From Cladocopium goreaui (Eukaryota; Sar; Dinophyceae; Suessiales; Symbiodiniaceae): 64,000 nt of DNA. The notes beneath the pieces were generated by a model that saw nothing but the letters and a program-made list of their open reading frames with translations, ran no database searches and was not told the DNA's origin. The stretch spans positions 335,979-399,978 of the forward strand of contig CAMXCT020000435.1 in assembly GCA_947184155.2 (NCBI GenBank), read 5' to 3'. Below, piece after piece: positions 1 to 64,000 of the stretch. Numbering within the stretch: the stretch's first letter is position 1; every line of letters begins with the position of its first letter. The position numbers and the translations under genes were made by a program.

Positions 1-533
1 ACATGGCAAACCAATCTTTCAAACTCCGCTGTCTCGAGTTCCATGTTGGAGCTCAAGGTGCAAGCCCCAGTTACACACAACTGTGTAACTGGGTCCACCT
101 TAACAGCGGAACATGCACATTGAGGAGCTCTAGCGCAGCCTAGGTGCTGGGCATGACCTCGCGAGCTGAAGGAAAGTCAGTTCCACCTGAGTTCCATTGG
201 CGATTCATTAGGGCAGATTTTTACAGGGTCGCGAAAGGGGGGGAACCAACCATCATCGGGTTCCAAGAGCTTCCATGCCCAAAGTGTGGGGCAAAATAGG
301 GTCATCTACCGCTTGTTCAAGGGAAAGGGGATGATGCTTCTCCTGTACGTGCTGGTGACTTTCCACATTTTTTGAAAGGCCTTTTGGGGCGGTATGCGCT
401 GGAACGAATCAGGCAATCCTACAACTTAACAACATGCAAAGAGGTGTTTCCAAAATGAGATGAGATATTCCAATATCATTGGTCCCCCATGAGGAAACAA
501 TGGATGATTTTGGGGTCTCCCATTTGAGATATT

Positions 534-617
534 TTAGGACTTCCCTGCGATAGCGATACGCAAAGCTGTCCATGCAGCACCCTTGCCCCCGATCGCTACA
601 AGACCAGTCTCCAACCT
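534..617 (-). CDS. Possible small exon, function unknown
   Basis: A short minus-strand frame between a TAG and a TAA reads GGKGAAWTALRIAIAGKS near its end, which is coding-like in composition. A longer ORF in another frame covers the same bases (409-693), so the frame is uncertain. I cannot identify convincing splice sites on both sides. Confidence 0.22.
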   Translation of the reverse strand, partial: RLETGLVAIGGKGAAWTALRIAIAGKS

Positions 618-1073
618 CTAGCCGAGCCACCCACTCCCGCTTGTTCTCATCCAGGATTGTTTGCGGGGCTACCTTGAGATGCAGTGGTGCCACCAGATTT
701 CAACTGGAACCCTCAAAGTGGCAGTGGACAAGAGGAGTATATGTGTGGATAATGTCCACGAACATGTGGCTTCGCCCATGGTTATACAACCAACAATATG
801 TTCCAAGATTTCTCTGTCACCGAGACTCTGCATGAACCCAACAATTTCCAAACAGAAATGGCGCAGAAGGTCCATCCCTCTCAGTGTTGCGTTGCGCTTA
901 GCTCTGCCAGCAACTAATGAATGGAATCATCATGAGTCGCTTGAGCATATGTATATATATATATATAGATTATATAATAAATTATATTGTTTATTGTGCA
1001 TGTTTATGGTGCCGGGCATCTGAGAGGCTCGCGGCTGTTGTCATTTTTTGCATCATACTATCAACATAACATT
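618..1073. other. No gene seen; AT repeat
   Basis: Open frames here are short and overlap on both strands without splice support. There is a short TATA run at about 948-985. I see nothing else. Confidence 0.5.
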
Positions 1074-1132
1074 GTGTGGGGGAGTGGGGGGAAGGGGGTG
1101 GGGTGAGACATGGGGTGGGGTGGGGTGGGATA
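1074..1132 (+). repeat. G-rich tract with G-quadruplex potential
   Basis: The plus strand carries at least eight runs of four or more G within about 60 bases, separated by one to six bases. This comfortably matches the general four-run quadruplex pattern. It lies between AT-rich DNA and short tandem repeats and is not inside a recognisable gene. Confidence 0.7.
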
Positions 1133-1145
1133 ATAACGTCATTGG

Positions 1146-1412
1146 CACGTCCACACATATGTGATGCAACAATACTGTAAGCTCTCTCGCACTTCATTCA
1201 TATCCACACGTACGTCATGCTACGCTGCTGTAGGTTCTCTTTCACTTACACACATACGTCGTGCTACGCCGCTGTAGGTTCTTTTGACAATGCTGTTGAT
1301 GATGATGATTATGGTGATGCTGGTGATGATGATGGTGATGATGATGGTGATGAGGGTAAGAATGATCATGATGATGATGATGTTGTTGATGATGATGATG
1401 ATGTTGATATTG
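1146..1412. repeat. Degenerate 47-bp repeats, then GAT microsatellite
   Basis: About three diverged copies of a roughly 47-bp unit containing TACGTC, GCTACG and CTGTAGGTTCT occupy 1146-1285. A GAT/GGTGAT microsatellite follows at about 1290-1412. The microsatellite gives an Asp-rich plus-strand reading (1217-1462) that I treat as repeat-derived, not a gene. Confidence 0.6.
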
Positions 1413-1680
1413 CTTATGAAACTAAAGTTTCGTTTTTGAGCCTTTTCAGTTCCCCGATATAAAATGCTTGAAAAGTGACGACAGTTGCGAGCCTTTCAGA
1501 TCCGGCACCATGTTTATGTTTACATATTTTGATATATATATATATATATTTATTTATTTATTATTATTTATTTATTTATTTATATATATATTTATCTATT
1601 TATACTGTTTTGTGACAAAATATGACAAGTGAATATCATGTGTGGTTCCACTTCCAGTTCGCTAGCATGGCCGCACGCAC

Positions 1681-1768
1681 CTGAATCTTCTGGCCACGAT
1701 GAACCCAGCCCCAGGAGCGGGCCATTTCACTGGGCACTTTCTTCACGAAGACCTCAGGGTGGACCAAG
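1681..1768 (-). CDS. Internal exon of an unidentified minus-strand gene
   Basis: The 88-nt exon has an acceptor CTACCTAG at its upstream border and a donor CAG/GTGCGTG at its downstream border. The open frame gives 29 complete codons starting LVHPEVFVKKVPSEMARSW and ending GQKIQ, a balanced polar composition. It begins with one nucleotide of a split codon and ends in phase 0. It probably belongs with the exon at 2197-2370, but their phases do not match directly, so at least one exon between them is missing from this model. Product not recognised. Confidence 0.6.
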
Positions 1769-2196
1769 CTAGGTAGATGGCGGAGTATGGTGGATCATCT
1801 CACAGGGGGTTTGAGTGGCTTCAAATCTGAGAATGTCCAGGTGGGTCAACATCCGAAATCCTACGCCAAATGAAGCCCAAAACATTGGCCCTTCAAATCC
1901 AAGTTGAGCTCCCGATTTTCTCTTGGCCTTGCAACTTGGTATTCTTCCTTGAGCACAACAACGGAATAGCATCTACTCTGTAGCCACCAAGTTGATCTTG
2001 TATACACCGCAAGCAGGCTACAGTATTTTAGCTCGCTATGTTCCATGTGTATTGCCTTCCAGATCAAGATGGCAAGGAACAAACAAACTCATTGTTCCAA
2101 TCCTTCACAAATTGGATTACCCATACTTTCAATATCTTCCAATCTTGACCTCCCACCCCCTGCCCCAAAAAAAACATAAGAATCTCCACAGTTTGC

Positions 2197-2370
2197 CCAT
2201 CCCTCCTTGTTGTGCATCACTTCGTACCACACCGCGTCTTCCAGTTGCACCCTGGGATGCGGCTCATTCGGCAGCCCATCCCTGGCTTCTTCCACGGCGT
2301 CCGGGAACAGCGCGGCCAAATCGTCCGGCTCGTCGTGTGCTGCCCGGGCCACGCGCCACATGAGGCCCAC
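2197..2370 (-). CDS. Internal exon of an unidentified minus-strand gene
   Basis: This is a 174-nt exon of 58 codons in phase 0 at both ends. The acceptor is a good pyrimidine tract ending CTGCCCCAG; the donor would be TGG/GCAAAC, a GC-type donor of the kind dinoflagellates tolerate. The frame is acidic (AAHDEPDDLAALFPDAVEE, then PHPRVQLEDAVWYEVMH). Opposite-strand and shifted frames are also open because of the GC content, but they are less protein-like. Family not recognised. Confidence 0.6.
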
Positions 2371-2879
2371 CTGGGGCAGAAGTGGTTGGTGTGCCGAAAA
2401 TATCCGGAGAAGTGCTGAGCTAGTTGGGATACTATCAACCAATGTTTTTTCAGGGAAATTCTGCCAAACAAACGCAATGAGCGGATGATGACGTACTACA
2501 CAACGAATATCAACAAATATTGAATAGTGAGATATGTGCCACTATGTCAGAAGGTCTCATGTTTGGCGGTCCCATGACACTGAGCATGGACCTCCATCCC
2601 GATGGAGTTGGAAGGTGACCCCCAACACAACTGTTCAAAAACTATCGAATCAAAATTATGTCACATCTGTTTGAACGAACGCAACCCCAATTCGCCATCT
2701 TACCATTTGCTGCTTCAAGCACTGTTTGACGATACTTCTCGGTCCGAAACGCTCACATATATTGCCAACATTCTCCCATTTTGTGTTGGGTTGAAGCACC
2801 TTAAAGCAGGTTAAATCAACTTGTTCAATGATTTTTGGGTGGTTGAAGTGGCTGCATCGCCAACTTTTATTCCATCTTC

Positions 2880-2985
2880 CCGTCTTCCTGTTCCATCTTT
2901 CCACCGCCTGGGCAGCCTCCGTCGCCGTGAAGGCGCGCGAGGGCGTGCCAGGTAGCTGACCCAGCCCTGAGCGCAGCCAGTATAA
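2880..2985 (-). CDS. Possible upstream exon of the 1.7-2.4 kb gene
   Basis: The minus strand reads QLPGTPSRAFTATEAAQAV followed by ERWNRK in one open frame. The stretch is GC-rich compared with its AT-rich surroundings. The exon borders are not clear. The plus strand also reads openly here. The 2400-2880 stretch between this and the next exon looks intronic. Confidence 0.4.
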
Positions 2986-3139
2986 CTTCTATAATGTAAG
3001 TGGCTACAATTTTTAAAATATATAGTATATTTTACATAGTTATCAATGCTGGCTAACTATAACTACATTTTGCCCGAATGCGTAGCGAAGGGTTCCCGTT
3101 TATAGTCTGGGGGTCTGGGGGCTGGACCTTTGTTCGCCT

Positions 3140-3461
3140 CGAGTGGCTCGTCGCGTCGTCGTCGCGTCGTCGTCGCGTCGTTAATTCCGTGTCTGTGGGG
3201 GAAGCTACAAAACCTCTCCTTTTCGAAGGTTTCCTAGCAGGTTGTCATGTCGTTTTGCGTGGCACGCATGGCACTTTGTGACATTCCAACCTGTTTGATA
3301 ACGTGTCAAAGTATCAAAATTGGAGGAAGTCTCGCACGAACTGCTCGTTTTGCTGCGCCCACGAGTCTCTGGTTTTCCTGTGGCATCGCCGTGTCTATGG
3401 GGGAAGCTGCAAAACCTCTCCTTTTCGAAGGTTTCCAAGCACGATGTCATGTCACTTTGTA
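3140..3461. repeat. GTCGTCGC run and ~200-bp direct duplication
   Basis: A short CGTCGTCGCGT run lies at about 3150-3182. After it, a stretch of about 70 bp beginning TGTCTGTGGGGGAAGCT at 3190 is repeated at 3390 with few differences. Both copies include CCTCTCCTTTTCGAAGGTTTCC. The second copy runs straight into the 41-bp array that follows. Short ORFs here are repeat-derived. Confidence 0.7.
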
Positions 3462-4752
3462 GTACAAAGTAGTACTGGGAAGTGCTTTGTGCAAGCTTTG
3501 TAGTACAAAGTAGTACTGGAACGTGGCTTGGGCACAACGTAGTGCTGGGAATGGCTTAGTGCAAGCTTTATACAAAGTAAAACTGGGAAGTGCTCTTTGT
3601 GCAAGCTTTGTAGTACAAAGTAATACTGGAACGTACTTTGTGCAAGCTTTGTAGTACAAAGTAGTACTGGGAAGTACTTTGTGCCAGCTTTGTAGTACAA
3701 AGTAGTACTGGGAACTGCTTTGTGCAAGCTTTGTAGTACAAAGTAGTACTGGGAAGTACTTTGTGCAAGCTTTGTAGTACAAAGTAGTACTGGGAAGTGC
3801 TTTGTGCAAGCTTTGTAATACAAAGTAGTACTGGGGAGGACTTTGTGCAAGCTTTGTAGTACAAAGTAGTACTGGGAAGTGCTTTGTGCAAGCTTTGAAG
3901 TACAAAGTAATACTGGAACGTACTTTGTGCAAGCTTTGTAGTACAAAGTAGTACTGGGAACGGCCTTGTGCAAGCTTTGTAGTACAAAGTAGTACTGGGA
4001 AGTAGTTTCTGCAAGCTTTGTAGTACAAAGTAGTACTGGGAAGGACTTTGTGCAAGCTTTGTAATACAAAGTAGTACTGGGAAGTAGTTTCTGCAAGTTT
4101 TGTAGTACACTGTAGTACTGGAAAGTAACTTCTGCAAGCTTTGTAGTAAAAAGTAGCCCTGAGCCTGAGAAGGTAGTACAAAGTAGTACTGGGGAGGCCT
4201 TTGTGCAAGCTGTGTAGTACAAAGTAGTACTGGGAAGTAGTTTCTGCAAGCTTTGTAGTACAAAGTAGTACTGGGAAGTAGTTTCTGCAAGCTTTGTGGT
4301 ACAAAGTCGTGCTGGGAAGTGTTTTGTGCAAGCTGTGTAGGACAAAGTAGTACTGGGAAGTAGTTTCTGCAAGCTTTGTAGTACAAAGTAGTAGTGGGAA
4401 GTAGTTTCTGCAAGCTTTGTAGTACAAAGTAGTACTGGGAAGTGCTCTGTGCAAGCTTTGTAGTACAAGGTAATACTGCAACGTGGCTTGGGCAAGCTTT
4501 GTAATACAAAGTAGTACTGGAACGTGGCTTGGGCAAAGCTTTGTAGTACAAAGTAATACTGGGAAATGTTGTGTGCAAGCTTTGTAGTACAAAGTGATAC
4601 TGGAACGAGCTTTGTAGTACAAAGTAGTACTGGGAAGTGCTTTGTGCAAGCTTTGTAGTACAAAGTAGTACTGGGAAGTGCTTTGTGCAAGCTTTGTAGT
4701 ACAAAGTAGTACTGGCAAGTGCTTTGTGCAAGCTTTGTAGTACAAAGTACTG
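3462..4752. repeat. 41-bp tandem array, about 31 copies
   Basis: The unit is 41 bp and includes GCTTTGTAGTACAAAGTAGT followed by ACTGGGAAGTGCTTTGTGCAA. CTTTG-TAGTA-CAAAG forms an inverted repeat inside each unit, so single strands could fold into repeated hairpins. Because 41 is not a multiple of three and the minus strand of the unit lacks stops, three overlapping minus-strand ORFs of 420-446 codons arise, cycling through TTLYYKACTK, LCTTKLAQST and YYFVLQSLHK. I interpret these as satellite artefacts. Unit variants (GGAACG, TTTCTGC) are interspersed rather than graded. Confidence 0.9.
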
Positions 4753-5690
4753 GCCACTCCACACACCACACTCTACACTTTCCACTCCACACTGCAGACT
4801 GGTAACAGGGGAAATATGTAGTGTCTTCAAGCGATGTTTTCCATGCGTGTCTTTGTGCGTTAGTTGTCTCTTTGTGAACTGTTGATCAGGTGCCGTTGCT
4901 GAGACGATATGGGCGCAAGATGCGTGAAAAAAAGGTTCGTTTTCCTATTGCAGAGGTTTGCGCCCGTAATCCAAGAACGTGAATACATTCGGGTTCGTGG
5001 CTTCCATCTTGTTTACTGTACTATTAATTAAATGTGAATGTGGATATAAAATAGATGTTTACAATGTTTTCCAATTATACATATATATATATATATACAT
5101 TATATACTCGTATAATGAGTTATATGTATATCTCTCTGTCCCTCTTCATATGTAAGATATAATTTATTGGATATGATTGGATATGTAACATTTCTTATTA
5201 GGGCATAATTCGAAAAGTCATATGTGCCCCGATCACTTAGATTGAATTCATACATGGATGTACTATGACTATGACTATGACTCAGTATGACTCCAGCAAA
5301 TTGAAGCTAGGCAGCTACAAGTAGGTGTCCTTCAAAACCCCTGCTATCATGACATGCCAGGAATGGCATCACAAACCCAAGGATTGAGACAGCCGTGCCA
5401 TGTTGACCCGGGGCCAACACCAGGATTAAACGCTGAGATACGCTGAGAACCTGGATGAATTTGGCCAGGGGGTGAACATACAAAGCGATCACCAAGAACT
5501 ACAACAGTTCTTGGACCGAAATTGAAATTGCAGAATCATATCCTAGGTTGAACTATTGCAACCGTCAGCCAGATTATATTTCTTTATGACAAGCTCATAT
5601 CCCTTGTGACAAGCTCATCATGCAGCTTTCCCTGTTTGTCTTTGGGTAAATCCAGTTCCATCGAGTTCCCCAGCTTCACTCGAGATCAAA
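4753..5690. other. No gene seen; AT-rich spacer
   Basis: An AT dinucleotide run lies at about 5080-5140. Short overlapping ORFs, such as 5307-5495 on the minus strand, lack splice-site support. The rest is unremarkable. Confidence 0.5.
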
Positions 5691-5799
5691 CTAAGTCCAA
5701 CTTGAAGCAAACGCTCCCCAACTTTCACTAATAATTTCATGATAATTAGAGAGTTTGGTTTCCACATATTTGGTTTCCACAACAACTGCCAGTCTTAGT

Positions 5800-5960
5800 A
5801 TGGACCCCGTGTTTTTCAACAGGGAAACGGCTCCCACCTGGACATCTGTCGGCCACTCGGCTTTGCGAAATGGCGTGTCGGAGCTGGTCCCCTGACAGCT
5901 GCGCCAATTGCCATAGATCCTGGCTGGGTCGGACACTGGGAATCGAAGATCGCCATTGTT
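5800..5960 (-). CDS. Candidate exon, frame ambiguous
   Basis: A minus-strand stretch ending at a donor-like CCAG/GTGGGAG reads openly in more than one frame. One gives SDPARIYGNWRSCQG and then PFRKAEWPTDVQ; another gives SQDLWQLAQLSGDQLRHAIS. Both look like protein. Upstream, CCCAG and GCCAG could serve as acceptors. Without neighbours of known phase I cannot choose. Product unknown. Confidence 0.35.
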
Positions 5961-5993
5961 TCCATGGTCATGGGAATCATATGGGTAATTCAT

Positions 5994-6626
5994 GGCAATG
6001 GTGGTAAAACAATGTCATAAACCACCCATGACTGGGAATGGTAAACATACCACCTATTTATGGTGATTTGGGGGATGGTTGATTTGTGTTTTAACAACAT
6101 CAAATCCTTTATATGCACATGATTATCACATGATTTAATGGGTAATTTTCCATGGCTATGTTGAAGTACCAGAGGGTAGAAGTTCTAGATGGTGTTGTAG
6201 TCTCAGTCCCAAGGCAAACTCCTTGTGACAGGAAGTTGTAACTGCGTTTCTGGTCGGTGGGCCATCATCTACCCCATTTTGTTGCTTCGCTAACGTTTTA
6301 CCCCCATTAGTTCGCATTGGTCCCCATCATAAATATGGCTGGTAAAGATCGATAAATGTCCCTGCCATCTTTGTTGCTCACATTACACCCCCATTAAATC
6401 CCATTTGCATGTCACATGGGTTACACATTCTATCTATCATACCCATTAATGTGGGATTCACATTTACAACACCAAAAAAAGTGGCACATCATCGTAATGC
6501 TGAGCGGCGGAACTCAATAACCAAACTATAGCCATCCTCATTGACTTTAAGAATTTCTTGGATGTGCATCCCAGTTATACAAATATTCCATGAATAACAC
6601 TTATATTATTCCCAGTTATTTATTTG
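5994..6626. other. No gene seen
   Basis: AT-rich sequence with scattered GGGTAATTT/CCCATTA motifs. No long open frame and no convincing splice borders. Confidence 0.5.
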
Positions 6627-8209
6627 TCCATTAACCGAAGGAAGTTTAAAAGTCAAACTTCCGACAATATGGACAGATGAAAAGCAGAGATGGGCAGAGT
6701 CAGAGAGAAGAGAAGAGTAGAAGAGAGAAAAGAAGAAGAGAGAAGATCAGAGAAGAAAAAGAGCCAGAAGAAAGAAGATGCAGGTGCGCGAAAAGGTAGG
6801 AAAGTCGCGAAACACTGTGTTTTTCCAATGATGTGTGGCTCCTGAGGGTCGAAAAGTAGGCTCGCTAAAGCGGCGGGTGCGGAGCCAGCTGGCCAGACGA
6901 GAGATGAAAAATTGCACGCCGTTGTGGCGCGAAGCGCATTTCCAAGTCAAAATGTACAAAGCACCACATGCTCAAACCACTTTTGGAAGTTGCGATTGCG
7001 ACGTCGAAAAAGTGCACGCCGTTGTGGCGCGAAGCACATTTCGAAGTCAAAATGTTAAAACACCAGGGGTTCGGACCACTTTTGGAGGTTCAGATTTCGT
7101 TTCGCCTGGCAGGCGCAAGGGATTGTGCACCTTGTCAAAAGTGAGCAAAACGCAAGGGTTTTGTAGCATTTTCAACTACAACCACCACTACACCACACTA
7201 CACTCCAATACACTGCATTACAACTACAACTAGACCTTCACTACATACCATTACACTACACTACACTCCACTACACTCCACTCCACTACACTCAATTACA
7301 CCCAATTACACTCAATTACACTACACTACACTACACTTCACTGCACTACACTACATACCACTACACTACACTACATTACACTACACTCCACTACACTACA
7401 TTACACTACACTACACTACATTACACTACACTCCACTACACTACATTACACTACGCTACACTACATTCCACTACACTACACTACATTCCACTACACTCCA
7501 CTCCACTACACTACAACTACACTGCATTCAACTACACTACACTCCACTACACTCCACTACACTACATTACACTACACTCAATTACACTACTCTACACTGC
7601 ATTCCACTACACTACAACTACAACTACAACTACAACTACAATACACTGCATTGCAACTACAACTAGACCTTCACTACATTCCACTACATTCCACTACACT
7701 ACACTACACTCCACTACACTCAATTACACTCAATTACACTACACTACACTACACTTCACTCCACTACACTACACTACACTACACTACACACTGCACTACA
7801 CTACACGACACGACACTACACTAATTGCATTGCACTACGCTACACTAGACTACCCTACCCCACATTGCATTACATTACATTACATTACACTACACTCATT
7901 ACACCACCACATATGCAACTGCAACTACACTACACTAATTACACTACACCACAACTACTACAACTCCACAACAACTACAACTACAGCTGCACTACACCAC
8001 ACTACATCCAGCAGTTGTGGGTGAGGTGACCGACCAGGTGACCATTGCAACCATTGCAGCCACTGCAAAAAAACAGCTCCAACCACCTTTCGGTCCATCA
8101 GTGGATTCGCTCTGCCATCCGTGATTCACAACAACCAATCTCTCCTATAGGTTTCCTATTTTTGAAACTTCCGCCACCGCCTTGTGCGGTACTACTGGTA
8201 TTCCATTAA
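6627..8209 (-). mobile_element. Composite repeat element, copy A (complete)
   Basis: The element runs head to tail on the minus strand. The tail end lies at about 6635 and contains a GGAAGTTT...AAACTTCC hairpin, then a purine/pyrimidine-biased stretch, then two or more ~94-bp units carrying CTTCGCGCCACAACGGCGTG (reverse complement in the plus strand, about 6900-7080). The middle is a long CACTA/TGTAG-type microsatellite (about 7180-8010). The head lies at about 8015-8200 and contains GGCGGTGGCGGAAGTTTC and CCTATAGGAG. An 8-bp direct repeat, TCCATTAA, flanks both ends (6627-6634 and 8202-8209), consistent with a target-site duplication. I see no transposase ORF, so movement would depend on enzymes from elsewhere. 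Related copies B-E lie elsewhere in the window. Confidence 0.8.
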
Positions 8210-9169
8210 TTAATTTCATATCCACTGGTCAAATACCAAACCTCACTGCCATTGGTAACTCAAGTGACCACACTATGGCAATGGAAAATGGTTAAAAACC
8301 AGCTAACCGTTGGCATTTTTTGTTTCTCGCACATGCATATTTTGACAGGACATATGTACTTTGTTGTGCAACTGACCACTTTCGATCTAGAAAAAGCCTT
8401 TGATTAGTATCATGAAAAGCAAATTAAAATCATGTTTCAAAAAAACTGAGGCGAAAAGTGATGACTGTTTTCTCTAAAACATGAATTTACTATAAATCCA
8501 CTCCTGAAGCTGGCATACCATACTCCCCCAGAGACCTGCGGAAACAAAAAATCGCACAAACAAATGGATGAATCCAGAAGTTCCATCTTCAAAGATTAGG
8601 AGTTGAGTAGAAAGTTGGTAAGGAATCTCATCAGGTTTCCACAAAATCTGGATGATGTCATGTTATTTCATGTTCTATCATTTTTTAGATAGCCCAAATC
8701 GTCTAGAAAATGCATGAAACAATCCTTGTGGTTCAGTTTTGATACCGTACCAATTTTCTAGAAAATGCACCGCCTTGTACAACTTGGCACTGCCTGTGCC
8801 ATTTGAGGCATTCCCTGGGAAGGATGCTTGTCGCCCTTTCATCCCTCATCTTTCTAGAAACAGGATTGATTGACCAGGCCAATGAAAGAATTGCCCAGGA
8901 ATTACCAGTGAACATCTGTGATGACTGGCCTGAGAGATGAAACTTCCTATCTAGGAAATGGATGGACATGGGATCAGTTGAGTTACCCCATTCCCAAACG
9001 GAAATCGCCATGGAGTTGCATTTCATACCCTCTGGTACTCAAACATGGCTTCCTGGAAAATCAACCCATTGAATTCGATGATTTTCCCAGCTATAAACCT
9101 TCATTTATAGAAGATTTGCCAGCTAGCCATGTTTGATTACCAAAGGGTAATTCCCTACCAAAACGATAC
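8210..9169. other. No gene seen
   Basis: Average-composition DNA. ORFs 8733-9026 (minus) and 8918-9136 (plus) overlap each other and have no splice support. I treat it as intron or intergenic sequence. Confidence 0.5.
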
Positions 9170-9305
9170 CTGGGACCAGTCGAACCCTCCCTGCGCACCG
9201 CCACACCGCCGATCTGCTCGGCAAAGGCATCCCAGGTGTCGATGGAGAGGCCAGCCCACTCACAAGCGTCGGGGAGGCCCTGGAACCAAAATTGGGAGAT
9301 TTGAC
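9170..9305 (-). CDS. Internal exon, unidentified
   Basis: A 136-nt exon bordered by an acceptor TTTGTTCCAG and a donor CCCAG/GTATCG. The frame reads QISQFWFQGLPDACEWAGLS and then IDTWDAFAEQIGGVAVRREG, acidic and coding-like. The longest ORF here is in a different frame and looks like a shadow. No neighbouring exon of matching phase could be fixed, so the gene is partial and the product unknown. Confidence 0.6.
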
Positions 9306-10055
9306 CTGGAACAAAGGTGTTGTTTGCTCATTTTTGCTGCTTTTGAATAGCCTCGCATGGTTTTGCCCAAATCTTGGAGAGTCAACATTTTGTTTTTTTC
9401 TCCTCCAGCTGGTAAGTAATTAATCTTTATGATCCTGTATCTCTCTCTCTCTCTCTGAAACATTGAGATTGAACCCACACCGGGGGATTTCACCAACCAA
9501 ACACATGGGAAATCTGCTCAACCAAAAAAAGCTTTTGCCAGGCAAAACTGCGGATCTCATGTATGTCATTGTGAAACATGGAGCAAGAAGTTGAACAAAC
9601 AAACATCGCGAACGACAATCTGAAATGAACGCAATTCTCAAATTGTCTCAATGATCTTAGCAAGAATACAAACCTGAAAAGCAAAGTTGTGCGCACGCCG
9701 CGCTGAAGGTCCCATCAAACGGTTCCAACTAGGGAAAAATCTGTGACAAATGTGTCCGTGAAAAGACCACCAGGCAAAAATTGAGTGTTTGTGCCAAATT
9801 GTTTGGTTCAATTTTGATCTGTACTTGGGCAGATCAAAACCATACCTGCATTTGCTGATTCCAAATTCTGTTCTGAAAGTCTGAAAGAATGCCTAAGTGC
9901 ACTTGAAAGGGTAGCTCTTCCAAATGTAGTGGAGACAAAGGGACCAAATACATAGAATAGAAGAAAATGAAATGCCATGTCATGAACTCAGAAACTATGT
10001 GTTTCAAGTTCTTGTTTTTTTTTGGTGCTAGGGTTTAGTAAAGACTGTGTTGTGC
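9306..10055. other. No gene seen; likely intron
   Basis: A CT dinucleotide run lies at about 9440-9460. Two overlapping minus-strand ORFs (9420-9641 and 9490-9696) are Cys/Phe-rich and lack splice support. Confidence 0.45.
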
Positions 10056-10225
10056 TACCACCGGTGCCTCCAACGTTCGCAGTGGCTTAGCCCCCACCGC
10101 CGCGGGCCACTTCGGCGCGGCGCAAACGCTTCGCGGGGCGGCGTTCGGCGCCGCACCGAAGGCGTTGAAGGTGCGGAGGGGGCGGCCGCGGGGGTCCGGA
10201 GGCAGCAGCTGCATGGGAAAGGTCT
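10056..10225 (-). CDS. GC-rich candidate exon, strand ambiguous
   Basis: A sharply bounded GC-rich block in AT-rich surroundings. On the minus strand it reads QLLPPDPRGRPLRTFNAFGA and then KPLRTLEAPV after a CCCATGCAG acceptor. On the plus strand it reads SGLAPTAAGHFGAAQTLRG with a donor AAAG/GTCTGG. Both are plausible. The nearest confident exon (9170-9305) is on the minus strand, which slightly favours that strand. Confidence 0.4.
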
Positions 10226-10712
10226 GGAGAGCTCTGGATCCCGTGATATATATATAATATTAACACTGTAATATATATATATATTTACAATGTTTAATGT
10301 ATTTTTATCATGTTCTATGATATATTATATAATTTAATATCATGTAATACTATATTATATGGGCGTTCAAAACACAAATTGTCCAATTTTGGATGATTTG
10401 GGGCACCCCATTTTCGGAAACCTCCATACGCAGCTATATGTATATATACATAGTTTGATTTGTTATCTTCTTGTCAACCGATGATGTTTGTATTTTGGGC
10501 AGCCGCCAAATTCAAATCCTTACAAATCCACCGGAATGAATGGTCTGTTTGGAAGTAGTGACAGCAACGGGCTTTGATGTCAAGGGTGATTTTGCCTGGA
10601 GTAGTGCCAAACTGTTTTTTTGGGTATCGTGGGTATCACATTCCTGATCAGAAACTGTAGCTCAGGTTTCAGAGCAATCTGATCCGATGAAACTATAAGC
10701 CCATCCTCACAG

Positions 10713-10802
10713 GCTCACCCAGCACATCGCACCAAGAGCATGGAGATTGCGGGGAACAGCAACGGCGAATGGACTGAAATCATTGATGATGAGTTTCATC
10801 AT
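10713..10802 (+). CDS. Internal exon, unidentified
   Basis: Exactly 30 codons in phase 0 at both ends, with acceptor ATCCTCACAG and donor CAT/GTATGATGG. It reads AHPAHRTKSMEIAGNSNGEW then TEIIDDEFHH, an acidic and hydrophilic peptide. The splice sites support the plus strand, although neighbouring confident exons (9170-9305, 11532-11677) are on the minus strand. Product unknown. Confidence 0.5.
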
Positions 10803-11164
10803 GTATGATGGCAACAAGCTTATGTGATGATAGTGATATGACCTTATACATCTTATCTTATACTTCTGTCTGCTGGATGACAAATGAATACTCAGATAGC
10901 AGAACGGACGCAAACCTCAAGGAAGTCGCTCGGAAGCAATCCTTTGAAACCAACCCTAAATCAAGTGCTGAAAGAGGTGTGGGTAAATACATACATGTGT
11001 GTGTGTGTGCGTATATGTACACATGTCAATGTATACAATTTTTTGCGTTTGCCATTGTGTATCTACAATCAAAAATGGTTCCACGATCCAACATAGTATT
11101 CAGTGAATTATATATATATAATACAAATGCATAACTTATGGGAACCAAACCACATAGATTTTTC

Positions 11165-11295
11165 GCGTGGAACATCGCCCCTAAAGCCGTGGCATCCTCT
11201 CTATGGCCCCCCGGCTCATGTCTGCAAATTTTCAGACCGAGACCATGGCGCGGACGAAATCTCGGAGTTGGATTGTGAAAACTCAGCTGGATATA
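11165..11295 (+). CDS. Candidate exon, strand ambiguous
   Basis: After a plus-strand acceptor GCAAATTTTCAG the sequence reads DRDHGADEISELDCENSAG. The minus strand reads FRPRHGLGLKICRHEPGGH in the same place. No donor is convincing on either strand. Confidence 0.28.
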
Positions 11296-11531
11296 GCTGG
11301 ATTCACAGCATATGTCGTTAAACATGAAAATAGAACACCAGTGATATTGCCAGTGACATTGCGTGTACAACATTATACTAAACGCACTCCAGATCACACA
11401 AGGATGATTGGCTGAGTGATGGCGAGAGTATGTGTGCTCTAAAGTCTGCTGGCCAACTGTCCGGCTAGTTTAACCTGTGCATAGTTGGAAGATCATCTGT
11501 TTTGTTGTGTTTAGTAAAACTGTTTAGCTAC

Positions 11532-11677
11532 CTTTTCGACATCCGAACAGCATGGCATGAAATAGTCCTTGAATGTCCTTCACATCTGGAAACAGCACGC
11601 TCCTTTCCGGGTCCCTGCCGCCTTCCCGTTTCAGGAAGAGGCTACGGCGGGGTGCATCAAGGCAACATGTTAGACTC
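11532..11677 (-). CDS. Internal exon, unidentified
   Basis: A 146-nt exon with acceptor GGGCTGTAG and donor GAAAAG/GTAGCT. The frame reads LDAPRRSLFLKREGGRDPER then SVLFPDVKDIQGLFHAMLFG, typical of soluble protein. The longer plus-strand ORF over the same bases (11502-11834) is less protein-like. The gene is partial; family not recognised. Confidence 0.6.
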
Positions 11678-12280
11678 CTACAGCCCACCAAAAACACTGC
11701 CAATGTTGAATGCCCTTCAACAAGATCACAAGAAAATTAAGATGCAAATTCGCATCAAACAATCCCATATTAGCCATAAAACCTCGGGATACCTCGGGGC
11801 TATCAGCCAACCCACTGTACGTGATCAATATTGATCAATCGAGTAGTTCCATTTGCACGACGCAAGTGATTGGTTTGCAGCCCAGGGCATGGCATTTCCT
11901 TGGCATTTGGTGCTCCCTGGTTCCTACTCCACAAAACTCATAGCTTTGATCCCATAAATCAGTCAGGTTCCGCCAGGAAGATCCACACAAAGACCTAAAT
12001 TCATTAGATGATGGATATATATATATACATACATCTGTGTGTGTGGATATCATTTTCTGATAGATTTTCTGGCGTAGTCAAGGATCCAATTTGAACAATC
12101 CCTTCCCCCTAATATTACACCCCCCAGAAACCAGGGTGGATGTAGATGGATGTAGGGGATTTCCACATAATTGGGACCATAGAACGGGGTGTTTAATATG
12201 AACGGGGGATGGGATTCAATAAACTTAACACATAATATTAAATAATGACAATACTGAGCCAACATGCCATGCACCTCACA
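11678..12280. other. No gene seen
   Basis: Includes AT-rich TATATA and GTGTGT runs at about 12017-12045. Minus-strand ORFs 11835-12053 and 12050-12295 lack splice borders. Confidence 0.45.
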
Positions 12281-12289
12281 TTTCCCCCC

Positions 12290-12380
12290 CCGCAACCTGG
12301 AGCTAAGCCGCGCATTGCTTGGAGCCTTGGCTCGGGCCGCTCAGCATGGATCGGCTGAAACCCACGATTTGTGCGGACAA
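12290..12380 (+). CDS. Candidate exon, unidentified
   Basis: The plus strand reads NLELSRALLGALARAAQHGS then AETHDLCGQ, an Ala/Leu-rich helical composition. The upstream border is a C-rich tract with a possible CTGGAG acceptor. The downstream donor is unclear. The family cannot be named. Confidence 0.4.
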
Positions 12381-12424
12381 AGAGGGCGGATATGTATACA
12401 TAAACAATAACAAAATATCATGCA

Positions 12425-12595
12425 CGTTATTCGTTATATATATATATTATTATATTATGTAATATACCTGCAAGCATTCTCAGATTTTTGAAAAGAACTG
12501 ATGTATGAATTCTCTCGAGCGTGAATAGGAATGCCATCATCATCATCATCATCAACAACAACGACAACAACAACAACAACAACAACAACAACTGG
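12425..12595. repeat. AT run and CAT/AAC microsatellites
   Basis: A TA-rich run at about 12432-12460 and adjoining ATC and AAC trinucleotide runs at 12536-12595. The runs give Ile/Asn-, Thr- or Asp/Val-rich readings in different frames, all repeat-derived. Confidence 0.75.
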
Positions 12596-12726
12596 TTGGC
12601 CGCTTCTACCCATCCCACAGGCACACACACAAATGGGCCAGTCAATTGGGTTCGATCCTCCCAACTGCGGATGGAACATCCGACAGACTGGAAACTGCCC
12701 AGTAGTGGGGCGCATCTCATCTATTA

Positions 12727-12925
12727 TCTATCCCTCCTGGGCAATGTAATATATGGTTGTTTTCCTGATGTGTAGGCGCTGTCAGGTGAAGCATAATGAT
12801 CGGATGTTCCATCATTTTGCCCTGCCCACCATGTTGAAGCAGCATGTTTTTGCCACCATTGCCTCTCTGCGCCACCACTTTGGATCGGCAATGAATCGGA
12901 GGCACTGCACCACTGGATGTTAGTC
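12727..12925 (-). CDS. Candidate exon, frame and strand ambiguous
   Basis: On the minus strand, after a CATCCAG acceptor, one frame is open throughout and reads SDSLPIQSGGAERQWWQKHA. Another reads VVAQRGNGGKNMLLQHGGQG. The plus strand reads RMFHHFALPTMLKQHVFATI after a TGTAG acceptor at about 12775. Transcript strand is needed to decide. Confidence 0.35.
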
Positions 12926-13229
12926 CAACATGCCACTTGAAGGGGTCTTTGGCCACCCTCAAATGACCTTTTTAGACTGTAGCTGTCGCAAAAGCCTTGA
13001 ACTGACCCATAGGAATCCTATAGGCAGATTAATTATAATTAATTACTAGTGAGTGCTAGTATATGGATTTGCGTGAGAATAATTGAATAGGGTGCCCCAA
13101 ATCCACTGGTTCATTTGGGGGATGTACGTACTCCCTAATTTTTCAGAAACACCCAGGGCTAGGATGCCCCCAGTTCACCCGACGCAGGGGTCCACGTCAA
13201 AGGGACGGAAAACGTTTAAACTTGTCATT

Positions 13230-13530
13230 ATCACGGCATGATCATTCTGCCAAGGGCCTGCTCAGGCGCCCAAGTCCTGAAAAGGGCATAGTTTTTTCTC
13301 CAGGAATCTGCGAAGGTAGGCAAATCTCTGTTGATCCAACTTTCAACTTCAACTTCCCTGACTAATTCTCCCTCAGATCTGGAGCTGAAAAACTGTGACC
13401 AGCTAAGACGATCTAAGGGGAACTTCCCAGGCTGCACACTGAGGAAGTCTCAGAGGGTGCAGTTGGTTCCTCTCTGTCCGAGTCATCAGTTTCAAAGCCT
13501 CAGGTCTCAAATGGGGATGTAAAATATCAT
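13230..13530 (-). CDS. Candidate exon(s), strand ambiguous
   Basis: A minus-strand frame after acceptor CAGTGTGCAG reads FPLDRLSWSQFFSSRSEGEL and later NYALFRTWAPEQALG to a stop. The plus strand has an excellent acceptor (CTGACTAATTCTCCCTCAG), with readings LELKNCDQLRRSKGNFPGCT or, in another frame, EEVSEGAVGSSLSESSVSKP. At least one is probably real. The region may hold overlapping exons of opposite genes, but I cannot show that. Confidence 0.4.
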
Positions 13531-14337
13531 AATTGCTTGAAAACTCAAACAATGGCGCAACCAGCCAGAAAAAAAACAAAACTATGTCACACATTTGAAT
13601 AAACATGTATACATACACACACATACATCACATATATATCTATATTCAAAAATATTTTTTAAATATATATATATAAATAATTATATTATATATAATATTA
13701 TATATATTCTGTACAATTATAGGCGCTTGGAACCATACATACGGCTATTTGGTGGAATAATAGATGGGGCACATAATGCATATGATATCTGGGTCAGCAT
13801 CTGGGTTTAAAAAACATACAAAACCAAACTGCTGTTTCAATGGCGAACATGCTGATAAACCATGGGGGTTTAACGGTTTTTGGGTGCCCAAATTTCAAAC
13901 AAACCCGTATATAATCATTGGAGGTTTAAGCAATGCAATGTAAATAATTCACAGCCCGCTACAGTTCATCCATACAGAATCAGCACAATTCAAGAGACTT
14001 AAGGACACCCATCAATCATGTTTGGTTCTGATTCAGATGAAATGATGGCCCACATGAGTACACATTGCATTATTGGTAACAGCATGCTTGCAGGACAAAA
14101 TGAGGATGCAGAACAGAACAGAACCAAAAAAACGGTGGGGACATGAATCCGTAACAATTTGAATCAATATTCACTGGTCGACAGTTGATATAGTCCATTT
14201 GTGGTTCAAAGAAAGAAAAACAACACGAAACATCGTCATGTATTCCCGCCAATCACACGCCGTATGCCCGAACGGCAACTCTCAAAAATTCGATCCAGTA
14301 CACATCCACAGTGGAACAATATTTTTAAAAAACCTAG
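13531..14337. other. No gene seen; AT-rich repeats
   Basis: Contains ACATACAC and TATATAAT runs at about 13605-13705. No supportable exon. Confidence 0.5.
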
Positions 14338-14443
14338 CAAGATGCACACAGCGTAGCACATCAGATCACCCAGAAAATCCAAGAAACCCTCGAAATGAAC
14401 GTCCGGCCTCTCTCCCAGATCATTCCTTGGAATTGTTTCAAGG
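14338..14443 (+). CDS. Internal exon, unidentified
   Basis: A 106-nt exon of 35 codons plus one nucleotide, from an acceptor AAACCTAG to a donor AAGG/GTGATG. The frame reads QDAHSVAHQITQKIQETLEM then NVRPLSQIIPWNCFK, an amphipathic helical composition. The acceptor has a poor pyrimidine tract. The neighbouring ankyrin gene is on the other strand. Confidence 0.5.
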
Positions 14444-14738
14444 GTGATGATAAGGCCACCTCAAAAAGAATCCCTATAGATTCTCCATCGAATGGTGGAT
14501 TTCCCATTGGACCATTAGGAAAATAAAAGTATCAGGTGGCTGGGAAACTCTTAGTAGCTTCTTGGCTCCCCATTTGATGAGGAACATAGTCAGTCATATT
14601 CCAATATGAAACCGGAAAACAGTCCATGCCTGGCATGCTGGATTTCCAGACAGTTGGCTGTGCAGCAAAAACACGTCGTATTTGATTAGGAATTATGATG
14701 TCCTTTGTTCCCTCCATTCGCCACTTCGAAAACATCAC

Positions 14739-14877
14739 CATCCCAGCCAGGATGCCTCTGCCACGGATCCGCTCCCTGGTTCAGCAGCAGCTCAGCGAAG
14801 GTGGCGTCTCTTCGTTGGCACGCGAAGTGCAACGGGGTGTCACCATCGGAATTCTGGACGTTGACTTCGGCGCGAGC
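14739..14877 (-). CDS. Ankyrin-repeat exon
   Basis: A 139-nt exon between acceptor GTGATTTCCAG and donor ATG/GTGATG. It encodes VNVQNSDGDTPLHFACQRRD followed by ATFAELLLNQGADPW, a textbook ankyrin repeat with the DGDTPLHFA start, helix 2 ending in ELLL and the GAD turn. Ankyrin repeats mediate protein-protein contacts; the partner is unknown. It starts in phase 0, exactly matching the phase-0 end of the exon at 15477-15564, so the two join as ...MRALLQ-ARAEVNVQ.... It ends with one nucleotide of a split codon, so the gene continues at lower coordinates, but I could not place the next exon. Confidence 0.85.
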
Positions 14878-15189
14878 CTGGAAATCACCAATGATATACA
14901 CTCCGTACATGTACATACATTACATGGCACAAGAACACAACATATAAACATATATATATATATATATGTAGTCACAAATATAATTATATGCACTATACGA
15001 AAAATGACGTATATTGATGCGCACAATAATATATAATGATATATATTTGTACATTTTTTCATGCATTGTACGAAAGATGATGTATATTGATGTGCAAGAA
15101 TTTATATACACACATAAGATACGCAATAATAAAACATATAAACAGGTACACAAAACACAGAGATTGATGGCAAAGACCTGGAGGTGTGA

Positions 15190-15295
15190 ATGCCACCCAT
15201 CATCACCCATCTTCGCTTCTCAATCCGCAGATCATAAAGAAGCCACTCTGCCAATGATTGCCAATGCATCGGGTCGTGAGTGAGATTGTCAATCA
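15190..15295 (+). CDS. Weak candidate exon inside the ankyrin intron
   Basis: A good plus-strand acceptor (CTTCTCAATCCGCAG) is followed by DHKEATLPMIANASGRE and a stop. The minus strand reads HWQSLAEWLLYDLRIEKRRW over the same bases. Either may be chance. Confidence 0.25.
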
Positions 15296-15476
15296 TATTA
15301 TGTATCACTATCGACTATCGATCACTATTATCTTTCCGGGATAAAACAACTTTGACAGACATATAAAGTCTTGAAACTATTTGTAGATAGATATATATAT
15401 ATATATAGCTTCCAAGATGTCCAAACTACTGAACAAAAGAGGACTGAACCAAAAGATCTATGCAGCCACAAATGGC

Positions 15477-15564
15477 CTGGAGGAGAGCGCGCATGGTTTC
15501 AATGCTACCCACTTTTGCACAGACATGAAGCGGCAACACAGGATGGTTGGGCGAGAAACCATTC
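15477..15564 (-). CDS. Ankyrin-repeat exon with GC donor
   Basis: An 88-nt exon after acceptor CTGCCCCAACTGCAG. It reads NGFSPNHPVLPLHVCAKVGS then IETMRALLQ, an ankyrin-type helix pair. It ends at CTCCAG/GCCATT, a GC rather than GT donor, as is common in dinoflagellates. Splicing there gives phase 0, in agreement with the next exon. The frame is open through the intron start, so the exon could be longer if the GC site is not used. Confidence 0.75.
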
Positions 15565-15873
15565 CTGCAGTTGGGGCAGAGGGCGTGCCATGGTGATATA
15601 TATATATATATATATATGGTGATCATGCTGTGTCACACGGATCTGCTTGTGATCTTGCTGCGATTTGAAGCCCTAGTTTCAAATAGCTTGGTCAGTGTTG
15701 AGATGTTCCGGACTTCAACATGCCATCTGTTGATGTGATCGGCAAACCTCTTACCTCCAACGCATCGGCCAGCTATTAAATGCCAACGAAACCGATTTCG
15801 GGAACCCTATTTTTGGCAAACTTTGTATACCATTCTACTCCATCCCGCTCAAGTCTGGCCGGTCACTGTTCAC

Positions 15874-15940
15874 CAAGATTCTCTAAGAAAACTTCCACCA
15901 TCTTCTCGTCACCATTCTGAATGGCCTGAGACATTCTTCT
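15874..15940 (-). CDS. Probable ankyrin-gene exon
   Basis: Reads MSQAIQNGDEKMVEVFLENL and ends at a donor CTTG/GTGAAC. The pattern AIQNGDEKMVEVFLENL matches an ankyrin first helix-turn-helix. It lies between the N-terminal exon and the repeats, on the same strand. An in-frame stop lies just upstream, so the exon begins at the ATG or at a nearby AG (GAAGCAG). The phase to the exon at 15564 does not match directly, implying a missed exon at about 15590-15860. Confidence 0.6.
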
Positions 15941-16086
15941 GCTTCAGTTCTTGGCTGCCCCCAAAAACAAAAACCACTATCTGATCCAAGGCCAATGAAG
16001 GCTCAACTTATGAGGGCTGGGGACTTTGTCTACCCTACGCGCGGGAGAAATTTGAAGATCTTCAAATCACCATTTAATGGAATACC

Positions 16087-16490
16087 CCGGCCTCAATCAT
16101 ATGCTTTTCAAGTGCAACGTCTTGATGTTGACAGAGCTGCAAGATCTTGGTGGTCAATCTTGAGGTTTCCCCTTCGAGGTCCCGGCCGGCCAAATCTAAG
16201 ACCATATCCCAAGGGCAGTCGGTTTTCAAGATGATGGTAGCGGCGTCATTGTCCATGAGGGCAAACTCAAAGAAGGACGGAGGGATGTCCGTCGCAGAAT
16301 GTACATCCACCTTCAGGTCCTCTGGAGTCAAGGCCTTCGACCACAAGGTGCACAGCACCTCACCACTGAGATTGCGGATCTCAATTTCCCGTTCCGAGTG
16401 CTGTGAGTTCTCCGGGTCAGACACTGTGGCAACCATGGGGAAGAAGTTTGATCGCGGAATGGGGCTGTTCGGCACTAGTGGCTGCAGCAT
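16087..16490 (-). CDS. N-terminal exon of ankyrin gene, ubiquitin-like region
   Basis: An open frame of about 135 codons starting MLQPLVPNSPIPRSNFFPMV. The middle reads EIEIRNLSGEVLCTLW, then LTPEDLKVDVHSATDIPPSF and FEFALMDNDA. This spacing (beta strand, helix, IPP turn) resembles the ubiquitin-like segment that precedes ankyrin repeats in many dinoflagellate proteins. That family link is from memory. The donor is probably GCCGGG/GTATTC at about 16086. The start could be either Met (residue 1 or 19), or the exon could begin at a splice site. The long plus-strand ORF 16147-16662 is its antisense shadow. Confidence 0.75.
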
Positions 16491-17430
16491 GGGCCTTGAA
16501 GATCCGGGATTCCAAGTCCGGCTTCAGATGGCTTCAGCATCTTCCAGCTGTACTTTCCACAAAAGGCAAGATAGATCAGCGGAAGCCTTCAGGATAAAAC
16601 AAATCCATACAAATCCCACATCTCAAAGGATGCTGGTCATCAATGGTCATGGCATGTCATGACGAAAATGACTACTAGCCATTGGAGACTTCAGCGACTT
16701 TTGGGGGTTTTCCACCGAGGAAAATCATGGCTGATCTGATGCCCTGCTGGAGAGTGGCTCATCAACCTACCAAACGAAGGTTTACCCCACAAGAAACAAA
16801 AATGATCAAAAATGCGGATGTTCCCAAACATTCCGAGCCACACCAAATCCAACTGGCTTTTCTAATCTCCCATGTATGCATCCAAGCGTCATGGCAGGTC
16901 CTAGGACGTCGATTGAAAATAGAGGCTCCAAGTCTAGCTAGGGACTTCGCAATGGCGATATCTGTACAATAGATCTTGCAGATTCTGTCTGCGCTAATCT
17001 CCCAAGAGCGAAATGGGGAAACCAACGCTTCTTAGCATTCCTACTCTTGAAGGACGAAACCGTAGAGATCCGGTGCCCGTGGAGTCCGTGGAGCCGCAAT
17101 CAGAAAACTAGGCATCTCTGGTGGCCCCCTGTGGCCCGTGGTGGGCCTCCACCGGATCCGAGTACACTATCAAGGTATTGCTGCACTGCCCGTGATCACG
17201 GATGGAATAAGCACTGGAATAAGGAGGGGCCCTTCTGAATTTCTCAACCAATCACTGGCCTAGTCTAAGCCAGAATCTGAAGGAAACCGCGGCTCCTCAC
17301 TCCAAATGCTACTTACCTAGGGATATTCCTTTGAACTTTTCCTGAGTACGGTAGTAGCTGTCAGAAAAAAAATCAGACACACACACAAATAACAGTAAAA
17401 CATGTGGGAAATGAGTTTAGTTCTCCATCT
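16491..17430. other. No gene supported
   Basis: A plus-strand ORF (16682-16972) and its minus-strand partner lack splice support. At about 17120-17230 the minus strand reads VQQYLDSVLGSGGGPPRATG, which may be a small exon, but its borders are not visible. Confidence 0.4.
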
Positions 17431-17560
17431 TTCTGTGAAGCCCCTGACGATAAACTGAGCCAAAGGCCAGGACACAGGGCACCCACATCTTCATGGCAGT
17501 GGTCCCTGCTGAGGAGCTCACGTGGCCTAGGGAAGAGATGGGGCTGACGGGGCGTGCAAC
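17430..17560 (+). CDS. Candidate exon, strand ambiguous
   Basis: The plus strand reads KARTQGTHIFMAVVPAEELT then WPREEMGLTG. The minus strand, after a CTCTTCCCTAG acceptor, reads TTAMKMWVPCVLAFGSVYRQ to a stop. Both look like protein. Confidence 0.35.
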
Positions 17561-17574
17561 ATGTGGGCAAAGCA

Positions 17575-17632
17575 CTATCTATCTATCTATCTATCTGTCT
17601 ATCTGTCTGTCTGTCTGCCTGTCTGTCTGTCT
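17575..17632 (+). repeat. CTAT/CTGT tetranucleotide microsatellite
   Basis: A perfect CTAT run grades into CTGT and CTGC variants. It translates to Leu/Ser/Ile/Cys strings that inflate the ORF at 17493-17888. Confidence 0.85.
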
Positions 17633-17914
17633 GGTGTCGTTTTTTGAATGTTTTTGCCATGGTTTCGTTGGTGGTGATTTCAGGTGGAATGGAATGGCCT
17701 CATGTTTTTGGATGTTTTTGGCAAGATTGCCTGGACACCCATTGCCGTCCCCCTCAAGAATTCAGTGGATTAAAAATACTTTGCAGTTTCAAACGCTTTC
17801 CACAGCTCAAGAACTATATCATTGTCATTTTGATCATTGTCATCGCGCCAAAAAATCTATTGGAAATAAAAACGCCACACCACGTTGAAAATGGAACCCG
17901 ATGGATCCGCATGG

Positions 17915-18065
17915 AACCTCATGGGCCCCCATGGAATCCATCCCCAAACGGGCAAGCAGCGTGACTTCCCCAAAAGCGACACAGCTGAGTGCACCAACAC
18001 CAGACCGCCCCAATGCTGGAAAGGCCTACGGCGCTGTGAAATATTCCGGGTGGAAATTGGTTTTG
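17915..18065 (+). CDS. Candidate exon, frame ambiguous
   Basis: The plus strand reads SIPKRASSVTSPKATQLSAP in one frame and DFPKSDTAECTNTRPPQCWK in another. The latter ends at a possible donor (GAAATTG/GTTTTG). The minus-strand reading is Trp/Gly-rich and less protein-like. Confidence 0.3.
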
Positions 18066-18128
18066 GATGGTTTTGGGCGTTGCCGACCATGGGGTACCAA
18101 TCGGACGGCGGACCACAGCGGTATGTAC

Positions 18129-18224
18129 CTGAATCCTTGCAATCTCTGCTCGGGGCGCCTACGAGAGTCATCATCAAGCAGGTAGCCCTGTCCATCATCC
18201 AGGATGAGGTAGTGCCTCGTAAAT
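18129..18224 (-). CDS. Internal exon, unidentified
   Basis: A 96-nt exon with acceptor ATCGTCATCCTGCAG and donor TTCAG/GTACATACC. The frame reads FTRHYLILDDGQGYLLDDDS then RRRPEQRLQGF, hydrophilic and acidic/basic. Both splice sites are good. Family not recognised; it could belong with the exons at 22-23 kb or stand alone. Confidence 0.6.
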
Positions 18225-18605
18225 CTGCAGGATGACGATGGGATTATGTTGGACCATCTAGACATATCTAGACATCGGTGCCTGGATATTTGCACTGGTC
18301 ACTGATTGATCCAAACGCTTGGTTTTTGGGGTGGGTCCTCTCCAATTGGACATCCGATGCAAATTGCAGTGGGGGAAATCATCCAGTTCCAAGCGTGCTG
18401 CTCCGAGGCATAACCAAGCTGGATCACACGTCAAGATTACATACTGCCACAGAATCACAGGAAATAATAAGTGTTGGAACATGTTGCAACACTCATCACA
18501 ACAGTATATAATATACAGTTAGAGAGAGTTGTAGACATTGTCATGGTTCCTGGTAGCTACCCCATTCAGCCACCAACCCAAGGTTCGCAACTGCACCTCA
18601 AACAG
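18225..18605. other. Weak minus-strand exon candidate only
   Basis: At about 18340-18430 the minus strand reads LELDDFPHCNLHRMSNWRGP, which is coding-like, but I see no clear donor. Otherwise nothing. Confidence 0.35.
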
Positions 18606-18724
18606 AAGCGGAGGGCGGCGCTGTGCTGGTAGATTACGCAGTCAATGCCAGAGGGTGTCGACCTGGTTGGAGTCAAAGGGGCAAATCCTGCCAAACTATT
18701 GGATACAGATATCCAAACCGGATG
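18606..18724 (+). CDS. Exon 1 (of those visible) of plus-strand gene
   Basis: A 119-nt exon with acceptor GCACCTCAAACAG and a canonical donor ATG/GTAAGTGC. The frame reads EGGAVLVDYAVNARGC then WSQRGKSCQTIGYRYPNRM. It ends in phase 0. A second frame (97-codon ORF 18538-18831) is also open, but the phase chain with the following exons supports the frame given. The gene must start upstream. Product unknown. Confidence 0.65.
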
Positions 18725-18926
18725 GTAAGTGCAGCATCTTGTCTTTCCGGGTTGTGTTCTATGCCATCTTCTCGCTGCATCCCCATTTGAGATTCAGTCA
18801 AGGCCGTCTAATTCACACAATTTTCTTCTAGCTCAACCTGTGCATGTGTTCCGGGTCACCTGACATGTCGGGGCAGAACACTCAAGTGACAAAGATGTTG
18901 GCACCACACATTTAGCTAAGCACCAG

Positions 18927-18974
18927 GCTGCCTTGAGAGAAAAGTGTCAGCGCTTTCTGAGGCATGGTCTAAAG
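18927..18974 (+). CDS. 48-nt exon of plus-strand gene
   Basis: Sixteen codons, AALREKCQRFLRHGLK, phase 0 to 0, between acceptor AAGCACCAG and donor AAAG/GTATCA. The phase agrees with the exon ending at 18724 and with the next at 19316. Helical, basic composition. Confidence 0.6.
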
Positions 18975-19315
18975 GTATCATTTGGGGGGAAGGGATGGCA
19001 ACACCGGAAGGAACACCCCTTCGGTTTGTCAGAGCAATGCGCAAATTATTCATCAAGCTTGGAAATGCCCAATGCTTTGGGGAGTGACATGGGGATGCGG
19101 AAACTAAATCCAACTTTTTTTTTTACACGCTTGTAATTACCTATTTCAATGGGAGCATGATATGCCTGCATGCTTCGCTCAACGCCCGAACCAGAAGTTG
19201 AAACAGCATTAATTGAACAGCATTAATTGAACAGCATCACACTGGAGGGGCCAAGCCGAATGGAGATAGCAGGTGGATGAAACTGCAGTCAACTCATCTC
19301 ACTCCGAAGCAACAG

Positions 19316-19419
19316 GGGTTACCCACCTGTGACGAAGCAGGACCACTGGTGGGAGATCAAGTAGTGCGCAACCATCTGGACCTTCTCCAACCCATCTGCC
19401 TGGCTGGAGCTTGCCTATG
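19316..19419 (+). CDS. Exon of plus-strand gene
   Basis: A 104-nt exon between acceptor CCGAAGCAACAG and donor CTATG/GTAAAA. It reads GLPTCDEAGPLVGDQVVRNH then LDLLQPICLAGACL and ends with two nucleotides of a split codon. It starts in phase 0, as required by the 48-nt exon before it. Confidence 0.6.
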
Positions 19420-19494
19420 GTAAAAACCATGCCTACCTATATATGTCCTTTGCACATTTACTTGAAATAATGTACGCACAGATAAATACACGCA

Positions 19495-19522
19495 AACACA
19501 CGCACACACACACATATACAAA

Positions 19523-19557
<35 letters not shown>

Positions 19558-19575
19558 CTATATATATATATATAA
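19495..19575. repeat. ACAC/AAAT/TATA microsatellites
   Basis: Adjoining CACA, AAATA and TA runs within an intron of the plus-strand gene. Confidence 0.8.
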
Positions 19576-19781
19576 TATACACATGAGCGATCGGCAAAAC
19601 CTCAATTGAAAAATGCGATCTTCGGGTCAAAGTTATCGTTTTTGGGAGTTCGCTATATCGTTTTACAGTATATCCTGATTGCATCATTTGCATCCCCTGG
19701 CAAACTGCGTGCGGAAAGCCTTTTTACACCTCCACTTCAGCGTCTGAAGCATGTTTGACTGCCCTGCGCTTTCTTTTGCAG

Positions 19782-19801
19782 CGCTCCAACTGTATGGTAT
19801 G
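19782..19801 (+). CDS. Possible 20-nt microexon of plus-strand gene
   Basis: The acceptor is very strong (GCGCTTTCTTTTGCAG). Twenty bases (CAPTVWY) before a TATG/GTATGA donor connect the phase of the exon ending at 19419 (two spare nucleotides) with that starting at 19861 (needs one). The reading also stays open further downstream, so exon skipping or a longer exon is possible. Confidence 0.35.
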
Positions 19802-19860
19802 GTATGATACCTGTCAATGCAACTGCAAATCACAGTTGCACCATCCTTTCTCAAACTCAG

Positions 19861-20003
19861 AAACAAGTTTGAAGTCAGTTGTTGGAAGAAGTCTGGATGA
19901 GCTCTCACAGCGACATGCTCCATGCCTTTCATTCACTCCCCAGCGTCTGGGTAGCAAACCATCACCATGGTCCAATGCTTTTGCCTTGGCTATCTTCATC
20001 TAG
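19861..20003 (+). CDS. Probable last exon of plus-strand gene
   Basis: The acceptor CCTTTCTCAAACTCAG is followed by TSLKSVVGRSLDELSQRHAP then FTPQRLGSKPSPWSNAFALA, ending at TAG (20001-20003). Together with the exons at 18606, 18927, 19316 and possibly 19782 it forms a phase-consistent 3' gene end. The minus strand also reads openly here (19814-19999), so antisense coding cannot be excluded. Product unknown. Confidence 0.55.
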
Positions 20004-20866
20004 GAGAAAGATCGCCAAACCGGACCTGCAGGTGCAGGTGTGCCGGTGTGCCCGAGATGAACCAGGATTGACTAAAGCAATGGAGCGCCGCAAAAGAATA
20101 TGCATAGCAGCGAAACGATCGCAATAAGCAAGTGATAATATTCAACGGCAAAGAATCATCTCAAGAATCTTTTCGCATCTGGGCCATCCATCAGCGAAGG
20201 ACATTTTGTCAAGAAATGGTTATCGTTTAGTTATCGTTTTCGTTATCGTTCAAAGAGGGAAACATTTCTGGAAAATGGCATGAACCAAGGAATGTTGGAA
20301 AGGAGGCCTGTTGTCATCGTCAATGCTTGCATGAAAGCGGGAAAATACAAAACGCTCATCCGGAAGGCTTGAACAATGGCGAGACAAAAAGACCATCCAA
20401 ATCCAGCTAGTTACCACATACTGTAGCAATACTTGTTTGGATACAAAACTGTTTGCAATAATCAGAAATAAAGAAATTGGCCAGGATCAAGAGTGTCAGC
20501 ATACTTTTGCACACCTTCCGTTGTGTGAGCTGGTCATGACGTATACCCCACAACTGAGAGCCTAGATGATCTAGATGCTTCTAGAACAGGTGTCCACCAT
20601 CATGTCATGTACACCACCCCTTCACTTCCCACAATGCTTTTACATATGATATGATTCCCGCGTTATCGTTTAAATTTTTGGGAGTTCACTATATCGTTTT
20701 ACATATCAAAATGCATATTTTTACATGAAAGATCGCTCGAATACATACCTCCTACACGGAGAGTTTAGCCTCTTGCTCACATAATATTTGGGGCTTACTT
20801 GGAGGTTTCCGAAAATGGAGGACTAGTCATTTCAAACAGGGAAAGCACTGGTTTTGGGGTCCCTAC
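20004..20866. other. No gene seen
   Basis: The motif GTTATCGTTT recurs (20220-20250, 20663-20700, and near 19635), often beside TTTTGGGAGTTC and CTATATCGTTTTACA, suggesting a small dispersed repeat. No open frame of interest. Confidence 0.5.
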
Positions 20867-21039
20867 TTCAGAAACAACAACTTGGCTGACGATTTTCCAC
20901 TCCCCCCGAGCCGAAAGAGCTTGAGCTTCACACGCCAAGCGCCACGTAGAACTGCACATGGCACCCTGGCCGTTGGCCATGCTGGAAAGCTGAAGAACAA
21001 CCTCTAGGGATCCCAAGTGGTGACATAGATTGACAGCAA
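20867..21039 (-). CDS. Internal exon, possibly helical-repeat protein
   Basis: A 173-nt exon whose frame reads AVNLCHHLGSLEVVLQLSSM then TWRLACEAQALSARGEWKIV, ending at donor TCTGAA/GTAGGG. The alternating small/Leu pattern ending in GEW resembles PPR-like repeats of dinoflagellate proteins, but one exon is too little to classify. The acceptor (ATGAG) is weak. Confidence 0.55.
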
Positions 21040-21135
21040 CTCATCACTCAAATACACCAAAGAACTGGAAAACAGGCAATGGGGTAATACCGGGTAATAT
21101 TCATATGAAAGCAAAGCTGGCAAACCTATTTTATA

Positions 21136-21345
21136 TTATACCAATAAATAATTCTTCCTCCAGCTCATCTTTAAGGTTATAAAATGTTCCCAAATAGTCC
21201 AAATGTGCTTTGCCGTTGGGCTTTCCTCATCTTCACCAGGCTTGGCTGAAAGCCCTCCGAAGGTTCCGGCCTGTGTGTCCATCGTCCAACAAGGGTAAAG
21301 CCTCCGGATTCCTCGGGGGCATACGAGCATCACACAATACTGGAG
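21136..21345 (-). CDS. Candidate exon, unidentified
   Basis: The minus strand reads CPRGIRRLYPCWTMDTQAGT then FGGLSAKPGEDEESPTAKHI and HIWTIWEHFITLKMSW before a stop. The acidic DEESPTAKH part is clearly coding-like. Borders are not firm. The same frame remains open upstream to 21624, including EELYFVSRRSSCK, which may be a second exon. Confidence 0.5.
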   Translation of the reverse strand, partial: LQYCVMLVCPRGIRRLYPCWTMDTQAGTFGGLSAKPGEDEESPTAKHIWTIWEHFITLKMSWRKNYLLV

Positions 21346-21394
21346 TGCGGGTGGGAGGGAAACATAATGAAACATATCACCAAAATATATCAAC

Positions 21395-21805
21395 ATGTCG
21401 AAAACCCACGGAGGAAAAATAGTGGACGGTTTATGTCTATGTAATTTACAGGAGGACCTCCTTGAAACAAAGTACAGCTCTTCATTCCTGTATGGGGATC
21501 CCCCGGGCCAATCCAGGAAAGGTTCCACCGTTGAATCCTGTTGGAGATACCAGGGCGATAGGAGGGATTGCCAAGGTACCTTTTCAGGGGTCCTGTACCT
21601 CAAGTTACCTCCTTTATGTGACACTGAATTCCCCGGAAATCATCTTCCTCGACATGACTTGATGCGACTGATCGATGTTGATAGTCCTATTGGACGTAGC
21701 CCGTTTGGAACCATTATACGGCTTGAAATGTTACACGGGTATGCATTTCAGCCTTCACGTTTTTCCCCCCTTTTCCTTACACTTTCCCTTAGAGTGATCG
21801 AATGA
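21395..21805 (+). CDS. 136-codon plus-strand ORF, uncertain
   Basis: An uninterrupted ORF from ATG to TGA reads MSKTHGGKIVDGLCLCNLQE near its start and LPRHDLMRLIDVDSPIGRSP later. The composition is acceptable, but it overlaps the minus-strand open frame, has no splice evidence and no recognisable domain. Either a real small exon cluster or chance. Confidence 0.3.
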   Translation: MSKTHGGKIVDGLCLCNLQEDLLETKYSSSFLYGDPPGQSRKGSTVESCWRYQGDRRDCQGTFSGVLYLKLPPLCDTEFPGNHLPRHDLMRLIDVDSPIGRSPFGTIIRLEMLHGYAFQPSRFSPLFLTLSLRVIE

Positions 21806-21901
21806 ATCGCACACCTCAAAATAATCTCCCATCATAAATCCCTTCAGTAGGCTGCAACTTTAAATATCTCAGCGCCTCACAATACCTTCTCGGTTGTCCA
21901 G

Positions 21902-21968
21902 GCATCCGGCCAAACCTGGAAGAAGCTGCCGCGGAATCCAAGGACCAGGGAGCCCCTCCTGGAAGGGG
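21902..21968 (+). CDS. 67-nt internal exon, unidentified
   Basis: Acceptor CTTCTCGGTTGTCCAG and donor GGGG/GTGATT border IRPNLEEAAAESKDQGAPPG. Short, hydrophilic, likely a linker. No phase-matching neighbour found. Confidence 0.45.
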
Positions 21969-22139
21969 GTGATTTTGATTTGGTCACTACAAAATATGTG
22001 GCCATAAAACCTTCATCAACATCATCGACGACTTACTGAATAAAAAACTTGCAGTACCTACTTCAAACTATATTATATAAAATTATATATATTATTTATT
22101 TATTGATTCCAGAGGTAAAATTGGTAGGACCAAATTTTG

Positions 22140-22366
22140 AAAACTCAAAAGCTCGTCTGCATTTGCAACCTGCATGCCAAGACACTTCTTCGAACAATGC
22201 AGTGACGATGCTCATGAAATCCAAGAAAGCCTGCCTGCATCCAGATGCCAGCCATCATCATCATCATCATCATCATCGTCATCGTCATCATCATCATCAT
22301 GATCATGATCATGATGATCATGAGTCGTGGCGACGCGGCAGGGCTTTCATTGGATTCGCTTGTTGA
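22140..22366 (+). CDS. Candidate exon with His-rich microsatellite
   Basis: The plus strand reads LHLQPACQDTSSNNAVTMLM then KSKKACLHPDAS, followed by a CAT run (22257-22322) giving a poly-His/Asp stretch and SWRRGRAFIGFAC to a stop. The part before the microsatellite is plausible protein. Splice borders are unclear. Confidence 0.3.
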
Positions 22367-22675
22367 GACATGCTACAGGAACACAAGGCCAAAAAATATG
22401 TCCTGATGGGAAAAAACATATTCCTGTCAAAAACTTTCAGCCGACCAAATAAAGCTTGGAAGATCAACCCACAAAATCGCTCAGTCACTCAGGTTGGATC
22501 CACACAATTGCTCTAAACGGAGAATCTGAAAATATCTGAAAATCGCATCCAACCCATTGTTGAAACTGCATGAAACTGCGATGCACCTTCCAAACCAGCT
22601 TTTTGGACTCGATTTTTTGACATTTGTCGTCCAACCCCTGACACAATCCCCCCCAGGCCCTTCCCTGGGCCTCAC

Positions 22676-22767
22676 CAATTCCTGGGTCATCCCTGGGGAC
22701 GGTATTGGCGCATCGTTGGAGGCCACAGCAAACTGGGCCTCGGTATGGCCATTGGCCAGGGCATTTG
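22676..22767 (-). CDS. Exon of minus-strand gene, unidentified
   Basis: A 92-nt exon with acceptor CCCTGTTGCACAG and donor AATTG/GTGAGGCC. It reads NALANGHTEAQFAVASNDAP then IPSPGMTQEL. Good borders and composition. The frame stays open downstream to 22481, so intron retention or an extended exon is possible. Confidence 0.6.
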
Positions 22768-22962
22768 CTGTGCAACAGGGGGTTGTCTGAAAAGCATGGG
22801 AAACCCCACTGAACCCCCAAGTTTTGATATTGGTAGGGTCCCCATTTTGAAGCACACCCATCTATTTTCTCTTGGGCGAGGCCAATAAGGGTTGCTCTTT
22901 CCAATAGCTTCATTGTACATTTGCTGGTAATTGCTGGTACTTGCATAGTTGGTGGCCCTCAC

Positions 22963-23033
22963 AGACCCAGTACCGAACATGGAACTAATATTTAAGAAAT
23001 CAGCTTCAGCTGATCCCGAGGCGACATCTAACC
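22963..23033 (-). CDS. Exon of minus-strand gene, unidentified
   Basis: A 71-nt exon with acceptor TTGCACTTGCCAG and donor GGGTCT/GTGAGG. It reads LDVASGSAEADFLNISSMFG then TGS. The frame continues open past the donor for another 270 nt (TNYASTSNYQQMYNEAIGK), so the true exon could be longer. The phase does not connect directly to 22767. Confidence 0.5.
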
Positions 23034-23084
23034 CTGGCAAGTGCAACATCAATATGGATCATTTCCTCGGAAACCATGTCCAAT

Positions 23085-23300
23085 CCTGTCCACATCTATG
23101 CTAGTTTCTTGGATTATGATCCGCCACAGCATAACCGCACCATCTGCCAACCACTGTGTAGCCACACGGCGTCTCTGAGTGGTTGCGTGGAAGAGAAGGG
23201 TTGCCAAAACGGCCTGGCCCAACCACTCGATTGCATCCATTTCCGGATAGATTCGATGATCAACAAATGAAGATTGGAGATTGTCATCTCTGACTTGCCG
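23085..23300 (-). CDS. Exon of minus-strand gene, unidentified
   Basis: The minus strand reads VDHRIYPEMDAIEWLGQAVL then ATLLFHATTQRRRVATQWLA and ADGAVMLWRII, an amphipathic helical protein. It probably belongs to the same gene as the exons at 22963-23033 and 22676-22767. Borders are approximate. Confidence 0.55.
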
Positions 23301-23439
23301 GGAACCAGAATGCGTCAATGATCGATTTGAACGGCTTGTTTGGTGGGGGAATGAAAGCACAAAAACTAACAGTACCGCTTGACCAAAGTTGGCAAAAAAA
23401 CTATGCTACATGTATATCCATTTATATCATGTATGTACA

Positions 23440-23605
23440 GTATAAGGGTCGCAACAAACCCAAGGGATTTCCCAATGTTTTTCCATAGAAGCAACCCAGC
23501 GACAGGCACCTGGACCAAATGGTCCCCTCACTGCCTGCCACCAAGTTCCGCCTTGGCTCGCTAGGACAGCCGTGGAGGGTGGCAAACAAAGCCCATAAGT
23601 AGATA
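23440..23605 (-). CDS. Candidate exon, frame ambiguous
   Basis: One minus-strand frame reads STAVLASQGGTWWQAVRGPF then GPGACRWVASMEKHWEIPW; the ORF frame reads PSEPRRNLVAGSEGTIWSRC. CTGTCCTAG or GTGGCAG could be the acceptor. Confidence 0.35.
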
Positions 23606-23619
23606 GACATTGTGGTTAA

Positions 23620-24485
23620 GCATCCTATGTGAAGGGATAGACAATAATCAATTAGAAATCAATGGCTCAGAATGAAACATAAAGAAAGGACCAATCAAAA
23701 TAGGGATGCAACCACCAAAGATCTGGGAAAGGTATGACTGCCCAAACCTTGCTGGTACAAAGTGCTCCCCTCTTGGTCATATGTGCGACCCAGTCGATGG
23801 TTGATCCTGGGTCCTACAGTAGATGCCCTACCAAACAATGGATTCTTTGCCATAGGGGTTGTTCAATTTCCCTATCGTGTGGCAAATCGATACCATAATG
23901 ATCCACTAGCCATTTCCCCTTAAATATCATTCATCGTCTCAGATGCTCTCGAAACACACGGCAAAGCATTATTCTATGTGCATATATATATATATATAAG
24001 ATCATATGTATCAGCATCTCTGACCAGTAAGAAACTATCAAACATCACCAAACCCACAACGGAGCTCAGGAGCTGGCACCAGCCTTTGCTGCAAATCTTC
24101 GTCGTGGCAAAGGGCGACCAGCGCACCTGGGCGCAGCGAGATGATCCCACAAGGACCGCTGGGGTTAGGGCCTAAGGCTGGTGCTGGTCCAAGGAAGCTA
24201 ACATCCAAAGGCCAAATATGCACGTAGACTATATATATATACACATACATACATACATACATTACATTACATTACATTAAATTACATTACATTACATTAC
24301 ATTACATTACATATATATATATACATTTATAATGATATATAATGATATATATATATATATATATAACATGATATAACTCTGAATTGTAAATGCACAACAT
24401 GAGAAAAACTGGCTCCTTGCCATGCCTCGGGACTGCACCAAACAGAAGGATATGACCAAATCTCTGATGATTTCTGATCCATGCC
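23620..24485. other. Ambiguous exon at 24045-24180; microsatellites
   Basis: At 24045-24180 the plus strand reads HQPLLQIFVVAKGDQRTWAQ, while the minus strand reads LGPNPSGPCGIISLRP up to a donor CCCAG/GTGCGC. I cannot choose. CATACATA and ATTAC runs lie at 24240-24310, with TA runs beyond. The remainder is empty. Confidence 0.4.
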
Positions 24486-24488
24486 TTT

Positions 24489-24617
24489 TCAATGTCCGCT
24501 GGGCCTAGGGCGTTTGGCGCCTTCTACACGTGGGTTGCTGGGCGCGTGCGGCTCCCATGCCTCACGAAGTTCACATGACTTGAAGTGGCTCTGGGTCAAA
24601 CTTAAACACCCTGAACC
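24489..24617 (-). CDS. Candidate last exon, unidentified
   Basis: After a minus-strand acceptor CTTGTGGTTCAG the frame reads CLSLTQSHFKSCELREAWEP then NPRVEGAKRPRPSGH and a stop. The plus strand is also open. Confidence 0.38.
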   Translation of the reverse strand, partial: GSGCLSLTQSHFKSCELREAWEPHAPSNPRVEGAKRPRPSGH

Positions 24618-24734
24618 ACAAGTAATTACGATCCAACATGAGAATAACAAAATCGAACAAAAAACATTGGATTGCACAGTTTCACATGGATATTTTTGTG
24701 GACATTATATGTATTAATTATGGTCTTTTGGATT

Positions 24735-24860
24735 CGTTTTGGGGATGGCAACTTGGGCAGCAGGGCTTTGATCCTTACCCTCCCAACTTGGCTCGAAGGA
24801 ACCTGACCCGAATGGTGGTACTTCAACCCTCAATCAAAGACGCAGCCCCGAAAGAATGAG
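24735..24860 (+). CDS. Candidate exon, strand ambiguous
   Basis: The plus strand reads GWQLGQQGFDPYPPNLARRN then LTRMVVLQPSIKDAAPKE and a stop. The minus strand reads EVPPFGSGSFEPSWEGKDQS then PAAQVAIPKTNP. Both are strongly protein-like; only one is likely real. Confidence 0.4.
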
Positions 24861-25111
24861 CACTTCCTGAAAACTGAGCATGGAACCCAGAAACCAAACC
24901 CCTGTTTTTTGCTGTGGTGCTGGGATAGTCTTTACGGGGATATGATCTGTAGGTAGTGAAACTTCAACCAAATACATTGAGCCTCATAGTATAATCAGTT
25001 TAGGGTCGTCTCACAATTTGGAACCCCCCAAGTCCAAATTCCATGGTCTTTCTCCATTACCAGAACAACACATGTAACAAAGGCCCATGAATTAGGATAT
25101 CTCGTATCTCG

Positions 25112-25376
25112 TTATGCCTCCTCTTTTTGAAACACACCGGCCCCTTTATAGTCATATTTCGTCAATTCCCACCAGCCCAACTCTTCCTCTGCAGCCAGTG
25201 GTGAACCAAGAGCGCCTGGCAAACGTCCGAGAGAAAGGCATAATATAATGAGATATCCACCTCCAAATGTTTGAAACACAGTGCGCTGCTGCATGTCTCC
25301 TGTTTGAACAGGGCGCGTGCCAAGGTCTTGCTCTCTCAATACACGCCGTTCTTTCCCATCCGCAGCTCTCTTGGCA
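25112..25376 (-). CDS. 3' end of an unidentified minus-strand gene
   Basis: Acceptor GATGTTCTATTTCAG is followed by an open frame to TAA (25112-25114). It reads AKRAADGKERRVLREQDLGT, RPVQTGDMQQRTVFQTFGG and, near the end, AAEEELGWWELTKYDYKGAG then VFQKEEA. Within it a GTGGAT...TTTGCCAG segment of 45 nt could be a mini-intron: removing it keeps the frame (GGA G / GC GCT). Whether it is spliced cannot be seen. The acidic C-terminus and stop make this the strongest gene end in this part. Family not recognised. Confidence 0.65.
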
Positions 25377-25689
25377 CTGAAATAGAACATCAATGTGGAA
25401 TTGGAAATTGCTTTCCGCAAATGTTGATATACAAATCTCCAATTCTTACCTCCAGACTCTAAATCCTAGTCCAGATCAAATGTCTTATTTTCATTTATTT
25501 TCAGCCGGTCAGTAGGTGAATGTGACCAGCAATCTGCTTTCTGAAACTTCGGAGTGCCAACCTCTAGAGCACCTAGATCAAAACCAGCCTATTGAAGCAA
25601 CCGTTGACCAAAGTTCGGGTGCCAAACGCTGCCAGGGGGTGCCCAAACCACCACATTTCAAGGAGCTGTGGTGTGCACTCTGGCCCCAG

Positions 25690-25769
25690 CCGCGCGGCAC
25701 TCACGAAAGCTATGGTTCAAAACTGGCTGCCACATGCGGCACATGCGGTGCTGGCATCAGCTACTCTCC
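25690..25769 (+). CDS. 80-nt candidate exon
   Basis: Acceptor CACTCTGGCCCCAG and donor CTCTCC/GTAAAG border SRAALTKAMVQNWLPHAAHA then VLASATL, an Ala/Leu helical peptide. A longer plus-strand ORF in another frame starts at 25516 (SETSECQPLEHLDQNQPIEA). The minus-strand helical-repeat gene lies adjacent, so a convergent arrangement is possible. Confidence 0.42.
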
Positions 25770-25949
25770 GTAAAGGAACGGATCAAGAGATTCATTGAGG
25801 GGGAAAACTTGAACATATAATGGGAAACCAATATAAACCAATAGCTTCTTTTTTTTGAGGTGTCAACAAATCGGCCAACACCCGCATGTTCTATGGAAGC
25901 AACAGCTTTAAACAAGTTCCCAAAATCACCCGCCACTCAGCGTCTGGAC

Positions 25950-26075
25950 CTATTGGCTCCGCGTGGGCGTTGAGACCATTTTTCAGGACCAAGGCGGCTG
26001 TGTTCCACTTCCTCCGGGGAAAGGCGTCGCGCATCAACTGCATCCTGGACTCGTTTGCAGAAGAAGTCCAGAAAC
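25950..26075 (-). CDS. Exon 5 (tentative) of helical-repeat gene 1
   Basis: A 126-nt exon with strong borders: acceptor CATTTGAACTCCAG, donor CCAATAG/GTCCAG. The frame that fits the phase of the preceding exon model reads FLDFFCKRVQDAVDARRLSP then EEVEHSRLGPEKWSQRPRGA. The alternative frame (LMRDAFPRRKWNTAALVLKN) fits a different exon-4 choice. It ends mid-codon, so the gene continues at lower coordinates. Placed in this gene by strand, spacing and phase only. Confidence 0.5.
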
Positions 26076-26273
26076 CTGGAGTTCAAATGAGGAGCTGAGG
26101 CGTTCATGCTGCTTGCGCGGCGGCTCATCAAGGCATTGCACCCTTTCATTCCCGTTACATTAATTGGCAACCCCGCTTTTCTATGCCAATAAGTACAGTC
26201 GGAGCACAACAATGTATAATTATATTATCTGGCCTGACGGCTTGACATTCCCCATCTGAGTCGCCCATGGCAC

Positions 26274-26356
26274 CTAGCAGCACCAAAGCAACCGAGCGCA
26301 ACCAAGCGGCTGTCTGTCTGACGATGCCAATTGCCTGCAGCAACTGGGTCTGAATT
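26274..26356 (-). CDS. Exon 4 (tentative) of helical-repeat gene 1
   Basis: The donor is CTGCTAG/GTGCCA. Two acceptors are possible. The one at 26356 (AACGCCAG) gives IQTQLLQAIGIVRQTAAWLR, the more repeat-like peptide, but with a phase mismatch to exon 3. The one at 26334 (TTGCTGCAG) gives NWHRQTDSRLVALGCFGAA and matches the phase on both sides. The surrounding frame (26155-26460) is open throughout, so this part is coding in some form. Confidence 0.5.
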
Positions 26357-26559
26357 CTGGCGTTAAAAATCGCAGGACCTTCATGCAATCTGGTTGATTC
26401 CCGCCGAGCTGGCGCTATGCGAAACTGAGAAAGACGGAACAAGATTGAAAAGTATGACAAAGATTGACAAAGTGCATTTGGATCCCCTTGGTGGGGGTGC
26501 CGGCCGTATCGCAGAAAACTGGCCTTCTAAAAAGGCAAAAGGGCCTGGGATGTGCCTAC

Positions 26560-26661
26560 CCTGCCTGCAGGACCATGCAAGCGCACAAAGTCCCCACGCA
26601 TTCATTTTGTTGAGGATGGGCTGGAGCTTCGTGGCAGCAACACGCTGGATATCAGCACAAC
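26560..26661 (-). CDS. Exon 3 of helical-repeat gene 1
   Basis: A 102-nt exon between acceptor ATGACTTGGTAG and donor GGCAG/GGTAGG or CAGG/GTAGG. It reads CADIQRVAATKLQPILNKMN then AWGLCALAWSC, matching the 'xLA(N)xAWSxA' helix of dinoflagellate organelle helical-repeat proteins. Its first two nucleotides complete the split codon left by exon 2 (GCT G + GT). The two exons are separated by a 1.8-kb intron containing the inverted-terminus element. Confidence 0.7.
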
Positions 26662-27261
26662 CTACCAAGTCATACCAATAAAGTCCACACTTTGCTTGTG
26701 TTCTCTATGTGTTTCCTTGTGAGGCGTCTGGCTATAGGTATCTCAAGCCCCATTCAGGTATTCAAGATGAATCAAGAAGGAACCAACCAAACAAACTAAG
26801 GCATTCAGCACGACCATATTTCCAAAGGATGTCTCTCATTGTCATGGAAATTCGTTGAGTACACAATTCAAATCCCTTCCTCCTATTACTAAACGTCCCC
26901 CAAATACTAAAAACTAGGGTCCATCTCTAATTTCGGAAAATTTCAGATTGGCCAATTTGACTTTTAATTGATCCCCTTTAGAAAACAATTAAACAATAAA
27001 GCTACCATTTGTGGGTTTTGCCCCCTAATAATAAAAACTAGTTCGCCCCGGGGTGTTTATTATTAGGGTCCGTCCGATTTTTTCTAGTTTTTCCCCACCT
27101 GCCAGGTGAGGGTTGTTAGATTTTATGTCAGTTGCCTCCTCCTCCTGCTCCTCCTCCTCCTCCGCCTCCTCCTGCCTCGTCCTCCTCCTCCTCGTCCTCC
27201 TTGTCATCCTTGTCGTCCTTGTCGTCCTCGTCGTCCTTGCTCAACTGCGACCCGCGATCCA

Positions 27262-27482
27262 CAGTGTTCCCTGCCGGACCTCAACCACGACCATCCACGC
27301 CCAGTGTTCCCTGCCGGACCTCAACCACGACCATCCGCGCCCAGTGTTCCCTGCCGGACCTCAACCACGACCATCCACGCCCAGTGTTCCCTGCCGGACC
27401 TCAACCACGACCATCCACGCCCAGTGTTCCCGGCCGGACCTCAACCGCGAGTATCCACGCCAAGTGTTCCCTGCCGGACCTC
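27262..27482 (+). repeat. 40-bp tandem repeat, about 5.5 copies
   Basis: The unit contains CCAGTGTTCCCTGCCGGACC then TCAACCACGACCATCCACGC. A period of 40 puts all three plus frames in use (VPCRTSTTTIHAQ, CSLPDLNHDHPRP, VFPAGPQPRPSTP), giving three overlapping ORFs of 118-158 codons. The copies are nearly identical, pointing to recent amplification. Confidence 0.88.
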
Positions 27483-27499
27483 ATGTAGGAAGATATGGG

Positions 27500-28068
27500 A
27501 CAAAGAATGTGCAGAAGAAAGTTAGAAAGAATGTCAGAAAGAATGTCAGAAGATATGCCAGAAGATATGCCAGAAGATATGCCAGATAGAATGCCAGATA
27601 ATATGCCAGAAGATATGCCAGATAGAATACCAGATAGAATGCTAGAAGATTTGCCAGATAGAATGCCAGAAAATATGCCAGAAGATATGCCAGATAGATA
27701 TGTCAGAAGATATGCCAGAAGATATGCCAGAAGATATGCCAGAAGATATGTCAGAATATATGCCAGAAGATATGCCAGAAGATATGCCAGATAGAATGCC
27801 AGATAGAATGCCAGAAGATTTGCCAGATAGAATGCCAGAAAATATGCCAGAAGATATGCCAGATAGATATGCCAGATAGAATGCCAGATTGAATGCCAGA
27901 AGATATGTCAGATAGAGTGCCAGAAGATATGCCAGATAGAATGGCAGAAGATTTGCCAGATAGAATGCCAGAAGATATGCCAGATCATATGCCAGAAGAT
28001 ATGCCAGATAGAATGTCAAATAGAATGTCAGAAGATATGTCAGATAGAATGCCAGAAGATTTGCCAGT
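27500..28068 (+). repeat. 12-bp tandem repeat, roughly 45 copies
   Basis: The units alternate between GAAGATATGCCA and GATAGAATGCCA, with GATTTG and ATGTCA variants. A multiple of three gives PEDM/PDRM strings in one plus frame and poly-LAYLL strings on the minus strand. It adjoins a conserved-looking tail beginning GTAAGAAAATGTATAAATG. Confidence 0.88.
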
Positions 28069-28487
28069 AAGAAAATGTATAAATGTCATGGTGGGGATCA
28101 CACGAAGTAAAGTAAAGTAATTTATATTAGGGCTTTTAATTTCTTATTAGGGCCCGCTTCGAAAACCCATTTTTGGCAATATCTTAATTGCGTTATGAGG
28201 AGATTTAATTGGTTTTGAAATCGGAAAAAATAGTTTTTATTATTAAGGGTTTAATTTTATTAATAGGGCCCGCTTCGAAATCCAATTTTTGGCAATATTT
28301 TAATATTTTAATTGCGTTATATAAGGAAATTTAATTGATTTTGAGATCGGGAAAACTAGTTATTATTAAGGGTTTAATTTTATTAATAGGGTTCCCTAAT
28401 AATAAATACCCCCCTAATACTAAAAACTACCTCAAGTGTTTATTATTTGGGGGAGTGGTTTAGTATTAGGAGGAAGGGATTACTCAC

Positions 28488-28683
28488 CAGCGGGCCACAC
28501 TAAAGGCAGCATGAATGTCTGAGTGTTAAACAAATGCAAGAACCAGTTTCTGAGCTGGCCTTTGACCTTCAGTCTGGCAAAAGCCGACAGGATTTGCGGC
28601 AAGTCAAGCTCGATAGACTTGGGTTGCCACCGATCACTGTTAGCCACGACAATCTTCTCGATTGAGTTCATGAATTCCAGGTC
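28488..28683 (-). CDS. Exon 2 of helical-repeat gene 1
   Basis: A 196-nt exon that starts in phase 0 after ACATCGAAG and ends GCTG/GTGAGT. It reads DLEFMNSIEKIVVANSDRWQ, PKSIELDLPQILSAFARLKV and GQLRNWFLHLFNTQTFMLPL. The LPQILSAFARLKV segment fits the repeat helix pattern of exon 1. The phase matches exon 1 (phase 0) and exon 3 (one nucleotide carried over). The acceptor has almost no pyrimidine tract. Confidence 0.75.
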
Positions 28684-28770
28684 CTTCGATGTGCAGGCTA
28701 GCCTACTTCCCAATCATGGCAACAAGACAAATTCATACTAGTGCGTGTTGCTGCTGGGTACTACTGCTAC

Positions 28771-29751
28771 CTTCAACGAATGACATAACTTTAGCAGCTG
28801 AGCATCAGAATGGCCACATACAGCCAAGCCCCAGCAGGCAAGGGCCATTTGCCGACTAGTCGTGTGAGGAAGGACTTCACGAGCCTGGCTGACCAAGCGT
28901 GGGACCAACCCCAACAACTCAGCAGAGGCATCTGCGGGCAGCATGGATATCGATTTGAGAATACTGGAGACATCCTGTGGTCCGAAGGTATCGATTTGAT
29001 CTGGCATCACTTCTGCCAGCAATGGCATAGCTTCCAAAAGCTGTGGCGATGCTTTTCCTAGCTTCCCGGCGGCCCACAACAAGTTGCCGAAGTCTTGAGG
29101 CTTGAGCTCTTCCGCCACATCGGGAAGCCTACTCATGAGTGGGTTCATGACTTTTTCAAGCGCGGAGCTGCTGAGTTCAAGCCTTCCACATGACCATACA
29201 GCATTTGCCACATGTTGACGATTCATGAAGTAGGCGGTGGCAACAACCCCCTCGGCAAAGTCCTCTTCCAACTCAGACACACATGGCCACAGCAAGCCAT
29301 TTTGTTTGAGACTGGCAGCAGCCCAAAACAGGTTTGAACATGCCCTCGGCGAGTTGGTAGGGTCCTGAATCAGCGTCAGCCTCAAAAGTCGACGTGTGCT
29401 CTCTACGAACAGTTGCCAGTAAGGATCTGCCACCAATGCAGGGGTAACAGTTCTTTGCAGCTTGGCAATGGTGAGCCAAGCAGCAGCAATGCAAATCAAA
29501 TCAAGGTCTGGATTGCCATGCTGGGATTGCAGGACTTCCAGCACTACAGATGCAGAGGGGGAGTCTGATATCCTGGCAGTAAGATCCTGAGGCGTAGCCC
29601 ACTCTCTCGATGTTGCCCTGACTTGACCCAGCCGAGGTGGCGGCGGTACCCTGTGAATGCCTCCAACGAATTGAAGGTGGCGCACGCTGAAGTCATGCCA
29701 CAAGGCGAGGGCTATACAACAAGTGACCAGCCAAGTGCGTCTTTTCATCAT
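28771..29751 (-). CDS. Exon 1 of plastid-type helical-repeat (HPR/RAP-like) gene 1
   Basis: 327 codons from ATG (29749-29751) to donor GAAG/GTAGCAG, the longest convincing exon in the window. The N-terminus MMKRRTWLVTCCIALALWHD is a signal peptide, followed by FVGG and an Arg/Ser/Thr-rich, acid-poor stretch, the pattern of plastid-bound proteins in peridinin dinoflagellates. The rest is a string of helical repeats about 35-40 residues long: ACSNLFWAAASL (about residue 146), HVANAVWSCGRL (about 190), QDFGNLLWAAGKL (about 227), QDVSSILKSISML (about 267) and MALACWGLAVCG (about 305). Such heptatrico/octotricopeptide-like proteins bind organelle RNA; a C-terminal RAP domain is not visible in the exons found. 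Exons 2 and 3 continue in phase. Confidence 0.85.
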
Positions 29752-29803
29752 AGTCAGGTTGTGACACTAGTCACTAGCCATCACTAGCCAATGGCTGCAG
29801 AAC
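29752..29803. promoter_or_regulatory. 52-bp gap between divergent start codons (tentative)
   Basis: Only 52 bp separate the ATG of helical-repeat gene 1 (minus) from the ATG of a plus-strand ORF. It contains a CACTAGTCACTAGCCATCAC near-duplication (CACTAG three times). No TATA-like motif is seen. It is a shared control region only if the plus-strand ORF starts there and is real. Confidence 0.25.
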
Positions 29804-29988
29804 ATGGCAGAAACTTGCAAGGAAGCAACGCCAGTAGGCCAACTCATCCAGCTGGTTTCCGATCTGCCACACAGCCACAATGTATTTTCATTGCTCAAAT
29901 GTCCGGAACTGATACCGCGTCCTCCAAACGAATTCTTTGACTCTGCTTTCATGCGTTTCATGAAGCTCTCCCCACCTGATTCCTCAAG
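29804..29988 (+). CDS. Candidate exon, strand ambiguous
   Basis: The plus strand reads MAETCKEATPVGQLIQLVSD, LPHSHNVFSLLKCPELIPRP and NEFFDSAFMRFMKLSPPDSS, ending at a donor CTCAAG/GTAGTT. This is highly protein-like. The minus strand is also open (29767-30039) and reads DFGKVFNYLEESGGESFMKR, which could be the end of helical-repeat gene 2. Only one is probably right. Confidence 0.45.
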
Positions 29989-30194
29989 GTAGTTAAAGAC
30001 CTTCCCAAAGTCAGATTTATTCGCACTAGTTGCCGTCAAAATCTGCAGGACACCATGAATTTCCTATTAAAACCTGGCGTAATCCCTGCAACATGTCCCT
30101 TAAACCAATCCAATGAACAAACCATCCACAGCTTGGTGAACGTAGCCCAGAGCGCATGCGGACAGCGCGGAAACCACCGACCTGAACGTCCATG

Positions 30195-30265
30195 AATGTC
30201 GTCCCAGGTGAGATAATGAGATGGAAACTGGTCATAGTTGTTGATAAATGATGACTGATCTATGC
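30195..30265 (-). CDS. Possible exon of helical-repeat gene 2
   Basis: The minus strand runs from acceptor GCATAGATCAG to donor GTTCAG/GTCGGT. One frame reads SSFINNYDQFPSHYLTWDDI. The frame required by the upstream exon's phase reads MTSFHLIISPGTTFMDVQ. A plus-strand reading at 30090-30185 (LNQSNEQTIHSLVNVAQSAC) competes nearby. Confidence 0.35.
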
Positions 30266-30552
30266 ACTGTACACCTCTTGATAAACATCCCCGAGAAACT
30301 CTCACTCAGCACTGGATTTATTTTTCGGACTTATTTGAAGCTTTATTACGGCGGAGGCATTAGCTCAACAGTTGAGAAGCATCCTAAGTGAACTGGTCAT
30401 TTTTGTGGGATAGCCTGAGCTACACTGCAAGAATTGGATATATCTGACATACCTACCTTAAGACATGGACATGACTTGGTACATAACAGGCCTCAATGGC
30501 CATTTGATTGCCAGGCACCGTCCCCCCCCACGGCCGGGCTGGGGTCGTGCAC

Positions 30553-30678
30553 CACAACAGCATGGCCAGCTCTGAAGCGATCAAACAGTGCTGCTGTAGC
30601 ACAAGGGCGTTGTGGGCCAGGTGGGGCCACAAGGCCCTGAAACCTGGGGCAACGTCAGCCAGGCTCAGCTTGATGAAT
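30553..30678 (-). CDS. Exon of helical-repeat gene 2
   Basis: A 126-nt exon between acceptor GAATTTTGCAG and donor TTGTG/GTGCAC. It reads FIKLSLADVAPGFRALWPHL then LVLQQHCLIASELAMLL. Its single leading nucleotide completes the codon left by the exon at 30941-31104. The helix-rich pattern matches organelle helical-repeat proteins. The plus-strand ORFs here are antisense. Confidence 0.65.
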
Positions 30679-30940
30679 CTGCAAAATTCTTGCGACAACT
30701 AGTATTCTATAGACTTATAGATTTAGATTTACTTAGTTGATCTTTGCATCAATAACGTGAGAAGCCGATGGGCGACCATTGAGGTCTCAACCTCATCATC
30801 ATGGGTTCTGAGTTTTGGTTTTGTGAAGTTTTTTCTGGTGACGTTGCTATTTTTTTGGCTCAGAAAAGGGTCGTTTCATGGCAGGGCCACTTTCCAGTCG
30901 TTGTCCCTTAGGCGCCCGCTGGCATTCAAAGGCTCGCGAC

Positions 30941-31104
30941 CTGGCAGGACTGAGTTTCGAGTTGAGGACCAAAAGCATCAGAATGTCTGGGGCCAGTCCT
31001 ACTTCAGAATATTGCAGGGACAGGACATTAACAAAGCCCCAAGGATTGATCTCAGGGTGCCACTCCTTTCGGTCTTGGAGACATGCTAGCTTCGTTGCCC
31101 AAAT
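30941..31104 (-). CDS. Exon of helical-repeat gene 2
   Basis: A 164-nt exon, acceptor GTGCATCAG, donor TGCCAG/GTCGCG. It reads WATKLACLQDRKEWHPEINP, WGFVNVLSLQYSEVGLAPDI and LMLLVLNSKLSPA. It joins in phase to the exon at 30553-30678. The gene lies directly upstream of helical-repeat gene 1 on the same strand, fitting the unidirectional tandem gene order common in dinoflagellates. Its 5' end is not found. Confidence 0.65.
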
Positions 31105-31865
31105 CTGATGCACGCCTATATTTGAAGTAATTAAGCATCAAAATACCAGGAACTTTCACAACCCACTGATAAATACTGGATGATGAATTGCATCAAACCG
31201 GCTATTCTGAGATTAGATGGTTCATCGTGTTTTTGTCATTCTTTGTCCAGTAGTCCAAAAATGCATCAAATTGACAATTCGTTTGACAGAAGGAAATTTT
31301 GAAGGCATAGAGTCTTACAAAGAAACCTATGGGAATCCAAACGTAGATCTAGGTTCAATTGACGCGGAACCCTTGGTTGGTTCATGAGTTGACAACCCAC
31401 ACCCAATGGCAAAATGTCCATCCCAGCTTAGCTGCTTAGGACCCAGTTGCACAACTATAGGATATCGGATATCTCCAATTCATCAGGTTTATATCATTTA
31501 TATCTATATATAATTATTTTTCAGGTACTCTCTCTCTCTCTCTCTCTCCATCGCCTTCTCGAAGAGTTCAGCGAAGCTAAAGGCCAGTTAAAAAAACACT
31601 GCTCCACCAGGGTAGACAGGAGAATTAGGAGCCAAGGGTATCAACCAGCTGCTAGCTGCTTCATTTCTCTCACTCATGTGCCCAGTAGGCGGGACATCTC
31701 AATAGCAATACAGCTCTGTTGAAAGATTAGGTACTACCCTCCGGTAATTCCAACGTAGTGAACTGTGACAACTACCATGCTATTCATAGGATTTCATAGG
31801 TAAACCATCAGTGTATCTATTATAAATCAGCCATCCATACCATAACAATTTTACATCACCACGAG
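31105..31865. other. CT microsatellite; weak exon candidate
   Basis: A CT run at 31529-31552 precedes a plus-strand reading LLEEFSEAKGQLKKHCSTRV (31555-31722, to a stop), which might be an exon using the CT run as a pyrimidine tract. No AG lies in a good position. Otherwise nothing. Confidence 0.35.
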
Positions 31866-32002
31866 GCGCCTTCCAGAAATGCGAAGCCGTGGTCGATCCA
31901 CTGACCCAGCGTTGGGGTCAAGGCTCTGGCGCGGCGCCTGAGGCTCCAAAGAATGGACCTCCCCAAAAGAAACAGCAAATTGAAAGGGACCACATATTTT
32001 AG
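31866..32002 (+). CDS. Probable last exon, unidentified
   Basis: The plus strand reads FQKCEAVVDPLTQRWGQGSG, AAPEAPKNGPPQKKQQIERD and then HIF stop (TAG 32000-32002). GC-rich and hydrophilic in an AT-rich setting. The acceptor ATCACCACGAG is weak in pyrimidines. Family unknown. Confidence 0.5.
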
Positions 32003-32456
32003 ATGAATTTAGTATGTTTAATGTCTAAATATTAGTATTAACCATCAAAATTCTTGGGGTACCTAATGGTTTTAATTTTAACCATCAAACACTTGGGATA
32101 ATGATCTAATATCATATCTGAATCATATGTCTTGTAAATCTATTTGTAGTATGTTCACTCTATATAATTCTTGGGGTACCCAATTTTGACCCATAACCAA
32201 AATGAAGAAAGGCATCCAGGAAGTACTAAGCCAGGGTTTCTGGTATTTATGGTTGGGTGGAAGCGATTTGCCACCAATGGATGAAAATTTAATAACATGA
32301 CTTATGCAACATTTCTGAATTTAGAAACAAGAGCACACACACATATATTTATATACTAATATATATATATATATATGTACATGATATGATATGATATGAT
32401 ATGATATGACGCTGATGACCACTGAATCTCACATGAATCAGCATCCCAAAAATCAC
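32003..32456. other. No gene seen; ATATG microsatellite
   Basis: TCTTGGGGTACC recurs at about 32050 and 32168 in otherwise AT-rich DNA. A TA run and a GATAT run occupy 32340-32408. Confidence 0.5.
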
Positions 32457-32519
32457 TGGTCCAAGCAGCTCGATGCCGGCCGATCCGTCTTCCAGAGGTT
32501 TCAGCACCAGCCAAATGAC
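32457..32519 (-). CDS. 63-nt candidate exon
   Basis: Twenty-one codons in phase 0 at both ends, reading VIWLVLKPLEDGSAGIELLG P, between acceptor CAGCAGCCGCAG and donor GGACCA/GTGATT. The second minus frame (MATAAAAGHLAGAETSG) is also open, so the frame is not certain. Confidence 0.45.
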
Positions 32520-32854
32520 CTGCGGCTGCTGCGGTGGCCATGTGAGAGAAGGGGTGACGCTTAGAGTACATGAGGAAAATGAATGAACATGAGGAAAATG
32601 GATGAACATGGGAGAAAAACCAGGTGTGATGTAAGGGTGATGCTGATTTTCGGGCTTACCAATGCTATGATGATTTACTTTCATTCAAGCCTACCCCCTA
32701 AAGCAATCGATTTCGTTGCTAAAACTCTCCATTTCTGAGCACTCATTTCTGAGCAACCCTTCCTAGCTGATTCAGCCTCCAACATTTTCATGGAGATTGG
32801 GATTTAACCAGCCCTCCCGAAAGCTGATCCCCCAAGGGCTTGTTAAGGACTTAC

Positions 32855-32973
32855 CAATCAACAGCAACCAGTCCTCTTCCACGGCGATCTGACAACTGCA
32901 GTCCCCGCCATAGCATCGGTTCGACCTCCAGCGAATGGTGGTGACAGATGCTGGGGGGGCTCGAACACCACAA
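32855..32973 (-). CDS. Exon of minus-strand gene, unidentified
   Basis: A 119-nt exon with an excellent donor (ATTG/GTAAGTCC) and acceptor TTTGGGTTTTCAG. The longest ORF frame reads VTTIRWRSNRCYGGDCSCQI (Cys-rich), but the frame that matches phase 0 from the exon at 33372-33493 reads SLEVEPMLWRGLQLSDRRGR. The splice sites make the exon itself secure; the frame is open. Confidence 0.6.
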
Positions 32974-33095
32974 CTGAAAACCCAAAGTTCACTGATGAAA
33001 TCCAGGTCATTTGGACATTTTGGGCCTCTATTAAAACTTAATTTAACAGGATTAGCAGCTACCTTCATGTGCTTTGCTGATCTGTTTCGATGCAG

Positions 33096-33257
33096 GTGCT
33101 GGGCGTAAGAAACTCACAGTATCATCAGGCCACTATGGGTTGCCCAAACTGCTGACACGAGTCCATGGAAAAAGGCATAGCTCTGTGGCCGTCTGTGGCC
33201 CGTTGAGTTTTAAAAAGAATGATCCAACTGGTACTGCTCAAGAAACATCCTTGTCAG
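33096..33257 (+). CDS. 162-nt candidate exon, opposite strand
   Basis: Plus-strand acceptor ATCTGTTTCGATGCAG and donor TTGTCAG/GTTTTC border AGRKKLTVSSGHYGLPKLLT then RVHGKRHSSVAVCGPLSFKK. Good borders and composition, but it lies in an intron of the minus-strand gene at 32.8-33.8 kb, so one of the two may be spurious. Confidence 0.42.
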
Positions 33258-33371
33258 GTTTTCTTTGTGACCGGCGGGTGTGATTTCTGAAACAAAGGGG
33301 TCTGCATGGGTCTGCCATGGTCTACCAGTCTACCAGAGTCTACCATCCTCCCAAAATCAGCCACCAACCAC

Positions 33372-33493
33372 CTGCAGCTTCAACTGCTTCCCCTGAGCTT
33401 CCCCGACTCGTCTTCGGGCGGAAGCGACAATAGATCCACACAGGTTCCGTTGTCTGCAGCCTCCGGCAATTGCAGTCACAGAAGAGAACCGTT
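33372..33493 (-). CDS. Exon of minus-strand gene, unidentified
   Basis: A 122-nt exon with acceptor GTTCCAAACAG and donor GCTGCAG/GTGGTT. The phase-consistent frame reads FSSVTAIAGGCRQRNLCGSI then VASARRRVGEAQGKQLKLQ. The ORF frame reads VLFCDCNCRRLQTTEPVWIY. It continues to 32855-32973 (phase 0) and can be preceded by the exon at 33789-33834 (one spare nucleotide). Confidence 0.55.
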
Positions 33494-33788
33494 CTGTTTG
33501 GAACTTGAACCGGTGCATTTGATAAACACAAGAATACAAGAGCCAGTTTGGATTGGATCATGCCAAATTTGATACATGACACCAGTCTTGCCCTCAGCGA
33601 CAAAATGATTTGGACCTAGCATACTGGTGGCATTTTGAGGCTCACCCCCGTTCATCCCCGGTCTCAAGTGAAAAGTTTATCCCCCTCAAACCAAGCTGAA
33701 ACCCATAAATGGCGATTTCCGCTTGGGAAAAACTTCCAAACCAGCTCCAAACTCAGCTCCATACCGCTGCTTGCAGTATCACTAACAC

Positions 33789-33834
33789 CAGCACCTGTCC
33801 ACTTGTCACAAGGACTAGTTGGGCACTGAGCCAT
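33789..33834 (-). CDS. Possible first exon of the 32.8-33.8 kb gene
   Basis: Reads MAQCPTSPCDKWT and ends at donor GGACAG/GTGCTG with one spare nucleotide, as the next exon requires. CACCATGG is a good start context. The frame stays open beyond the donor (GVSDTASSGMELSLELVWKF), so a longer exon is possible, and the plus strand is open too. Confidence 0.38.
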
Positions 33835-34384
33835 GGTGGAAGTCTGGAGGGAGGTCATCTTTTGTCAATTTTAATTCTGGGCTCATGATGTCTCACAATT
33901 GGATTCTCAATGTCTTTGCTTTCTACAGTGGTCGGTGAGTTCAACCCGGGTGAAAATGTTAGTCATCGGGAATCATTGGTCCAGGTGAGGATGATTGAGA
34001 CTATGTCAAATTGCCAGCCAAAAGACCACAACTAATTCGCAAGCAAACTAAATACATATGCCTGGACACATCATTGGCATCAATGGGCTTAAAGAGGCTC
34101 CCAATCCTGCAGCAGGGTTTCAAATAAAGACAGCAAACATCAATATAAACATGGTAATCCCATCCCACACCCGCATGGTATGGTTCCAAAGATGTGTTTC
34201 TCCTATTAACGCATGGTTTCTGGGGGGGTTGTTGGGATTATCTATTATCCAATTACCATTATCGTCCATTACAGTCTTAACCATCAATATTAATAATTCA
34301 ACCACTATAGTCTTATAGTATCAAGCGTTATTACATCTATTATATTATATTATATTTTGGGGATACGAACCAAATTCATGATTC

Positions 34385-34560
34385 AACGGCCTCTTTGATC
34401 CGGCCAACGGATTGGGGTTGCACCCCCTGGGCCACCTGGAGACCAACCATGGGTGGCGCGACGGAAAGCCATGGCGACCCGGTGGCCCCCGGCGACCCCC
34501 GGCGACCCAGGAGCGGAACTTGGGGAGTTCCAGTGATGAGATCCAGTGATGGGTTGGCCT
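34385..34560 (+). CDS. GC-rich candidate exon, strand ambiguous
   Basis: A compact GC-rich block open in nearly all frames. The plus strand reads LFDPANGLGLHPLGHLETNH then GWRDGKPWRPGGPRRPP. The minus strand reads VAMAFRRATHGWSPGG. No convincing acceptor on the plus strand. Confidence 0.28.
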
Positions 34561-35640
34561 TGATCTATAAATCGTAAAACATGGTAGGGGATGCTAGGGG
34601 TATCTGCGCCTGAAACTCCAGGGCACCACTTGGATGATGAGATCATGACTACGATTGTCACATTTATGTCTATGCCTACCGTGCTACAATGCAGCAGTGA
34701 TCACCAACATATTCATCATAAATGCCATGAGTTGGTGGCTTGAGTGCACACTGCTTGCATTCAAATGGGCCTCTTGCATCCTCTTGCCAGTTATAAATAT
34801 GGCTTTGGATTTTGGAACCTTCTCTATCTTCTCTCTTTTGGAATTTCAACATGGGATTGAAATGGACTGCCTCTTCCCACCAGCAAGTACTGCTACAAAT
34901 CAGGAACCACAGCAGTCAGTCTCTACAGCTTCCCCTACGCGGATTGAATATCTAATGAGTGCCCTACTTATGATGGTCAATGCAATTACCCATTAAAACG
35001 TATCAAATAATTACAGTAGATTCAAATATAGCAATACATGACATGCATATGATATTCATTATATATAGTATTCTGATGTATTCTGTAGTTATAATGTGAA
35101 ATCAATCTGAAATGCTTAAGTACCCAGGCAGAATCTCCAAATGACCTACTCCTATTCCTACCTCAGCCTGTGGAAAGGATGCACTCAATGCGCTCAGCAT
35201 TTTTTCTTACCCACTCAGGCTGGTTCCAAAAGTGAACCACTTCGCCCTTGAATGGCTTCACTGCATCAAGCAACAGTTGTATCATAGACTTCCGCACTGC
35301 ACCCCAGACCGATCGGATTTATATGATCATGGCTTTTCTTACTTCAGGAAAAAGTACGGTTGGATTTGGCGGCTTCAACCCATCCCATCAATAACCACAG
35401 TAAACCAACTGGTGGTAGGACCCGCTGCAGCCTGTCAATCGCTTAGTTTCATCAATCAGTTTTACCTAAGAGAAAAGGATAATTATTGGAAGAAATCCGG
35501 CTAATTCGAAACAAACATTGAACTCCGCACAGCACCACCAGGTAGCAGGTGCAGTGCATGCCAACCACAACCGTGCCAAGCGCCGGCATGCTACATGAAA
35601 CTCAAATATCTTGATGGAATAGATATATAGATTCATTGTT
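34561..35640. other. No gene supported
   Basis: Plus-strand ORFs 34655-34996 and 35232-35504 are moderately protein-like but have no splice borders and AT-rich codons. Probably intergenic. Confidence 0.4.
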
Positions 35641-35643
35641 TTC

Positions 35644-35710
35644 CTAATTATCTTGGACAAAGCCAAAGGGATTTGCGGCATGCAGCTCTTCCAACACTAA
35701 TTGCATAACA
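35644..35710 (-). CDS. Possible last exon of the 35.6-36.1 kb gene
   Basis: The minus strand reads MQLVLEELHAANPFGFVQDN and a stop. The frame is open as far as 35853 (KFEIGSILTGASPRNKQTKD), so it may be one longer exon. Upstream AG choices are weak. Confidence 0.38.
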
Positions 35711-35841
35711 CTTCTATCTTCTTGCCTGTCTGTGCATGTTGCATATGCAAGTCCCGATATATCTTTTGTTTGTTTGTTGCGTGGCGACGCGCCAGTTAAA
35801 ATCGAGCCAATCTCAAATTTGCTGACCTGGTCAACACATAC

Positions 35842-35888
35842 CACGCGAGCCATGACTTCAAGTGCCCTGGTCTCAGAAACCCAGCAAG
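35842..35888 (-). CDS. 47-nt exon, minus-strand gene
   Basis: Acceptor AAAGCTCCTCAG and a very good donor GCGTG/GTATGTG. In phase with 36016-36139 it reads LAGFLRPGHLKSWLA; another frame reads CWVSETRALEVMARV. Short, but well bordered. Confidence 0.45.
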
Positions 35889-36015
35889 CTGAGGAGCTTT
35901 AATTCTTCTGCGTTTCCCCATGTTCCAGAAAAGGAACTCAGACTACTGGAGACCTTGCCTTCAAGCCACATAGCGACTTGCGTGGTGAGAAACTGGTTGA
36001 CCTTGAAAAAATTAC

Positions 36016-36139
36016 GTTCATAGCGTGCCGTGGCAAGAAATCCTCAAGATTCTCGCCATGGTTCAATCGATTCTCCCTCTCTTGACGATCTCCGAACGAC
36101 ATTCCCTCCATGAACATCAAAACTCGTCTATTTCTTCTT
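36016..36139 (-). CDS. Exon of minus-strand gene, unidentified
   Basis: A 124-nt exon from acceptor AACCTGCGTCAG to donor GAAC/GTAATT. It reads RRNRRVLMFMEGMSFGDRQE then RENRLNHGENLEDFLPRHAM, charged and coding-like. It ends in phase 0, consistent with 35842-35888. An alternative donor (TTCAAG/GTCAAC) lies 14 nt downstream. Confidence 0.55.
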
Positions 36140-36364
36140 CTGACGCAGGTTAAATAACTCAGCAACCCAGGTGTGGATCTTAACATGCGGCAGCAATCCA
36201 ATATCAATCCTGCAACAGCAACCACTACGTCTATCAGGTGTGCGACCACCGCCCACACTGAGAGAGCACAAAAATAGATTTGATCACGGCCATCATTGAT
36301 AGTTATCCCTTAACCTCCTGGCATCTCCTGGCACAATCTACACAAAATGGTCTTTTGATCCATG

Positions 36365-36500
36365 TTGCGGGCCTGCGCGTCCATGTCTTCACAATGAACC
36401 AGCAAGTTTCCTCCACATGTCATGGAGAAAGAGGTCGTTTTGTGGATGGGTTGACCATGGCTACCATTGTCCCAGGCATCGAAAGTCTCAGAGGTCGTCA
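36365..36500 (-). CDS. Candidate exon with GC donor
   Basis: The minus strand reads TFDAWDNGSHGQPIHKTTSF then SMTCGGNLLVHCEDMDAQ, ending at CGCAG/GCCCGC, a GC-type donor. The plus strand is open with SLRGRQAPVHPRPFLTWRKS. Acceptor not firm. Confidence 0.4.
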
Positions 36501-36689
36501 AGCGCCCGTTCATCCGCGCCCCTTTCTGACCTGGCGGAAATCATGCCTGGGACTGGGGGTTCCAACTCTCCTAGGGCCATCATCTGCTATCTCAAGGGCA
36601 TTCCCAAAGTAGAGTAATCAGGGGTTATATGGGGTTATTAATCTATAGAACTAAGGTTAAGATTATGTGAGTTTGGCTGCGACTTTCCG

Positions 36690-36869
36690 ATGCCACAAGC
36701 TGCTTCCAGAATGGTTGTGTCAAAAGCCATCTGAGCACCCAAAGGCTCAGCACCTAGTGTCCTGTTCCCAATTGTTTTTGTGTCATTGCTCTATCCACCT
36801 CATCTTTCCTGAAATCCACCCGCTCCGCCTAGGGCAAGTATGTCACCAAAGCTCCCTTGGCTCGATGTG
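36690..36869 (+). CDS. Small plus-strand exon(s)
   Basis: The better part is 36833-36869: acceptor CGCTCCGCCTAG, peptide GKYVTKAPLARC, donor TGTG/GTGAGG. Upstream, after CTGCTTCCAG (about 36711), WLCQKPSEHPKAQHL may be another exon. Confidence 0.4.
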
Positions 36870-37557
36870 GTGAGGTGTCAGCAAGTTCTCCCGTCTATAT
36901 GGTTGACTTCTGATACCCTGCTCATGAATGATCCCCGTTATCTAGTAACCTAGTACTATTGTGCTATCCTATCCTGCTGGGGGTAATTCTATATTATATA
37001 TATTACTCCTTTGCCATGATGTTCTGTCGTCTGTACTACTTGTGTATTGCTATCATAGTTTTACAGTACACAGGCGGTTTATCATTATCTTTCCTCCATG
37101 TACAGTGTACAGCCACAGATATTCTGAAGCTCCACCTGAAGACTTGACAGATTGTGGTGGGACTCACTCTTTCTGTTCCCATACATAGTCAGTGAAACGC
37201 ATCGTTCGTTCTGCTGTTCTTGTTGTCCATCCTAATTGGCGGTTTCAAACCCCCTAAAACGTATCAGTTATCAGTCAGTTGAATCACCCTCATAGGGTTG
37301 AAACATGTTGAAATTTCAAAAAAAGAACGCCAACTCCATGTCTCACATTGGTTTCATATTTTGTATAAAATCTGTATATATCATCAGATTTATTCCTGTT
37401 GTTGTATTATTGTTCTCTATGCCCCCCATATACCTCGTTCTGTGACCAAACGGTATCTAGAAATTTCATCAAACTAGAACAACAAACATGAAATCTCTAG
37501 GTAATTGCCATAAAATAGGCATATTATAATCATACTATTTAATACTATTTAAATATA
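36870..37557. other. No gene seen
   Basis: AT-rich DNA with TATATA tracts and short ORFs lacking splice signals. Confidence 0.5.
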
Positions 37558-37725
37558 CTATAACACAGCCGTCCATTTCTCGCATTTTCTCCGGCTGCGG
37601 CTGCGGCTGCCCTTCCGCGCCCGCGCTCGCGAGCGCCGGCGCTCCCGGCGCTCGGTGGAGCCACCCGGTGGGTCGTGGCGGAAGTGCCAGGTGCCGTCCT
37701 TGTACACCTGCTGGGTGATGCCCAT
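37558..37725 (-). CDS. Last exon of an Arg/Ser-rich protein gene
   Basis: 56 codons including a TAG stop. After acceptor TCTATTTGTTAG it reads MGITQQVYKDGTWHFRHDPP, then GGSTERRERRRSRARARKGS and RSRSRRKCEKWTAVL. The Arg/Ser dipeptides resemble the RS tails of splicing factors, which act in the nucleus through protein-protein contact and phosphorylation; this is family inference. It starts in phase 0, matching the end of the exon at 38554-38680, so both may form one gene (intron about 830 nt). The exon is GC-rich in AT-rich DNA. Confidence 0.65.
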   Translation of the reverse strand: MGITQQVYKDGTWHFRHDPPGGSTERRERRRSRARARKGSRSRSRRKCEKWTAVL

Positions 37726-38553
37726 CTAACAAATAGAGAGTAGATATAAATCCATTATATAATAACCAATCTCTACCATAAATGAATATCTAACTCGATT
37801 TGAAAATAATCCGACTGCGATGTAATAATTCGTGAGTTGAGTTGGTGTCTAACTATAATTTGACTAAGGCTTATGGTAGATATATCAAACTAGCTAATAA
37901 ATGGTTTGTAATTACCAATATCAACCAAATTATGGGGGCAGGGCTACTGAGAGGATTTAAGCAACCGAAGTGGGTGTATCATCTGGGAGAAATTGGGCTT
38001 CAACATGTTCATCCAACAGAAAACATGGTTTGAAGGTTGTTAATAGCATGTTGTGACCTTAAATCTTAAAAACTGTGGTAACAAACAATGAATATCTAAA
38101 ATGGGTTATATGGTTTTTGCACGGTATTATGTACCCGCTGGGATCCACATCCAAGCATGCCTCCCATAGAGGAATAGTGGGGGTAGCCCTTGGGGTGAAG
38201 TTAGCTGTGACCCCCAGCTGATTTGGAACAATCATCAGAATCATCTACAAAAGGGTAACAACCGGAAAATGTCCAGCCAGTCATGTGTGTGAGGAACATA
38301 TTTTCATGTATTTTCAATGGGTATAATAAAATCAACCAAAAGGTCACTGATAAAGAAGCTTGATTGCCCATCAGCCACTGTGCACTTTTTCCGCACTGGT
38401 CAATCTAGAACAATCTATATACGTATCTATCTATCTCTTTGTATATATATATATACTATATATATATCTATAATATCTAGATTCGTCTTCTAGATTCTAA
38501 TGTCTCTAATGTCGATCTGTGCCTCTGAGATCCTCCGAGTGGGATGTCCTTAC
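37726..38553. other. Intron of the RS-rich gene, AT-rich
   Basis: The plus-strand ORF 37842-38033 is AT-rich and without splice support. TATATA tracts lie at 38440-38470. Nothing else. Confidence 0.45.
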
Positions 38554-38680
38554 CTGAAATCCGCTCCAGGATCTCAACACCCTCATGCCATGTGGATCAT
38601 CGCAGGTGCACTGCCCATACTGTGAAGTACTGTTGGGCTGGGCCTGAATCCCCGGACCATTGTCAATCTTCATGGACGTT
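38554..38680 (-). CDS. Internal exon, probably of the RS-rich gene
   Basis: A 127-nt exon with donor TTTCAG/GTAAGG and acceptor ATATCGTAG. It reads TSMKIDNGPGIQAQPNSTSQ, then YGQCTCDDPHGMRVLRSWSG and FQ, ending in phase 0. The frame is open upstream to an ATG (38704-38706: MNFMAEYRR), so the exon may instead be the gene's first. Hydrophilic; domain unknown. Confidence 0.6.
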
Positions 38681-40271
38681 CTACGATATTCAGCCATAAA
38701 GTTCACAATTATATATATATATAATTAAATAACATATAATTTAATATACATCAGTAGTATGTAGATGTATTAATCTAGAACCTTGGTTAAGCATCTCTTG
38801 AACCATACCCTCGTATCATGCATTCATGCCACATCCCGCCTGCTTCACGAGCTCCGTCAACACCTGAACATGGAACCTTCATGGAACCTGGTTCCAGGAG
38901 GTCTTAATACATGATTTTCCTATAGTGAATTCTTGAGATTTTGGAGTTCCATGTTGAGATTTTTGGGGATGCAGATCACGGGATCAGATCGCTGCCTTCT
39001 TCTGGCATTTCTGGATGCAAATCCGCTTCGCAGGGTTGGACAACACCTCATCAGCTTGCTGACAAACAGTGGAGCGTGAACCAAACGAATGCTTGTTGTG
39101 AAAGATTGCGCGAAACATCTTAAAGTAGCCAAACATATGATGATTTCCAAACATTTTGGATATCAAACAGGGTTTTTCAGACTTGATTTGCAGTCAATCT
39201 GCCAACACGACCTGGTTGAGGCTTGATGGGTTACACTTCTCATGTGTCATCTCTGTGATTACACCCCTATGGCCTTATATGATCTTATATGTTTGGTGAA
39301 ATATCTGGCCTGAAAAACAACAAACAAACAGTAACAAACACAGAAGTTTATGGTTGCGTTCAAACCAGACCAATCTTCGAATGACACCAGCATCCAGTAG
39401 CCAGGGAATTATACCTATAGTTATTGGATGTTATTGGATGTTATAATAGCCCATAGCCAGTGTGAAACCAACATATTTTCAAATCTTCATCACGTCTGAA
39501 ATCCATGAGATCCTGCCACTCCACAGCCAAGATTCCAGGCAAATCCCACCTTGACAAGTTGCTCAAAGTGGAAGCTCAGCCCGTGGAGACCCAGTTGGCA
39601 ACATGAAGCTTTTGGTGTACAGAAAAATCTGCACATATACACTGATATCATGAAATATGAATCCATAAATTCTAATATATTCTAATACAAAACTGCGGGC
39701 TATTTTAAACGGACATTTGTTCAACACACATCATGAAAAATCATGACTGAGTAAAAGGAATCGCTTCAGGATCGCTTGTATTAGTATGACAATCAAACAT
39801 AATCAAATCGTCGTGCAACTTCACCATCCCCAAGGAACAACTCTTGTCATATAGGTATCCCATGGTATCTTTAGATTCCAGTAGACGAAGAAGCAAAGGT
39901 TCTTGATTCTCGTAGACAACTAAGCAAACATACTCATATATACATAATCGTATTATGCATATGCAAAAGAAACACAACACATCATGACTATGAGGACCAA
40001 AATATTATACCTTTGCATCTTTTGCCTACCACGAAAAAATGAATGGTAGGCAAGTGCTTCTACGATTTTCTGCATGCTCTTCCCGACTGATATGTTTAAT
40101 TCCAAAACCAATCGGCTTTATATTTTTTTCTTGGCCCTCAGATTTTCGTCGTCCAACTGGTTTTGTCTCAAAAACCGGATATCCACCAAATCCATCAAAA
40201 TCGCAGGGTTTATCGGTTTATCATCACTTTCCCCAAGAAAATAGACTACAACTGCCATTCCATATATCATT
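38681..40271. other. No gene supported
   Basis: At 38940-39120 the plus and minus strands both read openly (HVEIFGDADHGIRSLPSSGI plus; SDPVICIPKNLNMELQNLKN minus) without clear borders. The remainder is AT-rich, with short ORFs such as 39741-39980 that look like noise. Confidence 0.4.
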
Positions 40272-40454
40272 TCATGATATTTCATGGGTATCCACTAAAA
40301 AACATCGGTCTCCGGTCTCCACCAGGGCACCCTTTCGCAGTACCGAGCTCCGGAAGTGCTCCACGTCGATGGCTTTGCGCGCGCTCACCGCGTCGCAGTC
40401 CAGCAGAACGTCCACCTGCTCGCCATGCTTCGTGGACCATTTCCTGACGGCGGG
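40272..40454 (-). CDS. Exon, probably 3' end, unidentified
   Basis: After acceptor CTAATCCACCCAG the frame is open for 60 codons to a TGA: PAVRKWSTKHGEQVDVLLDC, then DAVSARKAIDVEHFRSSVLR and KGALVETGDRCFLVDT. The composition is clearly coding. The last part (HEIS) is AT-rich, so an internal donor such as AAAGG/GTGCCC may end the exon earlier. The other two open frames (the plus ORF 40039-40467 and the minus ORF 40282-40542) are shadows. Confidence 0.62.
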   Translation of the reverse strand, partial: PAVRKWSTKHGEQVDVLLDCDAVSARKAIDVEHFRSSVLRKGALVETGDRCFLVDTHEIS

Positions 40455-40986
40455 CTGGGTGGATTAGCAGTAGCTGAGAATGACTATTTGTTGGGATAAG
40501 CCTACTATAGTTACCTAGTTGATATATTAGTTGATCAACCAAGGTTCATTAATCCGAGGTTGACATGATGTGGAGTATGGGATGACCCAGCTATGTATTT
40601 TTTTAAAGCTAATTTGGCTGACATGTAGATTTTGAAATGTTATTCCCAACAAACATCACCATGATAACTTCTTTAGGTTGGCCGTTGGATCATATATTCA
40701 ACTCATGCTAGCAGAGTCGAGAGTCGAGAACTTGGAAGAGGGCACCCAGCCAGGTATTTGACCCTGGCAGACTTGCTTCAATATCTTCAATTCAGATCCC
40801 AAATAGATCCAAATAGATATAAAGCGAAGAAAACACAAACAAAAATCCACTAGCTAAGTTGGGCAGTTCTAGTCACTCGTAGTCAATGGTCCTTTATGGT
40901 CCTTTGAACCTATTTCGAGTCCGTGTAACTGATCATCAAAATTGCTGATGGCATCCCCAAAGCAAAATCACCAGGATCGCCGTCAC

Positions 40987-41079
40987 GGGCCAGGCATCTC
41001 AAATTCCTTGGCGGTCAGGAAGCTTCGCACAGGACATGGCCCTCCTTCGAAGGCTTTTTCCTTGGCGGACCGGGGGAAA
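40987..41079 (-). CDS. 93-nt internal exon, unidentified
   Basis: Acceptor TTTTGAGGTGCAG and donor GCCC/GTGACG border FPRSAKEKAFEGGPCPVRSF then LTAKEFEMPG. The long plus-strand ORF 40942-41535 (197 codons) covers the same bases (VRKLRTGHGPPSKAFSLADR), but its second half is AT-rich and ends in YIYIY, so I prefer the minus strand. Confidence 0.5.
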
Positions 41080-41580
41080 CTGCACCTCAAAATGCTAAGC
41101 ATTCTTGGGCAAACCCAGCTAGGTGGTACAACATTAACAGTTCACAAGTGTAACGATCACGCAGGCAGAGATCAGGAATGTCGTGACCATCGCCAAGCAG
41201 CAACTCTCATCTTTCATCTGTTAAATGCTGATCTCTTGCAATTCTACTGTCCTTTGACTGACACCGTCCCTCTACTTTTAGTTGGGCTGTCCAAAGTCAA
41301 ATCATGTTTTCCACTGCGCGTGCGTGAACTCTTGCACAAGATTGCCTGTTCCAAAAGTCAATGCAAACAGTACATGTTGTTTGTTCATTTTGCATCAAAA
41401 TACATATATTCCATTCATAATTTGCATATAATTGTATATACGTATTTCACAGATGTATATATATATATATATAATATCAAACATGTTATTTTTGGATTGC
41501 TTTCCCACTTGGAGGTTTACCTCCATATCTTGTAGTACCCAGCAAACAAAACAGAAACCATCATAATGTACATCCCTTAC

Positions 41581-41716
41581 TTCCCATCTTCCAGGCCAAG
41601 GTTCCTGAAACCAGCCGGCAAACAGCCGCTGCGCGCGCACGGCGCTCTTACGGTACTTCTCCCCACCATAGGCAGTGTCAATGAGATGCACAGCACGGAG
41701 CTGCACGTTTTCTTTC
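41581..41716 (-). CDS. Internal exon, unidentified
   Basis: A 136-nt exon with acceptor TGGCACATCTCAG and canonical donor GGGAA/GTAAGG. It reads KENVQLRAVHLIDTAYGGEK, YRKSAVRAQRLFAGWFQEPW and PGRWE. One of the cleanest single exons in the window, but I do not recognise the family. Confidence 0.68.
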
Positions 41717-42929
41717 CTGAGATGTGCCATGGGTTATCCATGGTTATCCATCCCATGGGAATCCTAACGCGATGGGTATACAAATCCCTGTGAATGATAT
41801 ATGCATGATCATGTACTATATGACCATAGTGAGATGGTGGTCGATGTTTTCGATGATGTGAAGTTGGTATTTGTTTGGCATCAGAGGGAAATATGATCCC
41901 ACCCAGCCATATGACCTACGTCATGCGTCGATTCTCTCCATATTGGACTCTAGACGTATCTCAAAATGAGTAGATCCAAGATGATCCGAGTTTTCAACCT
42001 GGTTTTCTGGGAGAGTATTTGATATTATTTGATATTCTGGGGATCTTGGGGATTCCACCAATGCCATTTTAAATGGGTTCCACCAGCCAAGCACTGAGGA
42101 AACAAACAAACTGGCTGCGGGTGGGTCAAAGGTTTAGGTCATGGCACCTTGGCTGCAATCAGAAAACAGGCTGGATTCTGAAGTTGAGGTAATCAGAATA
42201 GCTGGGTACTCTTGCATGATTCTGACTAGCTGTTTGATGGGTAAATTCTGAACACACTACTTTGATGACCTCATAAAACATCCAGTATGGAGGCGGATCT
42301 TGTTGGCCAGCTGCTTTGGTAAACTTCCGGGTGCAAGTTTTGAATGCATCCTTGAGACGTAGCGTGATGAACGGACCATTCAAATTTGCAATCGGAAAAT
42401 CATCTTCTCTCACTCTCAAAGCTATTTTGATAATTCTCAGGTTCCATATTCATTAGGCTTCAGGGGTGTATCATGGTGTATCTTTGCACAGTTGTGTGGG
42501 TCACTGAAAGCTGCAGCCTAACATCTGTGTCAAGGTCTCCAATAGCTGCCAGTCAAAGAGCAACTGGCCACTGCCCAGCGAGCCTGACGCCAGCAAGCGT
42601 ACCATCCTTTCCGGTCAGAACAACGTATTATCAATTATCAATCAGCAAAGTGGTAGCACATGGGCAGCACAGAGGGGTCATGATTCTCAAAACACAAGGT
42701 CTTATCACACCTTTGTCACTGGTGCCTCAGGTGTTGACTCCTAGACTTCTCATGCCCCAAATTACATCTAGTAGGTGACTTGGATCAGTTGGTCGAACAC
42801 ATTCGAACACTTGACAGCAGCATTGGCTATCAGCGGCTATCAGCCCACGGCCTTAAACGATTTCTAGTCTTGGCCAATATGATTGCGTTGCTGATGGGTT
42901 TTGGAGGTTGAACTTTGATGTACATATGT
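41717..42929. other. Uncertain minus-strand ORFs
   Basis: Three minus-strand stretches are protein-like but unbordered: 41921-42109 (YQIISNTLPENQVENSDHLG), 42159-42419 (86 codons: DDFPIANLNGPFITLRLKDA, PPPYWMFYEVIKVVCSEFTH) and 42470-42610 (DGTLAGVRLAGQWPVAL, then an in-frame TGA, then LAAIGDLDTDVRLQLSVTHT). They may be parts of one gene or a decayed one. The competing plus ORF at 42473-42778 is Ser/Pro-rich. Confidence 0.35.
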
Positions 42930-42934
42930 CAATT

Positions 42935-43201
42935 CGCCAGCCAAGGAGCAGTACACCAACTCCCGCGGTTTCCGATTCGCTCGCTTGATGAAATCCTCAG
43001 GGCGACGTTGTCAGCACGGCTCGGTTCCAAATGTTTCAAAACTGCCAAGGTGGTGAGCATCCATTCACTTGGCACTTGGCCATCCCAAAGCCCATGCAAT
43101 GCATCCGAGCTTCCACACAGAACTTCAGGAAGTCCGGGCGCACTGCAGCAAACTTCCCCAAACGATAGTTGCCACACTTCTGATCCTCCGCACGCAACAT
43201 T
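42935..43201 (-). CDS. Exon of minus-strand gene, unidentified
   Basis: Starts in phase 0 after acceptor CAACCTCTGACCGCAG. It reads NVACGGSEVWQLSFGEVCCS, PGLPEVLCGSSDALHGLWDG and WMLTTLAVLKHLEPSRADNV. This frame matches the phase-0 end of the exon at 43342-43468. Another minus frame (FAAVRPDFLKFCVEARMHCM) is also strikingly open. The downstream end is uncertain. Confidence 0.5.
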
Positions 43202-43341
43202 CTGCGGTCAGAGGTTGGGTCCATAAAACTGTAAAACTGCCAGACTTTTTGCGACCCCTTGAATAGAATGATTCTGTGGATACATCTTTGCATGTGCTAG
43301 CCCAGGGAAATTTGTAGCAAGAAACCATAAGAAACCTCTAC

Positions 43342-43468
43342 CTTGCTCAAAAACTTCAAAAACATGTGGAACCCATCTTCTCCACCCGTTTCCCACCGAG
43401 GCTCGCCACACTCACCCAGATGTTTGATAAAACACTCCTGACCACCAGGCAGCTGCTTGGTGGGCCTG
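43342..43468 (-). CDS. Exon of minus-strand gene, unidentified
   Basis: Acceptor CCGGTCTCCAG (or, 12 nt in, CCAAGCAG) and donor GCAAG/GTAGAG. It reads RPTKQLPGGQECFIKHLGEC, GEPRWETGGEDGFHMFLKFL and SK, ending in phase 0. With the second acceptor it also starts in phase 0, agreeing with the exon at 43833-43889. Confidence 0.62.
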
Positions 43469-43832
43469 CTGGAGACCGGAACCAATCCCCATCCAAACCA
43501 GGCACCCCAGCCACCCAACCAATAATCACCATGATGCTATAATATAAATTACTATAAATTACTGGTTTGGTATCACATCACATCACAGCTGATCACCATG
43601 TCAGTTGACATTGAACGGTGCACCAAAGTTCCTTGCTGGATCCGATAATTTACAGTGTTCCTGCAGATGACTCACAATTTCTCACACGAATTGCAGACGT
43701 CAACGGGAAAAATTCCTTTCAACCTACTAATCTGGATGAATTTAGTGGTCGATGGCCTTTACACCAAACTTGTATGCGGCAAACGTCCACTGAACATTGG
43801 ATTCACTAGTTCTAAACGGGCATGCACCTCAC

Positions 43833-43889
43833 ATAGCCATTTCGACGTTCCAGCACTAAGCCGTGCTCCTGCGACGAGCCAACAACATG
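43833..43889 (-). CDS. 57-nt exon of minus-strand gene
   Basis: Nineteen codons, phase 0 to 0, HVVGSSQEHGLVLERRNGY, between acceptor TACTCACATCAG and donor GCTAT/GTGAGG. Phase-compatible with the two downstream exons. Confidence 0.5.
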
Positions 43890-44370
43890 CTGATGTGAGT
43901 AACCAGGTCAACATCACCATGACATCTACCAACATCTACCAACAGTTTCTCTCTCCATCGCCAACAATTAATACATGCAAATATATTCCTTTCTTCTTCC
44001 CATCGGTGTCTCAGATACAACCCATAAGCTTCAAATAAGCAGGTGGGAAGTGTCACATTGCCAGGTTTGGGGCAATGTGGCCTGAATAGAGCCAGCAACC
44101 TGTAAAACAAACTTCGCCCAAGCAACGGCACATAAATTAAGATAAGTAAAGGCATAAGGATCTGTATGGTTCATGCGGGTTCGCTGTAGGTGATTATAAT
44201 TTATCAGAAAATACCAAATGTTCACTGCATTTAGCTGTTTCCTCCATTTTCAACTGAACACATAGCCCAAAAATATCCAAAAATCAGCAATTAAGCTACC
44301 AAAACTGCAGTTTTTTTGAGTTTTTCCAGTTTTATTTTTAGAATTTCCATGTTTCCTAGTCATCTCCTAG
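43890..44370. other. No gene seen
   Basis: Minus-strand ORFs 43856-44155 and 44031-44225 lack splice support. AT-rich. Confidence 0.45.
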
Positions 44371-44508
44371 CGTCCTTGAGGCTGTCCCTAAGCTCCCGTC
44401 GCGCTGCGTCGGAGACCAAGACGGGACGCACCAGGGAGCCAGCGGCGCCATCGGAGCTGTCGTCATCGGAAGTGCTGGACATGGCACGGTTTCCAGACAA
44501 CAATGCAG
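44371..44508 (+). CDS. Plus-strand internal exon, unidentified
   Basis: A 138-nt exon after acceptor TAGTCATCTCCTAG, ending at donor ATGCAG/GTCACC. It reads SLRLSLSSRRAASETKTGRT, then REPAAPSELSSSEVLDMARF and PDNNA, a Ser/Glu-rich linker-like peptide. Composite repeat copy B begins about 27 bp after the donor, so the following intron contains or abuts that repeat. Downstream exons were not found. Confidence 0.6.
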
Positions 44509-44534
44509 GTCACCATCTATGATCATTGTTATTA

Positions 44535-45312
44535 TTACCAGTATTACCGTACAAGGCGGTGGCGAAAGTTTCAGAGATAGGAACCCATCGGAGAAGTGAG
44601 GTGTTGTGATGCGGGGGTGGCAGAGCTGATGGACCGAAAGGTGATTGGAGTTGGAGTTGTGTTTTTTGGAGTGGTTGCAGTGGTTGCCTCAACCACAATT
44701 GCCGGATGTAGTGTGGTGTAGTGTAGTGCACTGTAATTGTAGTTGCAGTTGTGCTGGTATTGTGGTGTAGTTGTAGGTGTGGTTGACGTTGTTGTAGATC
44801 TAGTCGTGATGTGGTATTTGTAGCTGCGGTAGCTGCAGTAGTTGCTGTAGTTGCTGTAGCTGTAGTGTAGCGTAGTCAGTGGCAGTGTAGTGTGGTGAAG
44901 TGGAATGTAGTGTAGTGTAAAGGAGTTGTAGCTGTAGCTGTAGTTGTACTTGTATTGTAGCTGTAGGTGTGGTTGATTCTGTGGTACTTGTAGTTGTAAT
45001 GTTGTAGTTGTAGCTGCAGTAGTTGTTGAAGTTGTAGCTATAGAGTAGTGTAGCATGGTGTAGTATATTGGTAGTGTATATAGTGTGATGAAGTGGAGTG
45101 TAATGCAGCGCTATGAAGTTGTAACCGTAGTTGTTTTTGTAGCTGTAGTTGTAGTTGTCTTGTAGTGTAGTTGTAGCTGTATCTGTAGCTGTAGTTGATG
45201 TTGTTGAAGTTGCAATGTTGCAGCCGTTGCTGCCGTTGCAGCCGTTGCAGCCGTTGCAGCCGCAGCCGTTGCAGCTGTTGCAGCTGTTGCAGCCGTTGCA
45301 GCCGTTGCAGCT

Positions 45313-45352
<40 letters not shown>

Positions 45353-45858
45353 CAGTAGTAGTAGTAGTAGTAGTCGTGGTGGTGGTGGTGGTAGTATTGG
45401 TATTAGTATTAGTAGGTCGTGTTTTTGCCATTTTGACTTCGAGATGTGCTTCGCGCCACAACGCCGTGCACTTTTCCCACGTTCTAACCTCCAAAAGTGG
45501 TCCGAGCATGTGGTGCGTTTCACATTTTGACTTCGACATGTGCTTCGCGCCACAAGGCCGTGCACTTTTTCAACATCTCAACTTCCAAAAGTGTTCCGAA
45601 CCCGACAGTTTTTCGCAGTTTTGACTTCGAAATGTGCTTCGTGCCACAACGGCGTGCAATTTTTCATCTCTCACCTGACCAGATGGCTCCAAACCCGCCG
45701 CTTTAGCGAGCCTACTTTTCGACCCTCCGGAGCCCCAAAACATTGAAAAACACAGTGTTTCGCGACTTCTTTCTCTTTTCTTCTCTTCTCTGACTCTTCC
45801 CACCTCTGCTTTTTAACCTGTCCATGTTACAGAAGTTTGACTTCTAAACTTCCTTCGG
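44535..45858 (+). mobile_element. Composite repeat element, copy B (complete)
   Basis: The head (44535-44720) contains ACCGTACAAGGCGGTGGCG, CAGAGCTGATGGACCGAAAG and GGTTGCAGTGGTTGC. The middle is a TGTAG-type microsatellite passing into TTGCAGCCG and GTA runs (44720-45420). The tail has three ~94-bp units with TGCTTCGCGCCACAACG and AACTTCCAAAAGTG (45425-45660), then CCGCCGCTTTAGCGAGCC, a pyrimidine-rich stretch and the terminal GGAAGTTT/AAACTTCC-type palindrome ending CTTCCTTCGG. ORFs within (up to 175 codons) are repeat-derived. Flanking TTGTTATT and TTAATATT may be a decayed 8-bp target duplication. Confidence 0.8.
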
Positions 45859-45903
45859 TTAATATTACTATTATTGTTATCATGAGATGAGGTTTCTATT
45901 ATT

Positions 45904-46245
45904 GTTGTTATACCAGTAGTACCGCACAAGGCGGTGGCGGAAGTTTCAGAATAGGAAACCTATAGGAGACGTTGGTTGTTGTGAATCACGGATGGCAGAG
46001 CGAATCCACTGATTGACCGAAAAGTGGTTGGAGTTGTGTTTGCTGGGGTGGTTGCAATGGTTGCAGTGGTCACCTCACCCACAACTGCTGGATGTAGTGT
46101 GATGTACTGCAACTGTAGTTGTAGCTGTAGCGTAGTGGAGTTGTAGTTGTGGTGTAATGTAATTAGTGTAGTGTAGTTGCAGTCATATAGTTGTAGCTGT
46201 AGTTGTTTTGTAGTTGTTGTTGTAGTTGTTGTAGTTGTAGTACCC
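45904..46245 (+). mobile_element. Composite repeat, copy C (head only)
   Basis: Begins ATACCAGTAGTACCGCACAA and matches the heads of copies A and B through AATCACGGATGGCAGAGCGA, CACTGATTGACCGAAAAGTGG and ACAACTGCTGGATGTAGTG, then stops inside the TGTAG microsatellite, where poly-C sequence takes over at about 46245. It lies only about 45 bp after copy B, in the same orientation. Confidence 0.75.
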
Positions 46246-46700
46246 CCCTGCCTTCCGTGTGTATCTACCCCCCCTCCCCTTCATACATTTCCATCGAATG
46301 TAGGAACGGGGGGGGGGAGCAGGTGGTCAAGCCCGGCGACGGAAAGAGGCTTAAAAGAGGTGTCAAGAAGGTTTATACATTATCATTTTTGATTGAATGA
46401 GACATGGGGGGGACCTGCTCTGCACCAGCACTTAAACAATGCTTGGGAAACCCCCAAAATGTATTCCTCTGGGGGGTGAGCTGCTACTAGGAACTATTAA
46501 TTCATATTAATTCATTGCAAGTTAAAAATCTTAAAATGTATGAAGCACAGGGGGGACCAGGTCATTTACTGCAGTAACCTGGATAAGATGAGACAAAATC
46601 AAATGTATAAAATATAGGGGGGACTAGGTGGTTTCTGTAAATCACTGGAAATGTATGAAAGTAAGGGGGGACTATCTTGTTTCAACCTCAAAAGCGGACG
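46246..46700. repeat. G-run / AATGTATGA dispersed motif block 1
   Basis: AATGTAT-type words are each followed or preceded within about 10 bases by a run of five to eight G (46300, 46405, 46470, 46540, 46610, 46665). This is the same word pair that recurs in the 164-bp array and at 49.1-49.6 kb. No gene. Confidence 0.55.
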
Positions 46701-47014
46701 ATTTCCTTCGATTGATTTCCACGATTTCTTTCGATATCTGGCCACAGAATGAATGGGTCCAAAGCAATTTCCAGTCGTTCTCTTCGCTAAGGCCGCAAAC
46801 TATTGCAAACTCACGAAATTTCGATGCTTTAAAAACAGGACAGCTGCACACGGCTGCTAATTTCTTTTCACGATGCTTTGAAGTTTGTTGCATTTAATTT
46901 TCGAAGGAAAGATGCAGAATCATTTGGAAACAACAAGAAGTATTTGAACATTGAAACTTCCACTTTGTTCTGAACCTGTCTGCCATTCTCATCAATTTTC
47001 CCGACCTGGCTTGA

Positions 47015-47185
47015 CAAGCCCCATTCTCGATTCTCGATCCTCGATCCTCGATCCTCGCTTCTCGATTCCCGATTCTCGATTCTCAATTCTCCATTCTCGA
47101 TTCTCAATTCTCGATCCAGTATCCTCGATCCTCGCTTCCCGCTTCTCGATTCTCGATATTCGAACCTCGCTTCACGGTTCTCGAT
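47015..47185 (+). repeat. CTCGATTC/CTCGATCC short tandem repeat
   Basis: 7-bp words (CTCGATT, CTCGATC, CTCGCTT) repeat more than 15 times with substitutions. Readings are ENRESRI/SILDPRFSI strings. The flanking 46701-47014 shows only AT-rich ORFs without splice support. Confidence 0.8.
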
Positions 47186-47229
47186 AGGCATGGAGGGCCC
47201 TCTGGCTCATACACTTGTAAGATATCGTG

Positions 47230-48775
47230 GGACTTTGTCAGAATCTTGGAAAACACTGCCCTGCTCCCAGTAATGTATGGCTGCACTGATGTGCAGGTTC
47301 CCCCACCCCTTTCATACATTTTATTCCCATGCTCTGGGGTCTGTTCGCATGTGCTGCCCTTCTCCATACTGGTGAATACTATTGGAACCACCTGGAACTC
47401 CTAGGATTCTCCTGGATGTGCCCCACCCCCAGTACCTGAAATGTATGGCTGCACTGGTGTGCAGGTTCCCCCCCCCTTTCATACATTTTATTCCCATGCT
47501 CTGGGGTCTGTTGGCATGCGTTGCCCTTCTCCATACTGGTGCATACTATTGGAACCACCTGGAACTCCTAGGATTCTCTGGATGTGCCCCACCCCCAGTA
47601 CCTGAAATGTATGGCTGCACTGGTGTGCAGGTCCCCCCCCCCTTTCATACATTTTATTCCCATGCCCTGGGCTGTGTTGGCATGCGTTGCCATTCTCCCT
47701 ACTACTAAAAATTATTGGAACCACCTGGAGCTCCTAGGATTCTCCTGGATGTGCCCCACTGGTGTGCCGGTCACCCCTCCCCTTTCATACATTTTATTCC
47801 CATGCTCTGGGCTGTGTTGGCATGCGTTGCCATTCTCCCTACTACTGGAAACTATTGGAACCACCTGGAACTCCTAGGATTCTCCTGGGTGTGCCCCACC
47901 CCCAGTACCTGAAATGTATGGCTGCACTGGTGTGCAGGTCCCCCCCCCTTTCATACATTTTATTCCCATGCTCTGGGCTGTGTTGGCATGCGTTGCCATT
48001 CTCCCTACTACTGGAAACTATTGGAACCACCTGGAACTCCTAGGATTCTCCTGGATGTGCCCCACCCCCAGTACCTGAAATGTATGGCTGCACTGGTGTG
48101 CACGTCCCCCCCCCTTCATACATTTTTTCCCATGCTCTGGGCTGTGTTGGCATGCGTTGCCATTCTCCCTACTACTGGAAACTATTGGAACCACCTGGAA
48201 CTCCTAGGATTCTCCTGGATGTGCCCCACCCCGAGTACCTGAAATGTATGGTTGCACTGGTGTGCAGGTCCCCCCCCCTTTCATACATTTTATTCCCATG
48301 CTCTGGGCTGTGTTGGCATGCGTTGCCATTCTCCCTACTACTGGAAACTATTGGAACCACCTGGAACTCCTAGGATTCTCCTGGATGTGCCCCACCCCCA
48401 GTACCGGAATGTATGGCTGCACTGGTGTGCAGGTCCCCCCCCCTTTCATACATTTTATTCCCATGCTCTAGGCTGTGTTGGCATGCGTTGCCATTCTCCC
48501 TACTACTGGAAACTATTGGAACCACCTGGAACTCCTAGGATTCTCCTGGATGTGCCCCACCCCCAGTACCTGAAATGTATGGCTGCACTGGTGTGCAGGT
48601 CCCCCCCCTTTCATACATTTTATTCCCATGCTCTGGGCTGTGTTGGCATGCGTTGCCATTCTCCCTACTACTGGAAACTATTGGAACCACCGACCCTAGG
48701 ATTCTGCTGGATGTGCCCTGCCCCCCAGTACCTGAAATGTATAGCTGCACTGATGTGCAGGTCCCCCCCCTTCAA
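47230..48775 (+). repeat. 164-bp tandem array, about nine copies
   Basis: Each unit includes CTGGAAACTATTGGAACC, CTCCTAGGATTCTCCTGG, CCTGAAATGTATGGCTGCA, a C run of 7-10 bases, TTTCATACATTTTATTCCCA and TGTGTTGGCATGCGTTGCC. The first two and last copies are more diverged or shorter. C-run length varies between copies, as expected from slippage. Open frames of up to 211 codons result from the absence of stops and are not genes. Confidence 0.88.
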
Positions 48776-49629
48776 ACATGACAAACAGAAAACCCGCAGT
48801 TGGTGTTGGGGAGTTGGTAGCTATGGGCTGGTGAAGAAAGGCGAATCTCTGCAGTACCCTGTGAGTAAGACTGTTGAAAGCATCTGACACCATAAGACTT
48901 TGGAACTCAATGTTTGATAAAAAAACAGAAGTTGAAAGAGCTATACGGAATGGGCAGGGTTGGATTAGATCAACACACTTCAACCATCTTCAACCCAAGG
49001 CTCAACCTAAAAAAACATCCTTTCGGTACAGTGCAATCCTGAAAAAATGTTAGAAAAAGGCACCCTAACAATAGATAAGAATCAGAAACAACTACTGCAT
49101 ACTATTGCATTTAGTACATTTAGGCTTCTCAAGACAACCTTCATGTATAATGAATGTGCGGCATGGAACTGCTGCTGACCCCCCAGGTGCATACATTCAT
49201 GATACTTCATCTGCGCCCCCCCCCCCTTCCAAATTTCGCACCCCCCCCTCCAAACTTGGGAATTATTAATGTATTAACCCAGGGGGGGTAGGTGGCCTCC
49301 CATAATTTGGCAAACTTAGATTTCAGGGGGGGGGGTGGTCAAAAGCGTCATGCTATTTCGTAAGATTCCCCAGGAAAACTCCATGAGCATCAAAGATCCA
49401 TGGCCTTGCAAAATCAATGTATGAAACCGCCTCCCCACCTTTTTCTAAACAAGCTTTTGAAGCCAAATACTGAAAATGTATGAGGAACACTCCCCACCTC
49501 TTTAGGTAATCTCTTAATTTTACAAAAACTAGTTCATACAAAAATACCCGTTTCAGAGGTGGGGGGGGCCCTGGAAATGTATGAGAATTCCCGGCTCCCC
49601 CCCCCCTCAATATACATTTTAAGGGGTGG
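48776..49629. repeat. Spacer, then G/C-run motif block 2
   Basis: 48776-49100 shows nothing. From about 49140, words such as CATACATT, AATGTATGA and TATACATTTT alternate with G or C runs of 6-13 bases. The block ends directly at the microsatellite of composite copy D. Confidence 0.55.
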
Positions 49630-50755
49630 GGGATGTTGTAGTTGTAGTTGTTGTTGTTGTTGTAGTTGTAGCTGTAGTTGTTGTGTGGTTGTAGTTGTTG
49701 TGTAGTAGTAGTTGTTGTTGTTGTAGTTGTTGTTGTTGTAGTTGTTGTTGCTGTTGTTGTAGTTGTTGTTGTTTTTGTTGTTGTTGTTTTTGTCGTTGTT
49801 GTTGTTGTTGTTGTAGCTGTAGTTGTTGCAGTTGTAGTTCTAGTTGTAGTTGTTGTGTAGTGTAGTTGTAGTTGTAGTTGTAGTTGTAGTTGTAGTTGTT
49901 GTTGTTATTGTTGTTGTAGTTGTTGTTGTAGTTCTAGTTGTAGTTGTAGTTGTTGTGTAGTTGTAGTTGTAGTTGTTGTAGTTGTAGTTGTTGTAGTTGT
50001 AGTTGTAGTTGTGGTGGTTGGTGTTGGTGTTGGTGTTGTTGTTGTTGTTGTTGCTGTTGCTGTTGCTGTTGTCGTCGAAGTAAGGGTAGTTAAGTTAGTG
50101 AAGTTAGTTAAGTTAGTCAAGTTAGTTAACTTAATTAGTGTCTACTTTTTCGACATCTTCACGTCAAAAAAGGCTCAAAACCCTCAGTTTTAAACACTTT
50201 TGACTTCAAAATGTGCTTCGCGCCACAACCGCGTGCACTTTTTCGACATCTCAACTTCCAAAAGTGGTCCGAACCCCTAGTGTTTTGTACATTTTGACTT
50301 GGAAATGCGCTTCGCGCCACAACTGCGTGCACTTTTTCGACATCGGAACTTCCAAAAGTGGTCCGACCATGGTGTGTTTTGTACATTTTGACTTCAGAAT
50401 GTGCTTCGCGCCACAACGGCGTGCACTTTTTCGACATCGCAACTTCCAAAAGTGGTCCGACATTGGTGTGCTTTGCACATTTTGACTTCAAAATGTGCTT
50501 CGCGCCACAACGGCGTGCACTTTTTCATGTCTCATCTGGCCAGCTGGCTCCGCCCCCGCCGCTTTAGCGAGCCTACTTTTCGACCCTCCGGAGCCACAAA
50601 TCATTGGAAAAACGCAGTGAATCGCGACTTTCCTATCTTTTCGCGCATCTACCTCTTCTTTCTTCTGATCTTTTCTCTTCTGACTCTTTTCACCTCTGCT
50701 TTTCAACGGTCCATATTGTCGGAAGTTTCACTTCTAAACTTCCTTCGATTATATA
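49630..50755 (+). mobile_element. Composite repeat, copy D (head missing)
   Basis: Starts abruptly in a TTGTAGTTG microsatellite (49635-50130) and then carries four or more tail units with TGCTTCGCGCCACAAC and CAACTTCCAAAAGTGGTCCG (50195-50520). CCGCCGCTTTAGCGAGCC, the pyrimidine-rich stretch and the terminal palindrome follow, ending CTTCCTTCGA. The 150-200 bp head of copies A-C is absent. Confidence 0.75.
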
Positions 50756-51136
50756 ACTGTTCTTGTTATTGTTTTTATTGGTAAATGGGTAAATCCATCT
50801 TTGAGTAGAACATTGTTTCAAGTAATTAAACATAATGACATGTAGGATATCTATCTATTTTCCAAAAACATATGTGGGATATCCCCACATAGGGGCTTAC
50901 TAAGTAAAATGATATTGAAATCTGACTAACTGGGATGAGGAGTACAATAGACAATACTGTAGATGAGAAGATTCTCCAGTAAAAGCACCCTCCGCCGCAA
51001 AAAAAAAAAATGTTCGGTCCTACCCTGTCTGTGCGGGAAATGTGAATATATCCGGTATATATATATATTTATATATATATATGTCATACAAACAAACTAT
51101 GGGTATACTTAACCATCTCAAAAATGGTGATTTCAC
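50756..51136. other. No gene seen
   Basis: AT-rich, with a short A run at 50999-51010 and a TA run at 51055-51083. Confidence 0.5.
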
Positions 51137-51237
51137 CAACAATGCCCCTTGGGAGAAATGGAGGTCCTCTTCAATGAGGCACTGGGGATCACTGGGCCCT
51201 GGGTGGTTGGGATTTTCGACGCTTGCACCACTTGGAC
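51137..51237 (-). CDS. 101-nt internal exon, unidentified
   Basis: Acceptor GCAGCCATTTTCAG and donor TTGTTG/GTGAAA. It reads PSGASVENPNHPGPSDPQCL then IEEDLHFSQGALL, hydrophilic and well bordered. The plus-strand reading over the same bases is Trp/Gly-rich and less likely. Confidence 0.58.
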
Positions 51238-51445
51238 CTGAAAATGGCTGCCTGCCGGGCGTGGTTGGTGTGACCCACCTGCACAAAAAACACCCCAAAC
51301 ATACCAGAACATACCAGAACATACCAGAACTCTAGTACAAGGAGGCTAAAAACCATTCGGAATCCATTTCGGGTATTTTCCCATCCCAGCCATCAAATCT
51401 TTCCAGTCTCAAAGATCAACTCTTAGATCCCCATCCCCATCCCAG

Positions 51446-51600
51446 CCCCTTTCGACTCAACCGAGGTGCCGCCACTAAGAGGTGGCCCAAGAAGAAACGT
51501 GTTGGATGCGTCCCCGCCCTCGGAGCTGGTTGGCGCAGGCAGTACGGCAACTGCTGTTGCACCGGGAGATAGTTTAAGCCATTCTTGGCTGATTATATGA
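51446..51600 (+). CDS. Probable last exon, plus strand
   Basis: Acceptor CCATCCCCATCCCAG, then PFDSTEVPPLRGGPRRNVLD, ASPPSELVGAGSTATAVAPG and DSLSHSWLII before TGA (51598-51600). Pro/Ser/Ala-rich, consistent with a disordered C-terminus. Its gene is otherwise unseen. Confidence 0.5.
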
Positions 51601-52207
51601 TATTAAATGTGTTTTAGTGGGATCAAAAAGGGTTCTTCCGTAATCTGTTTTTAAAGTGCTGACTTCCAATCCCATATTATCCCGTAAATCAAGTGCCCAT
51701 GGAGGATGTAGCCATGAAATGAAACCAGCGGCACTGTTTGCTGGCTTTGGAAGCGGGAATTGATGCCGGAGCTTCGTGGATGGCCACATCTGACCCTGGC
51801 TTCAGCTTCCTTGACTTCTGTAAGCTGGATATAGCTGGATTAAGGGTATCAAGAATCTATTTTTTTTTGGAACTGCATCTATGATCATCTGTGGTGTTTT
51901 ACTTATGATGTCATGGATACTCATGGATGCATAAATCACGTCGAAAAGCTACAGCAAACCGGTGGCATTGTGCTACGGCCTCAAAGTTGATGTGTTTTGC
52001 TGTTGGTGGCGTACCCCATGCCATAGATATGCATGTATGGTCTCTCTATCTCTAGTGACTCTAGTCTAATAGCTTAATTTATTGGGTAAGCGCCAAAGCG
52101 CAAAGTGAACCAATACACGCATTTTCTGGGCATTGCCTGTGGCGTTGATCCGGCATGCGTTTGGGCAGGTTGCCATGGTCGCTGATGGCACCATTCGGTG
52201 CATGCAG
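51601..52207. other. No gene supported
   Basis: The minus-strand ORF 51574-51789 is protein-like (SWLHPPWALDLRDNMGLEVS) but unbordered. Otherwise nothing. Confidence 0.4.
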
Positions 52208-52303
52208 CTCCGGTAGCTATACGGCTATACTGGATTTTGAAAAGGATCTTTGTGAAATGGCCTCGGCCATTGATGTACCAAGCATCCGGGTGGAACACTC
52301 CAG
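52208..52303 (+). CDS. 96-nt candidate exon
   Basis: Acceptor GGTGCATGCAG and donor CTCCAG/GTGTTTC border SGSYTAILDFEKDLCEMASA then IDVPSIRVEHS. The minus strand reads GVFHPDAWYINGRGHFTKIL over the same bases, so the strand is not fully settled. Confidence 0.5.
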
Positions 52304-52519
52304 GTGTTTCTTCGAAACGTTGCTCTTTGTTCAAATGTTCGTCTTGAAGTGTCCATGTTCAACCCAAATGATCTAAATGGGAATGTAGGCGAAAACTGAG
52401 CACAGCAAATACCGCTCGTAATAGGGATTGTTTATCGCAAAAAGAATGCAAAAGGACCAAAAATCACTGGGTGCCTGGGTCTTGACTCTTTGGCCACAGG
52501 TGCTCCAGCTGTGAGATGC

Positions 52520-52722
52520 AGTGGTCCACCTTTGGTCCACCTGTGAGACGCAACGGAGAATGATTGCCATGAGATGTGACCCATCCAACGGGCACAACTC
52601 AGCGCCGTCCACGACAGAGCCAGTTCCAGCCACCCAGGGACAAAAACGCCACGAAGATTGCGGCCAAGGCATTGAGTGCTGCCGTCAAGGGGCCTGCAAT
52701 GGCATCGATCTGGGCTTGATCC
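52520..52722 (-). CDS. Exon(s) with hydrophobic segment, frame partly ambiguous
   Basis: The minus strand reads DQAQIDAIAGPLTAALNALA then AIFVAFLSLGGWNWLC, a hydrophobic helix long enough to span a membrane, with a possible donor CCCTGG/GTGGCT. In another frame, VAGTGSVVDGAELCPLDGSH then LMAIILRCVSQ ends at a strong donor CACAG/GTGGAC. Both may be true as adjacent exons. The plus-strand ORF 52521-52748 competes. Confidence 0.48.
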
Positions 52723-53439
52723 ACTTGTCACCCATGGAGCTGATATGAGTTGATTCGTTCTCACCCTTATTGGATTATTGGATCACATGAATTATAATTA
52801 ATGTGAATAAAACCAACAATAAACTAGCCGAATTTTATGTGAAAAAAGTAGTAAAACATGGTAAAACATCCCCAAGTTGTCCCCAAGTATGGATTGTAAC
52901 TATGGTGGTTTATTGTTGGGTTCACCAAATATAATATGAAGGGTTGATTGGAAGAAAGTACCGAGAAAACGGGATCCGCAAAGGGAAATGCACTAATGAT
53001 CACTCACATTTTTGCGAAACATGACTTCAACGATGCAAATAAGTCTCGTTAGAATCATTGCGTCCAAACACAGAAAAGTGAAGGATGGATCAAAGGAAAA
53101 ACATGGAACAACCGCAAAAAATGGCACGAATTGTATTGTGATTCGGCCCCAAGAAACTATCGGCAAAACATATCCACATGCAAAGGCACCATATATAACA
53201 ATCCTGCAACCCCACTCTACGCCAATGCCACCGATGCAACTACAACAGAAACACAACAAAACTGCAACATAGCTGGGATCACGAGGGATTTGAATGGATT
53301 TGACCTTTGAATGCATTGGCCTCACATTTCCGCAATCCTATAAGGTTTTCTACCCCTGCCTCAGTAAACGCATACACCCCGTCCCCAAACCACAATCAGC
53401 ATCTGCACCAGCTTCACTGATGTGAGCCGTTTTCTCTTC
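52723..53439. other. No gene supported
   Basis: A 110-codon minus-strand ORF (52993-53325) is hydrophobic but AT-rich, mirrors a Lys-rich plus-strand ORF and has no splice sites. Confidence 0.4.
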
Positions 53440-53859
53440 CTAATTTTCAGGAAAAAGGGGTGCCAGGGCCAGAGCCACTAAATAATGCCAGAACGACAAA
53501 ATAACAAGTCTCGGAAAACAAAGAATAACATCACAATACCCAAAAGGTGACGTGGACCCGCGTGGACCGCTACCACTGGCAATTGCCAACTGGAACAACT
53601 GTGCGAGTGTTTCTTGGGGTTCCATAATTGAATTCCCTTGAGCCGATTGCCAGCGACGCCTCCGCGTTGGCAAATGAAGTCCAGTACCATGGAAACATAG
53701 AGGATTCCACATGTCCTCATAGGATTGTCGTGGCCATTTTGGACTGCAAACCATTTTTGGAACAAAAAAATCATTGACATCCACCTTCCCAGTAAAATCC
53801 CTGACGTTCACCTTCCCAGTTTCATGGTGTATCTTTGATAAACCCGCAAATTCAATCAC
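53440..53859 (-). CDS. 139-codon ORF, unidentified
   Basis: An uninterrupted ATG-to-stop frame: MIEFAGLSKIHHETGKVNVR, then DFTGKVDVNDFFVPKMVCSP, PRQSYEDMWNPLCFHGTGLH and MEPQETLAQLFQLAIASGSG. GKVNVRDF/GKVDVNDF is a short internal duplication. The C-terminal third is hydrophobic. Other frames are also open in the GC-rich middle, so it may be several exons rather than one. Confidence 0.42.
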   Translation of the reverse strand: MIEFAGLSKIHHETGKVNVRDFTGKVDVNDFFVPKMVCSPKWPRQSYEDMWNPLCFHGTGLHLPTRRRRWQSAQGNSIMEPQETLAQLFQLAIASGSGPRGSTSPFGYCDVILCFPRLVILSFWHYLVALALAPLFPEN

Positions 53860-54222
53860 ATCCGTTTGGCAAGATCAAGAATAAACTACCGTTCCCCGTT
53901 CCCCGATGTTTTTTCAGGTGTTCTTCGTTCAATCCCTAATTTTTGTTGATTAGCTCCGAATTTTCTTGGTCAAACCATGAAGCCTCTAATTTTCGTTGTT
54001 TCGAAAAACACCAAATTTTTGCAGGTTGCAGGTTGAGGACAAATAATAGTTCCCCCGGGTGTCATCAGTACTGCTAGCAGCATCCGGCAAATGATGCCAA
54101 CTCAGTGCTCAGCCAACACCCTGAGACTTGCCCACCATGTTCAGGATTGCCCCAAGGTTCAACAAAAAAATGGTCGAAATTAACTTGGTTACCTAAATGT
54201 AATGTATCGTCTATACTATGCC
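53860..54222. other. No gene seen
   Basis: Short AT-rich ORFs only. GTTCCCCGTTCCCCG at about 53892 is a small direct repeat. Confidence 0.5.
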
Positions 54223-54224
54223 TA

Positions 54225-54364
54225 CAGTCACCGACAGAATTATGGAAAAAAAAACGTTTCAATTTGCAGGCGCCGCCTGTCTATGATAGAAAAGTTACGA
54301 ACCTTTTTTTTCTCCATAATTATTGTTTCGATAATTATTTTTTCCATAATTCTGTCGGTGACTG
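54225..54364. mobile_element. 140-bp MITE, Tc1/mariner type, TA-flanked
   Basis: Perfect terminal inverted repeats of about 27 bp start CAGTCACCGACAGAATTATG and end with its reverse complement. TA dinucleotides flank both ends (54223-54224 and 54365-54366). CAGT termini and TA target sites are the signature of Tc1/mariner-superfamily elements. The interior carries the near-palindrome GCAGGCGCCGCCTGTCTA. It is non-autonomous: no transposase is encoded. Confidence 0.85.
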
Positions 54365-54378
54365 TATGTCCATCGATT

Positions 54379-54600
54379 CGCAATTTGAATGCGTTTTAAG
54401 GGGGAATATTGAATTATAGAAAATATGTGTTTAAAGATCTGGTATATGCCCCTAAGTCTTCCATTGATATACATAATATTATGTGATGTTCGCAATTTGA
54501 ATGCATTTTAAGGGGGAATATTGAATTATAGAAAATATGTGTCTAAAGATCTGGTATATGCCCCTAAAGCCTGCCATTGATATACATAATATCTGGATGT
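54379..54600 (+). repeat. 112-bp tandem duplication
   Basis: A unit starting CGCAATTTGAATGCGTTTTA at 54379 recurs at 54491 with few changes and includes GAATATTGAATTATAGAAAA and CTGGTATATGCCCCTAA. It begins 15 bp after the MITE. Confidence 0.8.
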
Positions 54601-54729
54601 TTCCTTTTGCCAAGCCACCAATTGGGTTGATACTACATACTTGCATTTGCATACATATTTCCATAACCCCCAAAAAAAAGGGTTTGAATTGTGGATCCAT
54701 GACATGTCCAACAGGTGGAGCCCCAAACA

Positions 54730-54978
54730 TTAATTATGGAAAAACTAATTATGGAAAATCCGGTCAATCTGCCCTAGCCCCCTGATTTCACAGGAAAAAT
54801 CAATTATGGAAATAATGGCCACCTCCAAGAATTATGGAAAAAAACAAGGTTCGGATCACTTCTTGGATATTTTGAACCCTTATCGGGAAAAATCCAATTA
54901 TGGAAAAATCGGACGCAGGCGCCGCCTGTCTAAGTTGAACGTTTTATTTTTTTCCATAATTCTGTCGGTGACCATAGA
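54730..54978. mobile_element. Second, rearranged relative of the MITE
   Basis: AATTATGGAAAAA-type words repeat five times (54735-54910). The core GCAGGCGCCGCCTGTCTA recurs at about 54915, and the element ends with TTCCATAATTCTGTCGGTGA at about 54951-54972. The left terminus is not a clean CAGTCACC, so this is a longer, multimerised or decayed member. Confidence 0.65.
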
Positions 54979-55047
54979 CGTTTATGAAAGGAAAATTAAA
55001 CGTCTAAACTCTTCCGTTGTACGGAAAATATGGCAGTGAAGAAAATC

Positions 55048-55192
55048 AAGCACCACATCACCACCACCACCATCACCACCATCATAAAATCACCACATGC
55101 ATCACACATCACCACATCACCACATCACCACATCACCACATCACACATCATCACATCACCGCCTCACCACATCACCACCATCATCAAATCAA
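55048..55192 (+). repeat. CACCAT/CATCAC microsatellite
   Basis: CAC/CAT trinucleotides with some order over about 145 bp. They give His/Thr/Ser strings. Downstream (55200-55361) the plus strand reads GADRIVMVASGLCLQSWLTQ then FRCDLRGADCSSQWNCFVEL to a stop, which may be a small exon (low confidence). Confidence 0.75.
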
Positions 55193-55653
55193 AGCATGTA
55201 ATATTGAACTCATGGGTGCAGATCGCATTGTAATGGTTGCTTCAGGTTTGTGTTTGCAGTCTTGGTTGACGCAGTTCCGTTGTGACTTGCGAGGCGCAGA
55301 TTGCAGCTCGCAGTGGAATTGCTTCGTCGAGCTGATGTTTGGAGGATTTTGGAGGTTATAGGAATTGCAGGACGCCTTTGTTGTCCCGCACAAAGTGGCT
55401 CCAGCAAATTTGTGTGGTGTGGCTGACGCGTTTTTTGAACCAGGGTTTTAAACGAATTAGCTTGCGAAACAACCTTTTGATGTTCTATCATGGCTTTGCA
55501 GCACTGAAGTTTCTAAAGAATCCATGGGGGATGGGCAGGTATTAGCTGAGACATCTTGAAGAGTTCAATCATTAACGAACCAGTCGTACAACTTATATTA
55601 ATCTCTCGGAAATGGAATTGCATATTTTCGTCATCTATTCAGTGGATACTAGT

Positions 55654-56091
55654 CTACGTTGGTGAGGAACCATATTTGTCAACCACTATAGAATGTTGAT
55701 GATCCGGTTCAGGGATGAATAGCTGGAGTATGATTGGTGACGATTCGTGGGGTGATCCGCCGAGTACCAAAGCATCAGCCGATTGGGTATATTTGATGTG
55801 ATTTATTCGGGATGTTGTGATTATTGTGATTTTGTTTCGTGATAGAGATATGGAACCCCACTTTCCGACAAACCAATGCTGAGAGTCAGCCACCACCAAG
55901 GACGGTAGGTCGACTCGGAAGTCGCCTACCGATACAGTAAGGACGGTGGTTCGACTGGGCGGTCGGGCACCAACACACGCGTGGGAGGCACTGGGCAAAC
56001 AGGAGCGGAGGGTGCCACCGTGTGCAGCGGGGGGGGATGCACACCGAACACAACACAACACAAACACAAACAAACACGAAAGCGGGGACAT
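55654..56091 (-). CDS. 145-codon ORF with N-terminal signal-like segment
   Basis: ATG to stop without interruption. MSPLSCLFVFVLCCVRCASP resembles a signal peptide. Then come TTVLTVSVGDFRVDLPSLVV, DSQHWFVGKWGSISLSRNKI and PHESSPIILQLFIPEPDHQH. The DNA has a short internal duplication (TCGACCTACCGTCCTT / TCGAACCACCGTCCTT). I recognise no family. About 380 bp upstream on the same strand lies a decayed head of the composite repeat (56475-56565), so the ORF might belong to a related element rather than a host gene; this is inference. Confidence 0.45.
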   Translation of the reverse strand: MSPLSCLFVFVLCCVRCASPPAAHGGTLRSCLPSASHACVGARPPSRTTVLTVSVGDFRVDLPSLVVADSQHWFVGKWGSISLSRNKITIITTSRINHIKYTQSADALVLGGSPHESSPIILQLFIPEPDHQHSIVVDKYGSSPT

Positions 56092-56199
56092 GAAGACGTT
56101 ATAGTGAAGTGACTAGCACACGGAAAGAAGTTTGTCAGGAGATACTAGTATGTCAGGTCTTGGGCTGCAGAGCTGTCAACAGGAGAGTCGAGTTGTCAA

Positions 56200-56412
56200 G
56201 TTTCAGAGATAACTAGCGCAAACCGGACAAAGAGAAAGTGGCAACATCAGAAAAGAAACACGAGAGAAAGAAATGTCAGAATCAAAAAGACGTCCAGACA
56301 AACAGCAAGCAACAGGAAGGACGGTCAAGATTCAGAGATGACAAGGGCAAACCGGATCAAGAGAAAGTGGCATCATCAGAAAAGGATGTCGAGAAAGAGA
56401 CATGTCAAGGAC
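56200..56412 (+). repeat. Diverged 128-bp direct duplication, formerly coding-like
   Basis: GCAAACCGGA...GAGAAAGTGGC occurs at 56219 and 56346. Translated, the second copy reads DDKGKPDQEKVASSEKDVEK and the first reads the same frame with a TAG in place of one codon (RKPDKEKVATSEKKHERKK). Spacing is about 43 codons. The plus-strand ORF 56238-56498 covers most of it and ends soon after QSTAVTTRRSDFLPIG. Confidence 0.55.
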
Positions 56413-56474
56413 AAAGAACCCAAGAGATCATGCAGTCAACGGCCGTGACGACCAGGCGGTCGGACTTCCTTCCT

Positions 56475-56565
56475 ATAGGCTCTCCTTTTTCTTTATAAGC
56501 TTCTCCCCCTTTGGAAACTTCCGTCACCTGGCTGCCCTCTACATGCCCTACTGGTATACATTTAA
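56475..56565 (-). mobile_element. Decayed head of composite repeat family
   Basis: On the minus strand this stretch retains ATACCAGTAG, then GGTGACGGAAGTTTC and CCTATAGGA in the same order as the head of copy C (ATACCAGTAG, GGTGGCGGAAGTTTC, CCTATAGGA), with inserted and missing bases between. No microsatellite or tail follows on that strand. Confidence 0.5.
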
Positions 56566-56640
56566 ATAATGGATGATTGATAAGTCAAATTCCATGCGCA
56601 ATCATAATAATTACTTGGGTTATCGCCTTCCACTTCTCAG

Positions 56641-56931
56641 GCTCCACGCTCCCAACCCTTGGCCCCAAGGGGCCCCTTGGCCGCGGCTAAGCAGATGCCA
56701 AGAGTCAGGATCCAAACCAAGAAGCTCTTGAGGAGATCAATGGTCAAGCTGCTGCGAGCGCTACACCAATCGCAAAGGTTAAGAGAAAGAGTTAAGCAAA
56801 CCTGCGAAGAAAACCCGGGGACGTCCAGCAATTGGGGGCCAAGAAAGGCTTTGATCAATGATCAAATATCATCACAGATCAGAGCTGTCTTTGATCAAAA
56901 CTATGGACTTAAGATGATGAAATGGTGATCC
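56641..56931 (+). CDS. Candidate exon, frame ambiguous
   Basis: A very good acceptor (TCGCCTTCCACTTCTCAG). One frame is open to TGA (about 95 codons): PRVRIQTKKLLRRSMVKLLR, then RVKQTCEENPGTSSNWGPRK and ALINDQISSQIRAVFDQNYG. A second reads SQDPNQEALEEINGQAAASA then TPIAK up to a possible donor AAAG/GTTAAG. Strand is well supported; frame and end are not. Confidence 0.5.
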
Positions 56932-57870
56932 TTAAACTCCAAGAATCAGGAACCCAAGTCCTCAACTGCAACCTCATCAGGTTATATCAGATTCACAACC
57001 CAAAACCTCTCCATACTATACATTAAGTCACTTTAAACTTTACCCCGTAAATGAGGTGGCAATGGGCTCGACAAGTGGGGCCCCAAAACCTCTAGCGGAT
57101 AGGGCCGGGGAATCTCCAATAAGAATTTTCACTCTGTAGTGCAGCAATCCCCATCTTAGAAACCTTGTAACAAACCAAGGGTCGCAATCAAAAATGAGCA
57201 TCCTGAGAAATTGATAGGATAGGGGGTCCACACGGGCTCCGAGATTCGCATCGCTTCCTCTCCGGGTTGGAAAACTAACAGCAGCACATCATCCCAGTCT
57301 CCCTATGGACACCTCTAGGTTCTTACTTCCTTCTCATGCGTTTGGACTATTCCCCTACTTCACATCGCAACAAACATCTGGAAACTGGAAACCTTGTCAA
57401 AACCCTTCAATGTTTTATAGACGCCCCAAATAACATTGCATAGTTTTTTTGTGTTTTTAGAAAATAATGACTAGTTGGTGTTGGGCCATCCGCTGAAATA
57501 TAACTAGGATGCTCGACGTTGGGGATCATCATCGCATTTCAGTGGTTGAAACATGTTGAAACTTGAAACTAAGCAAGTATGGCCGGTTGTGGAACTGGGA
57601 TGATCCTCCCGACTAAGCATTCTTTAAATATCAAAATATATGAAAACTTCTCGCGGCACAGGCAGGGCACGACTCGCCATAGCACGCTCGCGAGGACAGA
57701 AGCCAAAAAATGAGAAAGCAACGTGTCCCAGGGAGCCCCGCCAAGATAGTAGCTCATTTGAAACCTCAACTGTGGCATGTTTGAAAAAATGTCAAACATT
57801 GCATGGAGTGAGCATAACTCAACACAAAAAATGAAGAACAAATGCCTCACTTCGAGTGATCCCCACCCTG
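56932..57870. other. No gene supported
   Basis: Minus-strand ORF 57040-57231 (FLRMLIFDCDPWFVTRFLRW) and the overlapping pair at 57640-57850 (plus: MKTSRGTGRARLAIARSRGQ; minus: YYLGGAPWDTLLSHFLASVL) are protein-like but unbordered. Confidence 0.4.
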
Positions 57871-60800
57871 ATGTTTGGAGTGGTTGCAGTGGTCACCCCA
57901 ACCGCAATTGCTGAATGTAGTGGTGAAGTGTAGCGCAATGTAATTGTAGTTGTAGCTGTGGCTGTATTGTAGTGTAGCTGTAGCTGTACTTGATGCTGGT
58001 GTAGTTGTAATATTGTAGTTGTAGTAGTTGTAGTAGTTGTAGTAGGTGTAATAGGTGTGGTCTGGTGTAGTGTAATGGAGTGGAGTGGAGGTGTAGTGGA
58101 GTTGTAGTTTTAGTTTTAGCTTGGGTCTTAGTTGTAGTTGTAGCTGTGTGTAGTGTAGTGGTAGTGTAGTGGTAGTGGTGCTGTACTGTGGTGAAGTGGA
58201 GTGTAGTGTAGCGTAGTGGAGTTGTAGTTGTGGTTGTGGTTGTAGAATAGTGGTAGTGTAGTGGTAGTATATTTAATGTGGTGAAGTGGAGTGTAATGTA
58301 GTGAAGTTGCAGTTGTAGTTGTAGTTGTTGTAGCTGCAGTTGTGTGTAGTGTAGTTGAGTGTCGTGTAGTAGTTGCGTGTAGTGTAGTGCATTGCAGTGC
58401 ATTGCGGTGCAGTGCAGTGTAGTGTAGTGCTAGCGTCGGTGCAGTGTAGTGGTAGTGTAGTGGTAATGTAATGTGGCGAAGTGGAGTGTAGTGTGCTGCC
58501 GCGGAGTTGTAGTTGTAGTTGTAGTTGTAGTACATTGTAGTTGTAGTTGTAGTTGTCGTCGTCGTCGTCGTGGTTGTCGTGGTTGTTGTGGTTGTTGTGG
58601 TTGTTGTGGTTGTTGTGGTTGTTGTGGTTGTTGTGGTTGTTGTGGTTGTTGTGGTTGTTGTGGTTGTTGTTGTTGTTGTTGTAGTTGTTGTTGTAGTTCT
58701 AGTTGTAGTTGTAGTTGTTGTGTAGTTGTAGTTGTTGTTGTAGTTGTTGTAGTTGTAGTTGTTGTGGTTGGTGTTGGTGTTGTTGTTGTTGTTGTTGTGG
58801 TTGTGTATAGTGTGGTTGAACATCCAAAAGTGGTCCGAACGTGGTGTGTTTTTAAAATTTCTGACTTCGAAATGTGCTCCCCACCACAACGGCGTGCACT
58901 TTTTCAACATCTCAACTTCCAAAAATGGTACGGGACCGTCGGTTTTTAACATGTTTCACTTTGAAATGTGCTTTGCGCCACAACGGCGTGCACTTTTTCA
59001 AAATCTCAACTTCCCAAATTGCACCGGACACGCCAGTTTTTGACAGTTTTGACTTCAAAATGCGCTTCGCGCTGCAACGCCATGCACTTTTTCAACAGCT
59101 CAACTTCCAAAAGTGGTCCGAGAATGGTGCGTTTTTCCCCACATCTTTGTGTGGGGTTCTTGTTTTTGATTGTGCACTTCCGCCCCGCCCATCCCGCCCC
59201 GTCCCGCCCGCTTACTCACACACAACTTGTCACCACACAACTTGCCCACACGCAACTTGACCACACACAACTTGATCACCACACAACTTGTCACCACACA
59301 ACTTACCCACACACAACTTGACCACACACAACTTTGACCACACACAACTTACACACAACTTACTCACGCACAACTTGCTCACGCACAACTTGACCACACA
59401 CAACTTGACCACACACAACTTACACACACACACACAACTTTTCACCACACAACTTACTCACACACACAACTTGTCACCACACAACTTACTCACACACCGT
59501 GGCAGGCGCGGCACCTGGCCACATCGACCGTCACTTTGCGTGGCAGGCGTGGCACTTCGCGACATAGATCGTCACTTCGCGTGGCAGTCGTGGCACTTAC
59601 GGCATTGGGCTGGCTCTGGTGGCGCGCTTGGGGCCCGTTTGGCGCCGTGGTCGCCGCCGCCGTTTGCGAGGCAGGCGTGGCACTTGGCGACATCGACCGT
59701 CCCTTTGCATGGCAGTCGTGGCACTTATGGCACTGGGCTGGCTCCGATGGCGCGCTTGGGCCCCGTTTGGCGCCGTGGTTGCGTGGCACTTGGCGACATC
59801 GACCGTCACTTTGCATGGCAGGCGTGGCACTTCGCGACAGGCGTGGCACCTGGCCACATCGACCAGTCACTTTGCGTGGCAGGCGTGGCACTTCGCGACA
59901 TAGATCGTCACTTCGCGTGGCAGGCGTGGCACTTATCGCACTGGGCTGGCTCTGGTGGTGTGCTTGGGCCCCGTTTGGCGCCGTTGGCGCCGCGGCTGTG
60001 TGCGTGGCAGGCGTGGCACTTGGCCACATCGACCGTCACTTTGCGTGGCAGGTGTGGCACTTATGGCACTGGGCTGGCTCCAGTGTTGGCATGCCGGTCT
60101 TGGCTACATACATACTTACATACTTACATACTTACATACTTACATACTTACATACATACATACATGCATGCATACATACATGCATGCATACATACATACA
60201 TACCATCTTTTCACACACCATCTTTCTTTGTCACACAACATCTTTCACATACGACTTTGTCCCACACAGTTGTTTTTACTTCTCGATCCTTCACCACCTC
60301 CTTTGTCTTTCCTTCCTTCCCCGTCCCGCTACAACATTTGTTGCTCATTATTGGAAGAAGTTATGTGGGGTTATCCGGTCCTTTAATTAACATTTTGACT
60401 TCCAAATGTGCACTTTTTGAACATCTCAACTTCCAAAAGTGCTCCGTCCAAATGTGCACTCTTTGAACATCTCAACTTCCAAAAGTGCTCCAACACTGAA
60501 GTGTTTTGTAATGTTTTGTACATGTTCCTTCCACACGTGCTTCGCGCCACAATAGGGTGCAACTTCCAAAAGTGGTCCGAACATGTCCGAACCTGGTGTG
60601 CTTTGTACTTTTTGACTTGGAAATGTGCTTCGCGCCACAACGGCGTCCACTTTTTCATCATCTCAACTTCCAAAAGTGGTCCGAACCTGATATGTTTTGT
60701 CCATCTTGACTTCGAAATGTGCTTCGCGCCACAACGGCATGCAATTTTTCATCTTTCATCTCCCCAAATGGCTCCGCACCCGCCGCTTTAACGAGCCTAC

Positions 60801-61005
60801 TTTTCGACCCTCCGGAGCCATTCGAAAAACACAGTGACGCGCGACTTTTCTAACTTTTCGCGCGCCTGCATCTTCTTTCTTCTGACTCTTTCTCTTCTCT
60901 GATCTTCTTTCTTCTTCCTTTCTCTTTTCTGACTCTTCCCACCTCTGCTTTTTCATCTGTCCATATAGTCGGAAGTTTGACTTCTAAACTTCCTTCGATT
61001 ATCTG
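57871..61005 (+). mobile_element. Composite repeat, copy E, with nested insertion
   Basis: A truncated head (TTTGGAGTGGTTGCAGTGG at 57871) is followed by a long TGTAG/TTGTGG microsatellite (57915-58810) and tail units with GCGCCACAACGGCGTGCACT (58860-59120). The tail is interrupted at about 59134 and resumes at 60388 (ACATTTTGACTTCCAAATG), continuing through CCGCTTTAACGAGCCTACTT to the terminal palindrome and CTTCCTTCGA. Without the insertion it would be about 1.9 kb. ORFs inside (up to 274 codons) are repeat-derived. Confidence 0.75.
59135..60387 (+). repeat. Nested 1.25-kb insertion of unrelated minisatellites
   Basis: Starts with the perfect hairpin CCCCACA-TCTTTG-TGTGGGG. Then come a CACACAACTTG repeat (59213-59490), a ~40-bp repeat with GCGTGGCAGGCGTGGCACTT and CGACATCGACCGTCACTTT (59497-60090), a TACATACT/TACA run (60100-60205) and short CACACCATCTTTC-like words. 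A 392-codon plus-strand ORF (59288-60466) spans it because the repeats lack stops. I do not call it a gene. Confidence 0.75.
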
Positions 61006-61200
61006 GACGTATAACTAAGTATACAGTATATGGCATATCTATTCTGACATTCTTTCCGGCATTCTATCTATCTGGCACCTATTCTGACTCCACTGCTGCA
61101 TCCGGAGCTCGAAATAGCGTTCGGGTCCAGGCGTGCTCCACTGCATCCGGAGCTGGCAGAGGAGACGAGGCGGCGAAGGAGGAAGAGGAAAAGAAGGAGT
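61006..61200 (+). CDS. Candidate exon, frame ambiguous
   Basis: After acceptor GCGTTCGGGTCCAG (about 61125) one frame reads GAGRGDEAAKEEEEKKELHL to a stop; another reads VLHCIRSWQRRRGGEGGRGK. A CTGCATCCGGAGCT word is duplicated at 61100 and 61142. Confidence 0.35.
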
Positions 61201-62460
61201 TGCACCTTTGCTAAGGTCTAGAGACCCTCAGTGACCCTCACTTGGCAGGTGGGGAACTACATGAGTTGGCGACAACAGTAATAAGAGCTCTGACCATGAG
61301 GACTCCTCTCTCCTCTAATCAGAACAAATCTCAGAGGTGGGGCAAAACTGGCAGCAAAACCAAAAAAATATGACATAGCTAACCCGAGTATTCCCAAACC
61401 CATAGCAACCAAACAGCTCATCATACCAAGCCAACTCAGACATTGAGAAAGCTCATGGAGGCGATGGACAATCCAGAAAAATGAAAGGATTGACCCCGTC
61501 TTTCATCAGAAGATCATGGGGCTGTCTTGTCAGCACTACGACAATCATATACAATCATACATCAGGGCCGAGGCAGTTGATTCATCCACAAACCACACTT
61601 AAAAAAATAAGAACCAGTTAGAAACCAATTGCAAACAACAAAATTGAATTGGTCCCAGGTGCTGCCGCCGCCCCCTAGCTATTTGCAAAGGATTTGCCAT
61701 TCAGTCTGTGTTGTATCAACCTGCGCCCAGGAACTCTAGTAAAGAGCTTGTCTCAATTGCTGCGATTAGAGCCCAGTAAGCGATTGGAACCTGAAGTCTT
61801 GGCCGTCGGCCGAGGTAGTGTCGGGAGAGGCCACCCATCCCAGAAACATGAATCAGATTGGGTTCATTTAGGATGTAGAAACAAACATATGTGAAACCTC
61901 GAGCGAATGTTGCTTGAGCTACCGTCGCTGCTAACGGACCTGCAGTTTCTTAGTGTTTTCTGAGCTTCAACAATGTTGAACATGCAACTGGCACCACGTC
62001 AAACAGGGGTGGGTGGAGGGCGGTGTAATCATGCTCACCTCAACTTGCACACGCAAATGACGCTACCTTGTAAGATTCCCTTCGCACGGTGGAAAAGGAC
62101 GAGGTGGGGGTGTCATAAGGTCTAACAGTCTAACGTTCGCTTCAAGAATCATCAAGAATCATGAGTTAAATCATCAGGTCCCCTCCAACTTGTGCACAGC
62201 CAATACGGAATTTGCACGCACAAGACCAATGCCACATTGGATCATCAGGTTCTTTTCGACTTGCACACGCAACGAATGCTCCGTGGAATTCATTAGTTTT
62301 TTGTCGGTTTGCACACGCAACAAATGTCAAGTTAAATCAAAAGATCTTCAAGACACAGGATCCCAGACGCAGGCATATATGGTACAGGCCTGCAGCCCCA
62401 CCCCCCTCCCCGTCATGGTCATGGTTCCAGTCCTGGTCATGGACTGCTCTCCCTGCGTAT
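61201..62460. other. Weak exon candidate; dispersed TTGCACACGCAA words
   Basis: 61730-61890 on the plus strand reads LVKSLSQLLRLEPSKRLEPE and then VLAVGRGSVGRG, a possible exon without clear borders. ACTTGCACACGCAA and variants recur near 62045, 62208, 62260 and 62309, marking about four degenerate copies of a 50-60 bp unit. Nothing else. Confidence 0.4.
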
Positions 62461-63586
62461 GTATGTAAGCATGTTAGTATGTTAGTATGCTAGTATGTAT
62501 GTTCTCCCCGCCCTCCTGTGGAAATGGGGGGGTCTCTTGGTCATCATCTATCATTGTTTCTATGTATCTATGTATCTATGTGTGTGTGTGTGTCTGTCTG
62601 TCCGTCCGTCCGTCCATCCGTCCGTCCGTCTGTGTGTATGTATGTATGTATGTAATGTAATGCAATGTAATGTAATGTCATGTATGTATGTAATGTATGT
62701 AATGTATGTAACGTATGTAATGTATGTAATGTATGCAATGTATGTAATGTATGTAATGTATGTAATGTATGTAGTGTATGTAATGTATGTAATGTATGTA
62801 ATGTATGTAGTGTATGTAATGTAATGTGATGTAATGTAATGTAATGTAATGTATGTATGTATGTATGTAATGTAATGTAATGCAATGCAATGTAATGTAC
62901 TGTAATGTCATGTATGTAATGTACGTAATGTATGTAATGTATGTAATGTATGTATGTATGTATGTAATGTATGTAATGTATGTAATGTATGTAATGTATG
63001 TAATGTATGTAATGTATGTAATGTATGTAATGTATGTAAATGTATGTAATGCATGTAATGTATGTATGTTTGCATGTACGTACGTACGTATGTATGCATG
63101 TATGTGTGTGTGTCTGTATGTATGTATGTATGTATGTATGCATGCATGGATGTATGTATGTATGTATGTAATGTATGTATGTATGTATGTATGTATGTAG
63201 GTATGCATGTATGTATGTATGGATGTATGCATGGTATGGGTGGTATGTATGGTATGCATGTTATTTATGTAGCTTATGTGTGTTATGTATGTTATGCATC
63301 TTTTGTATCTTATGCATCTGATGTATCTTATGTATCTTATGTACCTTATGTATCGTATGTATCTTTTGTATCTTATGTATCTTGGGTATGTAATGTATGT
63401 AATGAATGTAATGAATGTAATGTATGTATATAATGTATGTATGTAATGTAATGTATGTAATGTATGTATGTAATGTAATGTATGTAATACAATGTATATA
63501 ATGTAATGTATGTAATGTTCGTAAGGCATGTAATGTATGTACTGTTCGTAATGTATGTATGTATGTATGTATGTATGTATGTATGC

Positions 63587-63619
<33 letters not shown>

Positions 63620-63890
63620 TGTATGTATGTAGGTATGCAGGTATGTAGGTATGTAGGTATGCGGGTATGTAGGTAGGTATGTAGGTATGTAGGTATGTAG
63701 GCATGTAGGTATGTAGCCACATAGGCATGTAGGCATGTAATGGTATGTAGGTATGTAGCCACATAGGTATGTAGGTATGTAATGGTATGTAGGTATGTAG
63801 GTATGTAAGTATGTAAGTATGATGGTATGTAAGTATGTCAGTATGTAGGTATGTAAGTATGTCAGTGCCTAGGTATGGAACTTGTAAGTA
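62461..63890 (+). repeat. TATG / TAATG satellite
   Basis: Words of TATG, TAATG, TGTG and GTCC fill 1.4 kb. Sub-blocks: TGTC/CGTC (62590-62630), TATGTAATG (62640-63060), mixed TATG with GTATCTTATG (63290-63400) and AGGTATGT (63630-63870). Stops are absent in some frames, producing minus-strand ORFs of up to 352 codons (HTYIHTYIP, ITYITYITY), which are artefacts. Confidence 0.92.
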
Positions 63891-64000
63891 TGTCTGTCTG
63901 CCTGCCTACCTGCTGTCTGTCCAGATGCTTGCGATCCTCTCTCATGCTTGCACAGATGTTGGATGCTACGTTGCACGAGATCTCTCGTACCAGAGACTCT
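63891..64000. other. Unique sequence at window end
   Basis: A CTGCCTGCC run, then non-repetitive DNA cut by the window edge. Too short to interpret. Confidence 0.5.

Follow-up and report, generated by a model that had tools for sequence, protein, structure and literature searches.

We analysed a 64-kb stretch of DNA (hereafter the window, at its full length) and found that positions 44537-45857 are occupied by a complete repeat element with precise ends, which lie at most two bases off the coordinates 44535-45858 given in a preliminary description of the unit as one copy of a family with a conserved head, a microsatellite core and a conserved tail. In plus-strand reading the unit begins with ACCAGTATTACCGTACAAGGCGGTGG at 44537 (the head side) and its last bases are AAACTTCCTTCG at 45857 (the tail side). 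Its features are the following, with strands given in the Helitron sense, 5' to 3', a polarity that we discuss below.

44537..45857, minus strand: focal complete element, 5' end at 45857 and 3' end at 44537; end points agree with those of 35 other complete copies
45852..45857, minus strand: 5' terminus, CGAAGG on the minus strand, adjoining the target TAAC
45831..45853, minus strand: 5' hairpin, with arms 45846-45853 (the 5' inverted repeat, GGAAGTTT on the minus strand) and 45831-45838
45674..45830, minus strand: conserved 5' block, containing CCGCCGCTTTAGCGAGCC (45695-45712, plus-strand reading)
45429..45673, minus strand: array of 94-bp units, 2.6 copies (TRF)
44680..45425, borders approximate, minus strand: microsatellite core (TGTAG, TTGTAG, TTGCAGCCG and GTA stretches)
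44564..44571, minus strand: 3' inverted repeat, consensus GGAAGTTT in plus-strand reading, one base off in the focal copy
44546..44560, minus strand: 3' hairpin, consensus ACCGC-ACAAG-GCGGT in plus-strand reading
44536..44537, no strand: 3' insertion junction T/A (plus-strand reading, between T and A)

The inner arm of the focal 5' hairpin is one base off the consensus, and the head of this copy, at 85% to the consensus, has diverged further than any other among the 36 compared. Two head motifs previously attributed to the family, CCTATAGGAG and GATGGCAGAG, are absent from the focal copy, which reads CCCATCGGAG and GGTGGCAGAG. Further material of the same family is found in the window at the following places.

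6636..8199, plus strand (Helitron sense, 5' end at 6636; minus in the orientation of the preliminary description): second complete copy (copy A)
45912..50747, minus strand (Helitron sense): third copy with both ends, broken by other repeats at about 46245-49633
57870..60997, left border approximate, minus strand: partial material of one or two copies, with 5' end, 94-bp units and core present, the outer 3' end missing and other repeats between

Copy A, previously placed at 6627-8209, is thus a full copy on the other strand. However, instead of the five copies (A to E) that had been thought to share head and tail, the window contains three heads and four tails, amounting to three end-to-end copies and the partial material. 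The head motif occurs three times at up to three mismatches (shuffle mean 0.01), CCGCCGCTTTAGCGAGCC four times (mean 0.01), the end motif four times (mean 0.03) and the motif of the 94-bp unit 15 times (mean 0.11). Arrays of 94-bp units are detected by TRF at four positions in the window and the terminal palindrome is there as well, confirming the proposed tail of 94-bp units followed by an end palindrome. The focal and the third copy have the same orientation and are only 54 bp apart (45858-45911); they may have inserted independently of each other or may stem from tandem rolling-circle copying. The insert in the third copy (46245-49633) consists of about 3.4 kb of other repeats, including a 166-bp tandem array and C-rich runs.

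Pattern searches of the 1.17-Gb assembly containing the window returned 7,363 heads (3694 and 3669 on the two strands; 21-base pattern, at most one mismatch) and 6,529 tails (3287 and 3242; 27-base terminal palindrome, at most one mismatch), compared with 2 (2 and 0) and 0 (0 and 0) for the respective reversed-pattern controls. The preliminary description had proposed to look for many head-to-tail copies with precise ends, and had considered heads and tails occurring independently of each other as evidence against a unit. We compared the first 100 exact heads in contig order with the 82 listed exact tails on the same contig range, omitting 18 listed tails beyond the last head contig. An exact tail lies within 5 kb downstream on the same strand of 43 of these 100 heads (at 0.3-4.9 kb, mostly 1.2-2.3 kb), compared with a single head preceded by a same-strand tail within 5 kb and three with a tail on the other strand; heads and tails therefore occur in a fixed order and orientation rather than independently, and the 43% linkage, being based on exact matches only, is a lower bound. 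Four further heads among the 100 listed are followed by a tail at a distance of 8.7-13.4 kb. Three of these spans (8.7-11 kb, on contigs C42, C37 and C47) are candidates for an autonomous partner; another intervening head better accounts for the 13.4-kb pair. In addition, a 94-bp unit lies on the same strand in the 1.5 kb downstream of 19 of the first 30 listed heads. Complete copies are 1.1-2.1 kb long in 31 of 36 cases, and from 7,000 copies of about 1.6 kb (the median of the 36 lengths) we estimate that the family makes up about 1% of the assembly.

Copies outside the window were collected by a similarity search with the focal copy, in which 40 of 8940 candidates were scored, and thus represent a selected set; the alignment comprises 36 copies with both ends and 43 tails. 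Between copies the head (112 columns) and the tail (200 chosen columns, with a pyrimidine-rich stretch omitted) have a mean identity of 95%, while the flanks differ, and all 36 copies compared have sharply defined ends. Since the body of the unit is made of 94-bp tandem units and a microsatellite, one might regard the family as a dispersed satellite, or as a segmentally duplicated microsatellite locus with conserved flanks, and not as a transposon at all. We find this reading barely credible in view of the sharp ends amid different flanks and the fixed order and orientation of the parts, as well as the target preference and the empty sites presented below. Together with the copy number, the head-tail linkage and three gap-free empty sites, the sharp ends support the earlier guess of a mobile unit. 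A search for relatives in other DNA gave an exact head match in a bacterial MAG (L081), which we rejected since the surrounding bases are unlike the element; viral contigs matched a short tail pattern four times and the head not at all, which we took as chance.

The anatomy of the ends indicates what kind of mobile unit this is. On the strand opposite to the plus-strand reading, the consensus of the 43 tails begins with CGAA, followed by GGAAGTTT, a 7-base loop and AAACTTCC, which together form a 5' hairpin, and the consensus of the 36 heads reads AAACTTCC, three bases, the hairpin ACCGC-CTTGT-GCGGT and then ACTACTGGT. Thus, the inverted pair GGAAGTTT/AAACTTCC and both hairpins are present in the consensus, and the end signatures are CGAAGGAAGTTT...AAACTTCC on the 5' side and AAACTTCC...ACCGCCTTGTGCGGTACTACTGGT on the 3' side, with CTACTGGT as the 3' end of the element. 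The 5' inverted repeat starts 4 bp from the element end, and the 3' one stops 27 bp before the 3' end, 3 bp ahead of the ACCGC/GCGGT hairpin. According to PMC3627910, the 5' asymmetric inverted repeat of Helitron2 elements lies inside the 5' hairpin, 0-2 bp from the end, and its 3' copy directly precedes the 3' hairpin, at 20-30 bp from the end; for mite HINEs, PMC4067079 gives a distance of 2-4 bp for the 5' inverted repeat. The former head is therefore most likely the 3' end of the element and the former tail its 5' end.

The insertion sites are strongly biased on one side. The 3' flank begins with A on the Helitron strand in 65 of 68 cases (one locus being counted twice, as L041 and L044), and among 53 5' flanks, 51 have a T four bases before the junction and 44 a T at the junction. 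The word TNRT^A fits 29 of 40 flank pairs, and the same word is found at 1152 of 128000 window positions. For comparison, PMC5148889 places FoHeli1/2 of Fusarium between TNAT and A in its text and between TNAT and T in one figure legend. Empty sites had been proposed as a further test of mobility, and a usable match was available in the DNA compared for five of the 40 flank pairs. Three of these insertions (L020, L029 and L055) have gap-free empty sites with a best join of 0 duplicated bases (42, 39 and 39 of 44), and so bear out the expectation; they also agree with the lack of target duplication that characterises Helitron2 copies whose 5' end is intact. For the other two, which lie in AT-rich DNA, the best fit has 2 duplicated bases (L014) or 8 (L023), and the profiles are less distinct. 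L029 and L055 are inserted in array DNA, and L020 in the same 41-bp satellite as that found at window positions 3455-4749 (CTTTGTAGTACAAAG...), an array which is the source of the L020 empty site.

These flanks also bear on the possibility that the unit is a MITE or another non-autonomous cut-and-paste (DDE) element, moved by a transposase acting on terminal inverted repeats and leaving a target duplication, such as the 8 bp seen in copy A. Among 40 flank pairs, 15 indeed have direct matches of at least 7 bp in common within 25 bp of the ends, where shuffles give 3.1 on average and 9 at most and same-locus controls give 2, 8 and 4 of 40. Matches are found near both ends in copy A (TTAATGGA), L005 (ACTATATA) and L033 (ATGATTC). 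However, the matches have no fixed length or place. At the junction itself, there is no excess of shared bases (0 of 36 pairs, shuffled mean 0.63), and at some displaced offsets up to five of 36 pairs have at least 4 bp in common, where shuffles average 0.6-1.6. Moreover, the three clean empty sites are without duplication, and the outer ends, ACCAGTAGTACC on one side and CGAAGGAAGTTT on the other, do not form an inverted repeat with one another, the common inverted block being internal and asymmetric. The sharp one-sided target preference would also suit an enzyme that joins single strands better. We therefore consider a cut-and-paste element improbable, and reject an 8-bp target duplication as a general rule, although displaced matches remain. 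The flank matches arise partly from insertion into tandem arrays, and copy A, L005 and L033 may carry short displaced duplications of variable length, which PMC3627910 describes above all for 5'-truncated Chlamydomonas elements.

Within the rolling-circle transposons, a derivative of a canonical Helitron (Helitron1) has to be weighed as well. Clean insertions without duplication and a hairpin near the 3' end would agree with such an origin, and a canonical-type Rep motif, VEFQKRGLPHAH, is present in the genome, in one of the five pieces described below. On the other hand, canonical elements are defined by a CTRR 3' end, an A^T target and the lack of a 5' hairpin according to PMC5148889 and PMC3627910, whereas the 3' end here is CTACTGGT, the target is TNRT^A, and a 5' hairpin with asymmetric inverted repeats is present, making this origin very improbable. 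We are thus largely confident in placing the unit in the Helitron2/Helentron (HLE2) branch, as a non-autonomous rolling-circle transposon with a HINE/DINE-1-type anatomy, which assigns the family, left without a class in the preliminary description, to the non-autonomous, HINE-like Helitron2/Helentron elements. It very probably owes its thousands of copies to rolling-circle copying and is apparently protein-less; reading frames inspected by eye in L041, in the window and at 14 head loci are mostly translations of repeats.

We searched the genome for the Helitron Rep domain (PF14214), scoring 150 of 330 candidates, and obtained 145 matches, 144 of them over the cut-off alone and one with neighbours in frame. 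The HUH motif was read in five short pieces of these matches: four have S after G (ETQGRGSLHPH, EPQQRGSLHIH, EAQGRGSLHPH and the divergent EAQKSTGSLHGH) and one has L (EFQKRGLPHAH), the residue at this position marking Helentrons when S and Helitrons when L according to PMC4067079. For the Rep with ETQGRGSLHPH, 24 places in the genome, its own included, are identical over 59 residues, which speaks for a recent spread of this Rep family, unless the identical places are assembly duplicates. We compared 239 element ends (fewer than 2% of the ends), 200 of them chosen for atypical interiors and 39 taken from the similarity search, and found no Rep match within 16 kb of any of them. The atypical ends were drawn from 101 heads (control 15) and 164 tails (control 0) with an atypical interior, and the 100 listed heads and 100 listed tails all lack a Rep match at this distance. 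Typical heads and tails on C10 and C12, the contigs in their range with a Rep match, were inspected by eye and have no neighbouring Rep. No Rep-encoding element with these ends was found among those compared, so that the mobilising partner is inferred. HLE2-type enzymes do exist in the genome, and would be the presumed movers of this family. Many of the Rep matches lie in very long open frames of 2000-4800 aa (e.g. C2805:79787, C1302:510043 and C1691:580990); the match on C2805 has the divergent motif TIEAQKSTGSLHGH and may be an unusual large Helitron protein.

The microsatellite core had been described as different in every copy, but the 36 complete copies show recurring types (TGTAG, TTGTAG/GTT and TCTA) that mostly track the head type. 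We distinguished head type A (22 copies) and head type B (13 copies), with one copy belonging to neither. Of the 22 type A copies, 21 contain a TCTA stretch and 18 a TGTAG stretch; TCTA is absent from all 13 type B copies, which mostly have TTGTAG and GTT stretches. Head type and tail variant are also associated (21:1 versus 4:9, Fisher p = 9e-5). The core is thus passed on largely with the subfamily, varying in length, and is not new in each copy. The exceptional case is copy A, in which a TGTAG core goes together with head B and with the other tail variant, and hence some exchange between subfamilies is likely to have occurred. The number of 94-bp units ranges from 2 to 9 per copy. In a short derivative, L064 (head at 1500), CTAAACTTCCTTCG follows immediately on the core; the 94-bp units are gone, as is most of the 5' block.

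In the mechanism that we propose, the Rep/helicase of an autonomous relative would nick at the 5' end (the former tail), and one strand would be displaced through the 94-bp array and the microsatellite until copying stops at the 3' inverted repeat and 3' hairpin (the former head); the copy would then be joined into TNRT^A targets, as a rule without target duplication. The microsatellite and the 94-bp array would be cargo inherited within each subfamily, their length drifting presumably by replication slippage. It is also conceivable, though we think it rather unlikely, that the family acts as a microsatellite-making machine, in which slippage in the core during the rolling-circle copying of each transposition would give new insertions novel repeat lengths and motifs, and in which this one family would supply megabases of the simple repeats of the genome, driven by the HLE2 Rep family with 24 places identical over 59 residues.

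Such elements are already known from animals, and we have here a large family of that kind in another organism, which is a eukaryote as judged from genome size and from these elements. HINE/DINE-1 elements, described in PMC4067079 as non-autonomous Helentrons, likewise have subterminal inverted repeats, a 3' hairpin, an internal microsatellite and tandem repeats, a high copy number, AT-rich targets and no coding gene seen, but differ in using a TT target instead of TNRT^A (29 of 40 pairs), and the 5' inverted repeat here is part of a 5' hairpin. Cg_HINE of the Pacific oyster, as presented in PMC7492417, shares the conserved ends around a variable microsatellite and satellite-like tandem units, and no partner is identified there either; its order is left (5') flank, microsatellite, tandem units, whereas here, under the polarity adopted, the tandem units come first and the microsatellite adjoins the 3' end. 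Helitron2 elements, including FoHeli1/2 (PMC3627910, PMC5148889), resemble the family in their two hairpins and asymmetric inverted repeats, the 3' one just upstream of the 3' hairpin. The text of PMC5148889 further gives a TNAT^A target for FoHeli1/2, and a start with TC is shared if the ambiguous T is counted here. In PMC5148889, ends joined to each other are also described for one subgroup of FoHeli. However, FoHeli elements encode RepHel, whereas the element here is without genes as far as seen; FoHeli1/2 end with ATTTT, in contrast to CTACTGGT here, the end sequences differ, and the word microsatellite is absent from PMC5148889. Among the papers returned by literature searches on dinoflagellates and Symbiodiniaceae, no title or opening of an abstract describes such an element.

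If our classification is true, about 7,000 dispersed simple-repeat blocks share one origin and would be poor independent markers, and the HINE-like architecture would also occur in combination with Helitron2 ends and with a target resembling the fungal TNAT^A, suggesting that the choice of target characterises a sub-branch of HLE2. Thousands of copies with known polarity would also allow testing whether rolling-circle copying expands simple repeats. As for the other contents of the window, Rfam and tRNA scans of the 64 kb gave no matches, and one plausible protein-coding frame of 337 aa is located at 28738-29751 on the minus strand, without a Pfam match and with five relatives.
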